Assembly: GCF_017939705.1 (NCBI RefSeq)
Contig: NZ_JAGKSQ010000002.1
Coordinates: 372,001 to 436,000 of the forward strand
Source of the DNA: Halalkalibacter suaedae
GTDB lineage: Bacteria > Bacillota > Bacilli > Bacillales > Bacillaceae_D
DNA: 64,000 nucleotides
Direction of reading: 5' to 3'
Position 1 is the first letter of the stretch. Each line of letters starts with the position of its first letter. The position numbers and the translations under genes are program-made. Under the pieces are notes generated by a model. That model did not search any database and was not told where the DNA came from. It worked only from the letters and a program-made list of their open reading frames with translations. Below, piece after piece: positions 1 to 64,000 of this stretch.

Positions 1-104
1 TCCGAACCGTGGTTGATGCTCCTTATAATATGTGAATTTTTATTTACCACGTAAATACGATTGCATATTAAGAAAATTTATTTAAAAGATTGGGGTTTTT
101 GTAC

Positions 105-305
105 ATGCAAACTGGTACAGTTAAATGGTTTAACGCAGAAAAAGGATTCGGTTTCATTGAAGTAGAAGGCGGAAATGATGTATTCGTACACTTCAGCGCT
201 ATCACTGGTGAAGGTTTCAAATCACTTGACGAAGGTCAAGCTGTAGAATTTGAAATCGTAGACGGCGACCGTGGACCACAAGCAGCTAACGTTGTAAAGC
301 GTTAA
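105..305 (+). CDS. Cold-shock protein (CspA/CspB family)
   Basis: A 66-residue single cold-shock domain that binds single-stranded RNA/DNA and acts as an RNA chaperone in the cytoplasm. The RNP1-like motif KGFGFIEV and the RNP2-like motif VFVHFSAI are both present, and the length is normal for Bacillus Csp proteins. I start at ATG 105; an in-frame TTG at 90 lies in the GGGG-rich region that probably serves as ribosome binding site. A TATAAT sits at 24-29, leaving a 5' leader of about 70 nt, as often seen in cold-shock mRNAs. Monocistronic, ending at a strong terminator. Which csp paralogue it is cannot be told. Confidence 0.95.
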
Positions 306-318
306 TTTGCTTCAGATA

Positions 319-349
319 AACACTATCTCTTTTGAGATAGTGTTTTTTT
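319..349 (+). terminator. Terminator of csp
   Basis: An 11-bp perfect stem (AACACTATCTC with its complement), a 4-nt loop and a T7 run, 14 nt after the csp stop. Confidence 0.9.
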
Positions 350-440
350 CGTGATGTGATTAAAAGGCAGGCATAGTTATTTCGTTTTTCTAAATATAAG
401 TTATAATACAACTATACTTGTTTAAGGAGTTGACGTTATA

Positions 441-1526
441 ATGTACGAATTACTAAAAGAATTGTCCCAATTACATGGTCCTTGTGGTCACGAGCAACAG
501 GTTTCCTCTTGGATTAAAGATAAAATAGCCCCGATGGTCGATGAAGTTTACATTGATCCAATCGGAAACGTTATCGCAAGGAAAAAAGGTAATAAACCAG
601 GACCTTCAATAGCAGTGACTGCTCATATGGATGAAATCGGTTTTATCATTAAAAAAATTGAAAACAACGGGTTGCTACGTTTTGAAAAGCTAGGTGGACA
701 TGATGATCGTATTCTATTAGCACAGCATGTTCAGTTGCTAACTATAAGTGGATACCTACACGGAGTCATTGGAACAATGTCGGCTCATTTTGTTAAATTT
801 GATGATCCGAATAAAGTCAGAAATCATCGTCAGCTATACATAGATATCGGTGCAAAAAGCAAAGAGGAGGCGGAGCAATTAGGTGTAGAAATTGGCCAGA
901 CAGTGACTTGGCTACCGTCAATTGATTATCTTGGAAATAAGGAAACAGGCAAACTTGTTGGAAAAGCATTTGATGATCGTGCAGGCTGTGCAGTCATTAT
1001 TGAAGCTTTAACAGAGCTGCAGGATGAACCTTTTTGCGGAGAACTAATCGCTGTTTTTACAGTTCAGGAGGAAGTAGGGTTGAGAGGAGCACAAGTAGCG
1101 GCTCAACAAATTAATGCAGATGTCGCCATTGCTCTAGACACTACTGCAGTTAGCGATACTGTGGAAGAAACAATGGATCAAAGTCTAGCTTTAGGTGCGG
1201 GAACCGGAATTAAGATTATGGACTTTAGCTTAATCTCACATCCTGCAGTCAAGGACAAGTTAATTGAAATAGCAAAAGAACAAAAAATTAATTATCAGTT
1301 AGAGGTATTTCCTGGCATCGGTACGGATGGAGGGGCAATGAGTTTAGCTAACAAGGGTGTTCCAACTGGAGTTCTCTCCATTCCTTCCCGTTATGCACAT
1401 AGCCCAGTTGAAGTTATTGATCAAGAGGATTTACTCGCAACAAAACATCTATTGAAACATTTTATTCTTTCTTTGAGTGAAAGTACGGCCTTTCCATTTG
1501 TGCAACCAAATCGTCCCACTGTTTAA
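441..1526 (+). CDS. M42 family metallo-aminopeptidase (YsdC/FrvX-like)
   Basis: A 361-residue cytoplasmic dinuclear-metal aminopeptidase of the M42 (glutamyl aminopeptidase/endoglucanase M) family that trims peptides. Metal ligands and catalytic residues are in the expected order: TAHMDEIGF near residue 68, DDRAGC near 180, QEEVG near 214, LDTT near 236 and AHSPVE near 322. The length matches the family. Start at ATG 441 after AAGGAG at 423-428. It stands alone between two terminators. Substrate specificity cannot be read from the sequence. Confidence 0.92.
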   Translation: MYELLKELSQLHGPCGHEQQVSSWIKDKIAPMVDEVYIDPIGNVIARKKGNKPGPSIAVTAHMDEIGFIIKKIENNGLLRFEKLGGHDDRILLAQHVQLLTISGYLHGVIGTMSAHFVKFDDPNKVRNHRQLYIDIGAKSKEEAEQLGVEIGQTVTWLPSIDYLGNKETGKLVGKAFDDRAGCAVIIEALTELQDEPFCGELIAVFTVQEEVGLRGAQVAAQQINADVAIALDTTAVSDTVEETMDQSLALGAGTGIKIMDFSLISHPAVKDKLIEIAKEQKINYQLEVFPGIGTDGGAMSLANKGVPTGVLSIPSRYAHSPVEVIDQEDLLATKHLLKHFILSLSESTAFPFVQPNRPTV

Positions 1527-1543
1527 AACTAGAGAATATTTGT

Positions 1544-1583
1544 AAGTACAAAAGGATCGTAACGACCTTTTGTACTTTTTTAT
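1544..1583. terminator. Bidirectional terminator
   Basis: A hairpin built on AAGTACAAAAGG and its complement, with T-runs on both sides. It separates the convergent M42 peptidase and HAD phosphatase genes. Confidence 0.85.
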
Positions 1584-1601
1584 TTAGTACGAGCTACACA
1601 A

Positions 1602-2137
1602 TTAACTCATTTCTTTTAGATTGGCTATTATCCAAGGGGCTGCCTCCTGTAACGTAGAAAAATAAGCATCTGCTTCGAATGAATGCTCCTGACCAATAAA
1701 AACAGTTTTGCATCCTGCTTTTCTTCCGGCTTGTATATCTGGTTCGCGGTCACCGACCATGATGCTTTCTTTAAGGTTAATATCATGCTTTTTGGCAAGA
1801 TCTATTAGCATTTGTACCCCTGGTTTTCGACATAAGCATCCTGCTTGAGGCTTGTGTGGGCAATAAGCAATATCATCGATGTATGTTTCTTCGCTTTTTA
1901 ATTGGTTTCTCATTTCTAGATGAATTTTCTCGAGAGCTTCTTTCTTCATATACCCCAGTCCAACTCCACCTTGATTTGTTACAACGAAGGTTGGGATTTT
2001 CGCTTCATTAAACTGGCGAATTGCCTGGCTTACACCATGCAATAAATGAAACTGTTCCGGCTTGTTAACAAATTTAACACGTGAGTTAATACCTCATTTA
2101 TGACTCCATCTCGATCTAAGAAAACAGCTTTTCTCAT
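1602..2137 (-). pseudogene. HAD-IIIA phosphatase (GmhB-like), frameshifted
   Basis: Related to D-glycero-heptose-bisphosphate/histidinol phosphatases. The real start is ATG at 2137 with ribosome binding site GAGGAGG; the first codons read MRKAVFLDRDGVINEVLTH, which contains the nucleophile motif DRDG. That frame then runs into a stop. The rest of the domain (VVTNQGGVG, the Cys-rich loop CPHKPQAGCLC, CRKP, VGDREPDI) continues from about 2070 in another frame to 1602. One missing base around 2065-2075 explains it; repaired, the protein is about 178 residues, the normal family length. An ORF starting at 2042 lacks the catalytic Asp. Either a recent inactivating mutation or a sequencing error. 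Confidence 0.85.
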
Positions 2138-2438
2138 CTTTACCTCCTCAAACTTTTTACCATTTACTATGTTATTAAAAATGTCCTCTTTTTAAAGCTT
2201 TTATGTAGAGTAAGTGGAGGCTTTGTGGAAGGAGGGATCATCTATTTGTTAGATTTAAAACTACACGATAATGTATTTACCCATCTTCATCGTAATCTAA
2301 ACCATAGATAAAAAAATGACGAACAAACTATTTCCAAAATCTAGTATGCAGAAGGGTATATATTTGACATTCCTTTATGAGATTGATAGATTGGCACACA
2401 GACCTAGGGCATACTAACATGACAAGGATGTGGATGTT
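2138..2438. other. Intergenic stretch, no gene seen
   Basis: AT-rich spacer between the divergent HAD gene and the cell wall hydrolase gene. I see no open frame with a ribosome binding site and no clear structured RNA. Confidence 0.5.
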
Positions 2439-3077
2439 TTGAAGAAACTTGTACTAGCTGTTATTACTGTAACTTTAGTAATAACGTTAGCGTATAACAG
2501 CTCAGAAGCAGCTGAAGTAAAACCAGCGAAGCTAGAAAGATCTATATTATCCGAAAGTGATCTTTTTGATGAAACGATTGACCTATTAACAGGTGAGAAT
2601 CATTTTGTCGATAATATTAACGAGATCTTTCCAGAACCAATTTTGAAAATTACTAGTAATAGTGAAAGTGAAATTGAAAAAGTTGAATTTGTAGAAGCAA
2701 AAGAAACAGAAGAGACACAAAAAATAACCGATATAGAGTATGACCTCCTTGCCCGATTGGTTGTATCTGAATCAAGAGGTGAACCGTATTCTGGTAAAGT
2801 TGCCGTGGCTAATGTTGTTTTAAAACGAGTGGAGTCAAATGAATTTCCGAATACAATCAGGGAAGTCATCTATCAGCCCGGTCAATTTCAGGTCGTTTCA
2901 AATGGATTAATTGACCGTCGTAAACCTTCAGAGAAGTCCAAGACAGCTGTAACGGAGGCATTAAATACAGACAACGGTGATGCATTATATTTCTATAACC
3001 CTGAAATCGCGACAAATAGGTGGTTGGATCAATTAACAACCGTTGAAGTGATTGGTGATCATACATTCAAAAAATAG
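2439..3077 (+). CDS. Secreted SleB/CwlJ-type cell wall hydrolase
   Basis: About 212 residues: an N-terminal signal sequence (KKL followed by a hydrophobic stretch ending near NSSEAA), an acidic linker, and a Hydrolase_2 (SleB/CwlJ) domain over roughly the last 115 residues. This domain cleaves cortex or vegetative peptidoglycan. The catalytic Glu region SESRGEPYSGKVAVANVV and the downstream QFQVVSNG and ALYFYNP blocks are present. I start at TTG 2439, which is well spaced from AAGGA at 2424-2428; GTG 2430 is too close. There is no spore-specific N-terminal PG-binding domain, so a YkvT-like role is as likely as a cortex-lytic one. Confidence 0.85.
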   Translation: MKKLVLAVITVTLVITLAYNSSEAAEVKPAKLERSILSESDLFDETIDLLTGENHFVDNINEIFPEPILKITSNSESEIEKVEFVEAKETEETQKITDIEYDLLARLVVSESRGEPYSGKVAVANVVLKRVESNEFPNTIREVIYQPGQFQVVSNGLIDRRKPSEKSKTAVTEALNTDNGDALYFYNPEIATNRWLDQLTTVEVIGDHTFKK

Positions 3078-3083
3078 CTTACA

Positions 3084-3127
3084 AAAAACTAAAAAAACCG
3101 CAGAGGGCGGTTTTTTTAGTTTTTTTA
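3084..3127 (+). terminator. Terminator of the SleB-like gene
   Basis: Stem around ACCGC/GCGGT extended by long A and T runs, right after the stop codon. Confidence 0.85.
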
Positions 3128-3229
3128 GTAATTATTAGCAATGATTATTTACTGCTTCACGCTAGCTAATAGTAGAAAAACAAACAAACATTCGCTACAA
3201 TAAAGAGAGAAGAAAATGAGGTGTAACGG

Positions 3230-5509
3230 ATGTTTAAAAAGAATTTGGACCAGCTTTTACATGAATTTCGAACAAATGATCGGTACAAGGAAGCAATTGT
3301 ACATTGGCGAGAACTTGAGGCAGTTGAAGCCAAAAGTGTCGATTTCCCTTTGGACTTAGATATACGTATCCAGCAGGCACTCCGTCGCAGAGGCATTGGC
3401 TCCCTTTATTCTCATCAATACGAATCATTTAAAATTACACAAAAGCAAGAGAATGTGGTTGCTGTAACTCCAACGGCTTCAGGAAAAACATTATGTTATA
3501 ATCTCCCTGTTCTTCAAGAAATCTCAGTAAACGCAGAGAGTCGTGCTTTATATCTTTTTCCAACGAAGGCACTTGCACAGGATCAAAAAAGTGAAATAAA
3601 TGAAATAATTGAAGAGATGGGAATGGACGTGAAATGCTTTACAAATGATGGAGACACAGCTCCGAATATCCGTCAAGCTGTTCGAAAAGCAGGACATGTC
3701 GTCATTACTAATCCTGACATGTTACATTCTGCTATTTTACCCCATCATACAAAGTGGGTTGCTTTCTTTGAAAATTTAAAATACATCATTATTGATGAAC
3801 TACATACATACCGAGGTGTTTTTGGTAGCCATGTAGCGAACGTGATTCGAAGGTTGAAACGTATTGCACGGTATTACGGCAGTAACCCCACCTTTATTTG
3901 TACATCAGCAACAATTGCTAATCCAAAAGAACTAGCTGAAGAGTTAACCGGTGAATCAATGCGACTAATTGACAAGAACGGTGCACCGAGAGGAAAGAAG
4001 CACTTTCTCTTCTATAATCCACCTATTGTTAATAAGCCTTTGAATATCCGTAAAAGTACAACAGTAGAGGTAAATGAATTAGCGAAAACCTTCTTGGAAA
4101 ACCAGATACAGACAATCGTATTTGCGAGAAGCCGTGTGAGGGTTGAGATTATTCTAAGTCACCTGCAGTCTCTAACGAAAAAACAAATCGGTCCGAAAAC
4201 AATACAAGGATATCGAGGCGGATATTTACCTAAGCAAAGAAGAGAAATTGAACGTGGCTTGAGGAGCGGAGAAATTATTGGAGTTGTAAGTACAAATGCA
4301 CTTGAGTTAGGAGTAGACATTGGCCAGCTACAAGTTTGTATTATGACAGGTTATCCAGGTTCAATTGCTAGTGCGTGGCAACAAGCGGGACGAGCCGGTA
4401 GAAGACAGAATGAATCTGTCATTGTTATGGTGGCAAACTCTACTCCTTTAGATCAATATATCGTATCAAATCCAGATTATTTCTTTGACCGCAACCCTGA
4501 ATCGGCTAGGATTAATCCAAATAATTTAATTATTTTGGTTGACCATTTGAAATGTGCTGCTTATGAACTTCCTTTTAAAAAAGATGAGACTTTCGATGGT
4601 GTAGATATTGAAGATATTTTAGAGTTTCTGACAGATGAACAAGTTCTTCATCATCGTGCTGATAAATGGTATTGGATGAATGATGCTTTTCCTGCACATG
4701 GAATTAGTTTGCGATCAGCATCTCAAGAAAATGTGGTCATCATTGATCAAAGCGATGTTGCTAACCCAACTGTCATTGGAGAAATGGACCGTTTTAGTGC
4801 AATGACTCTTCTTCATGATGAAGCGATTTATCTTCATCAAGGAGTCCAGTTTCAAGTTGAATATTTAGATTGGGATGAGAAAAAAGCCTTTGTCAGAGAA
4901 GTCGCTGTTGAATATTTTACAGATGCCAATTTGGCTGTTCAATTACGTGTACTAGAGGAAGACCAATCAACCAATGTTTCTAAGGCAACAATCAACTACG
5001 GTGACGTTATGGTCAATGCAAAAGCGACGATCTTCAAGAAAATCAAACTATCAACCTTTGAAAATATTGGATCAGGGCCTATTCATTTACCTGAAGAAGA
5101 GCTTCATACAAATGCGATGTGGATTCAATTCTCAGAAGAGTTAGTGAAGAAGTTTGGCGAGAAACGATTCGAATCAGCCTTGACAGGGTTGGCTCAACTC
5201 CTCCAACAAGTTGCACCTGTTTATGTAATGTGTGATCAACATGACTTACATGCTGTCCCGCAGATGAAAGCAGAGCACACGGAGTTACCGACAATCTTCT
5301 TATATGACCGCTATCCTGGAGGAATCGGTTTAGCAAAAGATGTTTACCGCAATTTGTCTGTAATTTTAAACCAGGTCAATAATTTAGTGACAACATGTAC
5401 TTGTGAATTAGGGTGTCCTGCTTGTATTGGCTCTGAAAATAGCGAAGGTAACGCAAAGGCTTTAGTTCGTCGCTTTATTGATCTCCTTTTAAATACGAAG
5501 GAAGGATGA
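3230..5509 (+). CDS. mrfA: MrfA (YprA) DNA repair helicase
   Basis: A 759-residue superfamily 2 helicase. In B. subtilis MrfA works with MrfB in an excision pathway for mitomycin C damage. Seen here: Walker A TPTASGKT at 80-87, Walker B/DEAH variant DELH near 189, TSAT, the helicase motif QQAGRAGRR, and a C-terminal DUF1998 domain with a four-Cys zinc cluster (CTCELGCPAC, about 722-733). Start ATG 3230 follows GAGGTG. mrfB begins 6 nt after its stop, so the two form an operon. Lies immediately upstream of the coat gene cluster, as in B. subtilis. Confidence 0.95.
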   Translation: MFKKNLDQLLHEFRTNDRYKEAIVHWRELEAVEAKSVDFPLDLDIRIQQALRRRGIGSLYSHQYESFKITQKQENVVAVTPTASGKTLCYNLPVLQEISVNAESRALYLFPTKALAQDQKSEINEIIEEMGMDVKCFTNDGDTAPNIRQAVRKAGHVVITNPDMLHSAILPHHTKWVAFFENLKYIIIDELHTYRGVFGSHVANVIRRLKRIARYYGSNPTFICTSATIANPKELAEELTGESMRLIDKNGAPRGKKHFLFYNPPIVNKPLNIRKSTTVEVNELAKTFLENQIQTIVFARSRVRVEIILSHLQSLTKKQIGPKTIQGYRGGYLPKQRREIERGLRSGEIIGVVSTNALELGVDIGQLQVCIMTGYPGSIASAWQQAGRAGRRQNESVIVMVANSTPLDQYIVSNPDYFFDRNPESARINPNNLIILVDHLKCAAYELPFKKDETFDGVDIEDILEFLTDEQVLHHRADKWYWMNDAFPAHGISLRSASQENVVIIDQSDVANPTVIGEMDRFSAMTLLHDEAIYLHQGVQFQVEYLDWDEKKAFVREVAVEYFTDANLAVQLRVLEEDQSTNVSKATINYGDVMVNAKATIFKKIKLSTFENIGSGPIHLPEEELHTNAMWIQFSEELVKKFGEKRFESALTGLAQLLQQVAPVYVMCDQHDLHAVPQMKAEHTELPTIFLYDRYPGGIGLAKDVYRNLSVILNQVNNLVTTCTCELGCPACIGSENSEGNAKALVRRFIDLLLNTKEG

Positions 5510-5515
5510 TCCCAA

Positions 5516-6766
5516 ATGCTAAAAAATAAATTAGCTAGAATGAAAAAACATATGGGGATTGAAGAAAAAAAAGATAAGGAACCTAAGATAGAACTTGCTC
5601 CATCCGAAACCCGTACAGAATCACTTCCATTTGAGAAAGAGTGGGCCGAAATAGGAGCGTTTCCGTTTTGGTTTGAAGATCAGTATATTTGGATCCGTGA
5701 AAAAAGCTATCCACTGTCCGACTTCCATGGTTGCTATCAATACAAGCAACTCATTTCGGTCGTTTCTCGTTGGCAGAATCATAAGTATTCGCACTCTTTA
5801 TCAGCAAAAGATCGTCAGCCTGAAGATCTTATTTTCTTTGATACAGAAACAACCGGTCTAAGTAGTGGTGCTGGAAACACTATTTTTTTGCTTGGTTATT
5901 GTCAATTGAAACATGATCGTATTATTGTAAAACAATATTTTCTGCCAGGTCCTGAGGCAGAGGTTGCATTGTATCACTATTTCTTAACTGATGTCGGCTC
6001 GACAGGTAATCTTGTTACTTATAACGGAAAAGCTTTTGATTGGCCACAGGTTAAAACGAGACATACTTTTGTCCGGGAGCAAGTTCCTAAATTACCTAAG
6101 TTTGGCCACTTCGACTTGTTACATGCCTCGAGGAGACTTTGGAAGGACAGTCTACCATCATGTAAGCTCTCAATTGTCGAGAAAGAACAGCTTGATGTCA
6201 ATCGTGTTGAGGATACACCAAGTTATCTGGTGCCGATGCTATATTTTGATTATCTGCACGATCCTAATCCTGAATACATCCAGGGAATACTTGATCATCA
6301 TGAATGGGATGTTCTTTCATTAATGAGCTTGTATATTCACTTATCATTACTAATTTTAGGGGAGTTGAAGGCTTCAAACAAGGAACGGTATGAAATTGCC
6401 CGCTGGTATGAAGCGATTGGAGAGAGAGGAGCATCGACTCTTCATTATAAAGAGTTAATCGATTTAAAGGATGGAATTGGAGCAAGTAGCTTAGTAGCGT
6501 ATGCAAAAATTTGTAAACAAGAACAACGTTTCGAAGAGGCCCTTGACATGTATAAGAAAGCTGTGGAAGAAGAAGCTGTTCGATTTGAAGCAGCTGTTGA
6601 ATGTGCAAAACTTCTCGAGCATCAATTCAAAGACCCTCAGCAAGCATTAGTTTATACTGAAATTGCTTTTGGAACTTTAAGGGAAGAAATATTAGAAGAA
6701 GAACTGGTTAAAAGAAAAGAAAGATTGGAAAGGAAATCTCATGTATTTCCTGGGGAAGCGCAATAA
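5516..6766 (+). CDS. mrfB: MrfB (YprB) exonuclease
   Basis: A 416-residue partner of MrfA. An RNase H-like/DnaQ-type exonuclease domain spans about 105-280, with FFDTETTGL (DxE) near 108, TYNGKAFDWP, and the late acidic motif HHEWDVLSL. The C-terminal third is helical and TPR-like (AYAKICKQEQRFEEALDMYK), a likely protein-protein surface. Ribosome binding site GAAGGA overlaps the end of mrfA, indicating translational coupling. Length and domain order match the B. subtilis protein. Residues before about 100 are charged and poorly conserved. Confidence 0.93.
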   Translation: MLKNKLARMKKHMGIEEKKDKEPKIELAPSETRTESLPFEKEWAEIGAFPFWFEDQYIWIREKSYPLSDFHGCYQYKQLISVVSRWQNHKYSHSLSAKDRQPEDLIFFDTETTGLSSGAGNTIFLLGYCQLKHDRIIVKQYFLPGPEAEVALYHYFLTDVGSTGNLVTYNGKAFDWPQVKTRHTFVREQVPKLPKFGHFDLLHASRRLWKDSLPSCKLSIVEKEQLDVNRVEDTPSYLVPMLYFDYLHDPNPEYIQGILDHHEWDVLSLMSLYIHLSLLILGELKASNKERYEIARWYEAIGERGASTLHYKELIDLKDGIGASSLVAYAKICKQEQRFEEALDMYKKAVEEEAVRFEAAVECAKLLEHQFKDPQQALVYTEIAFGTLREEILEEELVKRKERLERKSHVFPGEAQ

Positions 6767-6898
6767 CTAACAAAAATCAACAATTAAATAAATGAAATAT
6801 GGCAAAAACATGTAAATTCTAAAAAACGATTGTCATTTTGTGTTGAAGCAATTAAAATATGGTCGATATATGAAGAATACGAAAGATGAGTGATAACG

Positions 6899-6988
6899 AT
6901 GTATCGAGCAATTTTACTAATGTTTTTTGTGATGATCGGCTTAACGCTATTTATTATGACCGGATTACGAGACGGGGCTATTTTATAG
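6899..6988 (+). CDS. Small single-pass membrane protein
   Basis: A 29-residue open frame from ATG 6899. About 20 uninterrupted hydrophobic residues (starting AILLMFFVMIGLTLF) are followed by a short tail ending in LRDGAIL. It sits in the otherwise empty 318-nt gap between mrfB and the first cotD gene. The ribosome binding site is weak (AGATGAG). No family recognised. Given its position next to coat genes a sporulation role is possible, but that is inference. Confidence 0.45.
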   Translation: MYRAILLMFFVMIGLTLFIMTGLRDGAIL

Positions 6989-7022
6989 AAATCTTCCTTA
7001 AGAAATAGGTAGAGTAACTAGT

Positions 7023-7050
7023 ACAATTATTCTGATTACATCATAAGTTA
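7023..7050 (+). promoter_or_regulatory. SigK-like promoter of first cotD
   Basis: AC at 7023-7024, 17-nt spacer, then CATAAGTTA (consensus CATANNNTA) at 7042-7050, 34 nt before the start codon. Spacing and sequence match late mother-cell promoters. Confidence 0.65.
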
Positions 7051-7084
7051 TAATGACTCAACATTAAAAAGGAGGAATTAGCTT

Positions 7085-7405
7085 ATGCATTGTTATCCAA
7101 GACCACATGTATGTAAAATGCCAACTACAACACGAGTATTACCTGCTCGAGTTGCTCCAACACAGCAGAATATTATCGAGAAAACATGTGAATATATTGT
7201 ACCAGAAATTTATCCTACACACACTCATAACATTACTAATCATGTATATAAGCATGTGAAAAGCTTTCCGCAAACGTATTCTGCTAGTCAAACAATTGCT
7301 AATCAGCAATTTGTTGTTCCACCAGGACCGCCAAGACCAGTACCAGCACCACCGGCATATGGTCCTGTAGCAGGAGCAGGATTATTTGGGCGTAGATTTA
7401 GGTAA
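7085..7405 (+). CDS. cotD: CotD-family inner spore coat protein, copy 1
   Basis: A 106-residue coat protein. The N-terminal region is the CotD core: MHCYPRPHVCKMPTTT, a Q-N-I-I-E-K segment, the His/Tyr-rich stretch YPTHTHN and a repeat-like KHVKSFPQTYS. The C-terminus is a short Pro/Gly/Ala tail. Strong ribosome binding site GGAGG at 7071-7075. Expected to be assembled in the inner coat by the mother cell. It is about 70 percent similar by eye to the next gene across the first 75 residues, so the two arose by tandem duplication. Confidence 0.93.
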   Translation: MHCYPRPHVCKMPTTTRVLPARVAPTQQNIIEKTCEYIVPEIYPTHTHNITNHVYKHVKSFPQTYSASQTIANQQFVVPPGPPRPVPAPPAYGPVAGAGLFGRRFR

Positions 7406-7414
7406 CTGTCTAGG

Positions 7415-7442
7415 ACATTAGCTGGATGCAAGACATAGGGTA
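7415..7442 (+). promoter_or_regulatory. SigK-like promoter of second cotD
   Basis: AC at 7415-7416, 17-nt spacer, CATAGGGTA at 7434-7442, 34 nt before the start. Same architecture and spacing as the copy-1 promoter. Confidence 0.65.
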
Positions 7443-7476
7443 ATAGTGACTTAACTATTTAAGGAGGAGTTAACCT

Positions 7477-7971
7477 ATGCATTGTCAACCAAAACCAAAT
7501 TACTGCAAGCTACCAACAACAACTCAGGTGTTACCAACTCAGGTTGCACCAACTCAACAAAATATTATCGAAAAAGATTGTGAGTATATCGTACCCGAAG
7601 TATATCCAACTCATACGCACAATCAAACAAATCATCTTTATAAGCATGTAAAGAGTTTCCCGCAAACGTACTCGGCAAATGAAACAATTGCTAATCAGCA
7701 ATTCGTTGCACCACCAACACCACCGAGACCAGTACCAACACCGGGATTCGGTCCACAAGTAGCAGGTGCACAAACAGGTCCAGCATTTGGTCCAACACCA
7801 GGATATGGTCCACAAGTAGCAGGTGCACAAACAGGTCCAGCTTATGGTCCAACACCAGGATACGGTCCGACACCAGGATACGGTCCGACACCAGGGTATG
7901 GTCCACAAGTAGCAGGTGCAATGTCACCACATTCTAAAGGCTGTGGCTGCGGTTGTAACGGTAAACGTTAA
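7477..7971 (+). CDS. CotD-family spore coat protein, copy 2, with Gly-Pro-Tyr repeats
   Basis: A 164-residue CotD paralogue. Residues 1-75 repeat the core of the preceding gene. The tail (about 88-150) is a low-complexity array of GYGPTP and GPQVAGAQTGPA units encoded by near-identical DNA repeats, and it ends in a Cys-rich cluster GCGCGCNGKR. Such tails are typical of cross-linked coat proteins; the terminal cysteines could form disulfides. Start ATG 7477 with AAGGAGGAG. Repeat number is likely to vary between strains through slippage. Confidence 0.92.
   Translation: MHCQPKPNYCKLPTTTQVLPTQVAPTQQNIIEKDCEYIVPEVYPTHTHNQTNHLYKHVKSFPQTYSANETIANQQFVAPPTPPRPVPTPGFGPQVAGAQTGPAFGPTPGYGPQVAGAQTGPAYGPTPGYGPTPGYGPTPGYGPQVAGAMSPHSKGCGCGCNGKR
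7745..7915 (+). repeat. In-frame tandem repeat in cotD copy 2
   Basis: Alternating units encoding GYGPTP (several consecutive copies at about 7850-7900) and the longer unit GPQVAGAQTGPA (two full copies plus a partial third). DNA copies differ at only a few bases. Confidence 0.85.
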
Positions 7972-7983
7972 TGAAGGAATTCA

Positions 7984-8018
7984 TGAGCGAGCTGATTGAC
8001 TCAGTTCGCTCTTTTTTG
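7984..8018 (+). terminator. Terminator of the cotD pair
   Basis: Stem GAGCGA-GCTG with complementary TCGCTC and a T6 run. Confidence 0.85.
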
Positions 8019-8042
8019 TTAAATCAAGGCTGAGGTGAAAAT

Positions 8043-8606
8043 ATGAAGGTTATAGCCGTAACGGGATATAAATCACATGAATTAGGAATATTTGATCAAA
8101 AACATGACGGCATTTATTACATAAAATTAGCTCTCGAACAAAGATTACGATCGCTTTGTGAAGAAGGGTTGGAATGGGTCATTATTAGTGGGCAATTAGG
8201 TGTTGAATTATGGGCAGCAGAGGTTGTTTTTGCTTTGAAAGAGGAATTTAAACAACTTCAGTTGGCTGTGTTGACTCCATTTCTTGAGCAGGAGGAACGC
8301 TGGCAGGAAGCTGCAAAATCACATTATCTTGAGATTTTACAAAAGGCTGATTTTGTTGACAGTATTACAAAACGCCCATATGATGATCCTGCACAATTAC
8401 GTCAAAAAAATGAATTTATTATTATGAAGGCAGAAGGTTTGCTGGTGCTCTATGATGAAGAAAAGCCAGGGTCACCACGTTTTTATTTAGATATCGCATT
8501 AAAAAGACAAGAGAAAGAACATTTTCCAATCTTGTTCATAACTCCGAGTGATTTAGATATACTTGTTCAAGAGGAACAGTTTAATAGGGTTGATTATTGG
8601 GAGTAA
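8043..8606 (+). CDS. ypsA: YpsA, SLOG-fold protein (DUF1273)
   Basis: A 187-residue cytoplasmic protein of the YpsA family. The Rossmann-like SLOG fold is suggested by VTGYKSHELGIF at the N-terminus, IISGQLGVELWAAEV near 60 and FIIMKAEGLLVLYDEEKPGSP near 125-145, the candidate nucleotide-binding loops. In B. subtilis and S. aureus YpsA affects cell division when overproduced. It lies directly upstream of gpsB, as in other Firmicutes. Start ATG 8043 after GAGGTGA. Confidence 0.92.
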   Translation: MKVIAVTGYKSHELGIFDQKHDGIYYIKLALEQRLRSLCEEGLEWVIISGQLGVELWAAEVVFALKEEFKQLQLAVLTPFLEQEERWQEAAKSHYLEILQKADFVDSITKRPYDDPAQLRQKNEFIIMKAEGLLVLYDEEKPGSPRFYLDIALKRQEKEHFPILFITPSDLDILVQEEQFNRVDYWE

Positions 8607-8693
8607 TAATATCAAATTGACAAGTCAGCAGATTTTTGGAAAAATAAAAGAGAAAAGTTGTTTTATTTTTCTGGATAAGAAGAGGTGGAGTAA

Positions 8694-8996
8694 GTGAATC
8701 AAGATATCCGTTTTACAACAAAGCAAATATTAGAAAAAGACTTTAAAACGAGTATGAGAGGCTATAACCCAGATGAGGTTGATAAGTTTTTAGATGCTAT
8801 TATTCAAGATTACGAGGTTTTCTATCGCAAACTCGAACAATTGGATCAAGAAAACAATCAATTGAAGCGTGAATTGAAAAAAAACGCAGAGCGAGCTCAA
8901 CGACAAAGCCCTGTGCAAACAGCTGGCAGCACTAATTATGATATATTACAGCGTTTATCTAATTTAGAAAAGCAGGTGTTTGGCAACAAACTTTAA
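8694..8996 (+). CDS. gpsB: GpsB cell division/cell wall adaptor
   Basis: A 100-residue DivIVA/GpsB-family coiled-coil protein that moves between septum and side wall and recruits penicillin-binding proteins. The lipid-binding N-terminal segment contains the conserved [20 protein letters not shown]; the coiled coil follows to about 65, and the C-terminal trimerisation segment includes [17 protein letters not shown]. Start is GTG 8694 with AGAGGTGGAG. Together with ypsA and the downstream rnpB this is a conserved neighbourhood. Confidence 0.96.
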
Positions 8997-9008
8997 AGGA
9001 GTTTAGAA

Positions 9009-9404
9009 ATGGTTCATGTGTATATTGATGGAGCAAGTGCTGGTGACCCTGGACCTTCTGGAGCGGGTGTACTAATTAATTACAAGAATGGAGAGGTAGA
9101 ACACCATTCATTGCCACTTGAGGACATGTCGAATCACGAAGCTGAGTATGAAGCATTGCTTTATGCCCTACATTTGTGTATACAGAAGGAAATTAAGATG
9201 GCTTCTTTCCGAACGGATTCTAAACTAATTGACGACGCAATCGAGAAACGCTATGTAAAGAACAAAAAATTTCAAGCCTATCTAGATAAAGCCTTGTTAC
9301 AAATTGAACAATTTGACTTGTTCTTTATGAAATGGGTTCCTAGCAGTCAAAATAAAGCTGCTGATGCCCTAGCGAGACAAGCGATACAAAAGTCCAGGAA
9401 ATAA
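9009..9404 (+). CDS. RNase HI-family protein
   Basis: A 131-residue RNase H fold. The DEDD acidic residues are all visible: D7 in YIDGAS, E46 in HEAEYEAL, D near 70 in RTDSK and D near 121 in KAADALA, so catalysis is plausible. It resembles the short RNase HI-like proteins of Bacillus (YpeP type), some of which have weak or no activity. It starts 12 nt after gpsB with GGAGTTTAG as ribosome binding site, so it is probably cotranscribed with it. Ends just before the rnpB promoter. Confidence 0.9.
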   Translation: MVHVYIDGASAGDPGPSGAGVLINYKNGEVEHHSLPLEDMSNHEAEYEALLYALHLCIQKEIKMASFRTDSKLIDDAIEKRYVKNKKFQAYLDKALLQIEQFDLFFMKWVPSSQNKAADALARQAIQKSRK

Positions 9405-9411
9405 TTCCCTG

Positions 9412-9440
9412 TTGCCTCAATTTGTTTAACGCGGTATAAT
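9412..9440 (+). promoter_or_regulatory. SigA promoter of rnpB
   Basis: TTGCCT at 9412-9417, 17-bp spacer, perfect TATAAT at 9435-9440, about 20 nt before the mature RNA. Confidence 0.85.
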
Positions 9441-9461
9441 AACAAATGTCGCTTATGACAT

Positions 9462-9865
9462 ATTTAAGCATTCAGGTGACCGCTGCACGCATTGCGTGTA
9501 GAGGAAAGTCCATGCTCGCACGGGCTGAGATGCCCGTAGTGTTCGTGCCTAGCCAATTCATAAGCTAGGGTAGTCTGGTTTCGACTGGACTAACGGCAAG
9601 GGAAGCACCTACGTCTTTTATAGATATGGTGTTCTACCTTTGAAAGTGCCACAGTGACGTAGTCCATTTGGAAACGAATGGAGTGGAACGCGGTAAACCC
9701 CTCGAGCGAGAAACCCAAATTAGGTAGGGGCATCTTCTCTAATGGAAATGAACAAATGAGAAGGACAAGAGTGATCTTGTAGATAGATGGTTGCCACCGG
9801 AGTACGAGGTTCATCACCGTTTGCAGTACTAAGGTACAAAACATGGCTTATCGAATGCTTAAATG
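9462..9865 (+). ncRNA. rnpB: RNase P RNA, Bacillus (class B) type
   Basis: The catalytic RNA of RNase P, which matures tRNA 5' ends. Near-identical blocks to B. subtilis RNase P RNA are present: GAGGAAAGTCCATGCTCGCA, GAGATGCCCGTAGTGTTCGT, GAAAGTGCCACAGTGACG, the P4-region GGAACGCGGTAAACCCCTCG and ACAAAACATGGCTTA near the 3' end. Helix P1 is formed by TTAAGCATTC (9464-9473) and GAATGCTTAA (9853-9862), which fixes the ends. Length about 400 nt is typical. Confidence 0.97.
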
Positions 9866-9870
9866 ATGAC

Positions 9871-9900
9871 AAAGACCCCTTTAGAGGGGCTTTTTTTATT
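9871..9900 (+). terminator. Terminator of rnpB
   Basis: GACCCCT-TTAG-AGGGGC hairpin followed by T7. Confidence 0.9.
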
Positions 9901-9971
9901 TAGATATAATTTGTCATGTGATAGCAGAAACTTTATAATAGAAGGAATCACTGTACATAAGGAGTTTTATC

Positions 9972-11114
9972 ATGGGAAAAGTAACATTAATTGCAACATC
10001 AACAATGGGCTTAGAAGCTCTTGTTGCCCGCGAGGTGAAAGATTTAGGATATGAAGACATCCAAGTCGATAACGGGAAAGTAACATTCACAGCTGATGCT
10101 TCAGCTATTCCTAGAGCTAATCTATGGCTTCGAACGGCAGACCGTGTGAAATTAAAAGTCGGAGAATTTAAAGCATTTACGTTTGATGAATTATTCGAAA
10201 AAACAAAAGCATTACCATGGGCTGATATCATTCCAATGGATGCTGAGTTTCCTGTTATCGGCAAATCAGTGAAGTCAACTTTATATAGTGTGTCTGATTG
10301 CCAAGCCATTGTCAAAAAAGCCGTAGTAGAAAGTATGAAAACCAAATATAATCAGAACTGGTTTGACGAGGATGGTCCTTTTTACAGGATTGAAGTAGCT
10401 CTTCTCAAAGATGTCGTAACACTGACAATCGATACGAGTGGAACGGCTTTACATCGACGGGGATATCGCTATTTGCATAATGAGGCTCCATTAAAGGAAA
10501 CGTTAGCTGCTGCAATGATCATGCTAACACCTTGGAAACCAGATCGTCCTTTTGCGGATCCCTTTTGCGGATCAGGTACGTTACCAATTGAAGCAGCAAT
10601 GATTGGACAAAATATCGCTCCAGGCTTCAATCGTGACTTTGCATCAGAGGACTGGCATATTGTCGGAAAAGACCATTGGGATAAAGCACGGCAGGAGGTT
10701 GAAGATGTTGCCAATTATGATCAACCATTAGACATTCTTGGTTCAGATATTGATCACCGAAGTGTAGAACTCGCAACCAATAATGCAATGGAAGCCGGAT
10801 TCGGAGATCTAATTAAGTTTAAACAAATGCAAGTGCGAGATTTTCGTCATCGTGGTGAATATGGTATTTTAATTGGAAACCCTCCCTATGGTGAACGATT
10901 AATGGAAAGACCAGAAGTAGAGGAAATGTACCGCGATATGGGTAAGACCCTAGATCTCTTGGATACGTGGTCTGTTTATATGTTAACCTCACACGAAGGT
11001 TTTGAAGAGCTTTATGGGAAAAAGGCAACAAAGAAACGAAAGCTGTATAACGGAAACCTTAAAGTCGATTATTATCAATTTTTCGGACCACGCCCTCCTA
11101 GAAAATCAGAATAA
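9972..11114 (+). CDS. ypsC: THUMP-domain RNA methyltransferase (YpsC)
   Basis: A 380-residue class I SAM-dependent RNA guanine-N2 methyltransferase of the RlmL/YpsC family. An N-terminal ferredoxin-like/THUMP region (1-155) binds RNA; the Rossmann domain has DPFCGSGTLPIEAA at 196 (SAM loop) and the catalytic NPPYGER at 303, which is typical of base amino-group methylation. Start ATG 9972 after AAGGAG. As in B. subtilis it follows rnpB. The exact target base cannot be deduced. Confidence 0.93.
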   Translation: MGKVTLIATSTMGLEALVAREVKDLGYEDIQVDNGKVTFTADASAIPRANLWLRTADRVKLKVGEFKAFTFDELFEKTKALPWADIIPMDAEFPVIGKSVKSTLYSVSDCQAIVKKAVVESMKTKYNQNWFDEDGPFYRIEVALLKDVVTLTIDTSGTALHRRGYRYLHNEAPLKETLAAAMIMLTPWKPDRPFADPFCGSGTLPIEAAMIGQNIAPGFNRDFASEDWHIVGKDHWDKARQEVEDVANYDQPLDILGSDIDHRSVELATNNAMEAGFGDLIKFKQMQVRDFRHRGEYGILIGNPPYGERLMERPEVEEMYRDMGKTLDLLDTWSVYMLTSHEGFEELYGKKATKKRKLYNGNLKVDYYQFFGPRPPRKSE

Positions 11115-11152
11115 GCCCAGTTTTTCATTTTTAATTCATTATAGCTAAAATA

Positions 11153-11192
11153 AAGATAGATCTCTCTAAACTATTGGAGGGATCTTTTTTTG
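11153..11192 (+). terminator. Terminator of ypsC
   Basis: AGATCTCTCT...GGAGGGATCT stem followed by T7. Confidence 0.8.
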
Positions 11193-11326
11193 TATTAATT
11201 ACAGAGTTCATAGAAAGAAATTAAGGAAAATTAACGTTATTAAACCAAAATTAATTATGTATTTAGAATGAAAAAGTGATTTCTAACAAAGTCTAAAGAT
11301 ACAAATTCAATTTCAAAGGTGATTTT

Positions 11327-12829
11327 ATGTCTTTTTTTCATAGGAAATATAAAGAAAATATAAATTTACCTGGTTCTCTCGACAAATTACTAGAGGAGAG
11401 TAGCTTTGACCAGAATATCCAATTAATAAAAGACACCTATCACTCAACGATTAATAAAGATTTTGTCTGTCGGGAATTCACGATGAAACAGTCATCAAAG
11501 AAAGCCATCCTGTTTTTTTATAAATCAGCGGTCAATAGTCAGCAAATCGAGGATAGCATTATTCATCCACTACAGACAATTGAAGGGACAGAGATCCAGT
11601 CAATTGCTTCGGTATTTACTGTTGCAACCGTTCGTTACCTAGATGAATTGGTTGGTAAGCTGAATGAATGTGATGTGATCCTACTAATTGATGGATACAA
11701 AGAAGCGTATACATTTTCGATTTCACAATTTCAGCATCGAGCGATAGAGAAACCAGCAAATGAAGGTCTAATTAAGGGGCCAAAGGAGGCATTTACTGAA
11801 TCTCTTCAAGTAAATCATTCTCTATTACGTAAACGAATTTACAATGAAAATTTTGTAGCTGAATCGATATCAATCGGGAAACGTTCAAAAAGTAATGTAT
11901 CAATCATGTATATAAAGAACCTTGCTAATGAGGAGGTTTTAAAAAAGGTAAGGGACAGACTAGCGAATATTAATGTCGATAACGTCCGAACGGTTGAATT
12001 GCTTGAACAATATATTGAAGACCGGGTGTACTCAGTCGTGCCAACCTTGCTCTACACAGAAAGACCTGACCGTGCTGCAGCTCATATAGATGATGGATAT
12101 GTTGTTCTAATGATGGAAAACTCCTCAGCATGCTTGATATTACCCGTTACTTTTTGGTCCTTTTTTCACGCACCAGAGGATCATTATTTACGGCTCCTTT
12201 TCGGAAACTTCACGAGACTTATTCGGATGGCTGCATTTTTCATCACTTTATTTATTTCTAGTTTGTATATAGCTGTTACGAATTATCATAGCGAGATGTT
12301 GCCTCCAGATCTTTTATTTGCCATTGCTGCCTCACGTGAACGGGTACCATTTCCAGTAGTATTTGAAGTGTTACTGATGGAGTTTGCATTTGAATTGATT
12401 CGAGAGGCCGGGTTACGAATTCCCAGTCCGCTCGGCCCAACAATTGGAATCGTTGGAGCCTTGATTCTTGGTCAAGCTGCGGTTGAGGCAAATATTATCA
12501 GTCCGATTATTGTCATTGTTGCTGCACTATCTGGTCTATCATCCTTTGCAATAACCGATGTTAGTTTCAACTTCACCCTAAGGATTTCAAGATTTATCTT
12601 CATTTTTTCTGCAACCATATTTGGAATTTATGGGTTAACTGCCTGTTTTTTATTGTGGCTCATGTATTTAACATCTGTAACTTCATTTGGAGTGCCTTAT
12701 TTGGCTCCACTTGGACCAAAGTATATTTCATCAAAAGATACATTGTTTCGAGGGGCTCTTCATAAGGAGCGTTGGAGACCTGAGCATTTAAAGCCAAAGG
12801 ATTTAAAAAAGAATGCTACACGTAGGTGA
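11327..12829 (+). CDS. GerA-family germinant receptor A subunit
   Basis: A 500-residue spore inner-membrane protein. Cytoplasmic/soluble N-terminal half (1-280), then the GerA membrane domain with about five hydrophobic segments (FFITLFISSLYIAV, the conserved LPPDLLFAIAASRERVPFP loop, the PSPLGPTIGIVGALILGQAAV block and two more helices near the C-terminus). Senses or relays nutrient germinants with the B and C subunits. The N-terminus is short and acidic residues are sparse, resembling GerK/GerB types rather than those with long QP-rich extensions. Stop overlaps the B-subunit ribosome binding site. Confidence 0.93.
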   Translation: MSFFHRKYKENINLPGSLDKLLEESSFDQNIQLIKDTYHSTINKDFVCREFTMKQSSKKAILFFYKSAVNSQQIEDSIIHPLQTIEGTEIQSIASVFTVATVRYLDELVGKLNECDVILLIDGYKEAYTFSISQFQHRAIEKPANEGLIKGPKEAFTESLQVNHSLLRKRIYNENFVAESISIGKRSKSNVSIMYIKNLANEEVLKKVRDRLANINVDNVRTVELLEQYIEDRVYSVVPTLLYTERPDRAAAHIDDGYVVLMMENSSACLILPVTFWSFFHAPEDHYLRLLFGNFTRLIRMAAFFITLFISSLYIAVTNYHSEMLPPDLLFAIAASRERVPFPVVFEVLLMEFAFELIREAGLRIPSPLGPTIGIVGALILGQAAVEANIISPIIVIVAALSGLSSFAITDVSFNFTLRISRFIFIFSATIFGIYGLTACFLLWLMYLTSVTSFGVPYLAPLGPKYISSKDTLFRGALHKERWRPEHLKPKDLKKNATRR

Positions 12830-12834
12830 TCCTA

Positions 12835-13914
12835 ATGAAAGAGAAAATCAGTGTACGAGAACTCGTCGCGTTAATCTTATTAACGGTTGGTACCAAGCTT
12901 GCAGATATGACGCCAACCATTGTAGCCCAAGTAGGGAAAAATGCGATGTGGATGGTGCCAATCATTTCGTTTCTTACTTTACTACCATCCTTTCTGATTC
13001 TGTTATATCTATTCAGAAAATTGGAAGTAGAAAATTTAGTTGAGCTACTGAAAAAAATTTGTGGTAAATACATTGGCGGTATTTTTGGTTTTTTATTTTT
13101 CCTCTGTATTTATGTTTTAACGATTGTAGATACAAACAGCTATGTGAATGAACTTACGGCAATGTACTACCCAAAATCACCTGAATTATTTATTTTTATC
13201 ATCGTTTTTATTGTTGGCTTGTGGGGGGCGAAAAAGGGATTTGGTTTAATAAGCTCTATTGCTTGGATGCTCCTACCGTATATAAAGGTCATTGCAACCT
13301 TCTTAATTGTCTTATTACTAGGTGATTTAGTGTGGCTAAGAATTTTCCCATTGTGGGGAGATGGATTTGTTCCTGTATTAATAGAAGGGATCAAAAAAGG
13401 ATCAATTTATGGGGATTTGTTTCTCTATACGATGGCTTACGGCTTATTGGGTCATAAGTCATTTACGAAAGGGGTTTCAATCGGTGGTGTAATTGTTTTA
13501 ATTGAATTGACTCTCTTTTACTTAGTCTATGTCGTCTTTTTTGATTATAAGTCAATTGACAGTATTGCATACGCCTTTCACGAAATTACACAGTATGTAT
13601 CAATTGGAACTTTTTTCACAAATATTGAAGTGTTCTTTATGGCCTTTTGGTTACTTGCTACCTTCATGCGTTTCATTATTTATTTTTACTTATCTACCTG
13701 GATTTTTGCGGCAGTCTTCTCTATTAAGAATTTCCGTCCACTGTTGGTACCGATGATATTCATTGCATGTATGTTTGGATTATGGATGGATGAACCGATC
13801 AGAAATGTATTAGTTCATTTCTCACTTGTGATGGATCTTTCGACAGCTGTATATTTCATTATTCCATTGCTGTTATTGGCGATTGCGAAATTCAGGGGGC
13901 AGTTAAAAGGATGA
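12835..13914 (+). CDS. GerB-family germinant receptor B subunit
   Basis: About 359 residues with ten predicted membrane segments; a member of the GerB/spore germination subfamily of the amino acid-polyamine-organocation transporters and the probable ligand-binding subunit. Start chosen at ATG 12835, six nt after AGGTGA; an in-frame GTG at 12826 falls inside that ribosome binding site and inside the previous stop. Its last codon overlaps the ATG of the C subunit (ATGA). The ligand cannot be predicted. Confidence 0.92.
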   Translation: MKEKISVRELVALILLTVGTKLADMTPTIVAQVGKNAMWMVPIISFLTLLPSFLILLYLFRKLEVENLVELLKKICGKYIGGIFGFLFFLCIYVLTIVDTNSYVNELTAMYYPKSPELFIFIIVFIVGLWGAKKGFGLISSIAWMLLPYIKVIATFLIVLLLGDLVWLRIFPLWGDGFVPVLIEGIKKGSIYGDLFLYTMAYGLLGHKSFTKGVSIGGVIVLIELTLFYLVYVVFFDYKSIDSIAYAFHEITQYVSIGTFFTNIEVFFMAFWLLATFMRFIIYFYLSTWIFAAVFSIKNFRPLLVPMIFIACMFGLWMDEPIRNVLVHFSLVMDLSTAVYFIIPLLLLAIAKFRGQLKG

Positions 13915-15158
13915 GACTCTATCATATTTTATTGTTAGCATGCAGTTGTTTGATTTTGGCTAGTTGTTTTGATAAGGCAGAACTCGAACAACAAGCCTAC
14001 GTCATTGCAGTTGGAATCGATCAAGCAGAGGAAAAAGGAAAATTTAATATCACATTTCAAATATCTAACCCAGAGGTAGGGACCAATATTCCTGGAGGAG
14101 GATCTTCAACAGAGGAGCCTCAAGAATCGGTTACCTTACTAGCAGATGATCTACTTTCAGCGAAAAATACCGCCAACTCTATTATCTCGAGAGAGGTGTT
14201 GCTTGATCACACGAGTGTAGTAATTGTTTCTGAAGAGCTAGCACGTTCTGGTCAATTTATAAATATAATTCAGAGTGCGAATCGGACTAAAGAACTTAGA
14301 CGAGGTGTACAAATCATTGTTTCTAAAGAGGATGCAAAAGATTTTCTGAAAAACAATAATCCAAAAATGGAGACACGCCCACATAAATATTATCAATTCA
14401 TGTTAAAAAGAGCGAAAGAGACGGGGTTCATACCCGAAGCAGATCTTCACCGTTTTTTTCAAATAACTGAAGGGGATGCAGATCTCTTTCTAGCTATTTA
14501 TGCTTCAGCCGAAAAAGGTGAGGTATTGAAAAATCAAAATGAAGATGAATTTATGGCTGGTCAAGTCCCGCAGATTGGTGAGCAAAAAACACAATTTATG
14601 GGATCGGCTGTTTTCAAAGAGGGAACGATGATTGATACTCTCACAGGAGAAGAAACAAGATTCTCTGTGATTTTAGATAACACGATTCAGGTTCAGGATG
14701 TACTTGCGACCTACCGTGATCCTAAGTCTGATCAATACAGAATAGCAACAAGGTTTATAAAAAAAGAAAAGACAAAAGTTGATCTTCATCTTGATGAAAA
14801 AGGACAAGCTCATATAAATGTGATTGTTCCGTTTAATTTAGAAATTCTAGCCGTTCCTAGTTTAGTTAATTATTCAAATAATGAAGAAAATATAGAACTA
14901 CTTAAAAAGTCAATTGAGGAAGGTCTGAACAAAAAAGTAAACGAATTCGTTGCCAAAACTCAAGAAATATACAAGTCTGAACCGTTTTATTGGTCTTTAT
15001 ATGTGAGGTCTCATTTCAACACAATTACTGAATACGAGACAGCAGATTGGCATAAAAAAATATACCCAAATGCAGAAATTACTGTGGATTGCCAAGTGAA
15101 AAGTATCATGTTTGGAAAATTAATCAAAAATACGGATTTAGGTGAAGTAAGGGATTGA
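13911..15158 (+). CDS. GerC-family germinant receptor lipoprotein
   Basis: A 415-residue Ger(x)C-family lipoprotein. The signal peptide ends in a lipobox (LASC, Cys19-20) for attachment on the outer face of the spore inner membrane. The body is the Spore_III-like GerAC fold: VIAVGIDQAEE near 30, the LLDHTSVVIVSEELA block near 100, and a C-terminal domain with NPNAEITVDCQ-like ending. Translationally coupled to the B subunit by a 4-nt overlap. It completes a standard A-B-C receptor operon. Confidence 0.93.
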   Translation: MRLYHILLLACSCLILASCFDKAELEQQAYVIAVGIDQAEEKGKFNITFQISNPEVGTNIPGGGSSTEEPQESVTLLADDLLSAKNTANSIISREVLLDHTSVVIVSEELARSGQFINIIQSANRTKELRRGVQIIVSKEDAKDFLKNNNPKMETRPHKYYQFMLKRAKETGFIPEADLHRFFQITEGDADLFLAIYASAEKGEVLKNQNEDEFMAGQVPQIGEQKTQFMGSAVFKEGTMIDTLTGEETRFSVILDNTIQVQDVLATYRDPKSDQYRIATRFIKKEKTKVDLHLDEKGQAHINVIVPFNLEILAVPSLVNYSNNEENIELLKKSIEEGLNKKVNEFVAKTQEIYKSEPFYWSLYVRSHFNTITEYETADWHKKIYPNAEITVDCQVKSIMFGKLIKNTDLGEVRD

Positions 15159-15162
15159 TCAG

Positions 15163-15324
15163 ATGAATTTAATTTTGTGGCTATCAGCTATTGCTGTGTC
15201 AGCTTATACATTTTATCATGCTAAACGCTATTTTTCTGATGAAGGTCGTTTCATTGGGATTTTAGTTGGAATGGTTGGACTGTTCTGTCTGGTTTTACCC
15301 TTTTTTGTTAATGGGGCAACTTAA
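15163..15324 (+). CDS. Small two-helix membrane protein, candidate receptor D subunit
   Basis: A 53-residue protein starting at ATG 15163, 4 nt after the C-subunit stop, with AAGGGA at 15148-15153. Two hydrophobic helices (LILWLSAIAVSAYTF and IGILVGMVGLFCLVLPFF) are separated by a charged loop KRYFSDEGR. Small two-TM proteins encoded next to gerA-type operons (D subunits, such as those reported for GerK and GerU) modulate germination rate. Position, size and topology fit, but I have not matched the sequence to a named family. Confidence 0.75.
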   Translation: MNLILWLSAIAVSAYTFYHAKRYFSDEGRFIGILVGMVGLFCLVLPFFVNGAT

Positions 15325-15325
15325 G

Positions 15326-15354
15326 AGGTTTACATAATAGTATTATGTAAACCT
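15326..15354. repeat. 13-bp perfect inverted repeat after the germination operon
   Basis: AGGTTTACATAAT, 3-nt loop, ATTATGTAAACCT, beginning 2 nt after the small-gene stop. No T-run follows, so it may be an mRNA-stabilising hairpin or a binding site rather than a classical terminator. Confidence 0.8.
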
Positions 15355-15421
15355 GAGAATGAAGCTCATTAAAAGTGGGCACTCTATTAGGGATTATTGA
15401 TTATTAAGGAGGGTTTTTTTG

Positions 15422-15676
15422 ATGTCTTCAAAAAATGAATTTAATGATGTAAAACAAGTTGAGATGTCGATTTTGTCTGCTGAACATATGGTAGGTCAAG
15501 CAACGAGAACAATGGATGAAGAACAAATTCAGGCTGCTACTGATGCAATTAAGACAGCCAAGCAGCAATTAAGTCATGCCCTTGCTCATCAAACCGGTGT
15601 GGATGATGCTTTTTATGAGATGGCAACTGAATTACTTCATAAAGCGGATCATCAATTAAAAGAAGCAAAAAAATAA
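15422..15676 (+). CDS. DUF2564 family protein
   Basis: An 84-residue, soluble, helical protein rich in Ala, Gln and Glu. It matches the DUF2564 family of Bacillaceae as I recall it, whose function is unknown. Start at ATG 15422 after a strong AAGGAGG at 15406-15412; an in-frame TTG one codon earlier is unlikely. No membrane segment or Cys. Monocistronic. Confidence 0.8.
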   Translation: MSSKNEFNDVKQVEMSILSAEHMVGQATRTMDEEQIQAATDAIKTAKQQLSHALAHQTGVDDAFYEMATELLHKADHQLKEAKK

Positions 15677-15689
15677 GGCACATTATTAA

Positions 15690-15736
15690 ACAAAAAAGAG
15701 ATCTAAAAAGGTCGTCCTTTTTAGGTCTCTTCTAAA
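15690..15736 (-). terminator. Terminator between convergent genes
   Basis: AGATCTAAAAAGG / CCTTTTTAGGTCT stem. The T-run is good only on the minus strand, so it mainly serves the HesB-like gene. Confidence 0.8.
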
Positions 15737-15737
15737 G

Positions 15738-16055
15738 TTATAATTGGTTTTTGGGTTCAGGATGGTCGAGTTGATCAAATTTCGGATTAGAGAAATCAAA
15801 ATAGCCTAGGTCCTCTTCATAATCAATCGTCATTCCATCAAAGTACCAAAAGTCATCTTCAGTTATAAAGAAAACAATGCCCTCTCGTTCCACCTTGAAA
15901 CTGGTTGGGGTAGGTTGGTCTTTCATTACTCCAACAGAGAATCCGCCTGAACCAACACCACCAACACGTACATAAAGTCTAAGCGACTCTCCTTTTTGTA
16001 AGAGAATTTCTTTTTTATATAAAGCAGCTGCTTGGTTTGTAATTGTAAACTCCAA
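15738..16055 (-). CDS. HesB/YneR-like protein without cysteines
   Basis: A 105-residue protein with the HesB/IscA A-type fold (the GGVGSGGFSVG-type core near 32-43 and DDFWYFDGMTIDYEEDLG near 67-84). A-type Fe-S carriers use three cysteines; this protein has none, like the YneR branch of Bacillus, so it is unlikely to carry an Fe-S cluster in the canonical way. Start ATG 16055 with GGAGGTATTC upstream. Function unknown. Confidence 0.85.
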   Translation of the reverse strand: MEFTITNQAAALYKKEILLQKGESLRLYVRVGGVGSGGFSVGVMKDQPTPTSFKVEREGIVFFITEDDFWYFDGMTIDYEEDLGYFDFSNPKFDQLDHPEPKNQL

Positions 16056-16186
16056 ATGAATACCTCCTTTACACTACAAACGATACCATAGTAAAAAAAA
16101 TATTTCTATAAAACTGAAAATATTAGAAGGAAAACCATTTCGAATGACGAAATAATACGAGAAAGAATTTAAAAGAGGTGTAATCA

Positions 16187-17707
16187 ATGACAGAAGAACA
16201 AGTAAAAGCACTAGAAACAGAATTTAGACAATATGTAAAAAAAATTCAAGATTATAACCAAGCATTATCTCTACTTGCATGGGATTCTAGAACTGGCGCT
16301 CCGAAAAAGGGTGTCAAGCAACGTTCAGAAGTCATCGGTACAATTTCAGCGGAGGTATTTCACCTTTCTACAAGTGAGCAAATGGCTAAGTATTTAAAGG
16401 AATTGCGTGAAGAAAATGTTTATGCTCAGCTATCTGAAATCACACAGAAAACAGTGGATGAATGCCATAAAAACTATGAAAGAAACGTTAAAATTCCTAA
16501 AGAAGAGTATAAGGAATATGTTATGCTTCAATCGGAATCAGAGTCATTATGGGAAGAAGCAAAGGATAAGGCTGACTTTGAATTATTTAGACCGAACCTT
16601 GAAAAATTAGTTGAATTCAAAAAGAAGTTCATTGGCTATTGGGGATATGAAAAGCATCCATATAATACTTTACTAGATGATTACGAGCCAGGTGTCTTTG
16701 TTGAGACAATTGATCGTGTATTTGGAGAGTTACGCGATCAATTGATCCCATTAGTTAAAGGTGTAACCGAATCGAAGCATCAACCAAAAACAGATTTCTT
16801 ATTTGAGAAATTTCCTAAAGAAAATCAGAAAGAGTTAAGTTTAGATATTTTAAAAGAAATTGGTTATGATTTCGATGCAGGTCGATTAGATGAAACGGTT
16901 CATCCATTTGCTATTGGGTTAAACCCAAATGATGTTCGTGTAACGACAAAGTACAATGAAGATGACTTTAGAGTCGCTTTATTTGGAACAATTCATGAAT
17001 GTGGACATGCACTTTATGAACAAAATATTTCTTTAGATTTACTTGGGACTCCGTTATGTACTGGAACATCAATGGGCATTCATGAGTCACAATCACTTTT
17101 TTGGGAGAAATTTGTCGGGAAGAACTATGGCTTCTGGGAACGTAATTATGATGTATTGAAGAAACATTCAACAGGTCAATTTGATGATGTTTCTTTAGAA
17201 GATTTTTATTTTGCTGTTAATCAAGCGAAACGTTCACTTATCCGTATTGAAAGTGATGAGTTAACATACTGCTTACACATTATCATCCGTTATGAACTTG
17301 AAAAAGCTTTAATGGAAGATAAGCTTGAAGTGAAGGATCTTCCACAAGCATGGAACGAGAAGATGGAAGAGTACTTAGGAGTTAAACCTTCTCATGATGG
17401 TGAGGGTGTACTTCAGGACGTTCATTGGTCATTCGGGGCATTTGGTTACTTCCCTTCCTATGCGTTAGGATACATCTACTCTGCTCAATTAAAAGAAGCG
17501 ATCGTGAAAGAACTTCCTAACTTTGATGAGCTTGTTAAAGCGGGAGATCTTGCTCCAATTCGTGAATGGCTAACGACAAATATTCACCAGCATGGAGCAA
17601 TGAAAAAACCAGCTGAAATCATTAAGGATATTACTGGTGGGGGTATTGATTCGAAACCTCTTGTCAAATATTTAGATGAAAAATACCGTCGTCTCTATAA
17701 ATTTTAA
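16187..17707 (+). CDS. ypwA: Carboxypeptidase Taq, M32 family (YpwA)
   Basis: A 506-residue cytoplasmic zinc carboxypeptidase. The active site HECGH lies at about 269-273, followed by the Glu-containing GIHESQS motif near 300; the family signature DVRVTTKY near 247 and the C-terminal HWSFGAFGYFPSYALG block are present. Full length for the family. Start ATG 16187 with AGAGGTG. Releases C-terminal residues with broad specificity; monocistronic with a strong terminator. Confidence 0.95.
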   Translation: MTEEQVKALETEFRQYVKKIQDYNQALSLLAWDSRTGAPKKGVKQRSEVIGTISAEVFHLSTSEQMAKYLKELREENVYAQLSEITQKTVDECHKNYERNVKIPKEEYKEYVMLQSESESLWEEAKDKADFELFRPNLEKLVEFKKKFIGYWGYEKHPYNTLLDDYEPGVFVETIDRVFGELRDQLIPLVKGVTESKHQPKTDFLFEKFPKENQKELSLDILKEIGYDFDAGRLDETVHPFAIGLNPNDVRVTTKYNEDDFRVALFGTIHECGHALYEQNISLDLLGTPLCTGTSMGIHESQSLFWEKFVGKNYGFWERNYDVLKKHSTGQFDDVSLEDFYFAVNQAKRSLIRIESDELTYCLHIIIRYELEKALMEDKLEVKDLPQAWNEKMEEYLGVKPSHDGEGVLQDVHWSFGAFGYFPSYALGYIYSAQLKEAIVKELPNFDELVKAGDLAPIREWLTTNIHQHGAMKKPAEIIKDITGGGIDSKPLVKYLDEKYRRLYKF

Positions 17708-17715
17708 TTGAATTA

Positions 17716-17757
17716 GAAAAAGCTCAAAAGGTTGTTCAAACCTTTTGAGCTTTTTTC
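17716..17757 (+). terminator. Terminator of ypwA
   Basis: AAAAGCTCAAAAGGTT / AACCTTTTGAGCTTTT hairpin with T6. Confidence 0.9.
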
Positions 17758-17993
17758 TGCTTAACTTATTAAAATAATATTATTTCGATATATTAATAAT
17801 AATGTATTCGCTTTCATTTGTATTGATTAATACTACGGTTCAATTTCCTGTATTTTCTTGTTCATTTACATGCTTAAAGGTCGATATAAAAGAAAGATAG
17901 ATACTTATTTAATAACTATTAAAAAATAATAGTCTATGGTATAGTAATTTGAGGTTTTTGTCGAAAAAAGTAAATTAAGAGGAGATATGGTAG

Positions 17994-18959
17994 ATGAAAG
18001 TTATTGCACCGTCATTGCTACTATTGTGTATACTGACATTATTTCTATCAGGCTGTATGTCTGAAACGGGACAAAAGGTAAAAGAAGAACCGATTAGAAT
18101 AGGCATTATGTTATCAGATGTTGGTTTAGGTGATCAATCATTTAGTGACTCAGCATTTAAAGGACTTGAAACAGCACGTGACCAGTTAGGGATTGTTTTT
18201 GATTACCGAGAGCTAGCAGAAACTGGTACATACGAAGAGGGATTAAAAGAGCTTGTTGCAGAGGATAATGATTTAATTATAGGTCTAGGATTTATGATAA
18301 AAGAAGAGTTGGAAAAAGTAGCCAAGGAGCACCCTGAGCAACGGTTTTTATTAGTTGATGAGGTTTCCGACGTAGAAAATATTGTTTCGCTGACATTTAA
18401 GGAAGACGAAGGTAGCTTTTTAGCTGGAGTAGTCGCTGGATTGAAATCAGAAACAGGTGTCGTTGGATTTGTCGGAGGAGCGGATGTTCCTTTAATTCAA
18501 AAATTTGAAAAAGGATTTGCTGAAGGAGTCAAGGAAGTCAATCCCTCTGCTGAAATTCTTTCAGAGTACGCAGGAGATTTCGGGAATGACCAATTAGGTG
18601 CTAGTATCGCACTTGACATGATCGAGAACCAAAATGCCGATATTATTTATACAGCTGCTGGGTTTACTGGCGTCGGAGCACTTCAAGAAGCACAAGAGCA
18701 AGGTGTCTATGCTATTGGGGTGGACAGTGATCAATTCTTTCTAGCAGAGGAAGCAGTCATTACTTCAATGTTAAAAAATATCGATGTTGCCATGTTAACT
18801 GTTTCAACATTATTAGTAGAACAAGGTCAAATATCTGAGGATATTGTAATGGGTCTTAATGAAAACGGGGTAGGCTTAGCCCCAATTAGAGTCACATCTC
18901 TAGATGCGAATGAAGAAAAAACATTAAACGAGCTTATCGAAAAACTAAAAACCAACTAG
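17994..18959 (+). CDS. BMP/Med-family substrate-binding lipoprotein
   Basis: A 321-residue lipoprotein (lipobox LSGC, Cys21) with the basic membrane protein (Bmp/PnrA/Med) fold: IRIGIMLSDVGLGDQSFSD at the start of the mature part, VGFVGGADVPL in the middle and VYAIGVDSDQ late. Relatives bind purine nucleosides for ABC import; B. subtilis Med instead influences comK. No ABC permease or ATPase follows; a methyl-accepting chemotaxis protein starts 20 nt downstream, so the two are probably cotranscribed. A ligand-binding role feeding the chemoreceptor is inference. Confidence 0.85.
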   Translation: MKVIAPSLLLLCILTLFLSGCMSETGQKVKEEPIRIGIMLSDVGLGDQSFSDSAFKGLETARDQLGIVFDYRELAETGTYEEGLKELVAEDNDLIIGLGFMIKEELEKVAKEHPEQRFLLVDEVSDVENIVSLTFKEDEGSFLAGVVAGLKSETGVVGFVGGADVPLIQKFEKGFAEGVKEVNPSAEILSEYAGDFGNDQLGASIALDMIENQNADIIYTAAGFTGVGALQEAQEQGVYAIGVDSDQFFLAEEAVITSMLKNIDVAMLTVSTLLVEQGQISEDIVMGLNENGVGLAPIRVTSLDANEEKTLNELIEKLKTN

Positions 18960-18979
18960 GACCATTAGGAGAGTAGCAA

Positions 18980-20629
18980 ATGAAACTGGGTACAAAAATT
19001 TTACTGAATTCCTTAGCAGGATTATTTTTAGCTATTTTATTGGTTGGATTTATCATCTTTAATATGCTACAAATACAAACGTCAAATGGGAATTATGTGC
19101 CGATTCTTATTAATGTAAAAGAACTTGAAGCTGACTTAATTGGAACACAGCAAGCATTAAATAACTATGCATATAATCCTTCTGAATCAAATAAAGCAGC
19201 AACATTAACGAATATCGAATCAGCTAGACAAGAATTAACGGAACTAGCTGATCATTTAATTACAGATCAAGAAAAAGAATATTTAAGTCGAATTCAGTAC
19301 AAGTTTGAGCAACTAGAACAAGCATCGTTGCTAGCTTTAGATGCGATGGCTGCGGCGGATATTCAAAAGCAGTCTGTACGTGCTTCAGGTATTTTAAATG
19401 ATGTTCATCATTTAACAAATGAGACAAACCGAAACTATGAGATTTTAACTGAAGAAATGGAAGCGAAAATTGATGGGATCATTAGTACATCAGTTATCGT
19501 TAGCATCGTTCTTATTTTAGGAGCGACTTTCGTTAATATTGTATTGACTCGTAGAATTACAAAACCAATTATTTCGTTATCTGACCAAGCAAAGCAGGTG
19601 GCAGATGGAGATTTGTCGATAGAGGTTGTTTCAACTACGAGCAAGGATGAAGTCGGGGTATTAACGAATTCTTTTGCACAGATGGTAACAAATCTAAAGC
19701 AGATCTTACAGTCTGTAAATCATGTTAGTGACCAGGTAACAACGGTCTCAACGAATATTCATAATGATAACAAGTATGTAGCAGAAATTTCTCAACAGGT
19801 AGCATTGTCTACAGAAGAGCTTGCAAGTGGTTCACAAAATATTTCTTCAGACTTATCGGAAGCTGTAGATCTTATTAGTGACATGAAGAATACATTTGAA
19901 CAAAACTTGAATGACTCAACGCGATCAACTGTACTTAGTCAAGAGGCTGTAGATGTGATCAACCAAGGAAAAGAGACGATTAAGAAACAAGAGCAGTTAA
20001 TGAATGACAATATTCAAGCAAGTCACCTTATTAAGACGTCAACAGAAGAATTCAGTTCTTACTTTAAGCAGATTGAAAACATGGCGAAATTCGTTGCGGA
20101 TATTGCTGGTCAAACAAACCTGCTTGCATTAAATGCGGCAATTGAAGCAGCAAGAGCAGGTGAGGCTGGAAAAGGTTTTGCTGTTGTAGCTGACGAAGTT
20201 CGAAAGTTGGCTGAGGAAACAAACAATGCGACAAAGCAAATCTTTGATATGGTTTCCAAGCTAAATGGTGGTATGACAACGATTATGTCTGCAATTGAAA
20301 ATGGCTCTGAAATTGTAGCCAACCAAAAAGACTCGATGGTATTTACTGCCAATTCATTCGTTGAAATTGAGCAGAAAGTGAATGAAATTGGACAGCAAAT
20401 TCGTGTCGTTGCAAAAGGAATGGAAAGCACACAAGAAAAATCATTCCAAATTTTATCAAATGTTGAAAGTATTAGTGCTGTAACGGAACAGTCTGCAGCC
20501 GGAACAGAAGAAATATCGGCTTCTGCAACTGAACAGCTTCAGTCATTAGATCGAGTCACTGACAAAATTAATCAATTAAAGGAAATGACTGATGATCTAA
20601 ATAATCAGCTTTCTCATTTTAAAATTTAA
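18980..20629 (+). CDS. Methyl-accepting chemotaxis protein
   Basis: A 549-residue transducer. First membrane helix about 8-28, a short (~140-residue) extracellular helical sensor, second helix about 168-190, HAMP ([22 protein letters not shown]), then the signalling domain whose hairpin tip reads [20 protein letters not shown], the CheA/CheW contact site. Start ATG 18980 with GGAGAG. The short sensor resembles four-helix-bundle (4HB_MCP) types. Cotranscribed with the upstream Bmp-type lipoprotein. Confidence 0.94.
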
Positions 20630-20640
20630 ATTATAAAATT

Positions 20641-20668
20641 AGACCGGAAAACCCGGTCTCTTTTTTAT
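20641..20668 (+). terminator. Terminator of the lipoprotein-MCP operon
   Basis: AGACCGG-AAAA-CCGGTCT stem with T6. Confidence 0.9.
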
Positions 20669-20743
20669 TTGTTTTCTAATGAGATTAAGGTACGATAGTG
20701 GTATCTATAACAATATGTGGGAGTAGAAGGGAATGGTATATTT

Positions 20744-21223
20744 ATGAGTTTTTTTGAAGTGCTTTGGGCTTATCTCTTAGTTTTTGTGTTTTCTGCAACT
20801 CCTCTTTTTGAATCGATTATTGTGATTCCACTTGGGATTTTTGCAGGTCTTTCCGCAATTCCAGTAACAATCGTTGCCTTAGTCGGGAATTTATTAACCG
20901 TGTATCTTGTTATTGTTTTTGTTGAGCAAATTAAGAACTGGAGAAATAAACGAAAGAAACAAGAGGGAGTGGAGAAACAGAACAAACGTTCCGAAAGAGC
21001 GAAGGCAATCTGGAAAAAGTATGGATTACCTGGTTTAGCTATTATTGGTCCGTTATTTGTTGGTAGTCATATTACAGCATTAATGGGCTTGTCATTAGGT
21101 GGATCAAAAAAAATGGTTGCTTCTTGGTTAACAGCAAGTTTGATTTTTTGGTGTATTCTTGCAGCGATTCTAGCACATCTCGGTTTTGATCTATTTAATG
21201 CACAGGACAGAGAAATTTTCTAA
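20744..21223 (+). CDS. Small multidrug-export family membrane protein (COG2426)
   Basis: About 159 residues with four hydrophobic segments: SATPLFESIIVIPLGIFAG, a second helix, the conserved GLPGLAIIGPLFVGSHITAL block and a C-terminal helix. The central KRKKQEGVEKQNKRSE loop is cytoplasmic and basic. The family is called putative small multidrug export protein, without firm functional proof. I start at ATG 20744 behind AAGGGA; GTG 20717 has no ribosome binding site. Its stop codon abuts the stop of the opposite-strand gene with no spacer. Confidence 0.8.
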   Translation: MSFFEVLWAYLLVFVFSATPLFESIIVIPLGIFAGLSAIPVTIVALVGNLLTVYLVIVFVEQIKNWRNKRKKQEGVEKQNKRSERAKAIWKKYGLPGLAIIGPLFVGSHITALMGLSLGGSKKMVASWLTASLIFWCILAAILAHLGFDLFNAQDREIF

Positions 21224-21937
21224 TTAATAGCCACCACTCTTCTTTTTAAAATAAAAAGGAATGTAGAGTATTCCAAACATAATTAATGCAATCAGTTCGA
21301 GTGAAAGAATATACCATGGATAAGGTCCTAGAAAGTCAATCAAACTTGCATTGGTTGGCTTTCTAGCTAAAAACATGTAATTAGCACCTGTAATGAAATT
21401 AACGATTATCGCGATGAGAGCGATCGCATTTAAAGTAATGAACGATTTAATAAATGAGCGAAAAGTAATGTGAAACTGTTCAATCCAGACCATATACAGA
21501 ATTGAAAGGACAATTGAAAAATGAGCAATAAAAAAATGAATAAACCGGAAATGTGGAAAGGTATAAAATAAATCAGGGGTAAGTAACGCTTGAAGGGCCC
21601 CTGATAAGCCAAAAAAGTAAACAACCTCGAATACTGTACGATTTTTAGTGATAAGCATATACACACAAAGATACAGACTAATTGTACATAGCTGGAGCGG
21701 TAAATTATAACGAATATCCCAATTGCCAATCCAAATACTCCATGTAATGAGTCCGAATTCAGATAGCACAAGGCTAGCTATTAAGAGTGAACGAGCATAA
21801 CGTTTCGTTAGCGATGATTGACGGAAATAATAGAGTAAACCAACTAGAACAACAAACGCTAGAATGCTGTAAAGATGAGCCGTTGATAAGAAGAGTGCAG
21901 GCTCCATATACGCATCTTTTTCGATTAGTTCTAACAT
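21224..21937 (-). CDS. TIGR02206/YwaF-family integral membrane protein
   Basis: A 237-residue protein with six to seven hydrophobic segments. Conserved blocks of the YwaF/TIGR02206 family are visible: NLPLQLCTISLYLCVYML, a FGLSGALQALLTPDL loop and GANYMFLARKP near the C-terminus. Function unknown. Start ATG 21937 after GGGAGGGAATACG. No terminator separates it from the convergent small exporter gene. Confidence 0.85.
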   Translation of the reverse strand: MLELIEKDAYMEPALFLSTAHLYSILAFVVLVGLLYYFRQSSLTKRYARSLLIASLVLSEFGLITWSIWIGNWDIRYNLPLQLCTISLYLCVYMLITKNRTVFEVVYFFGLSGALQALLTPDLFYTFPHFRFIHFFIAHFSIVLSILYMVWIEQFHITFRSFIKSFITLNAIALIAIIVNFITGANYMFLARKPTNASLIDFLGPYPWYILSLELIALIMFGILYIPFYFKKKSGGY

Positions 21938-21993
21938 CGTATTCCCTCCCCACCTATAGTTGATTCATCTAGTTCGAACGCCTTCTTTACTAA

Positions 21994-22992
21994 CTATACC
22001 AATTGAACTAAAAGAAATCCAAGAACAGATAGGAGGACAGAACCGATAGCTGCAGCAAGAAACGGTTTTAATCCAATTCCTCCTAGAGCTTTGAAATTTA
22101 CACTTAAGCCAAGGCCTGCCATTGCCATAGTCATAAGGAAATAGGCAATTGTTATAAGAACTTCTACAATGGTTGCAGGCACCATTCCAAATGTATTTAA
22201 ACAGCTAGTAAAAATAAAGCCGAGAATAAACCAAGGGACTTGAAATGATCGAAAGGTTTTATTATTTTGGTTATCTTTAAGGTACATGCCTATTCCAAGT
22301 ATCAATGCTATAGGAATGAGCATCATTACTCTAGTTAATTTAACAATCACAGCTATGTCAACTGCTAGATGGCCACCAGGTTCTGCTGCTGCAATCACAT
22401 GTGCCAATTCATGTAGTGTAGCCCCTGCAAATACGCCAAAAGCTGTATCAGAAATTGTTAGTAATGGGTAACTAATTGTATACAAAATAGTAAATCCCGT
22501 GCCGATTAAAGCTATAATCGTTGCAGAGACTGCAACTTCTTCGTCTTTTGCTTTAATTTGCGGTGCGATTGCGACAATAGCAGCGGCCCCACAAATAGCT
22601 GTTCCACATGCTGTTAATATGCCCAAACGGTGATTAACTTTGAAGAGCTTTGTTAGATAATATACAATAACTAAAGTAAAGATAAGACAGCCAAGAGCTA
22701 TTAAAAACATACTCGGCCCTGCCTGAAAAATCTCTTTAAAATTTAATCTTAAACCTAATAGCACTATGCCTATACGAAGTAAGGTTTTACTCGAAAACGT
22801 GGCACCTTTACTATTAAATTGATCACGTCTAAATGTACTCCAAGTCAATCCTATCAGCATTGCGAGGATAAATGCACCTGTGAGTTGAAAAATCGGCAGC
22901 ATTACAAGAAGGTTTGCGATTATCGCAATCCAGAAAGTTAAAAAGAGTCCAATTATGAAGGAATTGTCTTGTATTGATTTAATATATGTCAA
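21994..22992 (-). CDS. YeiH-family putative sulfate/anion exporter (UPF0324)
   Basis: About 332 residues, ten or so membrane helices, family features LTWSTFRRDQFNSKG, LLRIGIVLLGLRL and the GTAICGAAAIVA loop. Start is uncertain: I prefer TTG 22992 preceded by GGGGG at good spacing, giving the usual family length; ATG 23076 would add 28 residues without a ribosome binding site. Divergent from a LysR-type regulator of the CysL/YwfK kind, a common pairing that suggests the regulator controls it. Confidence 0.85.
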   Translation of the reverse strand: MTYIKSIQDNSFIIGLFLTFWIAIIANLLVMLPIFQLTGAFILAMLIGLTWSTFRRDQFNSKGATFSSKTLLRIGIVLLGLRLNFKEIFQAGPSMFLIALGCLIFTLVIVYYLTKLFKVNHRLGILTACGTAICGAAAIVAIAPQIKAKDEEVAVSATIIALIGTGFTILYTISYPLLTISDTAFGVFAGATLHELAHVIAAAEPGGHLAVDIAVIVKLTRVMMLIPIALILGIGMYLKDNQNNKTFRSFQVPWFILGFIFTSCLNTFGMVPATIVEVLITIAYFLMTMAMAGLGLSVNFKALGGIGLKPFLAAAIGSVLLSVLGFLLVQLV

Positions 22993-23112
22993 AATGCAGC
23001 CCCCAATAACATTCGTTTGTTCCACTATAGTACGACGCTTTCTATAAGTGAAATACATAAAACTAATGCCAATCATTAATAAAACTTATGATGGATTTGA
23101 AGGAGTTTTGAA

Positions 23113-23994
23113 ATGTTAGATCAATTAAAATTATTTGTGACCGTTGTCGAACAACGACACTTTTCAAAGGCCGCTAAATTATTAAATGTTACTCAGCCAA
23201 ATGTAAGCCTGCAAATCCGTAGATTGGAAGAAGAATTCGGCACAACCCTTTTTGTTAGGTCACCAAAAAGGGTTCAGGTTACTGATTCTGGTGAGCTATT
23301 GTACCTTAAAGCTAAAAAGATTCTCTCACTTTATGAACAGGCGAAACAGGAAATTGAACAGCAGCAGGTCGAAATTAAAGGGGTTATCAAAATTGGAGCG
23401 AGTTTTACAATAGGGGAGTACATTTTACCTCGGATATTGGCCGAATTTGCAAATCAGTACACTGAAGTGAAGGTTGAGGTGTTCGTTGGTAATACCGAAG
23501 AGGTCATTGAGAAGATCAATAAGCATGAACTAGATATCGGTCTCGTTGAAGGGCAAGTGAATAGCAATATTCGAATGTATCCATTCATGGAGGATGAACT
23601 AATTTTGATCGCACCACCAAATCATGAGTATGCCCAGTTAAGGTCGATCAAACCTGAAATGCTCGATGAACAGGTTTGGATTCTCAGAGAAAAAGGTTCC
23701 GGAACAAGAGAATATTGCGATCGTTTTTTTTCTGACTTTTCATTGAAATTACAGCATCTATTTATCTTTAGTAGCAGTCAAGGAATTAAGGAAGCTGTCT
23801 CAGCAGGGCTTGGGATTGCAATGATTTCGAAACTAACCGTTAAGAAAGAACTTGAGTATAAAGAAATTAAACAATTATATGTTCAGAATCAAAATGTTAC
23901 ACGAACATTTCATTTGATTGAGCCCGAGAACTTGAATGCTTCGAAAGCAAGGGAGTTGTTCAAACAAGCCATCCTCAGCCAGAGAATGGCTTGA
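23113..23994 (+). CDS. LysR-family regulator (CysL/YwfK-like)
   Basis: A 293-residue LysR-type transcription factor. Winged helix-turn-helix at 1-60 (FVTVVEQRHFSKAAKLLNVTQPNVSLQIRRLEEEFG), then the effector-binding domain with IGASFTIGEYILPRIL at 95 and SSSQGIKEAVSAGLGIAMIS near 230. The effector side resembles the CysL/CbbR subgroup. Divergently arranged with the yeiH-type exporter, 120 nt between starts, so it probably regulates that gene. ATG 23113 follows AAGGAG. Confidence 0.9.
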   Translation: MLDQLKLFVTVVEQRHFSKAAKLLNVTQPNVSLQIRRLEEEFGTTLFVRSPKRVQVTDSGELLYLKAKKILSLYEQAKQEIEQQQVEIKGVIKIGASFTIGEYILPRILAEFANQYTEVKVEVFVGNTEEVIEKINKHELDIGLVEGQVNSNIRMYPFMEDELILIAPPNHEYAQLRSIKPEMLDEQVWILREKGSGTREYCDRFFSDFSLKLQHLFIFSSSQGIKEAVSAGLGIAMISKLTVKKELEYKEIKQLYVQNQNVTRTFHLIEPENLNASKARELFKQAILSQRMA

Positions 23995-24011
23995 TTCATA
24001 AATTCTTATGA

Positions 24012-25310
24012 CTATAAAGACCTATAGCTATGGCCCTGTTTTGTTTGAATAGACAATTGTTCAATTTTTTCGTTTAAATAATCTCGATCCAACTCAAGTA
24101 ATGTTTCTCGCTTAATTCCTTGCTGGATATAGAGTGAGAATTCCCATATTAATTTTTTTGTTTTAGTTCCATTCTGTGCTGCAATGACCTGAAGGGAATC
24201 AATCATTGCAGCTACAACAGAGACATCATCAATTCCATAATGGCGTATTTGGTAATAGCATTTATAGAGATAATCTTGAAAATGACGTTGCTTATTAATT
24301 ACTCTTAAATTATTTAAATCATCATTATAAAAGGAGCGATGCAAATTTTTACCTGCTAACACGGTAAGGATTTTTGCGAGTGCTCTGATCCCGCTTATTG
24401 CAGTATTTGGGTCATTTGTACCTGGAGATAACGCACGTAATGTGATTTCAACTAATTTCGTTAAGCCGAAATCGATATCTTGAATTGTGGATCTTTCTTC
24501 ACCGACGTGAAAGAAACTCAAATAATGATTAATGTCTAAATGATCACGCTTGCCCCAAAGGGACAGAACAGTTGTTCCTTCTTCGATATAATCACCAAGT
24601 CCAACTTCTATTTTTACAATGCTGTCATCATTCTTGGATTGGTTAATTAGTTTTTCGAGTTCAATTAACAGTAAATAACCCGCTTTTGGTGCGAAAATAT
24701 AGATTGGTTCGATTAATTTTATTTCTTCACTTTCCCAATCTTTCCATGGTTCATCACCAGCATCGGTTGATTCATCTTCATAATTTTTGTTAATCGAGAT
24801 AATGGTTTTATTCGTAATATGATGGATGAGGTTGCTAACTTGGATCCACCTCCCGACATGATGGACAAAAAAGACGAAATAGCCAACACAAATGATCGAA
24901 TAAATAACAGCTAAAACAGGCGAAATGTAAAGAGTATCTGCCGAATCCCCTTTTAACAACAATAAGAGAACAAGGGAGTACAAGAAACCTCCAATAAATA
25001 CTCCAAGAATTCGTTGTGTTGAGGCATCAGTTAAAAAGTCCTGCATTGTTCTTGGTGAAAATTGAGACAAATACGTTGTTAATACGACCATAATTGTTGA
25101 AAAAGAAATTGTGGTCATCGTTAAAAGAGAAGATGTAATCGTACTTAACAATGTTTGTGCAAGACTAAGATCAACTGTTAGAATATTAATCATCACAGAA
25201 TGATCTAATATCGAAGTTAAGATTGCAAATAGAATTGAGATTACACCGTACAAAGCTGGGGTAAACCAAAAGTATGAACGCAATACTAGAAGAGTAGGAT
25301 GAATGTTCAA
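24012..25310 (-). CDS. DUF2254 membrane protein
   Basis: A 432-residue protein. Four hydrophobic helices in the first 170 residues (SYFWFTPALYGVISILFAIL and others), with the conserved TTISFSTIMVVLTTYLSQFSPR motif between the second and third. The C-terminal two thirds are soluble and contain the ALSPGTNDPNTAI family signature near 300. Function unknown. Start is TTG 25310, well spaced from GGGAGGAAG. Confidence 0.88.
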   Translation of the reverse strand: MNIHPTLLVLRSYFWFTPALYGVISILFAILTSILDHSVMINILTVDLSLAQTLLSTITSSLLTMTTISFSTIMVVLTTYLSQFSPRTMQDFLTDASTQRILGVFIGGFLYSLVLLLLLKGDSADTLYISPVLAVIYSIICVGYFVFFVHHVGRWIQVSNLIHHITNKTIISINKNYEDESTDAGDEPWKDWESEEIKLIEPIYIFAPKAGYLLLIELEKLINQSKNDDSIVKIEVGLGDYIEEGTTVLSLWGKRDHLDINHYLSFFHVGEERSTIQDIDFGLTKLVEITLRALSPGTNDPNTAISGIRALAKILTVLAGKNLHRSFYNDDLNNLRVINKQRHFQDYLYKCYYQIRHYGIDDVSVVAAMIDSLQVIAAQNGTKTKKLIWEFSLYIQQGIKRETLLELDRDYLNEKIEQLSIQTKQGHSYRSL

Positions 25311-25423
25311 TTTTCTCTTCCTCCCTTTTGAACTGTTACCCCGTAGTCTTGGTTATTTGCAAGAATTTAAACAAAAATGGCAGATGGGTTGATTGTTAGC
25401 ATAATTTAAAAGGAGAGATTAAT

Positions 25424-25837
25424 ATGAGTATTAAAAATCCAGCAAATGAAGAGATTAAGGAATTGCTAAACAGTAGCAAGCGAATTGCGGTTGTCGGTCT
25501 ATCAGGAAACCCTGACAGAACTTCTTACATGGTTTCGGAAGCGATGCAAAAGGCCGGTTATGAGATTATCCCAGTGAATCCATCAGTAGATGAAGTTCTA
25601 GGGGTTAAGGCAGTTAGTTCATTAAAGGAAATCGATGGTCCTATTGATATTGTTAATGTTTTCAGAAGAAGTGAATATTTACCTGAAGTTGCTCAGGAAA
25701 CAATTGAGGTTGGTGCAAAGTCATTTTGGGCACAGCTAGGGCTAGAGAATGAAGAAGCCTTTGAATTATTGAGAAAACAAGGGATTTTCACAGTGATGAA
25801 TCGATGTATCAAGGTGGAACACGCTAAATGGAAATAA
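25424..25837 (+). CDS. CoA-binding domain protein (YneT/YccU-like)
   Basis: A 137-residue Rossmann-fold CoA_binding_2 protein. The dinucleotide/CoA loop VVGLSGNPDRTSY is at about 23-36, GYEIIPVNP follows, and the ending VMNRCIKVEHAKW is the usual one for the family. Cytoplasmic; ligand taken to be CoA or an acyl-CoA by family. Good ribosome binding site AAGGAGAG. Stand-alone gene. Confidence 0.9.
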   Translation: MSIKNPANEEIKELLNSSKRIAVVGLSGNPDRTSYMVSEAMQKAGYEIIPVNPSVDEVLGVKAVSSLKEIDGPIDIVNVFRRSEYLPEVAQETIEVGAKSFWAQLGLENEEAFELLRKQGIFTVMNRCIKVEHAKWK

Positions 25838-25879
25838 AAAACATTGTCTCTTTTTTTGAAAAAGAGGCATGTTTTTTTA
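25838..25879 (+). terminator. Terminator of CoA-binding gene
   Basis: AACATTGTCTCTTTTT... GAAAAAGAGGCATGTT stem followed by T7. Confidence 0.8.
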
Positions 25880-25912
25880 TTTAATTCTCTAAAGATTAAG
25901 CAGGAAATTTGA

Positions 25913-28003
<2,091 letters not shown>

Positions 28004-28005
28004 GC

Positions 28006-30462
28006 TTGTCACAAACAGAGCGTTACTTAGACCTTCCTTTAGAAGATGTCATAGGCGATCGTTTTGGTCGTTATAGTAAATATATCATTCAAGAACGTGC
28101 CTTACCTGATGCAAGAGATGGTCTTAAGCCGGTACAACGCCGGATTTTATATGCAATGTATAAAGAAGGAAACACAGCAGAGAAACCATTCAGAAAGTCA
28201 GCTAAAACGGTTGGTAATGTAATCGGTAATTACCATCCACATGGTGATTCCTCTGTCTATGAAGCTATGGTTCGTATGAGTCAAGAGTGGAAAGTACGCA
28301 ATTTACTTGTTGATATGCATGGGAACAACGGTTCGATAGACGGAGATCCACCAGCAGCAATGCGTTATACTGAAGCGAGATTATCCAAGATTGCTTCACA
28401 GTTATTAAGAGATATTGAGCGTGATACGGTTGAGTTCATCCCTAACTTCGATGATTCTGAGGAAGAGCCTGTTGTACTTCCCGCAATGTATCCGAACCTC
28501 CTTGTTAATGGTTCTACAGGTATCTCGTCAGGTTATGCAACCGATATCCCACCACATCATCTAGGTGAAATTATTGATGGCGTCATTATGCAGATGGAAA
28601 AACCATCAACTACGCTTGATGATCTTCTTCAAGTAATTAAGGGACCTGACTTTCCTACTGGAGGAATCGTTCAAGGAATTGACGGTATTCGCCAGGCGTA
28701 TCAAACAGGAAAAGGTAAGGTTGTTGTGCGTGCGAAGACGGAAATTGAAGAGCTTCGTGGTGGAAGAGAACAAATTATTATTACTGAAATTCCATATGAG
28801 GTTGTTAAATCAAATCTTGTCAAAAAAATGGATGAGCTTAGATTTGATAAGAAGGTCGATGGAATCGCAGAGGTACGCGACGATACAGATCGAACCGGGT
28901 TACGTATTGTAGTTGAACTAAAAAAAGAAGCAGATGCAAATGCAATTCTACATTATTTATTAAAAAACACTGATCTTCAGGTCACATATAATTTTAATAT
29001 GGTCGCAATTGCGAATAAAGCTCCAAAGTTAATGGGATTACAAGCATTAATTCAAGCATATATTGATCATCAAAAATTAGTCGTCAAAAGACGTACGAAA
29101 TTTGATTTGAAAAAGGCACAGGATCGCCAGCATATTGTTCAAGGATTAATCAAAGCCATTTCTATCCTTGACGAGGTAATTGCAACAATCCGTTCATCAA
29201 ATGATAAAAGAGATGCAAAAGAAAATCTAATTTCGAAATACGCATTTACTGAAGCACAAGCAGAAGCAATTGTCACATTGCAGCTTTATCGTTTGACGAA
29301 TACTGATATCACAACGCTTGAAGAAGAAGCAGCAGATTTAGAGCGTCGAATTCATGAGCTTGAGTCAATTCTTGAGAGTGAAAAGAAATTAATTCAAGTC
29401 ATTAAGAAGGACCTACAAACGATTAAGAAAGAATTTGCTGACGTTAGACGTACAATTATTAAAGACGAAATTGAAGAAATAAAAATTAATATGGATGTGT
29501 TAATTGCGTCTGAAGACGTGATGGTCACAGTAACAAAAGAAGGATATGTCAAGCGGACGAGCATACGTTCGTATGGTGCGTCAAATGGTGAAAACCCTGG
29601 AATGAAGGAAGGGGATTATTTACTCGGTCATTACGAAATTAACACGACCGATATTCTCATGCTTTTCACGAAACTAGGGAATTACTTATACATCCCTGTA
29701 CATCAGCTTCCAGATATAAGATGGAAAGACGATGGCCAGCATGTTGCGAATTTAGTAACTGGACTTGATCGTGAGGATGAAATTATAACTGCCATTCCAA
29801 TTAAAGAATTTAAAGAGGAAGAGTCTTTACTTTTTATTACGAAACAGGGGATGGCTAAACGTTCGCAACTTTCTCTTTACCAAGCACAACGCTTCACAAA
29901 ACCATTAATGGCACTCAAATTAAAAGAAAATGATGAAGTTGTATCTGTGGCATTAACAAATGGTGAGAAAGAAGTGTTTATCGCAACAAATTTAAGCTTT
30001 GGCTTATGGTTAGGTGAAAGTGAAATCAATTTAGTTGGCCAAAGAGCAGCTGGAGTAAAAGCAATTAACTTAAAAGAGGATGATTATGTTGTTGATGCAA
30101 CGACATTCTCATTAGAAGATAAAAAAGTTGAATTTGTGATTGTCACACAGCGTGGAGCAGTAAAAAAGATGCCAATCACTGAGTTTGATAAGTCTAGTCG
30201 AGCAAAACGAGGTCTTGTGATGCTTCGAGAGCTAAAGTCGAATCCACATAGGATCTTAGCTTGCAAACGCGTCATGGACACAGCAGATACGTTTGCTGTT
30301 AAGACGAAAAAGGACATTGTTGAGACATTTACCGTTTCAGATTACCGTAACTCTGATCGATATAGTAATGGATCATTTATAACTGATGTTCACCAAACTG
30401 GTGAAGTAATGGAAGTTTGGAAGATTGTCGATACGACAATTAAAAACGAAGAAAACAAGTAA
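28006..30462 (+). CDS. parC: Topoisomerase IV subunit A
   Basis: An 818-residue DNA-cleaving subunit. The catalytic Tyr lies in [11 protein letters not shown] near 125; the quinolone-resistance region [17 protein letters not shown] is wild-type-like (Ser, Glu-equivalent). Coiled-coil ([15 protein letters not shown]) near 440-470, then the C-terminal pinwheel. Start TTG 28006 behind GAGGAGG, overlapping the end of parE, so the two subunits are translated together. Confidence 0.97.
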
Positions 30463-30465
30463 AGT

Positions 30466-30508
30466 GTAAATGCATGGGGGAGATAGATCAATCCTCCATG
30501 CATTTTTA
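30466..30508 (+). terminator. Terminator of parEC
   Basis: AAATGCATGGGGGA / TCCTCCATGCATTTTT stem, 4 nt after the parC stop. Confidence 0.9.
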
Positions 30509-30787
30509 CTGTTTAGGTGGTTGGTATTGTATTTAGAAGCGGAAAGAGGGAAGCAATCCTAATTCCAGACTTTGTTGTTGGTTTATTCATAGTAAGTAAG
30601 TAACCAATTTAATTTTCAGTGTGCGAAGTATATTGAACTTATAAGTAGTAAATCTGAATGACAAAAATCCAACTTAATTTTTATTTCGTCTCATTATCTT
30701 AAGAATACTTTAGATTAGAGACAGATTACATTTTTATTTTTTTACTTCCGATAATATATATTATGTTCGGGGCACTAAATAAGAATA
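30509..30787. other. AT-rich intergenic stretch, no gene seen
   Basis: No open frame with a ribosome binding site. The only structure is an imperfect palindrome at 30748-30770 (CCGA...TAATATATATTA...TCGG) close to the end of the next minus-strand gene; it lacks a useful T-run on that strand. Confidence 0.5.
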
Positions 30788-31159
30788 TTATTCTATTCGG
30801 TATTTATGGCTTCTAAGTTTAAGGTTATCAAAATCAATGAAGTTCACACTATATTCTATAACATCGTTTATAAATAATTTGTTTTGCTTAGCAAATTCTT
30901 TAACATTTGCTAATAATGCTGTATCATATGTTGTTTTGTAATGAATTCGATCTTTTGGTCTCAATTCTTTATTATATGAAATTGTTCCATTCAGCAACAA
31001 ATTCTCTAATCCGCTTTCCAATAGGTAGTTAGGAAAAGTGTGATGTTCTTTTGCTAAAGTATCCAATTGCTCTAAAAGTGCTGCACTTATTCGTGTTCTA
31101 AATTTAACTCTATTGTGATCTGTTGTATGAACCAGCTTGCCGTTTACTGATTTCCACAT
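30788..31159 (-). CDS. Hypothetical protein, possible ribbon-helix-helix DNA-binding protein
   Basis: A 123-residue, basic, soluble protein I cannot assign firmly. Residues about 18-55 (VKFRTRISAALLEQLDTLAKEHHTFPNYLLESGLENLL) and a second similar segment near 75-110 look like beta-helix-helix units of Arc/CopG-type regulators: a short strand of alternating residues and two helices. Strong ribosome binding site AAAGGATGG. It follows the xerS-type recombinase gene in the same direction; the pair may form a small module. Confidence 0.6.
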   Translation of the reverse strand: MWKSVNGKLVHTTDHNRVKFRTRISAALLEQLDTLAKEHHTFPNYLLESGLENLLLNGTISYNKELRPKDRIHYKTTYDTALLANVKEFAKQNKLFINDVIEYSVNFIDFDNLKLRSHKYRIE

Positions 31160-31240
31160 TATAAATCCATCCTTTATTTAAGTAATAGGGTTTAGTTATC
31201 ATAATGAATAATTTACTTAAGATAGCTCAAATATACACTT

Positions 31241-31282
31241 ACTAGTGATTCAGATCGTTATTCCTTGACCTGAATCACTAGT
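31241..31282. repeat. 13-bp inverted repeat between recombinase and its neighbour
   Basis: ACTAGTGATTCAG (31241-31253) and CTGAATCACTAGT (31270-31282), perfect arms with a 16-nt spacer. No T-run on the minus strand, so a terminator is doubtful; a regulatory or recombination site is possible. Confidence 0.8.
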
Positions 31283-31291
31283 TATTAATCA

Positions 31292-32368
31292 TCAATCCTT
31301 TGGCATGTCCATTTTATCAACCGCACTTTTTAGGTCATCATTTCTAATATGTGTATAGATCATGGTGGTTTGGATTGAGGAATGACCTAATTGTCTTCTT
31401 AATTTAGGTACATCATTGATCTCAAAATGATATCTTGTTGCAAACGAGTGGCGTAGTTTATGTACAGATAACGATGGTTTTCCGAATGCTGTTGCATATT
31501 TTTCAATAAGTTTTTCAATTGAACGTGCTGTTAATCTTCTTGTTTTTCCTTTAGGACCCATTGCAGCTGCTACGAACAGTGCTTTATTGGTTTTATCAAC
31601 CTTATAACGACTTTCTCTAATTTTCAAGTATTCTTGAAGGTCATCCATAGCAATTTTACTAAAAAACACATACTGTTCCTTGTTACCTTTACGAATGACT
31701 CTCGCTGAATACTTTTTAAAATCGATATCATTCAAATCTAAATTAACAATTTCCGAAAGTCGCAAGCCGGAACCAAGTATCATTGACGTAATTGCTGTAT
31801 CTCGTTCCTGATTTAGCTTATAGAAGTTCACTAGCTTCTTATTTTCTTTTATTAATTCCCCGTAATCATGTGCAACAAAGCGTCTAAACCCTTCATATTC
31901 ATCACCAATTAATATTTTTCCTTCCATTTTGTTTGCAATGGTTTCCATGCTTTCTTTTATGTCATTAAAGTCAACCTTAGCCATCACATTGCGGCTTAGA
32001 TAGGGCTTAAGGTCACGTGTTTCTGCAATATTTTGAAGATAGTTAAATAGTGATTTCAAGGCTGATAATTTACGATTCACTGTGATCTCTTTATTATCTA
32101 GCTGATAACGAAGAGAATGCAGAAAGCCTTCAATTTGCTGGACTGTTAATTTCTCAAGTAATTCTAATGGGATCTCACGTACGGAACCCTCGAACAAATG
32201 TTCCGAAGTAATCCACTGAAAAAAGATTTTGTAATCATGACAGTAATTTAGTAAGGAAGCTGCAGAAAGTTTTCTTCGTTTGTGATCAATATATTCTTCA
32301 ACATACCAGGGTAAGTCTTTTAGCAGTAATTGTAGTTTTTGATAATGTTGCTGCTGTTGATTATTCAT
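31292..32368 (-). CDS. XerS-like tyrosine recombinase
   Basis: A 358-residue integrase-fold recombinase. N-terminal SAM-like core-binding domain (PWYVEEYIDHKRRKLSAASLLNYCHDY); catalytic residues are complete: Arg in GSGLRLSEI, HxxR in HKLRHSFAT, His in QLGHSS and the nucleophile Tyr in MIYTHI. The N-terminal signature and length resemble XerS, the single chromosome-dimer recombinase of streptococci, also found as an extra recombinase in bacilli. I start at ATG 32368 with GAGGTGAATT; an upstream ATG at 32392 has no ribosome binding site. Inverted repeats lie just upstream. Confidence 0.9.
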   Translation of the reverse strand: MNNQQQQHYQKLQLLLKDLPWYVEEYIDHKRRKLSAASLLNYCHDYKIFFQWITSEHLFEGSVREIPLELLEKLTVQQIEGFLHSLRYQLDNKEITVNRKLSALKSLFNYLQNIAETRDLKPYLSRNVMAKVDFNDIKESMETIANKMEGKILIGDEYEGFRRFVAHDYGELIKENKKLVNFYKLNQERDTAITSMILGSGLRLSEIVNLDLNDIDFKKYSARVIRKGNKEQYVFFSKIAMDDLQEYLKIRESRYKVDKTNKALFVAAAMGPKGKTRRLTARSIEKLIEKYATAFGKPSLSVHKLRHSFATRYHFEINDVPKLRRQLGHSSIQTTMIYTHIRNDDLKSAVDKMDMPKD

Positions 32369-32402
32369 ATAATTCACCTCAATACTATACATTCTACATA
32401 GA

Positions 32403-32451
32403 ATAATGATTTCCTTCTTTTATTACGTCAAATTTATATTTTACGTAATAA
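32403..32451 (-). promoter_or_regulatory. Promoter with overlapping inverted repeat upstream of xerS-like gene
   Basis: On the minus strand TTGACG (32431-32426), 17-bp spacer, CATTAT (32408-32403). The -35 lies inside an inverted repeat TTATTACGT (32420-32428) / ACGTAATAA (32443-32451); a second palindrome ATTCTA-CA-TAGAAT is at 32391-32404. Autoregulation by the recombinase or its neighbour is possible. Confidence 0.45.
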
Positions 32452-32490
32452 TGTTTTGGATCTATATCCAGAGCAATCAATATCTCCTGT

Positions 32491-32652
32491 TCATTTCTTC
32501 ATAACTGTTTTGTATAATTGATGCGATTTAAAATAAAGCTTTTGATAAAAATCCTCAAAGTAATGAGAAACTATTAGCCTTATTAAAGAAAAGAAAAACG
32601 CTATAACTAATATGATAAATAAAAATATTGCACCTAGTTTGATTCCCTCCAT
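32491..32652 (-). CDS. Small single-pass membrane protein
   Basis: A 53-residue frame from ATG 32652 to TGA 32491, preceded by AAGGTG. Residues 7-25 form one hydrophobic helix (GAIFLFIILVIAFFFSLI); the tail is basic and aromatic, ending YKTVMKK. No family recognised. It fills an otherwise empty 340-nt gap between the recombinase and the ypmT-like gene. Confidence 0.5.
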   Translation of the reverse strand: MEGIKLGAIFLFIILVIAFFFSLIRLIVSHYFEDFYQKLYFKSHQLYKTVMKK

Positions 32653-32731
32653 TAACAACACCTTCTTTGATCTATCCTGGTTATATTGATTTAAGGCTTG
32701 CTCATTTCAGATTACATCAAGCGAATTTATT

Positions 32732-32917
32732 TTAACGAATTGCTTTGTTATTTTTCCTCCATATTAATGACATTATCAGTAAACTAACGCCAAGTGACAT
32801 CGCAATAATTTGATCGAATAAAAGCTCGCCGGTTTTGAGATAACGAATTAAAGATGCCCCACCAAAAATAGTTATACTTATAATAGCTAAGCGAATTAAG
32901 AAAGAATTTGTTTTCAA
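32732..32917 (-). CDS. Small two-helix membrane protein (YpmT position)
   Basis: About 61 residues with two hydrophobic helices (FLIRLAIISITIFGGASLI and IIAMSLGVSLLIMSLIW). I prefer TTG 32917, which sits at ideal distance from GGGAGGGG; an ATG at 32965 would add 16 charged residues but has a distant ribosome binding site. B. subtilis has a small membrane gene, ypmT, after ypmR-ypmS, so this may be its counterpart, though a terminator separates it from ypmS here. Confidence 0.6.
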   Translation of the reverse strand: MKTNSFLIRLAIISITIFGGASLIRYLKTGELLFDQIIAMSLGVSLLIMSLIWRKNNKAIR

Positions 32918-33022
32918 ATAAGTCCCCTCCCTCTCTTCAGTGATCTCCACTTCTATTGATTTCATCTTAACATTAATTCCCTTTTTTCAACAAGGATGGG
33001 TGCCTCAAACACACTATTCATA

Positions 33023-33058
33023 CAAAAAAACCCACTACTTTTTACTGAGTTAGTGGGA
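33023..33058 (-). terminator. Terminator of ypmRS
   Basis: On the minus strand CCCACTAAC...AGTAGTGGG followed by T7, just after the ypmS stop. Confidence 0.85.
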
Positions 33059-33069
33059 GGTTATTATTT

Positions 33070-33693
33070 TTAAAATCCTAATGTTTCATTTGGAATCTTT
33101 ATCCAAAAAGAGATGTTATCTTGTTTCAAATCAAAATGTTGGACTTTTACATTAATATTATTTTTCATTTTAATTTGAGTGACTGCTATATAGATCCTTT
33201 GTTTCTTCGGATCAATTTCAATCCAGTCAGGGGTTTCTAACTCTTTCTTGACGTATTCGAGAATTTTCTGTTGTGGTAATTGGAGCAAACCAAGTGACAT
33301 TTCTGTAGGATATAGAACAAGGTCTCCATTCTCTTCTACTGACGGCTCTAAAATAATTGAGACAGGAATGTCTGTTTTAAAGGCCTCAATTGAACCAGTG
33401 AAATGGACATTCTCTTCCATGTTAATCGAATATTTGTCATCTTTATCTTTAAGTTTTTTATCAATATATGCATTAACAAGATCGTTTAGGTTTTGTTTAC
33501 TTGACTGGATCGTAAACTCAGAACCAAGTTCCTCTTCAAAAATTTCTGAAATCGATGTCCCTCCCTCTGAAACAGGCCAGATAATAAACATTAGAAATAG
33601 TAGAAGGAGACAAACATTTATTCCAGCCAAAATTATGAATAACGTTTTCCAATTCCAGTTTATTCTTTTGAAGTCAAATCGCTTTCTAAACAT
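33070..33693 (-). CDS. ypmS: YpmS family protein (DUF2140)
   Basis: A 207-residue membrane-anchored protein: basic N-terminus, one TM helix (TLFIILAGINVCLLLLFLMFII, about 18-40), and an extracytoplasmic DUF2140 domain including SVEENGDLVLYPTEMSLG and the LPQQKILEYVKK segment. Function unknown in B. subtilis. Its start codon overlaps the ypmR stop, so the two are translationally coupled. Confidence 0.9.
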   Translation of the reverse strand: MFRKRFDFKRINWNWKTLFIILAGINVCLLLLFLMFIIWPVSEGGTSISEIFEEELGSEFTIQSSKQNLNDLVNAYIDKKLKDKDDKYSINMEENVHFTGSIEAFKTDIPVSIILEPSVEENGDLVLYPTEMSLGLLQLPQQKILEYVKKELETPDWIEIDPKKQRIYIAVTQIKMKNNINVKVQHFDLKQDNISFWIKIPNETLGF

Positions 33694-34637
33694 TATTCAA
33701 CATCCTCTGGTGTAATATCCGTTTCCTCATTTATTTCAAGATGCTCTAGGACACGTTTAGCAATTAATTTGTAGCCACTAGTATTTGGATGGAATTGATC
33801 ATCAGCTAATAAATCAATATCACCATTTAGGAATAAATCCTGTGTAGGTATAAAATGGACATTTGCATATTCCTCTGTAAGTGATTTACCAGCTGTGTTC
33901 CAATCATTCAAGATTATTTGTAGTTGGTAAATATCACTGAAATAACGTTCAAACGGATTGTAAAAGCCGATCAGATATATTTGTGCATCTGGATTCAGCC
34001 CATTGATTCTATCCAATATAGCAGTAAGACGTACAACATAATTTGGTAGCTCTTTTTGGAAAGGCTCTAGTGTGAGATTAGTAAAGTTACTTTTAACTAT
34101 TTTCATAATATCATTCGCACCAATTGTAATTAACACAGTATCTGCCTCTTTGATAGAAGCTGCAATTTCTTCTTTTTCGAGTCGTTTTAATAACTGATCA
34201 GAACGGTTACCCCTTTTTCCGATATTTTCAATTTCTATATTAATATTATTATCTTCAAAAGTGTGGTTCAAAATCCCCACATAACCTCCCTTTTCGGTTT
34301 CATCACCAACGCCTTGTGTAAGTGAGTCACCGATCGCAACAATCTTTTGTTCTTTAGTAAAAAGGTTAATTGCAACATCTAGGACTTCTCTGACCTTATC
34401 TTTTAAATCCTCTGTTATCGTTGGTTGCTCCAATGTATTCGCCTCAACTAATTGCTCAACCTCTTCAGCTGCATTGGTTTCAGGTAAATCTTCAACTTGT
34501 TCTTCATTAAGGATATTTACCGCTTCCACACTCTCTAGCTTCGTTTGACTTGGATTCAAAAAAACTAAATATAGAAGAAAACTAACAAGAAGTAAAATTG
34601 CAATTGCGCCTAATGCTTTCTTCATATGCATGTTCAC
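33693..34637 (-). CDS. ypmR: YpmR, secreted SGNH/GDSL hydrolase
   Basis: About 314 residues with an N-terminal membrane anchor/signal (GAIAILLLVSFLLYLVFL), a Glu-rich linker, then an SGNH esterase domain: block I IGDSLTQGVGDE near 105, Gly block, block III TIGANDI near 172 and block V DQFHPN near 283, giving a complete Ser-Gly-Asn-His set. Acts outside the membrane as a lipase/esterase of unknown substrate. The start is GTG 34637 or ATG 34631; the ribosome binding site AGGTG serves either. Confidence 0.88.
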   Translation of the reverse strand: MNMHMKKALGAIAILLLVSFLLYLVFLNPSQTKLESVEAVNILNEEQVEDLPETNAAEEVEQLVEANTLEQPTITEDLKDKVREVLDVAINLFTKEQKIVAIGDSLTQGVGDETEKGGYVGILNHTFEDNNINIEIENIGKRGNRSDQLLKRLEKEEIAASIKEADTVLITIGANDIMKIVKSNFTNLTLEPFQKELPNYVVRLTAILDRINGLNPDAQIYLIGFYNPFERYFSDIYQLQIILNDWNTAGKSLTEEYANVHFIPTQDLFLNGDIDLLADDQFHPNTSGYKLIAKRVLEHLEINEETDITPEDVE

Positions 34638-34860
34638 ATCACACCTGTCAATAAGATCACTATTAAACTAGAAAATGGCTAGTTTGAATATCTCATCATT
34701 TTATCATTCAGAAGCGAATAATGTAATATAATTTTCTCGCTTTTTTTGTAGAAAGTATTTCTAAGAGTCACCCCCCATTCCTTTGGTTCCTTATATTAAT
34801 AAAAAGAAGAAAGGTTAGTATCCTTGATTTACTTATACCCCATTTTCTTCTGGTCTTATC

Positions 34861-34888
34861 ACAGAATTATTGCTACATGCATAAACAA
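34861..34888 (+). promoter_or_regulatory. Possible SigK-like promoter of the amidase gene
   Basis: AC at 34861-34862, 17-nt spacer, CATAAACAA at 34880-34888 (last TA of CATANNNTA replaced by AA), 31 nt before the start. Same geometry as the two cotD promoters but one mismatch. Confidence 0.35.
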
Positions 34889-34918
34889 AAGTATAAATAA
34901 ATCAATTAGAGGTGTTCT

Positions 34919-35959
34919 ATGTTATATAATATTACAAGGGATTACATCTCATTAGGGAATTCCCGATCAGGTCAAAGACTAGAAAATGTAGAATTTATTG
35001 TTAGCCATGATACTGGTAACCCTGGTTCCTCGGCATATGCTAATAGGAATTACTTCGAAAATGCAGATCCTTTTGCTTCAGCTCATACTTTTATCGACGA
35101 TGATATTATTTTGGAAATTATTCCTCTTACTGAAAAAGCGTGGCATGTTCGTAATAGTGTTACAGCAGATAACCAACGTTTTGGAGCAGATGCTAATGCT
35201 GCAGCAATCGGAGTGGAGCTTGCTTGGGGTGGTTCAATTAATTTTGAGGAAGCATACAATCGCTATGTTTGGTACCATGCCTATTTATTAGACAAATATA
35301 ATCTCGATGCAGACAGACATATTGTCGCTCACAGTACTCTTGACCCAACTCGAAGAACAGATCCTCAGAATGCCTTAAATCGATATGGTATCTCGTGGAA
35401 TGAATTTATTAGTGATGTCAAGAGAGCACGTCAAAAATATTTTGATGGCCAAGAAGTGACAGAGCCCGTCATAAAAGGTGAATCGGTTGACCTTCCATTA
35501 AGTAAAGGAGACGAAGGGACATTTATTCAAGAGATTCAACGAGACCTTATTCGTGCAGGGTTTTCTTTACCTGTTTACGGTGCGGATGGAATTTTTGGAG
35601 CAGAAACACAACGAGCGGTCATGCGTTTTCAAGAGGCTTATAATTTACAGATTGACGGGTTAGTTGGTCCAATTACACTAAATAAATTAAAAGAAGTCGT
35701 TGGTTCAAGTAATCCTCTTTCAGACTTTCCTTTACCAGATGGAATCCTGAGAAAAGGAGATGAAGGCCCTGAAGTCGCACGTGTTCAGCGTGCACTAAAA
35801 GCAATTGGCTATGACCCCACATATATTGATGGAATCTATGGTGAATTAACAGAAAATGCCGTTAGACGTTTTCAATCAAGCTATGCGAAGCTTGCTAATG
35901 ATGGCATTTATGGGCCAAATACAAGAGAATATATGGAACTGGAATTAGATAATTTATAA
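34919..35959 (+). CDS. N-acetylmuramoyl-L-alanine amidase with two PG-binding domains
   Basis: A 346-residue Amidase_2 enzyme. Zinc-ligand region VSHDTGNPG near 30, AHTFIDDD near 58 and the second His with VAHSTLDPTRRTDP near 140. Then two PG_binding_1 repeats (about 195-265 and 275-345), each with a GADGIFG/GIYGPNT-like motif. There is no signal peptide, as in phage endolysins and CwlA/CwlH, so release would need cell lysis. The CwlH role in mother-cell wall lysis after sporulation is the likeliest analogue, supported by the possible SigK promoter. Ribosome binding site GAGGTG. Confidence 0.88.
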   Translation: MLYNITRDYISLGNSRSGQRLENVEFIVSHDTGNPGSSAYANRNYFENADPFASAHTFIDDDIILEIIPLTEKAWHVRNSVTADNQRFGADANAAAIGVELAWGGSINFEEAYNRYVWYHAYLLDKYNLDADRHIVAHSTLDPTRRTDPQNALNRYGISWNEFISDVKRARQKYFDGQEVTEPVIKGESVDLPLSKGDEGTFIQEIQRDLIRAGFSLPVYGADGIFGAETQRAVMRFQEAYNLQIDGLVGPITLNKLKEVVGSSNPLSDFPLPDGILRKGDEGPEVARVQRALKAIGYDPTYIDGIYGELTENAVRRFQSSYAKLANDGIYGPNTREYMELELDNL

Positions 35960-35975
35960 TTAGTAGGATTGTTTA

Positions 35976-36012
35976 TCGGAAGGAGAAATTTCTTCTTCCG
36001 GTGACTTTTTCA
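35976..36012 (+). terminator. Terminator of amidase gene
   Basis: CGGAAG-GAGAAATTTCTT-CTTCCG hairpin, then GTGACTTTTTC. Confidence 0.65.
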
Positions 36013-36025
36013 CCTGACAATAACA

Positions 36026-36154
36026 TCAATAAAGATGAGTGCTATCAATACATAGAAAAAGAGACCGGGACATACAAAAGCTTCTAATGAAAATTAAACA
36101 AATCAATAACTTAGCTACTGTATCTAACCCAGCTATGATTGTTCGGTTTTTCAT
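36026..36154 (-). CDS. Candidate small hydrophobic peptide downstream of fbp
   Basis: A 42-residue frame from ATG 36154 with AAAGGTGG ahead; residues 5-25 are hydrophobic (TIIAGLDTVAKLLICLIFI). It is enclosed by a long imperfect stem (AGAGGCAGGGACA at 36182-36170 with TGTCCCGGTCTCT at 36070-36058) that ends in TTTTT on the minus strand. It could be a short membrane peptide, a type I toxin-like peptide, or just part of a large-loop terminator of fbp. No family recognised. Confidence 0.3.
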   Translation of the reverse strand: MKNRTIIAGLDTVAKLLICLIFIRSFCMSRSLFLCIDSTHLY

Positions 36155-36231
36155 TTAGTTAACCACCTTTGTCCCTGCCTCTTACAAAATTTTTGATTTT
36201 ATAATCTCAGTTGCACAAAATTAAATTAGTC

Positions 36232-38163
36232 TTACTTTACATACCGATCTTGCATTAAGCTATTCAACGTAGAGACTTCCTGTAATAGCTCCTCTCCAAC
36301 ATTGGTTTCTAAAACTTTCTTTCTTTCGAGCTCTTCATCGACTAATCTCTTCACAGACAGAACATCCGTTCCGTTCAATAGTACCTCTTCTTTTGAATTG
36401 AAATGTTTATGGGCAACTAACTGCATTCCAAATGAATTGTATAATAACGTGTAACCAGCAATACCGGTTGTTGATTGATAAGCTTTAGAAAATCCACCGT
36501 CAATAACAATCATTTTTCCGTTTGCCTTAATTGGGTTTTCTCCATCAATTTCTTTGACTGGTGTATGACCATTGATAATATGACCTTGATCTGGATTAAG
36601 ATCAAACTCACTTAAAATTTGACGACAAATCTCCTCATTTTCACGTAAATAGTAGTAAGGATTTTTCACTTCTTTATGAGCTTTTTTATCCTTAATGAAA
36701 TACCGTTCAAATGTTGTCATCTCCTTTTTACCAAAGAGCGAGGAATACTCACCCGTCCATAAATACCACGCGATGTCTGTAGCAAGATCATCAGTTTCTT
36801 CTGGGTGTGCAAATGCATATCGTAGATGCTGTTCAAAGACATCAAGCAATTCACGCCCAGCGTAGGTTTTATTTTCAATAATCATTTGATCCATATTTCC
36901 TTGTTCGTCTAAAGGGATACATCCATGAATAAGTAGGTTTCCGTTATATCTCAAGTAAAGGCTACCCTTTTTCATTAAAAAATTCATATGTCTAGCTAGT
37001 TTCTCGGAGTGCTGGACGGAAAATAACAGTTTATCAATTACCTGTCTTTCCTCTTCCAGCAATTGATCAGGCTGCTTGGGATTAATTGTTCCAAAGCAAG
37101 TATCTTCAAGTGGATAAGTAATGCCATGAAGTGTAATTTCGTTTTTATCATAATCGACCTTCTCGAGCATAAGCCTATTTGACATCGTAAAGTTAGGTCG
37201 CCTTTTAATAATAGGCATTTCGAGCTTAAATTGAATGATTGCAATAGCTTGATGAATTTTTGTGATTTGTAATTGTTCTTGCTCGGTAAGTTGCTTGTCG
37301 GAATGGCGCTTTGGTCTAAATGCTGGGTTGTCCTCATAATACTTCTCAGCAAGATTAAGAAGTGGTCTTAGGTTGATCCCATAGACGTCTTCAATGATGT
37401 CCAAATTATCGTATCTAGCACAAATACGGATGATATTGGCTAAACAAACCTTTGATCCAGCAAATGCACCTATCCATAATACATCATGATTTCCCCATTG
37501 GATATCTACAGAGTGATAGTTTATTAATGTATCCATAATTTTATCGGGCTCGGGTCCCCGATCATAAATATCTCCAACAACATGAAGATGATCCACAACC
37601 AACCTTTGAACGGTATAAGCAAGTCCAGTAATTAATTTGTCAGCTTGTCCAAGTGCGATAATTTGTTGAACAATTTTTGCGTAGTACTGTTTTTTATTGC
37701 TATATTCGTCTGTCTTGTACAATAATTCTTCAATGATATAAACAAATTGCTCTGGTAGGGCTTTGCGTAATTTAGATCGTGTATATTTTGAAGATACATA
37801 TGGTAGCAGCTTGATCAAATTCGTAATCATTTTTGTGTACCATTCTTGCAATTCTTGTTTATTATTAGCATTATTCTTAATTATCTGTAATTTCTCTTCA
37901 GGATAATACACTAATGTCGCAAATTCGCTAATATCATCGGCAGTTAATTCATCGACAAAGATATCTCTTATTTTCTCTCTCACTTTACCTGATCCGTTTC
38001 GTAATACATGCTGGAATGCTTGATACTCTCCATGTAAATCACTGACAAAATGCTCCGTTCCCTTTGGTAGATCGAGGATAGCTTCAAGGTTAATAATTTC
38101 TGTTACTACTTTTTCCTCACTATCATAGCGTTCGGCTAGTAGATCTAAAAATTTAGTGTTCAA
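36232..38163 (-). CDS. fbp: Fructose-1,6-bisphosphatase, class 3
   Basis: A 643-residue gluconeogenic phosphatase of the Firmicutes-type class III. Metallophosphoesterase motifs: VSDLHGEYQ near 40, GDIYDRGP near 212, WGNHD near 236 and [10 protein letters not shown] near 530. Very similar to B. subtilis Fbp over the whole length. Start TTG 38163; GGGGA lies a little far upstream, and no better start is present. Monocistronic. Confidence 0.96.
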
Positions 38164-38385
38164 GATACATTGAATCCCCTTTCAAATAACATTTAAATGA
38201 GTTGAATGTACTTTATCATACGATCTATTATAGCAAATTATTTATTTCTAATCGGGTGTACCTGCAATAAATCCGGACTATTTTAATAGGTTACTATATG
38301 CTTATCTTCGACTAAACAAAGCATTTACTACAAAAATTGCATTGTGTGATAGTGTATATGTAAAAAAACGATCTCAATCAAGTAG

Positions 38386-38412
38386 GAGCGTTGCCCTTTT
38401 GCTGCAACGCTC
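38386..38412 (-). terminator. Weak terminator candidate after leuA
   Basis: GAGCGTTGC / GCAACGCTC hairpin; on the minus strand the T7 run comes 17 nt later, so termination here is uncertain. Confidence 0.4.
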
Positions 38413-38441
38413 ATTTACTCTCAAGCTAACTTGTCGTTTTA

Positions 38442-40106
38442 CTATTGATCTAAAATCAATTTATTAACAGCACTGAACAGGGCTTTAATCGATGAAGTCA
38501 TAATATCGACGTCTATTCCACATCCCCAGTATATGGTACCAGATTCGTTTGTAATACCGACATAGGAAACTGCCTTCGAGTCGGAACCAGTTCCCAACGC
38601 ATGTTCCTTATAAAGTAAATTTGAATAGCTAATATTCAATTGACTTTGAATGACCTGGCTAATCGCATCTAGTCGTCCATTACCTATGCCGGTAAACTCA
38701 TGAATGACTCCATCCTTTTTCACTTCAATCATCGTTTCAAATTGCTCGCCACTTTTGAATGAATAATCAATGAACTGAATTGGTTTATTTAGGTTGATAT
38801 ATTCCTGCTCAAAAATTGTATATATTTCAGCAGAACCTAGCTCCTTATGCAAATGATCGGAAATTGATTTCACTCTATAGCCAAAGCTCTCCCGCATTTG
38901 AATAGGCAGATCAAGACCATAAGTTTGTTCTAGGATATACGCAATGCCACCTTTACCTGACTGACTATTAATCCTAATAATATCTCCTTCATACTCTCGA
39001 CCAATATCGGTTGGGTCGATTAAAAGATATGGTACATTCCAATATGGTTCAGCATTGTCCTCTCTCCATTTAATCCCTTTTGCAATCGCGTCTTGATGAG
39101 AGCCAGAAAATGCAGTGAAGACCAACTCGCCGCCGTATGGATGTCGTTCTGGTACTTTCATTTTTGTGATTCGTTCGTACACCTTTAAAACGTCTGGAAT
39201 TCGTTCGAAATTCAGCTCTGGATCAATGCCGTGTGAATATAAATTCAAGGCAAGTGTCACAATATCAACATTTCCAGTCCGCTCCCCATTGCCAAATAAC
39301 GTCCCTTCCACTCGGTCAGCTCCTGCTAACATCCCAAGTTCAGCATCAGCAACACCAGTCCCTCTGTCATTATGAGGGTGAATAGACAAAATGACATGCT
39401 CCCTATACTTTAAATGCTCACTCATATACTCAATTTGGCTTGCATAGACGTGTGGCATCGAAAGCGAGACCGTTGCAGGGAGGTTAATGATCACTTCATT
39501 ATCTACTCCTGGTTTCCAAACATCTAGGACCTGATTACAGATATCAAGTGCAAAATCAATTTCTGTTCCTGTAAAGCTTTCTGGTGAATATTGAAAGGTG
39601 AAGTCACCTTCTGTTTCCGCTGCACAGCTAGTTAATAATTCCGCTCCAGAAACCGCAATCTGAATAATCTCTTCTTTTGATTTCTTGAACACTTGTTCTC
39701 TTTGTGCAACAGAAGTCGAATTATACAAATGAACCACTGCTTTACGGACACCCTGTAACGCATCAAACGTTTTCCGAATAATATGCTCTCTCGATTGAGT
39801 TAACACTTGTACTGTGACGTCTGCAGGTATTAAATCTTGTTCAATCAATGTTCGTAAAAAGGTAAATTCAGTCTCTGAAGCAGCTGGAAAGCCAACTTCA
39901 ATTTCTTTAAAGCCTAGGTCAACTAATAACTGAAAGTACTCAAGCTTTTCTGCTAAGTTCATTGGTACAATCAAAGCCTGATTGCCATCCCTTAAATCAA
40001 CACTACACCATTTTGGTGCCTTTGTTACATATTCCTTCTCCATCCATTTCATGCTAGTCTTAGGTGGCATGAAATAGCTTCTAGCATATTTGTTATAGTT
40101 TTTCAT
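38442..40106 (-). CDS. leuA: 2-isopropylmalate synthase, LeuA2/fungal type
   Basis: A ~554-residue enzyme that condenses acetyl-CoA with 2-oxoisovalerate, the first step of leucine synthesis. HMGL-like barrel with SVDLRDGNQAL near 38 and the metal motif SIHPHNDRGTG near 240, then the C-terminal leucine-regulatory LeuA dimer domain. This longer type differs from B. subtilis LeuA and is usual in actinobacteria and some bacilli. I start at ATG 40106; ATG 40115 is one nt from the Shine-Dalgarno. No other leu gene follows. Controlled by a leucine T-box. Confidence 0.95.
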   Translation of the reverse strand: MKNYNKYARSYFMPPKTSMKWMEKEYVTKAPKWCSVDLRDGNQALIVPMNLAEKLEYFQLLVDLGFKEIEVGFPAASETEFTFLRTLIEQDLIPADVTVQVLTQSREHIIRKTFDALQGVRKAVVHLYNSTSVAQREQVFKKSKEEIIQIAVSGAELLTSCAAETEGDFTFQYSPESFTGTEIDFALDICNQVLDVWKPGVDNEVIINLPATVSLSMPHVYASQIEYMSEHLKYREHVILSIHPHNDRGTGVADAELGMLAGADRVEGTLFGNGERTGNVDIVTLALNLYSHGIDPELNFERIPDVLKVYERITKMKVPERHPYGGELVFTAFSGSHQDAIAKGIKWREDNAEPYWNVPYLLIDPTDIGREYEGDIIRINSQSGKGGIAYILEQTYGLDLPIQMRESFGYRVKSISDHLHKELGSAEIYTIFEQEYINLNKPIQFIDYSFKSGEQFETMIEVKKDGVIHEFTGIGNGRLDAISQVIQSQLNISYSNLLYKEHALGTGSDSKAVSYVGITNESGTIYWGCGIDVDIMTSSIKALFSAVNKLILDQ

Positions 40107-40139
40107 TATGTTCATACTCCCCTTTATCTAATATAAATA

Positions 40140-40390
40140 AAAAAAGCCCATCATCTCTTAAGAGACGACAGGCTTGAACCTTCGTGGTACCACTCTTGTT
40201 GATTTGTTTATCCTAAAACAAATCCACTCTAAACCGATTACGGGGTTAATCGTTAAGGCCTGTGATAGCCTTACCACTCACGGATGAGTTGGGGAGTCTA
40301 TAGACTGTCTCTCACCAAAACGACAGCTCTCTGAACAATAGAGGATCCTTAATACTTCCGATCATTGTGTTTATTGAAATATTTGAATTT
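40140..40390 (-). promoter_or_regulatory. Leucine T-box leader
   Basis: A tRNA-sensing transcription-attenuation leader. On the minus strand the T-box sequence AAGAGTGGTACCACGAAGG (40200-40182) precedes a terminator AAGCCTGTCGTCTC/GAGATGATGGGCTT with T7 ending near 40140. Stem I holds AACTCATCCGTGAG, nearly the same as the specifier region of the B. subtilis ilv-leu T-box; the specifier codon CTC (Leu) is at 40288-40286. Uncharged tRNA-Leu(GAG) should permit read-through into leuA. Confidence 0.95.
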
Positions 40391-40395
40391 TCCTT

Positions 40396-40424
40396 ATATT
40401 AAATCGGTTATGAGTTACTGTCAA
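40396..40424 (-). promoter_or_regulatory. SigA promoter of the T-box/leuA transcript
   Basis: Minus strand TTGACA (40424-40419), 17-bp spacer, TAATAT (40401-40396), just ahead of the T-box leader. Confidence 0.85.
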
Positions 40425-40573
40425 GGGTATTTCAAAAAAAGACAAATAGCAAGATGGTCACTACGTAAAGAAGATGCATAGTTCTTTATTACTGATGGTT
40501 AATTAATTGATGTATTTTAATACTAATTTGATTATAATTTTCTAGATGATCTTTTATTGAAAGGAAGGAAGAT

Positions 40574-41164
40574 ATGTACACATTTGGTAGAGTTGTAATG
40601 AAAGCATTTCTACTCATTTTTGGTGGAGGCATCAAAGTATTGCAGCGGGATCGATTACCCAACATACATAACGGATACATTGTGGTTTGTACACATAGGA
40701 CATGGATTGATGTAGTAGCACTTGGTATTGCGATGAAACCGACTTCGTTATATTATATGGCAAAAAAAGAGTTGTTCCAAACGAAGCTAACTAATTGGTT
40801 ATTCTCATCATTGCATGCATTCCCTGTCGATAGAAAGAATCCTGGGCCGAGCACATTGAAAATACCTCAACGTCTAATAAAGCAAGGAAAGGTCGTCGGA
40901 ATTTTTCCAAGTGGTACGAGATCAACAGAAAATGTAGGTTTAAAAAGAGGTGCTTTTGTAATAGCAAAACGTGCTGGAGTCCCTATTATCCCAGCTGCTT
41001 ATAAGGGACCTAATTCACTGTTTGGAATTTTCAAGAGAGAGAAAATCAAGGTCATCTTTGGAGATCCAATCGATCTTAGCGACTACGATGCAAAAGAAGA
41101 CTCGGAAATTGCTTTACAAAAAATACAAACAATCTTTTCTCAACTTGAAAAAGAGCTAAATTAG
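40574..41164 (+). CDS. 1-acyl-sn-glycerol-3-phosphate acyltransferase (PlsC-like)
   Basis: A 196-residue membrane-associated acyltransferase that makes phosphatidic acid from lysophosphatidic acid. The HX4D box is CTHRTWIDVV near 40, block II LHAFPVDRKNPG near 86, and the EGTR-equivalent is FPSGTRSTE near 117; the P-containing block VPIIPAAYKG is near 137. Ribosome binding site AAGGAAGGAAG. Bacilli often have several PlsC paralogues, so whether it is the main one is unknown. Confidence 0.92.
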   Translation: MYTFGRVVMKAFLLIFGGGIKVLQRDRLPNIHNGYIVVCTHRTWIDVVALGIAMKPTSLYYMAKKELFQTKLTNWLFSSLHAFPVDRKNPGPSTLKIPQRLIKQGKVVGIFPSGTRSTENVGLKRGAFVIAKRAGVPIIPAAYKGPNSLFGIFKREKIKVIFGDPIDLSDYDAKEDSEIALQKIQTIFSQLEKELN

Positions 41165-41191
41165 TCAAGCTTCCTCAATCATTTTATCAAA

Positions 41192-41236
41192 AATCCTGTC
41201 GACACTATTGCATAAAACAATAATGTAGACAGGATT
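41192..41236 (-). terminator. Terminator between convergent genes
   Basis: AATCCTGTC...GACAGGATT stem with extra internal pairing; T-run on the minus side, so it mainly serves the glycosyltransferase-like gene. Confidence 0.65.
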
Positions 41237-41305
41237 AGCCCTCTTACTTGTTAATTATGCGTTGAATGAAAATCTACTCCATGTGAATATGAGTGTTCAA
41301 ACAGG

Positions 41306-42028
41306 TTATTTCCCGACATGAATTGCGGTTTCACTAATAATATAACTAAGACGTAACCTGGCTAACCACTTTTCTGAACTACTTTGATTTCCGATGATTC
41401 CATTAATTGCTTCGTGATATTCTAAACCTTCGACAGCAGTGTAGCCTATATTGAGTTTAGCGATTCTATGAATAATCATAGCCCATTCGGCATCTGTCAT
41501 CTTTTCTTTTGAATATGTATTAATATATGTCGCTGCTCTCCTTGTAAACATACAGGATCCAGCGGTTACGTCAACTTTTTGACCTAGCTCCATCGAAACA
41601 ATTTTGTTTGTAATTGTCTCTGTCTCAATCCATTCTATAGGATGTGTTTGCATCGCACGTTCTGTACGTCCTAGAATAAGATAATCTTCATCATGTTTAG
41701 TTGATACTGTCCTCTTTAATTCTTCTAAGTAATTCTCTCCCCAGGTCAACAGTCTATCAAAGTCACAGTAATGGAAAAACTCACTTTCTCCACCAAGTCC
41801 GAATTTTACCACTTCTCGTCTCGCCTCTGCTGCTCCTTTTTTGGGTATGATCTTCACATTGAAGTTGCTATTTTTCAGTTCTTTTATGTATTCAATTGAG
41901 GATTTGTCGCTAATAGCAATGAAAACCTCCCCGTAAATATGTTCAATTTCCTTTTTCAATTGATTCATTAATTTAAGATTTTTTGCGTTAGGGTCATGGG
42001 TAACCGTTAATAGTGCGACGTTAGTCAA
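41306..42028 (-). CDS. Glycosyltransferase-like (GT-A fold) protein
   Basis: A 240-residue soluble protein I place only tentatively. The start NVALLTVTHDPNAKN and a possible acidic metal motif HYCDFDRLL near 87 are reminiscent of GT-A family 2 nucleotide-sugar binding (DxD). Later VDVTAGSCMFTRRAA and MTDAEWAMIIHRIA resemble the acceptor half. Start is TTG 42028 with GAGAGATG. No sugar pathway genes nearby, so the role is unknown. Confidence 0.6.
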   Translation of the reverse strand: MTNVALLTVTHDPNAKNLKLMNQLKKEIEHIYGEVFIAISDKSSIEYIKELKNSNFNVKIIPKKGAAEARREVVKFGLGGESEFFHYCDFDRLLTWGENYLEELKRTVSTKHDEDYLILGRTERAMQTHPIEWIETETITNKIVSMELGQKVDVTAGSCMFTRRAATYINTYSKEKMTDAEWAMIIHRIAKLNIGYTAVEGLEYHEAINGIIGNQSSSEKWLARLRLSYIISETAIHVGK

Positions 42029-42096
42029 GTTTTATCATCTCTCTCTGAAAAGTAGATTACAAAATATACTATAGAATGACCGCCATATTAATTCAA

Positions 42097-42121
42097 GAAA
42101 GCAGAGTGTGATCTGCTTTCC
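42097..42121 (-). terminator. Hairpin after the redoxin selenoprotein gene
   Basis: GAAAGCAGA / TCTGCTTTC stem with 6-nt loop, 17 nt after the stop; T-run is short. Confidence 0.5.
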
Positions 42122-42138
42122 TGGATTAATGATAAAAA

Positions 42139-42912
42139 TTACTTTTTCTCATTTGAAGTGCCAGGAATAACACAGCCTTCAGGACTACAAACTAAATCCT
42201 TATTTAATAAAGCTTCCTCCGTCTTTTCCTTTTCTAGCTGTTTTTGTTGCCATTCAATGTCAATCGTTGGTGAAAATTTCTCAGGATGCCGGATGTACCA
42301 TCTCTGCTTCCTGATTAAGAAATTATCTGCATTAAGTAATAAAGCTTCATCCAATTCTTTTAAAGCTTCTTCAATTTTATCATTATTGTAATACTCCATT
42401 CCCAACTTGAACTTGGTCTGTGAAAGCTGCTTTTCAAGTGCATTAGTTGGATTGGACGGGTTAAAATAGTGATCATCTAATTCTACTTTTTCAACTTCGT
42501 TAAAAAGTAATGTTCTAACAGCTTCTATATGATCTGTATTAGAAACTTGAAAGCCTTGTTTAATTAAGCGAATGACACCTGCTTTGTCAATGAAAATACC
42601 ATTCGGGACAATATTGAAGTTAAACAAATTGGCAAGCTTATTTTCAGGATCAACAACAGTTGTAAAGGAAAGATCTTCAGAATATGGCTTCGCTACATCA
42701 GCACCTTGAATATCAACAGAAACGGATAAAATTTCAAAATCTTTATGTTTATATTTTTCATAAAATTCCTGCCACCCTGGCAGTTGATCTCTACAACGTC
42801 ACCAAGAAGCCCACATAAATAGTAGCGTGTTTTTTCCTTGATAATCATTAATTGAGACTTCTTTTCCATCTAAATCAAAAAGTTGAACAGTTGGCATCTT
42901 TTGTAATAACAC
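42139..42912 (-). CDS. TlpA/redoxin-like selenoprotein with TPR and C-x4-C tail
   Basis: Read through one in-frame TGA (42801-42799, codon 38) this is a 257-residue protein. Residues 6-150 are a thioredoxin/TlpA-type redoxin: PTVQLFDLDGKEVSI, then FMWASW-U-RCRDQLP where TGA replaces the first active-site Cys, then VSVDIQGADV and IVPNGIFIDKAG. A TPR-like helical part follows (KFKLGMEYYNNDKIEEALKELDEA), and the end is LVCSPEGCVIPG. GTG 42912 has AAGGAGGGA at good distance, so the full frame is the real gene; the ORF starting at 42627 lacks the active site. Spacing here is U-x-C rather than U-x-x-C. A SECIS-like hairpin follows the TGA. Confidence 0.85.
42769..42801 (-). promoter_or_regulatory. 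Bacterial SECIS element candidate in redoxin gene
   Basis: TGA at 42801-42799, then 21 nt to the loop of hairpin CTGCCA-GGG-TGGCAG (42783-42769). Distance (16-37 nt) and a G at the start of the apical loop meet the published bSECIS pattern. Confidence 0.75.
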
Positions 42913-43075
42913 TGTATCCCTCCTTTTTAGCTTTAGTTTACTTTATACAGTTATTTTAAACCAATCATCTGCTTCCATTCCATCGACTAGTACCATGTAA
43001 TCATAATAAAGAATGCATGAGGCCTTAACAATAGACAACAATAAGAAGTAATAGAGAACGAAAGGAGAATCGATT

Positions 43076-43762
43076 ATGACTTTACTTGAACTTTCAATTA
43101 GAGTCTTACTTGCTTTTGTAGTCTTATTAACTTTGACTAAAATAATGGGAAGAAAAGAACTATCCCAGATGACGTATTTCAATTATGTATCAGGAATTAC
43201 AATTGGTGCAATTGCAGGTGTATTAGTTATTGATTCAAACGTCAGTATCAGAAATGGTGTATTTGCACTGGTTGCTTGGACTTCTGTAACAATCTTGCTT
43301 GGGTTTATTGATATTGGATCAAAAAAAGCACGCAATATGATTGAAGGTGAGCCGAAAATCTTGATTAAAAAGGGTCAAATTATGGAACAGGAGCTACGGA
43401 AAGTACGTCTCGACATTGATGCATTAAATGCCTTACTAAGACAAAAAGATGTTTTCGCTATTTCTGAAGTTGATTATGCTATTTTTGAGACAGATGGCAA
43501 TCTTTCTGTCCTTAAAAAAGAAACTGAAAATAATGGATTTCCCAAACAGGAAATGTCAAAGCATGCTCCACCTATAGCCACTGCTGTAATTTCAGATGGA
43601 GTAATTCAAGAGGAAAACTTATCTAAATTAAATATTGATCACGCTTGGGTAAATGAACAATTACATCAAGCTGGAATTTCTAAAATCGAAGACGTGTTTT
43701 ATGCTGAATTACAAAAAGATGGTAGCTTATATATCGACCAAAAACATGATGTAATTCACTAA
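43076..43762 (+). CDS. YetF-family membrane protein (DUF421)
   Basis: A 228-residue protein with three N-terminal hydrophobic helices (LSIRVLLAFVVLLTLTKIM, GITIGAIAGVLVID, NGVFALVAWTSVTILLGF), the family motif MGRKELSQMTYFNYVSGI, and a soluble C-terminal DUF421 region (EGEPKILIKKGQI, LDALNALLRQKDVFAISEVDYAI). Paralogues YdfS/YetF are found in spores; related spore-membrane proteins affect germination and heat resistance. Start ATG 43076 with AAGGAGAA. Confidence 0.9.
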   Translation: MTLLELSIRVLLAFVVLLTLTKIMGRKELSQMTYFNYVSGITIGAIAGVLVIDSNVSIRNGVFALVAWTSVTILLGFIDIGSKKARNMIEGEPKILIKKGQIMEQELRKVRLDIDALNALLRQKDVFAISEVDYAIFETDGNLSVLKKETENNGFPKQEMSKHAPPIATAVISDGVIQEENLSKLNIDHAWVNEQLHQAGISKIEDVFYAELQKDGSLYIDQKHDVIH

Positions 43763-43869
43763 GTGGCTTACTGGAAAACAGTTAGTGAGTATTCTAATTC
43801 AGGGGAAATGAATTCCTAGCTTAGGACAACGTTAGTTTTTCATCTGTTTTCTTAACTATTCTCCAAATG

Positions 43870-43916
43870 AAAAGCTAAGTCATCTGCCTCTTAAACCAGT
43901 GACTTAGCTTTAATTT
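43870..43916. terminator. Bidirectional terminator
   Basis: AAAGCTAAGTCA / TGACTTAGCTTT stem between the convergent yetF-type and P450 genes. Confidence 0.75.
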
Positions 43917-43934
43917 ATATTATTTATATGAGGA

Positions 43935-45197
43935 CTATTTTCTCTTCACATTTCTAATGATAATCTTACTCTCAGGCAAACTTGGTATTTCATTCATACT
44001 AAATTGTAATTCTTGCTCTGGTAGCTCATATCTCATTTTATTGACAAGATTATCTAAACTAACCTTCATGATATCAATCGTAATCCATTCTCCTGCACAT
44101 CTATGTCCAATATCATATTCTCCTCCACCCTGTGGGATAAAATCAAATGGACTTTTGTCCCATTGTATAAAACGATCAGGCTCAAAACGATCGGGATTTT
44201 CCCAATCATCTGGATGGTGATTTGTGCCATATAAATCCAGTAGTGTCAACGTGCCTTTCTCGAATTCATATCCGCCCCAAGTGAAATCGTCTTTGACACG
44301 TGCTGCGGTAAACGGGAAAAAAGGATAATATCTTCGCACCTCTTGTACAAAGCGTTTAAGATGTTCCTGATCCCCTGTTTTTAGCTTTTCAACTTCCTCT
44401 GGATAATGATGAATAGCAAGTGCAGTAAAACAAATGTAGACTGAAATCGCAACAATTGGCCGTAGTAAATTAATAAGTTCAACTGCTACAATTTTCTCAT
44501 CTACTAACTCACCATTTGTATCGCGGTGCCACGAAAATTTATAAAGAGCTCGATCTTGTTCGGGTTGTATTGCTCCTGTCCTAACCTTTTTTACAAGGAC
44601 CTCTACCCTATCTTCTATTTTGGACCTGGCCATTCGGCCTTTCCAGTGGCTTGGACCAAGTGCAGCGGCGGTTTCAAACATAAGACCAAGTTCTTTTGAC
44701 CAATCATCTATATCTTCACCTATCGGAATCCCTGTCCATTTGCTAGCAACGAGTGCTAGAATTTTCTTTGATTCATCGTATAGGACAATAGTGTCATCCC
44801 TTAGCCCCCAACTAGTAATTGCCTTTCTCCATTCTTCCTCTGTTAATTCCGATATTTCTTGAAGTGATTCTTTCGTCATTAATGACATGAACATACCTTT
44901 TCTTTCTCGATGAGCGTCTCCATCTAAGCCTTGAACGCCACCTTGACCAAATAATGTCTTCTCGATTCGTTTTGGTGCCGCTCCAACTCTTGTAAACTTG
45001 TCATTATCATAAAATAACTTTGCGGTTTCTTTTCCTGTTAAACAAATCGTCTTCTCCGCGAGTAGCTTAGTTTCAAAGACATTCGAATGAAACATGTGAC
45101 TTCTGTTTAGAATAAACTGATAGCCTTCCTGTAATAACTTTAGACTATGATCAAAACCCTCTTCTATTGGCATAGTATGTTTGTTATTCATTATCAT
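43935..45197 (-). CDS. Cytochrome P450 CYP152 fatty-acid peroxygenase
   Basis: A 420-residue soluble haem enzyme that uses hydrogen peroxide to hydroxylate fatty acids. The haem-Cys loop reads GGGEYDIGHRCAGEW near 360; the substrate-carboxylate Arg is in LLRPIVAISVY near 240, both CYP152 hallmarks. The position equivalent to His85 of the decarboxylase OleT appears to be Gln (GVQGLDGDAH), as in the alpha/beta-hydroxylase CypC (BSbeta), so hydroxylation rather than alkene formation is predicted. Ribosome binding site GGAGG; ATG 45197 or 45191. Confidence 0.92.
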   Translation of the reverse strand: MIMNNKHTMPIEEGFDHSLKLLQEGYQFILNRSHMFHSNVFETKLLAEKTICLTGKETAKLFYDNDKFTRVGAAPKRIEKTLFGQGGVQGLDGDAHRERKGMFMSLMTKESLQEISELTEEEWRKAITSWGLRDDTIVLYDESKKILALVASKWTGIPIGEDIDDWSKELGLMFETAAALGPSHWKGRMARSKIEDRVEVLVKKVRTGAIQPEQDRALYKFSWHRDTNGELVDEKIVAVELINLLRPIVAISVYICFTALAIHHYPEEVEKLKTGDQEHLKRFVQEVRRYYPFFPFTAARVKDDFTWGGYEFEKGTLTLLDLYGTNHHPDDWENPDRFEPDRFIQWDKSPFDFIPQGGGEYDIGHRCAGEWITIDIMKVSLDNLVNKMRYELPEQELQFSMNEIPSLPESKIIIRNVKRK

Positions 45198-45297
45198 CTA
45201 GTCCTCCGTATTAACAATCATTTCAATACTTACTATTATTCCCAACTACTTGCGATAAGAAACCACTGTTTATCCTATATGAATAACATGCCGTTTC

Positions 45298-45326
45298 TTG
45301 TAAACTTATTATCTATGGGATATAAT
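45298..45326 (+). promoter_or_regulatory. SigA promoter of the PAS-STAS gene
   Basis: TTGTAA at 45298-45303, 17-bp spacer, TATAAT at 45321-45326. Confidence 0.7.
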
Positions 45327-45358
45327 TACGTAAATTGTAAACTAAGGTGGAAAAAGCC

Positions 45359-46132
45359 ATGAATCGACAAGTACCTATCAATCTTTCATGTACTGATGCG
45401 CTAAATAGCATAGGAGAAAATATCATCATTGCTGATAAGGAGTTCAAAATTAGCTGGATGAACATTGAAGCGATAAAAACACTTTCAGTTGTAGCTCCAT
45501 TTTATAATTTGGAAAACGCTGAGAAAATGATTGGCTTAAATATGGATTTTTTCCATAAGAGACCCGGACATCAACAACAAATTATGAAACATTTAAGTGA
45601 GAGTCACAGAGCGAGAATTAATATAAAAGGTGTACTGGATGCCGATATCGTTATTACCCCGATAAAGTGTGAACAGAATCCCCAGGATATCGAAGGATAT
45701 ATGGTTATGCTAATGGATATCACTTCACAAGCAGAAGAACAAAAGAAGAGAGAACAGCTGATTAGAGAGCTATCTGTTCCTATTTTAAATATATGGGATA
45801 AGACAATCGCATTGACACTTATAGGACAGTTAGATGTAGATCGCGGTGAAATGGTTATAGCAACCGTCTTAGAGGAATGTGTCTCAAAGGGGATTGAATT
45901 TGTCATTTTAAGTCTTGCAGGAATCAATAGTTTTGATGACAGTATTAGAGCGAACCTTCAAAAACTATACGACTGTTTGAAATTAATCGGTGTCCAATGT
46001 ATCATAGTTGGTATTAAACCAAAGCTAGCATTAAATATTATTGAGCTGAACAATAGTCTCACTTTTAGAGATGCAAATTCTGCGTTGAAATACATAATGA
46101 AACACCAAAATATGAAACTAGCTCAAATTTAA
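45359..46132 (+). CDS. PAS-STAS domain protein (RsbR-like)
   Basis: About 257 residues. N-terminal PAS-like sensor (ENIIIADKEFKISWMN near 20-35; closes with GYMVMLMDITSQAEEQKKRE near 120-140), a short coiled linker, then a STAS domain (PILNIWDKTIALTLIGQLDV..., FVILSLAGINSFDDSI, SLTFRDANSALKYI). Architecture resembles RsbR/YtvA stressosome proteins, but no LOV Cys motif is visible and no rsbS/rsbT genes are adjacent. Start ATG 45359 after AAGGTGG. Confidence 0.85.
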   Translation: MNRQVPINLSCTDALNSIGENIIIADKEFKISWMNIEAIKTLSVVAPFYNLENAEKMIGLNMDFFHKRPGHQQQIMKHLSESHRARINIKGVLDADIVITPIKCEQNPQDIEGYMVMLMDITSQAEEQKKREQLIRELSVPILNIWDKTIALTLIGQLDVDRGEMVIATVLEECVSKGIEFVILSLAGINSFDDSIRANLQKLYDCLKLIGVQCIIVGIKPKLALNIIELNNSLTFRDANSALKYIMKHQNMKLAQI

Positions 46133-46169
46133 TTTTGATGATCAACTAAATCTTCTTTTACTACAGAAA

Positions 46170-46202
46170 TCCACCAATATAATGGTGGGTTTGTTTTATC
46201 TT
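46170..46202 (+). terminator. Terminator of the PAS-STAS gene
   Basis: TCCACCA-ATATAA-TGGTGGG hairpin followed by a T-rich tract. Confidence 0.7.
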
Positions 46203-46374
46203 TTTAATGTATTCGTTTCTAAAAAAATAGAAAAACTATACGGATACATAACAAGATTTTGGTGTACTGGCTCTACTTAACAATCTAATACCCACACCCC
46301 TAACCTAACTAAGCATGCTCCCAAACATCGCAAAAAAATTATTTATGAAAATTATGCTTACATAATAATTTTAA
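46203..46374. other. AT-rich intergenic stretch, no gene seen
   Basis: No open frame with ribosome binding site or clear structure between the PAS-STAS terminator and the acetate-transporter promoter. Confidence 0.5.
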
Positions 46375-46403
46375 TTGAAATGGTGAGTTTTTTCGTGTAA
46401 ATT
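46375..46403 (+). promoter_or_regulatory. Probable promoter of the acetate transporter
   Basis: TTGAAA at 46375-46380, 17-bp spacer, TAAATT at 46398-46403. Confidence 0.45.
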
Positions 46404-46433
46404 AGTCAAGTATGTTTAATAGGAGGTATCATC

Positions 46434-47051
46434 ATGAGTCAAACTCAAACAAATCAACGTGTTCAAATTGTTACGGCAGACCCTTCTGCTATCGGTCTCT
46501 TTGGGCTAGCTATGGTCACTTTAGTCGCATCCTCTGCAAAGCTAGGTTGGACAGATGGAGTTTCATTCGTTCTTCCATGGGCCATTTTCTTAGGAGGGAT
46601 TGCACAACTTTTTGCAGCAGTGCAAGATGCCAAGCATAATAATACATTTGGGACGACAGCTTTCGGAGCATTTGGATTATTTTGGTTAGGTGTTGGAACA
46701 ACTTGGCTAATTAATTATGGGGTTTTCGGTGAAGCTGCGGCTGCGGCTGCGGATCCAAACCAGTTAGGTGTAGCCTATATTGGGTATTTAATCTTTAGTT
46801 TATTTATGACAATCGGTGCGATGGAAACACATAAAGTCCTATTTATTATTTTTGTCCTCATCGACTTCTTGTTTATTGGACTAGCTCTTTCAACCTTAGG
46901 AATCATGCCCGAATTCATGCATCAACTAGCAGCAGTATCTGAATTATTAATTGCTATTTTTAGTTTCTACGGTTCGGCAGCTAGTGTTTTAAATAACCAT
47001 TTCGGGAAAGTAACGATACCAGTAGGAAAGCCTTTCGGGATTTTTAAATAA
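46434..47051 (+). CDS. Acetate/succinate transporter of the GPR1/FUN34/YaaH (SatP) family
   Basis: A 205-residue protein with six hydrophobic helices. The N-terminal family signature NPAPLGL-type is replaced by DPSAIGLFGLAMVTLVASS, and GGIAQLFAA, FGTTAFGAFGLFWLGVG and MTIGAMETHKVLF follow in order. Transports acetate (and sometimes succinate) across the membrane. Ribosome binding site AGGAGG. Monocistronic with a strong terminator. Confidence 0.9.
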   Translation: MSQTQTNQRVQIVTADPSAIGLFGLAMVTLVASSAKLGWTDGVSFVLPWAIFLGGIAQLFAAVQDAKHNNTFGTTAFGAFGLFWLGVGTTWLINYGVFGEAAAAAADPNQLGVAYIGYLIFSLFMTIGAMETHKVLFIIFVLIDFLFIGLALSTLGIMPEFMHQLAAVSELLIAIFSFYGSAASVLNNHFGKVTIPVGKPFGIFK

Positions 47052-47069
47052 AGTTACTTTACAAAAGGA

Positions 47070-47108
47070 AAGGATAGACAAGAACTTCATCTTGTCTATC
47101 CTTTTTTG
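47070..47108 (+). terminator. Terminator of acetate transporter gene
   Basis: AGGATAGACAAGA / TCTTGTCTATCCT hairpin with T6; it also faces the convergent DUF4097 gene. Confidence 0.9.
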
Positions 47109-47111
47109 AAA

Positions 47112-47966
47112 TTATTTTTTCTTTACAGTGATACTTCCATTGTCTGTAGTAAGTTTAATTAGATGGTCACCGTTTCCTATCACCTTGTTTTTCGATGTAT
47201 CTCCTAATAAATCAACTTCTCCATTATCTACATCGATTAAAAAGGTTGTATTAGTTGGTTCATTCTCTGTCTCAATCACAATCTCACCGTTATTTGTTTC
47301 AAATTCAATAGACCGATCTAAATCAGTAGTAAATAACGAAACACTACCGTTATTTGTTCTACCAAAAATCTCCCCTTCAATATCGCTCAAATTAATTTCT
47401 CCATTTTTAGTGGAAGTACTGACAGATTCACTAGCACTAATATTGTCTAACTCAATTGATCCATTATCTGCTTCAACATTCAAGACTGAGCTATTAATGT
47501 TTGTTAATTCAATCTCTCCATTGTTTGTCTTAGTTGAAAAATCGATTGCTTTGAAATCATTCACTGAAATTCGTCCATTATTGTTATTGATTTCGATTAA
47601 TTGATATTCTTTTTCTGGGACATGTATTTTTAAAGCTTGATTCATTGTAAAGAAATTAAAGTTAAATAATTTTTTGTTGATATTCTCTACTGTAACAATA
47701 AGTGAACCCTCCTTAACCTCACTAGATATTAAGTAGTCTGAAGGATTTCCGGTGAATTCTACTTTTGTAACATCATTTGTCGGAAGGAGTTCTACCTCCG
47801 CGTTATCTGAATCAATCTTTATAGAAGAATATTCTTCGTTTTCTATAATAGTCTCCTCTGTTGTCGTTAACGCCATACTTGATTTATAGGTTGCAGCACT
47901 TCCTACAATTCCAATGATAACTAATAAAGAAGCTAATATTAAAATAATTCCTGTTCTTTTACTCAT
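47112..47966 (-). CDS. DUF4097 (YvlB-like) beta-helical protein
   Basis: A 284-residue protein with an N-terminal membrane anchor (IILILASLLVIIGIVGSAA) and an extracytoplasmic right-handed beta-solenoid made of repeated NNGEI/NGSI turns (NNNGRISV, NNGEIELTN, DNGSIELDN, KNGEINLSD, NNGSVSL and so on, spaced about 18-22 residues). Typical last gene of PadR-DUF1700-DUF4097 operons, which respond to envelope stress. Overlaps the preceding gene by ATGA. Confidence 0.88.
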   Translation of the reverse strand: MSKRTGIILILASLLVIIGIVGSAATYKSSMALTTTEETIIENEEYSSIKIDSDNAEVELLPTNDVTKVEFTGNPSDYLISSEVKEGSLIVTVENINKKLFNFNFFTMNQALKIHVPEKEYQLIEINNNNGRISVNDFKAIDFSTKTNNGEIELTNINSSVLNVEADNGSIELDNISASESVSTSTKNGEINLSDIEGEIFGRTNNGSVSLFTTDLDRSIEFETNNGEIVIETENEPTNTTFLIDVDNGEVDLLGDTSKNKVIGNGDHLIKLTTDNGSITVKKK

Positions 47967-48520
47967 GATTTCAGACCTCCTTTAACAAGTTTTACGTTAA
48001 ATTTCAAATAGCGAACAAAGCCTTTACTTAATAACTGAGTAATTTTGATCATCGCAATGATGAGAAACAATCCAATTCCACAAAATCCAATTGTTATGAA
48101 TAATTCAAAAAGTTCAAATGTATTTGGATAAATAAGTACATTTACTAAAAGCAGTATTGGTGAAGAAGTTAAGGCAATTCCAGATATCCAACCCGCTAAG
48201 ACGATGGCAACTAAAGCGATAAATGGTCCAATGACAATAATAAGGTTAAAAAAGCTTAAACCAATAATGGCCCAGACAGCTCTTAGGATATTACCTATGG
48301 TTGCAGATGTTTGCATTTTATCTAAATGGTAGGTCGCAATCATATCCCGTGCAATCGTTTGAGGTGAGCCGAGTGAAGCGGATATCTCTTCTTCTGGTTT
48401 CCCCTGTTCCTTACCAATAGCAAAATGCTCCTCAAAATCTAAGATAATATCTTGTCGTTCTTCAACAGACAATTGTGTTAAAGACGATTCTAACTGAGTT
48501 AGAAATTGATTTTTAGTCAT
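47963..48520 (-). CDS. DUF1700 (HAAS domain) membrane protein
   Basis: A 185-residue protein. The N-terminal HAAS domain (FLTQLESSLTQLSVEERQ, EEEISASLGSPQTIARDMI, about 1-65) partners PadR-like regulators; four hydrophobic helices follow. Translation is coupled on both sides: 8-nt overlap with the padR gene and 4-nt overlap with the DUF4097 gene. Confidence 0.88.
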   Translation of the reverse strand: MTKNQFLTQLESSLTQLSVEERQDIILDFEEHFAIGKEQGKPEEEISASLGSPQTIARDMIATYHLDKMQTSATIGNILRAVWAIIGLSFFNLIIVIGPFIALVAIVLAGWISGIALTSSPILLLVNVLIYPNTFELFELFITIGFCGIGLFLIIAMIKITQLLSKGFVRYLKFNVKLVKGGLKS

Positions 48521-48836
48521 TGTCTACACCTTCCTTTATAATTTGATTAACTCCATTTGTGAATTCATGCCACTCTTTCATCAATTGATGCAAAAAAGCT
48601 CTCCCGTCGTGAGTAAGTTTATAATACTTACGTGAAGGACCTTCTGTTGATTCTTTTAAATACGTTGTAAAATAACCTTCCTTTGACAATCGTCTTAGCA
48701 ATGGGTAGACCGAACCTTCTGAAATGGCAATTTGTTCGGATATTTTTTGAACAAGCTCATAGCCATAACGATCTTGTTTATCTAGAAGGACGAGAACACA
48801 TAACTCGAGTACCCCTTTTTTAAACTGGACATTCAC
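48513..48836 (-). CDS. PadR-family transcriptional regulator
   Basis: A 107-residue winged-helix regulator. The PadR core is clear: LELCVLVLLDKQDRYGYELVQKI, the recognition part SEGSVYPLLRRLSKEGYF and the wing GPSRKYYKLTHDGRAFL. Probably represses its own operon through the palindromes ahead of it. Start is GTG 48836 with GTGGGGTGA upstream. Confidence 0.92.
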   Translation of the reverse strand: MNVQFKKGVLELCVLVLLDKQDRYGYELVQKISEQIAISEGSVYPLLRRLSKEGYFTTYLKESTEGPSRKYYKLTHDGRAFLHQLMKEWHEFTNGVNQIIKEGVDND

Positions 48837-48867
48837 TATTTAGTCACCCCACATCCCTTTATTAACT

Positions 48868-48890
48868 AGTACTATACATTGAACAGTACT
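48868..48890. promoter_or_regulatory. Candidate PadR operator
   Basis: Two AGTACT palindromes (48868-48873, 48885-48890) separated by 11 nt, with further GTACT/GTACC half-sites up to 48940, upstream of the padR start. A TATAGT -10 on the minus strand overlaps the first. Confidence 0.4.
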
Positions 48891-48962
48891 GACCTTGATC
48901 TAAGAGTACCACTTACTACTGTTCATAGCAAGGTACTGTTTTAAAATTAGGTCATAAAATAC

Positions 48963-49003
48963 CAAAAAAGATAGGTTATCTAAGAAATGACTACCTATCT
49001 TTA
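48963..49003 (-). terminator. Terminator of the signal peptidase gene
   Basis: Minus strand GATAGGTAGT...ATAACCTATC followed by T6. Confidence 0.75.
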
Positions 49004-49048
49004 TCATTTATTTTAAAAAAAAGTGTAATTCAGTAATAGATTCGTTAT

Positions 49049-49666
49049 CTAAAATGTATTCATTTTATCAAAAGGGTAAAAGCGGAAGAAAACTTCCCCA
49101 ATTACATGGTCATCTGGAATCGGACCAATTGTTCTACTGTCAGTACTACCATTTCTGTTATCACCCATTACGTATATATGTCCTTCAGGAATAGTAATGG
49201 TTTCAAATGGAAATTCCATCTCCTCGTCTACATATTTTTCATTTAATTCAGTCCCATTTCTGAAAACTTTTCCATTCTTAAATTCTAATTTATCTCCAGC
49301 TTTTCCAATAACTCGTTTAATCCATAAATTTTCTTGATCTGAGTTACCTAGAAGCTTATAAATAATTGGATTATCTAAAAAGTTGTCCTGTATAGTTCTT
49401 TCTCTACTTATTCGACTATCAATTATTACCACATCGTTATATTCTGGCATTTGACCTAAAAGATAGCTAGATTTAAAAATCATGACTCTGTCACCTGTTA
49501 GGTCTTCTTCGGAGCTATCTCCACCGAAAAATGTAGGTTCCATTGAACTCCCACTAACGGTAAAAGGTTGAATAATAAAGGCGCTCACAATAATTGCAAC
49601 GAGCAAAGCGACTAAAATTGATTTAGTCCAACTAAATATTTCTTGTAAAAATTTCTGAATAGGCAT
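49049..49666 (-). CDS. Signal peptidase I
   Basis: About 205 residues, anchored by one N-terminal TM helix (SILVALLVAIIVSAFIIQPF). Catalytic Ser in SGSSMEPTF near 45, Lys in WIKRVIGKAGD near 90, box E GDNRNGSTDSR near 170. It removes signal peptides outside the membrane. The start is uncertain: ATG 49666 has a ribosome binding site AAAGGA at 12 nt; ATG 49678 is too close. One of the usual several Sip paralogues. Confidence 0.93.
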   Translation of the reverse strand: MPIQKFLQEIFSWTKSILVALLVAIIVSAFIIQPFTVSGSSMEPTFFGGDSSEEDLTGDRVMIFKSSYLLGQMPEYNDVVIIDSRISRERTIQDNFLDNPIIYKLLGNSDQENLWIKRVIGKAGDKLEFKNGKVFRNGTELNEKYVDEEMEFPFETITIPEGHIYVMGDNRNGSTDSRTIGPIPDDHVIGEVFFRFYPFDKMNTF

Positions 49667-49798
49667 GGAGAACAACATTCCTTTCTAAATTGATTGATTA
49701 ATGACCATTCTTCATTATTGTTAATGACCTTAGACAAACTTAAATTAATTCTAGCATTCTTTTCCATTAGTTAGGATTTTTTTTATAAGTGTTCATGG

Positions 49799-49827
49799 TT
49801 GACATCTTTTTTTTCATTATTTATACT
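49799..49827 (+). promoter_or_regulatory. SigA promoter of the marR gene
   Basis: TTGACA at 49799-49804, 17-bp spacer, TATACT at 49822-49827. Confidence 0.85.
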
Positions 49828-49873
49828 AACCTTTGTGTTAAAAATGTATAGCAACTAATAATGAGGGATCAAT

Positions 49874-50308
49874 TTGAATTTAACCTTTCAAGACTACATT
49901 AGTATTAAAATTCATAAGACAGATTTAGTCCTTACTAACTTTATTAAATTGAAGTTAGAGCCCTTTAACCTTGCTCCTGAACAAAATTTAATTATGATGT
50001 TGCTTTGGGAAAAAGATGGATTAACTCAAAACCACATCGGAGAAAAATTAGATAAAGATAAAACGAACATTGCTAGGATGGCTTCAAGTTTAGAGAAAAA
50101 AGGATTTATTAAAAGAAGTCATTGTTTAGACGATCGTCGTTCAGTGAAATTATATCTAACTCCCTGTGGAGAAAAGCTTGGTGAGGAAATCAAACCCCTG
50201 ATTGAAGAGTTTAATGAGGTAGTTTGCAAAGGTTTTTCAAATGAAGAGCTTATAGAACTAGAGAGATTACTATTAAAAATGAAAAAAAACGTTCAAATTC
50301 ATTTATGA
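49874..50308 (+). CDS. MarR-family transcriptional regulator
   Basis: A 144-residue winged-helix regulator: NLAPEQNLIMMLLWEKDGLTQ, recognition helix DKDKTNIARMASSLEKKGF, wing DDRRSVKLYLTPCG. A single conserved-looking Cys (SHCLDD near 78 and PCGEK near 95) could be redox sensing. Start is TTG 49874 with GAGGGA. The next gene, an azoreductase, is preceded by two similar palindromes, so this is probably its repressor, as MhqR and YodB are in B. subtilis. Confidence 0.9.
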   Translation: MNLTFQDYISIKIHKTDLVLTNFIKLKLEPFNLAPEQNLIMMLLWEKDGLTQNHIGEKLDKDKTNIARMASSLEKKGFIKRSHCLDDRRSVKLYLTPCGEKLGEEIKPLIEEFNEVVCKGFSNEELIELERLLLKMKKNVQIHL

Positions 50309-50326
50309 TTTTCAGTTTCATATATA

Positions 50327-50370
50327 GTTGCTGTATCAACATGATTAAATTGAAAAGTTGTTATAACAAC
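50327..50370 (+). promoter_or_regulatory. Twin MarR-type operators before azoreductase
   Basis: GTTGTTATAACAAC at 50357-50370 is a perfect 14-bp palindrome; GTTGCTGTATCAAC at 50327-50340 has the same GTTG-N6-CAAC frame exactly 30 bp upstream (about three helical turns). Confidence 0.6.
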
Positions 50371-50397
50371 CTTTCTTACCACTAGGAGGTACAATCT

Positions 50398-51024
50398 ATG
50401 TCAAACGTATTATTTATCAAAGCTAACTCTAGACCGATCGAACAGGCAGTAAGTGTCAAGCTCTATTATTCTTTCCTTGAAAACTATCAAAAGGCAAATC
50501 CAGATGACGTAATTACAGAACTTGATTTGTTTGAAGAAAACCTTCCATACTATGGTACAGATATGATTAATGGTATGTTCAAACTTTCGAAAGGAATGGA
50601 ATTAACTTCTGAAGAAGATCAAGCAGCAACTCTTGTTTCTAAATATTTAAATCAATTTCTTGAAGCAGATAAAGTTGTTTTTGCTTTTCCACTTTGGAAC
50701 TTTGCTGTTCCAGCTGTTCTGCATACGTATTTAGATTACTTAGCACAAGCTGGAAAAACATTCCGCTATACTGCTGAAGGTCCAGTTGGTTTGCTCAATG
50801 ATAAAAAAGTAGCCCTACTAAATGCTAGAGGGGGAGTGTATTCCGAAGGTCCAGCACAGGCATCAGAAATGTCGCTAAACTATGTTAAGACAATGCTTGG
50901 ATTCTGGGGTGTTGAAGACTTGACTACCGTTATTGTTGAGGGGCACAATCAGTTCCCGGATAAATCAGAAGAAATTATTGCAGAAGGTCTTAAGAAAACT
51001 GAGCAAGTTGCTCAAGAATTTTAA
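50398..51024 (+). CDS. azoR: FMN-dependent NADH-azoreductase (AzoR)
   Basis: A 208-residue flavodoxin-like quinone/azo reductase that detoxifies quinones with NADH. FMN contacts: N-terminal VLFIKANSRPIEQAVS, VFAFPLWNFAVPAVLHTYLD near 98-115 and LNARGGVYSEG near 140. Strong AGGAGG. Regulated in all likelihood by the upstream MarR protein. Paralogue identity (AzoR1 or AzoR2) cannot be decided. Confidence 0.93.
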   Translation: MSNVLFIKANSRPIEQAVSVKLYYSFLENYQKANPDDVITELDLFEENLPYYGTDMINGMFKLSKGMELTSEEDQAATLVSKYLNQFLEADKVVFAFPLWNFAVPAVLHTYLDYLAQAGKTFRYTAEGPVGLLNDKKVALLNARGGVYSEGPAQASEMSLNYVKTMLGFWGVEDLTTVIVEGHNQFPDKSEEIIAEGLKKTEQVAQEF

Positions 51025-51045
51025 ATTTCTATCAAAAAGCGTTAG

Positions 51046-51083
51046 TGGTGACTCGGAAGATTATCTTCGAGTCACCTTTTTCT
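51046..51083 (+). terminator. Terminator of azoR
   Basis: GGTGACTCG...CGAGTCACC with inner pairing and T5. Confidence 0.85.
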
Positions 51084-51095
51084 TTGAGAAATTCG

Positions 51096-51248
51096 CTATT
51101 GATATGGGAAAAAAGGATAACGAGTTTCAGTACTTCTTTTTTCGTTGGGACTAATTAAATACTGAGATTTTGGTTTTTGCTTGAACATTTTTGATTTATC
51201 GACGTTTCTGCCATCAAAATAGGTCCCATTTTTAATTTCTTTTATCAT
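51096..51248 (-). CDS. Small hydrophilic protein
   Basis: A 50-residue, basic, soluble frame from ATG 51248 to TAG 51096, with a strong ribosome binding site AAAAAGGAGAT at the right distance. It begins MIKEIKNGTYFDGRNVDKSK and ends RYPFFPYQ. Low-complexity helix content is small; no family recognised. The good ribosome binding site and codon use make it credible. Confidence 0.6.
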   Translation of the reverse strand: MIKEIKNGTYFDGRNVDKSKMFKQKPKSQYLISPNEKRSTETRYPFFPYQ

Positions 51249-51318
51249 GAGCAATCTCCTTTTTAATTTAAGCATATAAGTTTTTATGGAAAGTAATACT
51301 CATTATTTGCTTCTATTC

Positions 51319-51357
51319 AAAAAAACCTAAGGAGCAGGTAGCCGCTCCTTAGGTTTA
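51319..51357 (-). terminator. Terminator of the DUF3892 gene
   Basis: AAACCTAAGGAGC / GCTCCTTAGGTTT stem with T7 on the minus strand; it overlaps the stop codon. Confidence 0.9.
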
Positions 51358-51672
51358 AAAAAGAGGAAGTTGATCTAAGTTGTTTTCTTTTATTCCATCG
51401 GGTTCGCTTCGTATGATGTCTCTGCCGTATTTATGAAAAACATCAATATGTGCAAGCCGTCCTTCTTTCGCTTCCGTTAATGCAGAGATATAATCTAATT
51501 CTCTTCCTGTATTCGTTTTAAAGGCAATAATATCGCCTTCATCGTTTTTTCGTACGGCGACGACCTGTTCTTCTAATGAAGAAGCAGATTCTGTTAAATT
51601 TTCACTTTTGGCTTGTTTAAGTCCCTCTTCTTTGTACTGATTAAATATTTGCTGATAATTATTTAATTCCAT
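51355..51672 (-). CDS. DUF3892-containing protein
   Basis: About 105 residues. The C-terminal part (about 34-90; VVAVRKNDEGDIIAFKTNTG, ALTEAKEGRLAHIDVFHKYG, RSEPDG) is a DUF3892 domain, a small beta-rich module of unknown function. I start at ATG 51672, which follows GGGAGGTG; the in-frame extension upstream to 51726 has no ribosome binding site. Soluble. Confidence 0.8.
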   Translation of the reverse strand: MELNNYQQIFNQYKEEGLKQAKSENLTESASSLEEQVVAVRKNDEGDIIAFKTNTGRELDYISALTEAKEGRLAHIDVFHKYGRDIIRSEPDGIKENNLDQLPLF

Positions 51673-51748
51673 TGAAAAAACACCTCCCGAACATATGTTT
51701 AGTATAATCAGGAGATGTTTTTTCATACGGGATCATATTTGGGTGCTT

Positions 51749-52414
51749 CTATCTAGTATCATTCCCCTCTAATTGAACAACGGTGTGAGGGCTAGAAAAT
51801 GTCAAATTCTTTTTTCGTATTTCCCTTATTAATGAATCTAGAATAGTAACTGTTTGAGGTAGTTCATGAAGCAAAACAGTATGTCCCGCTTCAATATGAT
51901 CGACTACATTCTCGATTATTTGATGAGGATCCTTAGGATGCTTCCAATCCCAGCTTGCAACACTCCATAAAACAATTTCTAGATTCAACGCTTTGGCTAC
52001 CTTAAATGTTTCATCATTATATAAGCCATAAGGTGGACGAAACAATCTTATCGGTTCATGTAAAGCCTGCTCCAGTAATATTTTGGATTTTAACATTTCA
52101 TTGTATTGTTCTTCATACGATAGCTCTGTTAATATTCTATGAGAATGGCTATGTGTTCCTATAAGATGGCCATCGCTAAGAACTTTTTCTAATTTATTTC
52201 CGCTAGGTAACATCCCCGTCTGCCAAAAGAAAAGTGCCTGGACTTTGTTCTTATTTAGGATCGTAAGAATGTCGTCTAACAAATTAGTTGGCCCATCATC
52301 AAACGTGAGAATAATTTCTGCTTGTTTATTTTTGACGATAACCCTATCGTCATTCCAGTCGTGAAGGACTGAATTTCTACCTCATACTCAACTATAATTA
52401 CGTTTTTTTAACAT
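51749..52414 (-). pseudogene. Polysaccharide deacetylase with two in-frame TGA codons
   Basis: A NodB-type carbohydrate esterase. The natural start is ATG 52414 after GGGGAGG; the frame reads MLKKRNYS-TGA-V-TGA-GRNSVLHDW and then continues without a stop through motif 1 TFDDGPTN, the zinc pair GTHSHSH, RPPYG, WSVASWDW and LLHELP to 51749 (221 codons). An ORF starting at TTG 52282 would lack the catalytic Asp pair. The TGAs (52390-52388, 52384-52382) look like mutated TGG (Trp) codons. The hairpin that follows has no G in its loop, so selenocysteine is unlikely. Probably inactive. Confidence 0.75.
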
Positions 52415-52612
52415 ATTTCCTCCCCATAACCATTTCGCTATAACCATTCCTACATTTAACATATTATATCTTAGTTTTGACTATAAGTTGCATTTAATGC
52501 TTGACCCAAAGTTACTAACGATTTCCTTCTATGCAAAGCTCTCTAGTCGCACATACTACACTGTGTAGGTTTTCCTACTTAGATAACAAAATGGTTATAA
52601 GGAGAGGTTAGA

Positions 52613-53236
52613 TTGGCACAGCAAACAACACAAGAAAGGCTAACCATTCAAGACTTGATTGAATCACGCCATAGTGTAAGGAAATTTGTTCAAGAAACAA
52701 TTCCTAAAGAAGATATCGATCGTATTTTCGATTTAGTTCGCCTCTCACCAAGTGCTTGGAATTTACAGCCTTGGCGTTTTCACGTCGTTACTGATACAGA
52801 CCTTAAACAAAAGCTGCAAGATGCTGCTTACGGGCAAACCCAAGTAACATCAGCCCCAGCAGTTATACTTGTTACAAGTGATATGGAAGACGTTATTAGA
52901 AACTTCCCTGAAACGGTTCACCCTGGACTATCTGAGGAACACAAACAAACTGAAATAGCGAATTTATCGTCGTTATTTGGTGGGATGAGTGTTGAAGACA
53001 GAGGACAATGGGGACTGACTCAAACTAATATTGCTCTTGGTTTCTTACTTGTGTCTTTAGAAGGCTTCGGATACTCTAGTGTGCCAATGTTAGGATTTGA
53101 TCAAGAAAAGGTTAAGGAAATTTTAGGACTTTCTGAACATGTGAAGTTTGCAGCGATGGTGCCATTTGGACGTGCTGATGCTGAAGGATACCCTCACCAT
53201 CGATATGAATTAGACAAAATTGTCAAATATCATTAA
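52613..53236 (+). CDS. Nitroreductase-family flavoprotein
   Basis: A 207-residue FMN-dependent NAD(P)H nitroreductase. FMN-binding ESRHSVRKF near 17-25, LSPSAWNLQPWRFHVV near 46-60, and the C-terminal PFGRADAEGYPHHR. It reduces nitro compounds or quinones in the cytoplasm; natural substrate unknown. Start is TTG 52613 behind AAGGAGAGG. Monocistronic. Confidence 0.92.
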   Translation: MAQQTTQERLTIQDLIESRHSVRKFVQETIPKEDIDRIFDLVRLSPSAWNLQPWRFHVVTDTDLKQKLQDAAYGQTQVTSAPAVILVTSDMEDVIRNFPETVHPGLSEEHKQTEIANLSSLFGGMSVEDRGQWGLTQTNIALGFLLVSLEGFGYSSVPMLGFDQEKVKEILGLSEHVKFAAMVPFGRADAEGYPHHRYELDKIVKYH

Positions 53237-53245
53237 AAGTAATCG

Positions 53246-53280
53246 AAGGGTCTCGAAAGAATCTTCTTTCGAGACCTTCC
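53246..53280 (+). terminator. Terminator of the nitroreductase gene
   Basis: AAGGGTCTCGAAAGA / TCTTTCGAGACCTT stem; only a short T-run follows. Confidence 0.7.
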
Positions 53281-53313
53281 TCTCATTCTCAGCAGTAATT
53301 AGGAGGAGTTAAG

Positions 53314-53421
53314 TTGTCAAAAGAGCAAAGACCTGTCTCATACCAACAAACGCTCGGAACAAAAACCGAACAAATTAGACAAGCAACCAAGGAAAAAAGA
53401 GAAAAATCAAACAAATCTTAA
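53314..53421 (+). CDS. Small highly charged protein
   Basis: A 35-residue frame from TTG 53314 with AGGAGG at the right distance. It is very hydrophilic (starts MSKEQRPVSYQQTLG, ends KEKREKSNKS) and helical. No family recognised; size and composition resemble the small basic proteins (YfhE-like) common in bacilli, without sequence match. A long imperfect terminator follows, which supports an independent transcript. Confidence 0.6.
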   Translation: MSKEQRPVSYQQTLGTKTEQIRQATKEKREKSNKS

Positions 53422-53446
53422 AAGAAACCGTTAAACGATTGTTCTC

Positions 53447-53505
53447 CGAGGCCACTTAAAGGGAATGTGAAGTGTTTATTCCTTTATACTTGGTCTCTTT
53501 TTTTC
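53447..53505 (+). terminator. Terminator after the small charged protein
   Basis: Long imperfect stem GAGGCCACTT...AAGGGAAT with ATTCCTTT...GGTCTC, followed by T7. Confidence 0.7.
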
Positions 53506-53587
53506 TTGAAATTTCGTATTGCGAAATAATCGATTTATTATTAAAATAATCCTTAGCTACTTTTGCTGACTAAAGGAGAACGTAATC

Positions 53588-54817
53588 ATGAATCGAAAAT
53601 TATTTCTATATGTTAAAGCTTTTTCAGACTTTGGAACGTATATGGATTTGATTGTCTTAAATGTATTAATCTATGCTGCAACCGGAAGTCCTGTCTGGCT
53701 CGCCGCTGCAATGGCAGCTCGTACTCTTGGTGGAGTGTTATCAAGTTTGTTTTCAGGAGTCGTTGCCGATCGCTTTAACCGAAGAAAAATTATGATCAAC
53801 ACTGATATTGTTAGAGCTCTTATTATTCTTATATTAATTCCATTTCCAAGCCCTACTCTTATCCTTATTGTTTCTTTCTTAATCGGACTAACGAGTACTT
53901 TTTTTGCAGTAAGCTTCAGTTCAGAGATACCACGAATATTTGGTGAGGATAAAGTTCTACAAACAAATGCAATCATTGCGAGATTAACCTCAATAAGCCT
54001 TGTTGCTGGCTTTATTGGTGCTGGTGTTTTAACTGATTTTTTAGGATATAAAGCAACGCTATTAATTGACTCAGCTACTTATTTAATTTCTGCCTTGGTT
54101 CTTGTAAAAATGAGATGGGATTCAACAACTGAAAAATCTCCTTTTGCTCTTTCCTCTGGCTTAAAGGAAAAAATGATTAGTGTTGTAAATGACTTAAGGG
54201 AAGTTTACAAATATCTAAGGTTAGCACCAATGCTCATGATGGTTAATATTGTCTTTCTTGTCGGAGCATTTGCTGGGAGCTCCCATAATTTAGGTATTCC
54301 CTTACTTGCAGAGACGATTCATTTTGAACGGCAGGGCTTTTACTACGGGATGATTTGGGGCGTGTGGGGACTTGGTTCCGTTCTTGCGACAATGATACTT
54401 CCGAGATTTAAATGGCTTCTTGAGCAAAAACTCTATTGGGTCTGCTTTGTTTCGGCGATTCTTATGTCGACAGGCTTCATCATTTTCTTGTCAACGACCT
54501 ATATATGGATCATTTTCCCATTTGCATTCTTAACTGGGATCTTTGATGCATCGTTTACTACATTGCATGCAACCATCCTTCAAAAATCTGAAAACTATAT
54601 CCGCGGCCGAATATTTGGAGTTGGGATGCTACTTAAATCATTAGGATTTGCTTTAGGTTTCTTGGTTGCCCCCTTCTTACTCGAAAGAATGACGATGCCA
54701 GAAATGGTTTGGATTTTGCACGGTACGTTAATTATAACAACAATTATTATCATTTTTTCAGCAAACAGTATAAAAACAAAGAAGAAACTTATTCCTCAAG
54801 TAAAAGTAAGCAATTGA
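53588..54817 (+). CDS. MFS transporter (MFS_3, EntS/MefA-like)
   Basis: A 409-residue, 12-helix major facilitator protein. Family features: FSDFGTYMDLIVLNVLIY at the start, the loop 2-3 motif GVVADRFNRRKIM, and FLTGIFDASFTTLHATILQ in helix 10. The MFS_3 branch includes enterobactin, macrolide and other drug exporters. No regulator adjacent. Start ATG 53588 with AAAGGAG. Confidence 0.9.
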   Translation: MNRKLFLYVKAFSDFGTYMDLIVLNVLIYAATGSPVWLAAAMAARTLGGVLSSLFSGVVADRFNRRKIMINTDIVRALIILILIPFPSPTLILIVSFLIGLTSTFFAVSFSSEIPRIFGEDKVLQTNAIIARLTSISLVAGFIGAGVLTDFLGYKATLLIDSATYLISALVLVKMRWDSTTEKSPFALSSGLKEKMISVVNDLREVYKYLRLAPMLMMVNIVFLVGAFAGSSHNLGIPLLAETIHFERQGFYYGMIWGVWGLGSVLATMILPRFKWLLEQKLYWVCFVSAILMSTGFIIFLSTTYIWIIFPFAFLTGIFDASFTTLHATILQKSENYIRGRIFGVGMLLKSLGFALGFLVAPFLLERMTMPEMVWILHGTLIITTIIIIFSANSIKTKKKLIPQVKVSN

Positions 54818-54828
54818 TCTCATTCAAT

Positions 54829-54866
54829 TAAGACCAGTGATCCTCTGATCTCTGGTCTTTTTTATG
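54829..54866 (+). terminator. Terminator of the MFS gene
   Basis: AAGACCAGTGATC / GATCTCTGGTCTT stem with T6. Confidence 0.85.
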
Positions 54867-54987
54867 TTGGTACTCCCCCATTTAATTACTTTAATTAAAT
54901 GATTTAATCTAAATCGATGGTATATATTTCAAATTTTATCAAATGATAAAATATACCAATTGTTACTTATAATGAGGAGGCATTTCT

Positions 54988-55953
54988 ATGAAAAGATTAC
55001 TAACAGCACTCACACTCACTCTTTTAATCAGTGTTCAGTTACCTGAAGCAACTTTTGCCCAAATTCCCCCAGAAGAAATTGAGCAATATCTTTCACCAAT
55101 TGGTTGGGAGGTTACTGATTTAGAAAATTATTTGAATGACTATTACGATAGATCCATTGATTCCTTTAGTACGTTAGAAGAACTAAAAGAATGGGTTGGA
55201 ACTCCTATTACTGAAGAAAATCGTCAAGCAGTATTAGATAGCTACAATATGTCTTTACAAGATCTTGAAATCCTACTAACTGAGTTTGGTGAAAGTCCAA
55301 GTGATTATTACTTTGTTGAGGATTTAGATAATGCTATTGATTTCTATTTGAATTTTAATGATGATATGGCAGAAGTAACTGATTTTTTTGGGATATTAGG
55401 GATCTCTGATGCAGAACTTGAACGAATGTTTATCCATTTAAGTAAACTAAATGAACAAGAGATCGAACAGCAAATGACTCTGATAGAATCAAGAATCTTA
55501 GCATTAGATACATTTACTGAAGCAGCTGAATTAACAGAAACACAAAAAGAAGAAATGGCGTCAATTTTTACTGATATGCTTTCCGCTTACAACGTATCAG
55601 CTGTTTTTTATCTTGAATCTCAAGGACAAAGAGAACAGATGACATTACGATCTCTTTTGGATATGGCCACCCTAAACGGTAATGTTCTAATAATCGAACT
55701 TTACGATGAAGAGGATAATCTTTTATTAGACATCGTCATAGATGAGGATTTATTTGATACTGACTTCTTAAGTCAATTAGGTGAAGATTTACTATTGTTG
55801 CCTCATCTAGCCAATGAACATCCGATTGCCCAAAAGATGCCTAATACCGCTTCTCCTTACGTCAATAATATGCTCATTGGTTTAATGATTTCATTGTTTA
55901 GTATTGCTCTATATATTCGTCTTCGTAAAAGAAGAGAAAAATATGTTTCCTAA
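54988..55953 (+). CDS. Processed acidic surface protein, sortase substrate
   Basis: A 321-residue secreted protein: signal peptide ending near TFAQ (about 25), a strongly acidic helical body (many Glu/Asp, about 26-285), and a C-terminal cell-wall sorting signal: motif KMPNTASP near 285-292, hydrophobic helix (MLIGLMISLFSIALYI) and a basic tail RLRKRREK. The motif is an LPxTA-type variant used by class D sortases. The sortase gene overlaps its 3' end, so this is very probably its substrate. Function of the body unknown. Confidence 0.88.
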   Translation: MKRLLTALTLTLLISVQLPEATFAQIPPEEIEQYLSPIGWEVTDLENYLNDYYDRSIDSFSTLEELKEWVGTPITEENRQAVLDSYNMSLQDLEILLTEFGESPSDYYFVEDLDNAIDFYLNFNDDMAEVTDFFGILGISDAELERMFIHLSKLNEQEIEQQMTLIESRILALDTFTEAAELTETQKEEMASIFTDMLSAYNVSAVFYLESQGQREQMTLRSLLDMATLNGNVLIIELYDEEDNLLLDIVIDEDLFDTDFLSQLGEDLLLLPHLANEHPIAQKMPNTASPYVNNMLIGLMISLFSIALYIRLRKRREKYVS

Positions 55954-56563
55954 GAAAATGATAAATGGAAGAATGAATGGCATGGTGCCTATCATTCTTC
56001 TCTTCATTATCGGCTTAATGATCATAGCAATTAATTCTTATTGGTATGTTCAGGGAATTTCTTCGGTTGATTCAATACGAATGACAAGTGAACTAAAAGT
56101 CAAAGAACATATAAATCTATCTAAAAAAACAATCACTACAGAGAATCAACTCAGCCTACCCTCTGTTGGCGATATGTATGGACATTTATTAATTCCGAAA
56201 TTAGATTCAAAAATCCCTATTTTTTACGGAGCAGAAGAGGATCAGCTTAAAGAAGGGGTTGGTCATGTTCAAGGGACTCCTTTTTCAGGTGAAAATAGTA
56301 ATACAGTGCTATCAGGACATCGCGACACCGTATTTCGTCATCTTGGTAAAATAGAGAAAGGCGATCGTCTTATCATTGAAATGAATGCTAACATTTTCAC
56401 CTATGTTGTTAAAAAGATTCGAATTGTTGATGAAAATGAGCCCACTGTCATTGTCCCAAAACCAAGGTCGACATTGACAGTTATTACCTGCTATCCCTTT
56501 GGTTATTTAGGGAATGCACCACAAAGATTTGTATTAATTGCTGATTTAATCGACAAAGGATAA
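55943..56563 (+). CDS. Class D sortase
   Basis: A 206-residue transpeptidase anchored by an N-terminal TM helix (IILLFIIGLMIIAINSYWY). Catalytic triad: His126 (LSGHRDTVFRHLG), Cys183 in TVITCYPF and Arg195 (APQRFVLI). The TxITCYPF motif is typical of class D. Start ATG 55943 overlaps the end of the acidic protein by 11 nt; an in-frame upstream start at 55904 has no ribosome binding site. Dedicated to the preceding substrate, similar to YhcS-YhcR of B. subtilis. Confidence 0.92.
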   Translation: MFPKKMINGRMNGMVPIILLFIIGLMIIAINSYWYVQGISSVDSIRMTSELKVKEHINLSKKTITTENQLSLPSVGDMYGHLLIPKLDSKIPIFYGAEEDQLKEGVGHVQGTPFSGENSNTVLSGHRDTVFRHLGKIEKGDRLIIEMNANIFTYVVKKIRIVDENEPTVIVPKPRSTLTVITCYPFGYLGNAPQRFVLIADLIDKG

Positions 56564-56585
56564 AGTCATCAGGTTATTGAAACAA

Positions 56586-56639
56586 AAAAAGGCTACTGAA
56601 AAAAGTGAAATTTCCCCTTCTTAGTAGCCTTTATTAAAA
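56586..56639. terminator. Bidirectional terminator
   Basis: AAAGGCTACT / AGTAGCCTTT hairpin between the convergent sortase and amidotransferase genes, T-run best on the minus strand. Confidence 0.85.
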
Positions 56640-56640
56640 A

Positions 56641-57357
56641 TTAGAAATGTCTACAGGCGTCAACAAATGCTCTGAAAAGATTAAAGTTATACTCTTCCTC
56701 GTGATAAGTAAACTCTGGATGCCACTGGACGGCATGAACAAATCGTTTGGTTGGCATTGTTATTGCTTCAATTACTCCGTCCTCAGCATAGGCAACAGCT
56801 TCTAATTGGCTAGATAAATCTTTTATTGCTTGATGGTGACAGCTATTAACCATTAATGACTCGTTATTGATTATTTCTTGAAATAATGTTCCTTCTTTTA
56901 TACGGACACTATGAGAAGGGTTCGTGTATGGGGGTTTTTGACTATGATTTAAGGCTTTCCACCCATGAAATTGTGATGGTAAATCTTGATAAAGAGTACC
57001 ATCTAATAAGACATTAATTAGCTGTAAGCCACGACATATGCCTAGAACCGGCTTGTCTAAAGTTAAGAGTTGGTCAAATAGCTTGCTTTCCATTATATCT
57101 CTCTCCTGATTAACAGGACCGCATTCTTTTCTCTTCTTCTCTCCATAGAGATCCGGCTTAATGTCATGTCCCCCGGTAAACAGAAATCCACGATATGTAG
57201 TTGCAATTGAGCTTATTATTTCCTCATTCGTCGTTAATGGAAGCATAACTGGAATTCCACCAGCATCCTCAATTGCCTTCATATAACCAGGTAGCATCCA
57301 ATAGCTTTTTTTCTCGTCATCATATAGCGGTAAGATAGCAATCAATGGTCTTGTCAT
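56641..57357 (-). CDS. Gamma-glutamyl-GABA hydrolase-like class I glutamine amidotransferase (peptidase C26)
   Basis: About 238 residues. Cys nucleophile in VLGICRGLQLINV near 105, catalytic His and Glu in VQWHPEFTY near 222, and the family loop LLFTGGHDIKPDLYGE near 60. PuuD-type enzymes split gamma-Glu-GABA or related gamma-glutamyl compounds in polyamine catabolism; neighbours give no clue to the substrate. I start at ATG 57357 (AGAGGA at 10 nt); TTG 57366 is too close. Confidence 0.9.
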   Translation of the reverse strand: MTRPLIAILPLYDDEKKSYWMLPGYMKAIEDAGGIPVMLPLTTNEEIISSIATTYRGFLFTGGHDIKPDLYGEKKRKECGPVNQERDIMESKLFDQLLTLDKPVLGICRGLQLINVLLDGTLYQDLPSQFHGWKALNHSQKPPYTNPSHSVRIKEGTLFQEIINNESLMVNSCHHQAIKDLSSQLEAVAYAEDGVIEAITMPTKRFVHAVQWHPEFTYHEEEYNFNLFRAFVDACRHF

Positions 57358-57605
57358 ATAGTTCAATTCCTCTCTCTTTTCTATTGTCTATTCAGAGCTA
57401 GTATTATATAAAAACAATTTACTATAAAAGTTAATATACCATGTTACAAGTAGTTAAATAGAGACAAATGATGATCGATCCGCTACTTCACAAATTTGCC
57501 AATAAGTAGTGCTTTACATAGTTTTACGTATTGTTTTGTTATCAGTCAAGCCTTACAACCTCGATTCAAAGACCTATACATAATTTCCCACGCTACTGTT
57601 ACAGC

Positions 57606-57622
57606 TGTAATCTGATTGTTAT
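57606..57622 (+). promoter_or_regulatory. WalR box upstream of the LysM-3D gene
   Basis: TGTAAT-CTGAT-TGTTAT is a perfect match to the WalR direct repeat TGTWAH-N5-TGTWAH, 82 nt before the start codon. yocH of B. subtilis is a WalRK target. Confidence 0.75.
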
Positions 57623-57703
57623 AAGGCTGTTCTTTTTAATGATATGTTCCCATGATAGACTCAGCAATGAAAGTGAAATCAAAACAATTATGGAGGTATA
57701 TAG

Positions 57704-58471
57704 ATGAAAAAGAAATTCTTTTCGATTGTCACAGCCGGTGTACTTGCAGGTACTCTTAGCTTTGGAATAAGTGCTAGTGCGGAGGAAGTTATTGTTAAGA
57801 AGGGCGATACATTATGGTCGATTGCTTATCAGAATGATATTGCCCTAGAACAGCTAAAAGAGATCAATCATCTCTCTGGTCATTTGATCATTCCTGGTCA
57901 ACGTTTAAATATAACTAATCAGGCTAAAAAAGAGACAAGTTATACAATTGTAAAAGGTGATACTCTTACGTCAATCGCAAGAGAACACGATGTTACTGTT
58001 GCAGAGTTACTAGAATGGAATGAAATAAACAATCCACATTTAATAGTCAGTGGTGCTACCCTAACGATAGGTGGTACTGTTGATCCGGTCCAAAGTAAAA
58101 AGACAAAGACCGTCCAACAACAGGCTAATAAAAACAGCTCTTCTCAAGTTGAAAATGAGCCAAAAATAAAAACAGAAACCACAAATGATTTAACAGTGAC
58201 AGCTACCGCGTATACAGCTTCTTGTGATGGATGTTCAGGGGTAACATCAACTGGAATAAATTTATTGGAAAATCCAAATCAAAAGGTGATCTCAGTTGAT
58301 CCATCTGTAATTCCATTAGGAACTAAGGTTTATGTCGAAGGTTACGGACATGCGATAGCTGGTGATATTGGTGGGGCTATTAAAGGAAATAAAATTGACG
58401 TGTTTATCCCTGACCGTCAAGATGCCTTAAATTGGGGCGTAAAAGAAGTGAAAGTAACAATTCTAAAATAA
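57704..58471 (+). CDS. LysM-3D domain cell wall hydrolase (YocH-like)
   Basis: A 255-residue secreted protein: signal peptide (ends near SASA), two LysM repeats (about 27-70 and 76-120; KKGDTLWSIAYQN and VKGDTLTSIAREHD), a Lys/Gln linker and a C-terminal 3D domain (TATAYTASCDGC, SVDPSVIPLGTKVYVEGYG, AGDIGGAIKGNKIDVF) with three conserved Asp residues, a lytic transglycosylase-like fold. Binds and remodels peptidoglycan. A WalR box lies upstream. Confidence 0.92.
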   Translation: MKKKFFSIVTAGVLAGTLSFGISASAEEVIVKKGDTLWSIAYQNDIALEQLKEINHLSGHLIIPGQRLNITNQAKKETSYTIVKGDTLTSIAREHDVTVAELLEWNEINNPHLIVSGATLTIGGTVDPVQSKKTKTVQQQANKNSSSQVENEPKIKTETTNDLTVTATAYTASCDGCSGVTSTGINLLENPNQKVISVDPSVIPLGTKVYVEGYGHAIAGDIGGAIKGNKIDVFIPDRQDALNWGVKEVKVTILK

Positions 58472-58487
58472 TTGGTTAGGTCAGGTC

Positions 58488-58523
58488 AAGTCAACTAAAC
58501 TGTTGTTTAGTTGACTTTTTTAC
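58488..58523 (+). terminator. Terminator of the yocH-like gene
   Basis: AAGTCAACTAAAC / GTTTAGTTGACTT hairpin with T6. Confidence 0.9.
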
Positions 58524-58735
58524 ACCCTTTTTAGTAGGTAAATAAACACAGTACTAAAGGTTTAGAAGAAGTGCTATTTAAAAATGTCAGCCTTTTCAAT
58601 TACGAAATCCCTTACTCATCCCATATTTCACTCATACTCTTACATACAATGTGAGCTATCCGCCTCTTTTCCCTCATCATTACACTTGGTAAAATGAAAC
58701 ACTGTTAGACAAGAAACGACAAAGTTGGTGAACAT

Positions 58736-59746
58736 ATGTGGACAAGCACTGAAATTGGTATTGACTTAGGAACAGCCAATATCCTCGTATATTGTAAAGG
58801 AAAAGGAATTGTTTTAAATGAACCATCAGTAGTAGCAATTAATACAGATACAAACGAAGTATTAGCAGTTGGTACGGATGCGAAAAATATGGTTGGTAAA
58901 ACTCCAGCAAATATTATTGCGGTTCGTCCATTACGTGATGGTGTGATTTCTGACTATAATATGACTTCAATAATGCTAAAGACCGTAATCAAAAAAGTGA
59001 GTAAACAACTAGGGTTATCGTTTAGAAAACCAAATATTGTTGTTTGTACTCCTTCTGGTTCAACTTCTGTAGAACGTAGAGCAATCGTAGATGCTGTTCG
59101 AAGCTGCGGGGCCAAGAATGTTCATTTGATTGAGGAACCAGTTGCTGCAGCGATCGGAGCTGACCTGCCTGTTGAAGAACCAATAGCTACTGTTGTAGTC
59201 GATATTGGTGGTGGAACAACCGAGGTGGCAATTATTTCTTTCGGTGGTGTTGTCTCTAGTAATTCAGTAAGAATTGGTGGAGACAAATTAGATGAGTTGA
59301 TCATTCAGTATGTTCGTAAATCGTATAATGTATTAATCGGTGAGCGGACAGCTGAACAAATTAAAATCGAAATTGGCTATGCTCCCATTGAACATAATGA
59401 GCTTACGATGGAAGTCCGTGGCCGTGATCTAGTTAATGGATTGCCAAAAACAATCACCCTTCATTCTACCGAAATACAAAAAGCGCTGAAAGCTGAATTA
59501 CTTCAGCTACTAGAAGCATTACGCTTAACATTAGAACATTGTCCTGCCGAATTAAGCGGTGATATAGTTGACCAAGGTGTAACCTTAACTGGAGGCGGTG
59601 CTCTTCTTAATGGTATTCAGGAATGGCTTACAGCTGAAATATCAGTACCTGTTCATATTGCTCACAGCCCCCTTGAATCAGTCGCAATCGGGACTGGGCG
59701 GTCACTTAAGTTTATTGATAAGTTACAGAAGGCTTCCATTTCATAG
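58736..59746 (+). CDS. mreBH: MreB-family actin homologue (MreBH-like)
   Basis: A 336-residue cytoskeletal ATPase that guides lateral wall synthesis. Actin-fold motifs: phosphate 1 [18 protein letters not shown] at 7, phosphate 2 [13 protein letters not shown] near 158, adenosine motif [10 protein letters not shown] near 289. Alone, without mreCD or spo genes, as MreBH is in B. subtilis, and next to a cell wall hydrolase gene; MreBH there directs the hydrolase LytE. Start ATG 58736; ribosome binding site weak (GGTGAAC). Confidence 0.9.
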
Positions 59747-59825
59747 AAAAAGGAGCTGTTACAAAAGTATTTAACTAATAGAGAATTCGATATTAGTTGG
59801 CTGACGTTAACCGCTTCTGAAATAT

Positions 59826-60010
59826 TCTTCATTTTCCGCGGTAAGCCGGTAAGCCTCCTCGGCTATGTAGTGAACCCAAAAAAGTTACACAGCTTATAAT
59901 GAAGCAACTTGTTTGGCAAGAGTTCGGTACTGTATTGGACTCTTGCCTTTAAGTTTGCTTTTGCATCCCTCAGGAGTCTACGTATATTTCATCCGCTAAA
60001 GATTGCTTCG
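59826..60010. repeat. Dispersed Bacillaceae-type repeat, split by an IS remnant
   Basis: Left half 59826-59865 (TTTCCGCGGTAAGC, AAGCCTCCTCGGCT) and right half 59964-60010 (CCCTCAGGAGTCTACGTATA, TTCATCCGCT) look like the two ends of a GC-rich intergenic repeat class frequent in Bacillaceae. The material between them is IS-derived. Assignment to the class is from memory of similar sequences, not from a search. Confidence 0.5.
59866..59963 (-). mobile_element. IS3-family remnant (3' end of transposase)
   Basis: On the minus strand the last 22 codons of an IS3-type OrfB are readable: KSKLKGKSPIQYRTLAKQ then VASL and stop at 59894, matching the conserved C-terminus (LKGxSPxQYRT). It is followed by an IS end TGTAGTGAACCC/AAAAAGTTACAC at 59866-59890. 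The rest of the element is gone. Confidence 0.65.
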
Positions 60011-60059
60011 TTCATGCATTTTAGTTAGAGTCTTTACTAGGTCCCACTCTCTTTCTTAT

Positions 60060-60932
60060 TTAATTATCTTCCTTCATTACCTGCAAGATGATCTCAGCTA
60101 AATAATTTGAAGTTAGCTTAAGTTCATCGATTGAATTTTCAGGTCCACCCATTTCAATTAACAAAGCACCATTAAACAATTCTTGATTGTAGTTAGATGA
60201 AAAAGAAGCCCCTTTTTTAGTAAGAACACCCTTTGATAATCCCGGAAACATTAATTCTGCTTTTTCGTGTAATTTCTTAGCTAGTGCTTCGTTTTCTTTG
60301 AAGTTTGGATGGTTTCCACTAATGACAAAGAAAATGCGGGCAACGTCTTTACCTTCAATTTCTATTGTTGTTTCATTTCTAGTTAGTGTATTTCTATGAA
60401 TATCTAAAATCATTTGGATCGTTGGATATTCTTGAAGGATTTCTTTTACATAAGTACCTGTCACTTCATAGGATTGTTCGTATGTTTTCTGTTCCTTTAA
60501 AACTTGTTTTTGGACGTCCCTCTTTTCATGTATAACATCAATCCCTTTACTTTCAAGTTGATCACTTAGATATAGACCAATGGAGGAAATATTAACTTCA
60601 TCATCAAACGCTTGATCTAAAGAAGTGCCTTCAGGTAATTCTGGAATAAACGATTCTGTATTGTGGGTCTGATATATATAAATTTCAGGGTTAATGATTG
60701 AGTTAGTACTAACAGGTGTTAAAAAATCTGAGTTATAAACAACTAGAAAGGAAATGATAAAAGCAGTAATAAATGCAAAAGTCGGTAAAAATATATTTAC
60801 TTTACGACTATTCTTACCAAAACGTTGAACAAGTTTTTCTTCTAATTCACGATTAAATTCAATGTTAGGAGTAATTTTAGCATGTCTGCTTTTAAGTTTT
60901 TCTAATAACTCATTTTCATCTCGTTCATTCAT
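60060..60932 (-). CDS. Membrane protein with cytoplasmic N-terminus and external SpoIIP amidase domain, putative anti-sigma factor
   Basis: A 290-residue protein in three parts: a charged cytoplasmic segment of about 45 residues (ends LVQRFGKNSRK), one TM helix (IFLPTFAFITAFIISFLVV) and an external SpoIIP-type N-acetylmuramoyl-L-alanine amidase domain with YIYQTHNTESF near 86, ILDIHRNT near 177 and LIEMGGPENSIDE near 262. It starts right after the ECF sigma gene stop with AAGGAGG. The layout is what an anti-sigma factor with a wall-sensing or wall-cutting outer domain would look like; anti-sigma function is inference. Confidence 0.75.
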   Translation of the reverse strand: MNERDENELLEKLKSRHAKITPNIEFNRELEEKLVQRFGKNSRKVNIFLPTFAFITAFIISFLVVYNSDFLTPVSTNSIINPEIYIYQTHNTESFIPELPEGTSLDQAFDDEVNISSIGLYLSDQLESKGIDVIHEKRDVQKQVLKEQKTYEQSYEVTGTYVKEILQEYPTIQMILDIHRNTLTRNETTIEIEGKDVARIFFVISGNHPNFKENEALAKKLHEKAELMFPGLSKGVLTKKGASFSSNYNQELFNGALLIEMGGPENSIDELKLTSNYLAEIILQVMKEDN

Positions 60933-61469
60933 TTATATCATACCCTCCTTTAGTTCTTTATTATTGATAAGGTTCTTTTTTAGAATTTGTAGTGCCCGGT
61001 GGTATGTCACTTTCACTTTAGATTCTTTCCAGCCAAGTACCTTCGCCGTCTCTTTAATCGATAACTGATGAATCCCACGAAGAATAACAACTGTTCGTTG
61101 ATCAACATTTAAACAACTTAGAGATTCGTAGAGCACCGTGTTCTGCTCTTTAATCATTATTATCTCTTCAATTGATTCTTTAGCTGGTAGAATAAATTTT
61201 AAGAGGCGGTCACTAATTATTTTTTGTTTTTTTTGCTTTTTCATATGGTCATATGTTACATGACGTGCAATTGAAAAGATCCATGTCTTCAATTCAGATT
61301 GCCCCTTGAAATTAGCTAAGGACTTAAATAAGCGAATAAATACTTCTTGCGTTAAATCTTCAATATCGTTTGTATCAGTCAAAAACGAACTAATAAAACG
61401 ATAAACATCTTGAAAATGCTGTTTGTAAATTTCCCGAATTTCTTCACTTCTTTCATTATTATTTATCAA
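60933..61469 (-). CDS. ECF-type RNA polymerase sigma factor
   Basis: About 178 residues with region 2 (YRFISSFLTDTNDIEDLTQEVFIRLFKSL, then LKTWIFSIARHVTYDHMKK) and region 4 (LNVDQRTVVILRGIHQLSIKETAKVLGWKESKVKVTYHRAL). No region 1.1 or 3. Start is TTG 61469 or GTG 61475; GGGGG lies at 7 nt from the TTG. Cotranscribed with the SpoIIP-domain gene; the two stop/start codons abut. Likely answers an envelope signal. Confidence 0.9.
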   Translation of the reverse strand: MINNNERSEEIREIYKQHFQDVYRFISSFLTDTNDIEDLTQEVFIRLFKSLANFKGQSELKTWIFSIARHVTYDHMKKQKKQKIISDRLLKFILPAKESIEEIIMIKEQNTVLYESLSCLNVDQRTVVILRGIHQLSIKETAKVLGWKESKVKVTYHRALQILKKNLINNKELKEGMI

Positions 61470-61680
61470 ACTCACACCCCCATTTTAATGAATTACTAAT
61501 TAGTCATCGTATAGTAAAAAAAAGTTACAGTTGAAAAAAATAATCTTTTTAAAGATTCTCTCTGCTTATTCGGGATAGTTTTAAGAAATACATAGGTTTA
61601 GCAACACTGAATATATAGGAAAACTCAAAAAAATTTTAAGGCAAGCGATACTAATTTTCATTCTAGCAAATAAAGAATAA

Positions 61681-61716
61681 AAAAAGGCAGTCCAATTATA
61701 GAACTGGACTGCCTTT
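61681..61716. terminator. Terminator hairpin, copy A of a duplicated sequence
   Basis: AGGCAGTCCA-ATTATAGAAC-TGGACTGCCT with flanking A and T runs. Closely related to the hairpin at 62135-62172. Confidence 0.8.
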
Positions 61717-61935
61717 TAGACCGGAGACAAAACGCTTTTGAGAGATTCTTAAAAGCGTTGCTACGTTAATTCATCTGTTTTATATTAGATATACTGCCAA
61801 ACCAACTCCAACAGCTTATCTTCCAAATTTTAGACATCATTATCCGTTCACCCCTGTTCATTTTTGTCAATTATAGAAAAAAGCGGACTTCTGTCTCTTG
61901 TTGAGAAGAAACAAATTTCCATTTTTCACTAGAAA

Positions 61936-62072
61936 AAGCGGACGGGATGGGAGGGCCGACTCCTGCAGGATGAAAGGGCAGGTGGAAATCCACCGGCAGA
62001 GCCGGTTAGTTCCACGCCCTCCTGCGGAAAGCGTGCCCCCCATCCCGGTAGCGAGGTCGAAGAGCGACAGCT
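61936..62072. repeat. GC-rich structured dispersed repeat
   Basis: About 137 nt, much richer in GC than its surroundings. Outer stem GGGATGGGAGGG / CCCCCCATCCC, an inner hairpin GGTGGA-AA-TCCACC and CTCCTGC blocks on both sides. Looks like a Bacillaceae intergenic repeat of the same broad class as 59826-60010. Short frames inside it are not genes. Confidence 0.6.
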
Positions 62073-62082
62073 TACTACTAAT

Positions 62083-62133
62083 CAAAAAAACCTGTCGACT
62101 TGACTCGCTATGACGAGACTTTGTCGACAGGTT
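62083..62133 (-). terminator. Second terminator after the DJ-1 gene
   Basis: Minus strand AACCTGTCGAC...GTCGACAGGTT with T7. Confidence 0.75.
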
Positions 62134-62134
62134 A

Positions 62135-62172
62135 AAAGGCAGTCTAGCTTTAGAACTGGACTGCCTTTTAAT
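62135..62172 (-). terminator. First terminator after the DJ-1 gene (copy B)
   Basis: AAAAGGCAGTC / GACTGCCTTTT hairpin just after the stop; duplicated, with few changes, at 61681-61716. Confidence 0.8.
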
Positions 62173-62177
62173 CTATA

Positions 62178-62693
62178 TTATTTTAACACCTTAAGTGATT
62201 CCCTATTAAATGCAGGAATATCTTCTGGTGAGCGACTTGTAACTAAATTACCTCCACACACGACAACTTCCTTGTCATGCAATGTCGCTCCCGCATTTTT
62301 AATATCAACTTGAATTGATTTAAATCCAGTTACGTCCCTTCCTTTAAGAACTTCTGCATTGATCAGTAATTGTGGGCCGTGACAAATGGCCATAATCGGT
62401 TTTTTACTTTCTGCGAACTTTCTTACAAAATCGACAAACCGATCGTCCGCACGTAGGATATCTGGTGAGAAGCCACCTGGAATAAATAGAGCATCGAAAT
62501 CAGCGACACTTACTTCATTAATCCCTTTATCAATAGCTACTGTAGCTTCCTTATTTTTACCTGTTACAGTCTTACCACTTTCCTTTTCAATTGTTACGAG
62601 CTCATGTCCTGCATCTTTATATGCTTTCGCAGGCTCTGTATACTCCGAATCCTCAAATAGATCCGTAATAAGTACGGCAATTTTCTTACTCAT
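62178..62693 (-). CDS. DJ-1/PfpI-family protein (YfkM-like)
   Basis: A 171-residue class I glutamine amidotransferase-like protein. Nucleophile elbow AICHGPQLLINA (Cys near 104) with Glu in LFEDSEYTEP near 15 and His in the elbow: the intracellular protease/deglycase-type set. Related to B. subtilis general stress protein 18. Start ATG 62693 with AGGAGAG; GTG 62702 is too close. A SigB-type promoter lies upstream, supporting a general stress role. Confidence 0.92.
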   Translation of the reverse strand: MSKKIAVLITDLFEDSEYTEPAKAYKDAGHELVTIEKESGKTVTGKNKEATVAIDKGINEVSVADFDALFIPGGFSPDILRADDRFVDFVRKFAESKKPIMAICHGPQLLINAEVLKGRDVTGFKSIQVDIKNAGATLHDKEVVVCGGNLVTSRSPEDIPAFNRESLKVLK

Positions 62694-62728
62694 GAATATC
62701 ACTCTCCTGATTTAAGTCTAGTAATAAT

Positions 62729-62753
62729 TTACCCTCTCTCAAGAATCGTAAAC
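62729..62753 (-). promoter_or_regulatory. SigB-type promoter of the DJ-1 gene
   Basis: Minus strand GTTTAC (62753-62748), 13-nt spacer, GGGTAA (62734-62729), against consensus GTTTAA-N12-14-GGGTAT; one mismatch in each half. Confidence 0.7.
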
Positions 62754-62843
62754 ACAAAGTCTTTTTGATTTCTAAGCAATTTATTGGACTGAACCGAGAC
62801 ATGCTAGGTATACTACAATAGAAAATGAAATGGAGGTATGATG

Positions 62844-63548
62844 ATGTTAATTGAAATGTGGACAGACTTTTCTTGACCTTTTTGCTATATTGGCAAAAAG
62901 CGTCTGGAGGACGCTATCAAAGAAATTGAACACCCTATTGAAGTAGTCTACCGTAGCTTTGAGTTAGACCCAAATGCTGAAAGAGATATTAACTATAGCA
63001 TGTATGAGAAGCTTGCACAGAAATACGGAATGAGCATAGAAACAGCTAAATCTAACTGTGACAATATGGTCCAAATGGCCAAGACTGTTGGATTAGACTA
63101 TAAGTTCGATACACTTATTTTAACGAATACCTTTGATGCACATCGTCTGGTTATGTATGCAAAGACTCAAGGGAAAATGCAAGAAATGACAGATCGCATT
63201 TTATATGCCTACTATACCGAATCAAAGCATATTGGAGATCATGAGACATTAATTCAGCTTGCTAAAGAGATTGGATTAGATACAAAGACTGTGTCAGAAT
63301 TGCTTGCAAGTGATGAAATGAGTAAAGAGGTTCGTCAAGATGAGCAAGAAGCAGCTGAACTTGGTATTAACAGCATTCCGTTTTTCTTAATTAATCGAAA
63401 ATACTCCATTACAGGGGCACAATCTGCTGAGACGATCAAACAAGGAATTGAGCAAATCATTAAAACAGATGGTCCTTTTATCAATTTAGATGGTCAAGAA
63501 GATGCAGCAGTTTGTGATGAAAATGGTTGTGAAATTCCTAAAAAGTAG
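62844..63548 (+). CDS. FrnE-family DsbA-like selenoprotein
   Basis: Read through TGA at 62874-62876 (codon 11) this is a 234-residue thioredoxin-fold DsbA/FrnE protein of normal family length. The start MLIEMWTDFS-U-PFCYIGKKRLE aligns with the usual DFVCPFCYIGKRRLE, so TGA replaces the first Cys of CPFC. The cis-Pro loop is GINSIPFFLINRKY near 190, and the tail VCDENGCEIP is the C-x4-C motif known from Deinococcus FrnE. Ribosome binding site GGAGG (62832-62836) is ideal for ATG 62844, while the ORF starting at 63000 has neither active site nor a good start. A SECIS-like hairpin follows. No signal peptide, so cytoplasmic. Confidence 0.88.
62874..62915 (+). promoter_or_regulatory. Bacterial SECIS element candidate in frnE-like gene
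   Basis: TGA 62874-62876, then 28 nt to the loop of AGCGTC-TGGAG-GACGCT (62899-62915): a 6-bp stem and a 5-nt loop with G in the second position, matching the bSECIS pattern. An alternative 8-bp hairpin CTTTTTGC/GCAAAAAG lies between. Confidence 0.8.
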
Positions 63549-63552
63549 CAAG

Positions 63553-63585
63553 AAACACACCGCTTTCAGGCGGTGTGTTTTTTTA
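63553..63585 (+). terminator. Terminator of the selenoprotein gene
   Basis: AACACACCGC-CTTT-AGGCGGTGTGTT type hairpin with T7. Confidence 0.9.
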
Positions 63586-63700
63586 AATCCTCTACTACTC
63601 AAGTACAAAGGGAAATTAGTTAAAGTGAAGATTGAGGTGCTAGAAATTCTTTTTCCATCTAAAACACATCCTTCGTCGTTGTTTCATTCGTACTTGTTAA

Positions 63701-63886
63701 CTAATGTGAAAAGAAATAGAAAACAAATCCAACCAGAAAGTTATCATCTTCATGATCAGGTACATTAGCAGTATATTCATGTTTATCCTGCCTGTATGCT
63801 TTTATAAATCGATCGACCTCTTCTATAATAGCGATCATCTCACTCGTATCAATTTTTACTGAATAATAGCTAGATTCTTCAGGCAT
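63701..63886 (-). CDS. Short hypothetical ORF, possibly truncated
   Basis: A 61-residue frame (starts MPEESSYYSVKIDTSEM, contains IIEEVDRFIKAYRQDK). The composition is protein-like, but ATG 63886 has no ribosome binding site and the reading frame stays plausible for a few codons upstream (ILSLKF) until a TAG at about 63912. It may start at a non-standard codon or be the remnant of a longer gene. No family recognised. Confidence 0.35.
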   Translation of the reverse strand: MPEESSYYSVKIDTSEMIAIIEEVDRFIKAYRQDKHEYTANVPDHEDDNFLVGFVFYFFSH

Positions 63887-63915
63887 AAATTTAAGTGATA
63901 GTATCTTCTAAAAAA

Positions 63916-63960
63916 CAAAAAGGAAAAACGACTTTTTCATGATGTCGCTTTTCCTTTTTC
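63916..63960. terminator. Bidirectional terminator at the window end
   Basis: AAAAAGGAAAAACGAC / GTCGCTTTTCCTTTTT hairpin. Confidence 0.75.
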
Positions 63961-64000
63961 AGCTGATTTCTTGTAGACTTCCTTCATAGAGATTAACACA

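Follow-up and report, generated by a model that had tools for sequence, protein, structure and literature searches.

A redoxin-like gene interrupted by an in-frame TGA

The window analyzed here is a stretch of 64,000 nucleotides from Halalkalibacter suaedae (NCBI RefSeq assembly GCF_017939705.1, contig NZ_JAGKSQ010000002.1, positions 372,001 to 436,000 of the forward strand). Its minus strand carries a predicted selenoprotein gene with the following features, numbered from the first letter of the window:

42139..42912, minus strand: predicted selenoprotein gene, 257 codons plus TAA (read-through translation, Pfam matches and 34 homologues including the window gene)
42919..42924, minus strand: Shine-Dalgarno sequence AGGAGG with a 6-nt spacer to the GTG start (from the sequence)
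42799..42801, minus strand: TGA codon 38, predicted U38, the first residue of U-R-C (TGA in 34/34 homologues; ResA-like alignment)
42769..42783, minus strand: putative SECIS stem-loop CUGCCA-GGG-UGGCAG, starting 15 nt after the TGA, with its apical loop 21 nt after the TGA
42139..42627, minus strand: truncated 162-aa ORF with a TTG start (standard-code ORF list)

The frame opens with GTG at 42912-42910 and closes with TAA at 42141-42139. The TGA at codon 38 is the sole in-frame stop before this TAA, and the read-through translation places it in the context FMWASW-U-RCRDQLPG. A preliminary description of this DNA had reported a strong ribosome binding site at the GTG start, a single frame broken only by the TGA, and a standard gene call reduced to the C-terminal part of the protein, and each of these observations is borne out: AGGAGG (42924-42919) lies 6 nt upstream of the start, codon 38 alone interrupts the 257 codons, and the standard code yields only the 162-aa ORF (42139-42627), which is an annotation artefact if the TGA encodes selenocysteine (Sec). 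A purine-rich site also precedes the equivalent start in all seven full-length homologues from named genomes (see below).

Two structured RNAs were found elsewhere in the window. A T-box leader (40158-40374, minus strand; 104.9 bits) lies just upstream of a 557-aa gene (38442-40115) that is presumably related to 2-isopropylmalate synthase, and a bacterial RNase P class B RNA occupies 9468-9855 on the plus strand (330 bits).

Conservation of the TGA codon and distribution of the gene

A scan of named genomes returned 10 loci, comprising seven full-length homologues (59 to 75% identity; from Aquibacillus, Bacillus pinisoli, Cytobacillus, Pontibacillus, Litchfieldia, Bacillus canaveralius and Melghiribacillus), two fragments and one distant Bacteroidetes match. 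All seven full-length homologues have TGA at codon 38. A search of the order (E 1e-25) matched 31 of 397 genomes at 33 places, and 30 of these genomes contain a full-length gene. All but one of the 33 matches hold one TGA, three of these 32 also taking in a TAA or TAG that is the gene end, and the remaining match (G085) is a C-terminal fragment. The family search (E 1e-20) and the phylum-wide draw (E 1e-25) recovered only the window's own genome, out of 41 and 398 genomes, respectively. Given the few matches in these two draws, the distribution of the gene is patchy.

Removal of identical copies left 34 distinct full-length genes from Bacillales, the window gene included. Every one of them carries TGA at this codon (codon 38 in 32 genes and codon 39 in two), within the motif F-[MV]-W-x-S-W-U-[RK]-C-R. 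Three members (L033, L040 and L042) that were missed by the first motif vary at x or further on, and L042 has Ser in place of Pro in LPGW. Residues W34, S36, W37, C40, R41, W47, D67 and P103 are identical in all 34. The preliminary description had envisaged that resequencing might change the TGA; because 33 other distinct homologues share the same codon, a sequencing error is very unlikely.

The query of the order search carried Cys at position 38, so that Cys forms were not penalized or missed for that reason, and no close Cys homologue was found at E 1e-25 in the 397 genomes of the order or in the 398 genomes of the phylum draw. Use of the C-terminal 107 residues as the query, which makes the search blind to the TGA (E 1e-6, 397 order genomes), likewise returned no Cys form; the 34 places in 32 genomes correspond to the same 32 copies, the G085 fragment and a short fragment in G212. 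Weaker relatives are ResA/TlpA-like proteins, of which three were seen to have CxxC, while 11 plasmid records reach at most 36% identity and match the redoxin part only. Thus, the Cys-containing homologues that had been proposed as a check exist as ResA-like relatives, which align a Cys with codon 38, but not among the full-length members of the family (0 of 34).

Relics that keep the C-terminal part of the gene occur in Cytobacillus oceanisediminis (L024), Fictibacillus nanhaiensis (L025) and G085 (L059). The redoxin part of L024 and L025 has been deleted or swapped for unrelated sequence, and L059 resembles L025; the replacing sequence in these last two is taken here to resemble a decayed IS3-type transposase. 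Another locus, L056 (G346:C1:689657-690322), is a diverged second copy with 43% identity that keeps U-R-C and lacks the C-terminal two-Cys motif described below, and it possibly represents a second subfamily.

No conserved operon partner was found within about 5 kb on each side of the gene in the window and at ten other loci (L017-L023 and L056-L058). None of the neighboring genes is common to more than two of these 11 neighborhoods, the only group of three being a frame that runs antisense to the selenoprotein gene. A neighboring gene that we take to be DUF421-like is common only to the window and L020 (Pontibacillus).

A covarying stem-loop downstream of the TGA

The hairpin with a GGG loop that had been noticed 15 nt after the TGA was found at 42783-42769. 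It has a 6-bp stem and a free energy of -8.7 kcal/mol for its 21-nt core. The 47-nt fold of the window sequence (-11.3 kcal/mol, z = -2.03) was equaled by 9 of 200 shuffles and is weak evidence taken alone. The hairpin conforms to the bSECIS model as quoted in PMC13188914 (stem of 4 to 16 bp, loop of 3 to 9 nt with G in the first two loop positions, loop located 16 to 37 nt after the UGA, and MFE of at most -7.5).

The comparison of homologues is more informative. At offset 18, all 34 distinct full-length genes are able to form a stem of 5 bp closing a 5-nt loop; among the 3500 combinations of offset and loop that were scanned, the next best, shifts of the same stem aside, is possible in 14 of 34. 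Since the stem region encodes L-P-G-W-Q, protein conservation could account for part of this pattern, but not for the silent sites. The Leu codon of the basal pair is CTG in 27 of 34 genes, against a CTG share of 10% among the Leu codons in the rest of these genes, and the Gln codon is CAG in 29 of 33, compared with 40% of Gln codons elsewhere. The two choices are coupled (CTG/CAG 27, TTG/CAA 4, TTG/CAG 2 and CTG/CAA 0; Fisher p = 0.0004, a value that, like the co-occurrence p-values below, overstates independence because the sequences are related). In one homologue Gln is replaced by Glu, and its CTT/GAG codons still form a wobble pair. The four TTG/CAA cases belong to four different families (f3, f8, f15 and f20), a spread that argues for repeated change; one of them is the second copy in G088, whose other copy has CTG/CAG.

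Among 32 distinct segments, five cells are changed on both sides of the stem, a number reached by none of 500 shuffles. Six of 500 shuffles attain the values observed for doubly changed pairs (2) and additional pair types (4). Pairing is retained in 94.3% of cells, against 20 to 74% for slid partners; the control slid by -1 has more two-sided cells (11 versus 5), yet only 31% of its cells pair. In all 32 segments, the loop triplet consists of GG or GU and one further base. Loss of the apical A-U pair in 11 of them enlarges the loop to 5 nt, with G in second position. Four of the 34 homologues have a 21-nt core whose free energy does not reach -7.5 kcal/mol, and the minimum-energy fold of the 45 nt counted from the TGA lacks the stem in five of 34 (L020, L028, L035, L046 and L052), all of which have TTG.

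On either side of the TGA, third codon positions vary most in every segment. Relative to the window gene, the segment before the TGA shows more replacement than silent changes (519 versus 326), a count to which little weight is given, as it relies on one reference and saturated distances. No SECIS shape common to this gene and the genome's three further TGA-containing genes was seen, the hairpins there being differently shaped. Altogether, the comparison of sequences identifies the stem-loop after the TGA as a predicted bacterial SECIS element that is under selection.

Selenocysteine machinery and other selenoprotein genes

The search for selA, selB, selC and selD proposed in the preliminary description found all four genes in the 4.32-Mb assembly (30 contigs). 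Contig C29 encodes SelB (358.8 bits, above the curated cut-off), SelA (562 bits) and a tRNA-Sec with the anticodon UCA (selC; 60.2 bits versus a gathering score of 47). SelD (413.7 bits) is encoded between selB and selA and contains G-U-G-C when read through its own in-frame TGA, and an Rdx/SelW-like protein with CMMU is also encoded between these two genes. A peroxiredoxin with TPVU read through a TGA (L005:1252-1794, minus strand; G000:C22), located about 110 kb from the window gene on the same contig, is probably another selenoprotein gene of this genome. Thus, the genome contains at least four TGA-containing candidates, the window gene included. The only formate dehydrogenase alpha-like match is without an in-frame stop and scores below the cut-off (600.3 versus 666.25 bits).

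The sel cluster (L015; G000:C29:88000-106000) comprises selC, selB, ABC transporter genes, selD, the SelW-like CMMU gene and selA. The transporter is of the phosphonate/selenate type, with 166 bits for TIGR04553 (below the cut-off of 250) and a score over the cut-off for TIGR01098, and because of its location between selB and selD it could be a selenium-oxyanion importer.

The family co-occurs with SelB, which scores over the cut-off in all 31 matching genomes, compared with 179 of the 397 order genomes overall (hypergeometric p 4e-12, or 1e-11 for the 30 genomes with a full-length gene, relatedness ignored).

Two explanations of the TGA other than Sec were weighed against these data. The codon could be a true stop, in which case the locus would be a pseudogene or would encode a 37-residue peptide and a separate 162-residue TPR protein. 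Standard ORF calling does yield the 162-aa ORF, and relics do exist in related genomes (L024, L025 and L059, as well as the short piece in G212); however, the same TGA is present in 34 of 34 genes, the protein is conserved on both sides of it, a covarying stem-loop follows, and the homologues do not conserve the internal start from which the 162-aa ORF is called, their standard-code ORFs opening at different residues. A true stop is therefore highly improbable. Even less credence is given to a TGA read as Trp or another amino acid through a suppressor tRNA or a reassigned code. TGA is read as Trp in some organisms and a tryptophan directly precedes codon 38, but neither TGG nor any other sense codon replaces the TGA in any of the 34 genes, and TGA ends 7 of the 39 mechanical ORFs of at least 200 aa in the window as well as homologues L047 and L049. 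Moreover, the genome encodes SelB and a tRNA-Sec whose anticodon is UCA, and a stem-loop would be anticipated with Sec insertion but not with suppression. The selenoprotein reading put forward in the preliminary description is thus supported by the TGA in all 34 genes, the covarying stem-loop, the Sec machinery and the position of the codon at the redox site (see below); on the basis of comparative genomics, the window gene almost certainly encodes a selenoprotein.

Domain architecture and active site

The N-terminal part of the protein (residues ~4-123) is a redoxin domain that matches AhpC-TSA (PF00578; 67.9 bits, cut-off 26) and Redoxin (PF08534; 51.2 bits, cut-off 26.6). It is followed by a TPR-like region (~158-208). 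The fusion to such a region, already pointed out in the preliminary description, is weak by Pfam alone, TPR_2 at 168-197 scoring 20.3 bits against a gathering cut-off of 27, but it gains support from a profile match to consensus TPR proteins over residues 154-198 and from helices at 158-176 and 180-193 in the structure model. The protein ends in a two-Cys motif, C242-S-P-E-G-C247 (CSPEGC). This tail reads C-G-P-[ED]-G-C in 29 of 34 homologues, and both Cys are present in 32; the first is Arg in L051 and the whole tail is missing in L056, which indicates that the C-terminal Cys pair is not essential in all members.

The U-R-C motif lies at the ordinary redox site of the fold. When three ResA-like proteins encoded in the same genome are aligned with the window protein, its W-A-S-W-U-R-(gap)-C lies over the W-A-S-W-C-E-P-C that one of the three contains; U38 thus corresponds to the first and C40 to the second Cys of CxxC, one missing residue turning the spacing into UxC. 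The alignment with PDB 2l5o likewise sets U38 and C40 on both Cys. The TGA therefore occupies the first redox-active position, as had been proposed. The residue after U is Arg in 33 homologues and Lys in one. All three ResA-like proteins are extended at the N-terminus by a segment containing a hydrophobic stretch, whereas the window protein starts directly at the domain, so that the selenoprotein is probably cytosolic. The structure model is of mediocre confidence (mean pLDDT 64.9), with residues 36-45 and 239-257 under 50, values too low for the C-terminal tail to be placed. A fold search with this model ranks DsbE, ResA and StoA structures first, and peroxiredoxins appear from rank 31 on.

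Predicted function and mechanism

The explanation that best accommodates these observations is a cytosolic Sec-containing ResA/TlpA-like oxidoreductase with a TPR-like region; it is considered very probable as a whole, with the selenoprotein claim weighing most. For its activity, a disulfide reductase or oxidoreductase (selenol-disulfide) function is moderately favored by the fold and active-site alignments. In such a mechanism, SelB with Sec-tRNA(Sec) would bind the stem-loop 3' of the UGA, and Sec would be inserted at codon 38 instead of termination. The Sec38 selenolate would attack an oxidized substrate, such as a disulfide, a mixed disulfide or a comparable electrophile, and Cys40 would resolve the intermediate by forming an Se-S bond next to Pro103, an invariant residue that presumably corresponds to the cis-Pro of thioredoxin folds. 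Either thioredoxin or the C-terminal Cys pair, serving as an internal relay, could then reduce this bond, and the TPR-like region would probably dock a substrate or partner. The relay role of the Cys pair is put forward only tentatively.

A peroxiredoxin-like peroxidase, that is, a selenoprotein reducing peroxides rather than acting as a disulfide oxidoreductase, is unlikely. Selenolates are good peroxidatic groups, AhpC/TSA is the best Pfam match (67.9 bits) and peroxiredoxins are among the fold matches, but only from rank 31 on, with DsbE, ResA and StoA above them. PxxxTxxC/U is absent from all 34 homologues, none of which has Pro at position -7 or Thr at position -3 (position -7: Ile 30, Leu 3, Val 1; position -3: Ala 30, Ser 2, Pro 1, Gly 1), and a separate TPVU peroxiredoxin is encoded in the same genome. 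Alternatively, a metal(loid) or a selenium species might be bound or passed on by Sec and the C-terminal Cys pair, in place of any catalysis of thiol exchange. The C-x4-C arrangement of the tail would be a plausible soft-metal site, and metal binding is predicted for a share of selenoproteins in PMC13188914; against this, none of the 11 neighborhoods revealed a conserved metal-related neighbor, and U-x-C occupies the place where a ResA-like fold normally carries its redox motif, which leaves this alternative with a small probability, lower than that of a peroxidase.

A more far-reaching version of the oxidoreductase reading is a selenium-obligate family with no Cys form in the genomes searched, in which a cytosolic redoxin, with a three-residue UxC selenenylsulfide and an internal CGPxGC dithiol relay on a TPR-like arm, would carry out a reaction beyond the reach of thiols. 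It is regarded as rather doubtful, somewhat more so than the relay itself. On this reading, genomes would sooner part with the gene, of which relics remain, than replace its Sec with Cys. With no Cys form in the searched genomes, the family offers an opportunity to test why certain proteins depend on Sec. In addition, the 32 distinct SECIS segments with compensatory silent pairs constitute a natural series for the SelB code of Bacillales. The locus also illustrates how standard ORF calling shrinks a redoxin-TPR selenoprotein to a truncated TPR protein.

Comparison with known selenoproteins and thiol oxidoreductases

Three selenoprotein families were counted in Bacillales by Zhang et al. 2006 (PMC1794560), and with the window family this order would gain a further one. 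The literature searched yielded no published description of the window family, and nothing on it was found in the excerpts of PMC9312934, PMC5029168, PMC1242214 and PMC12013277. Table 1 of PMC13188914 (a 2026 catalogue of 119 families/subfamilies that gives no taxa) has no entry naming a UxC redoxin with a TPR-like region; its broad entries 'Prx-like thiol:disulfide oxidoreductase' and 'UGC-containing TlpA' could be stretched to cover the window family. No NCBIfam model reaches its cut-off on the window protein.

The preliminary description had stressed that U-x-C differs from the common U-x-x-C. The spacing here is indeed UxC and not UxxC, but it is not unprecedented: 'Prx-like (UGC-containing)' selenoproteins have been listed since 2008 (PMC2398784), and a 'UGC-containing TlpA disulfide reductase family protein' (cd02966) is among the entries of PMC13188914 Table 1. 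The small Brachyspira thioredoxin-like selenoprotein Sec.2 (PF13192), which has Cys homologues (PMC5330540), also has UxC but belongs to a different Pfam family. Sec peroxiredoxins (TxxU) resemble the window family in their AhpC/TSA superfamily and in having Sec at the nucleophile position, but the window family is without their peroxidatic motif PxxxTxxU (PMC13188914).

The window family shares with ResA, StoA and TlpA the fold, the redoxin-domain sequence and the position of the active site. It differs from them in having UxC instead of CxxC, in the absence of an N-terminal extension and in its C-terminal TPR-like region; ResA itself is marked by CxxC and an N-terminal membrane anchor, and its model gives the window protein 70.6 bits against a cut-off of 170. 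A close likeness is to the UGC Prx-like/TlpA selenoproteins and to NF041054 'WAxxUGC_long', which are of the same fold class and whose W-A-x-x-U-x-C pattern, as in the model name, is shared. NF041054 is the best NCBIfam match (108.6 bits versus a cut-off of 300) and covers 112 of 354 profile positions, in the redoxin part only. Compared with these proteins, the window family has Arg or Lys, not Gly, after U and adds a TPR-like region and a two-Cys tail. Selenoproteins with UxC/UGC in this fold class had been described before, so that the novelty of the window family is that of a family, not of a kind.
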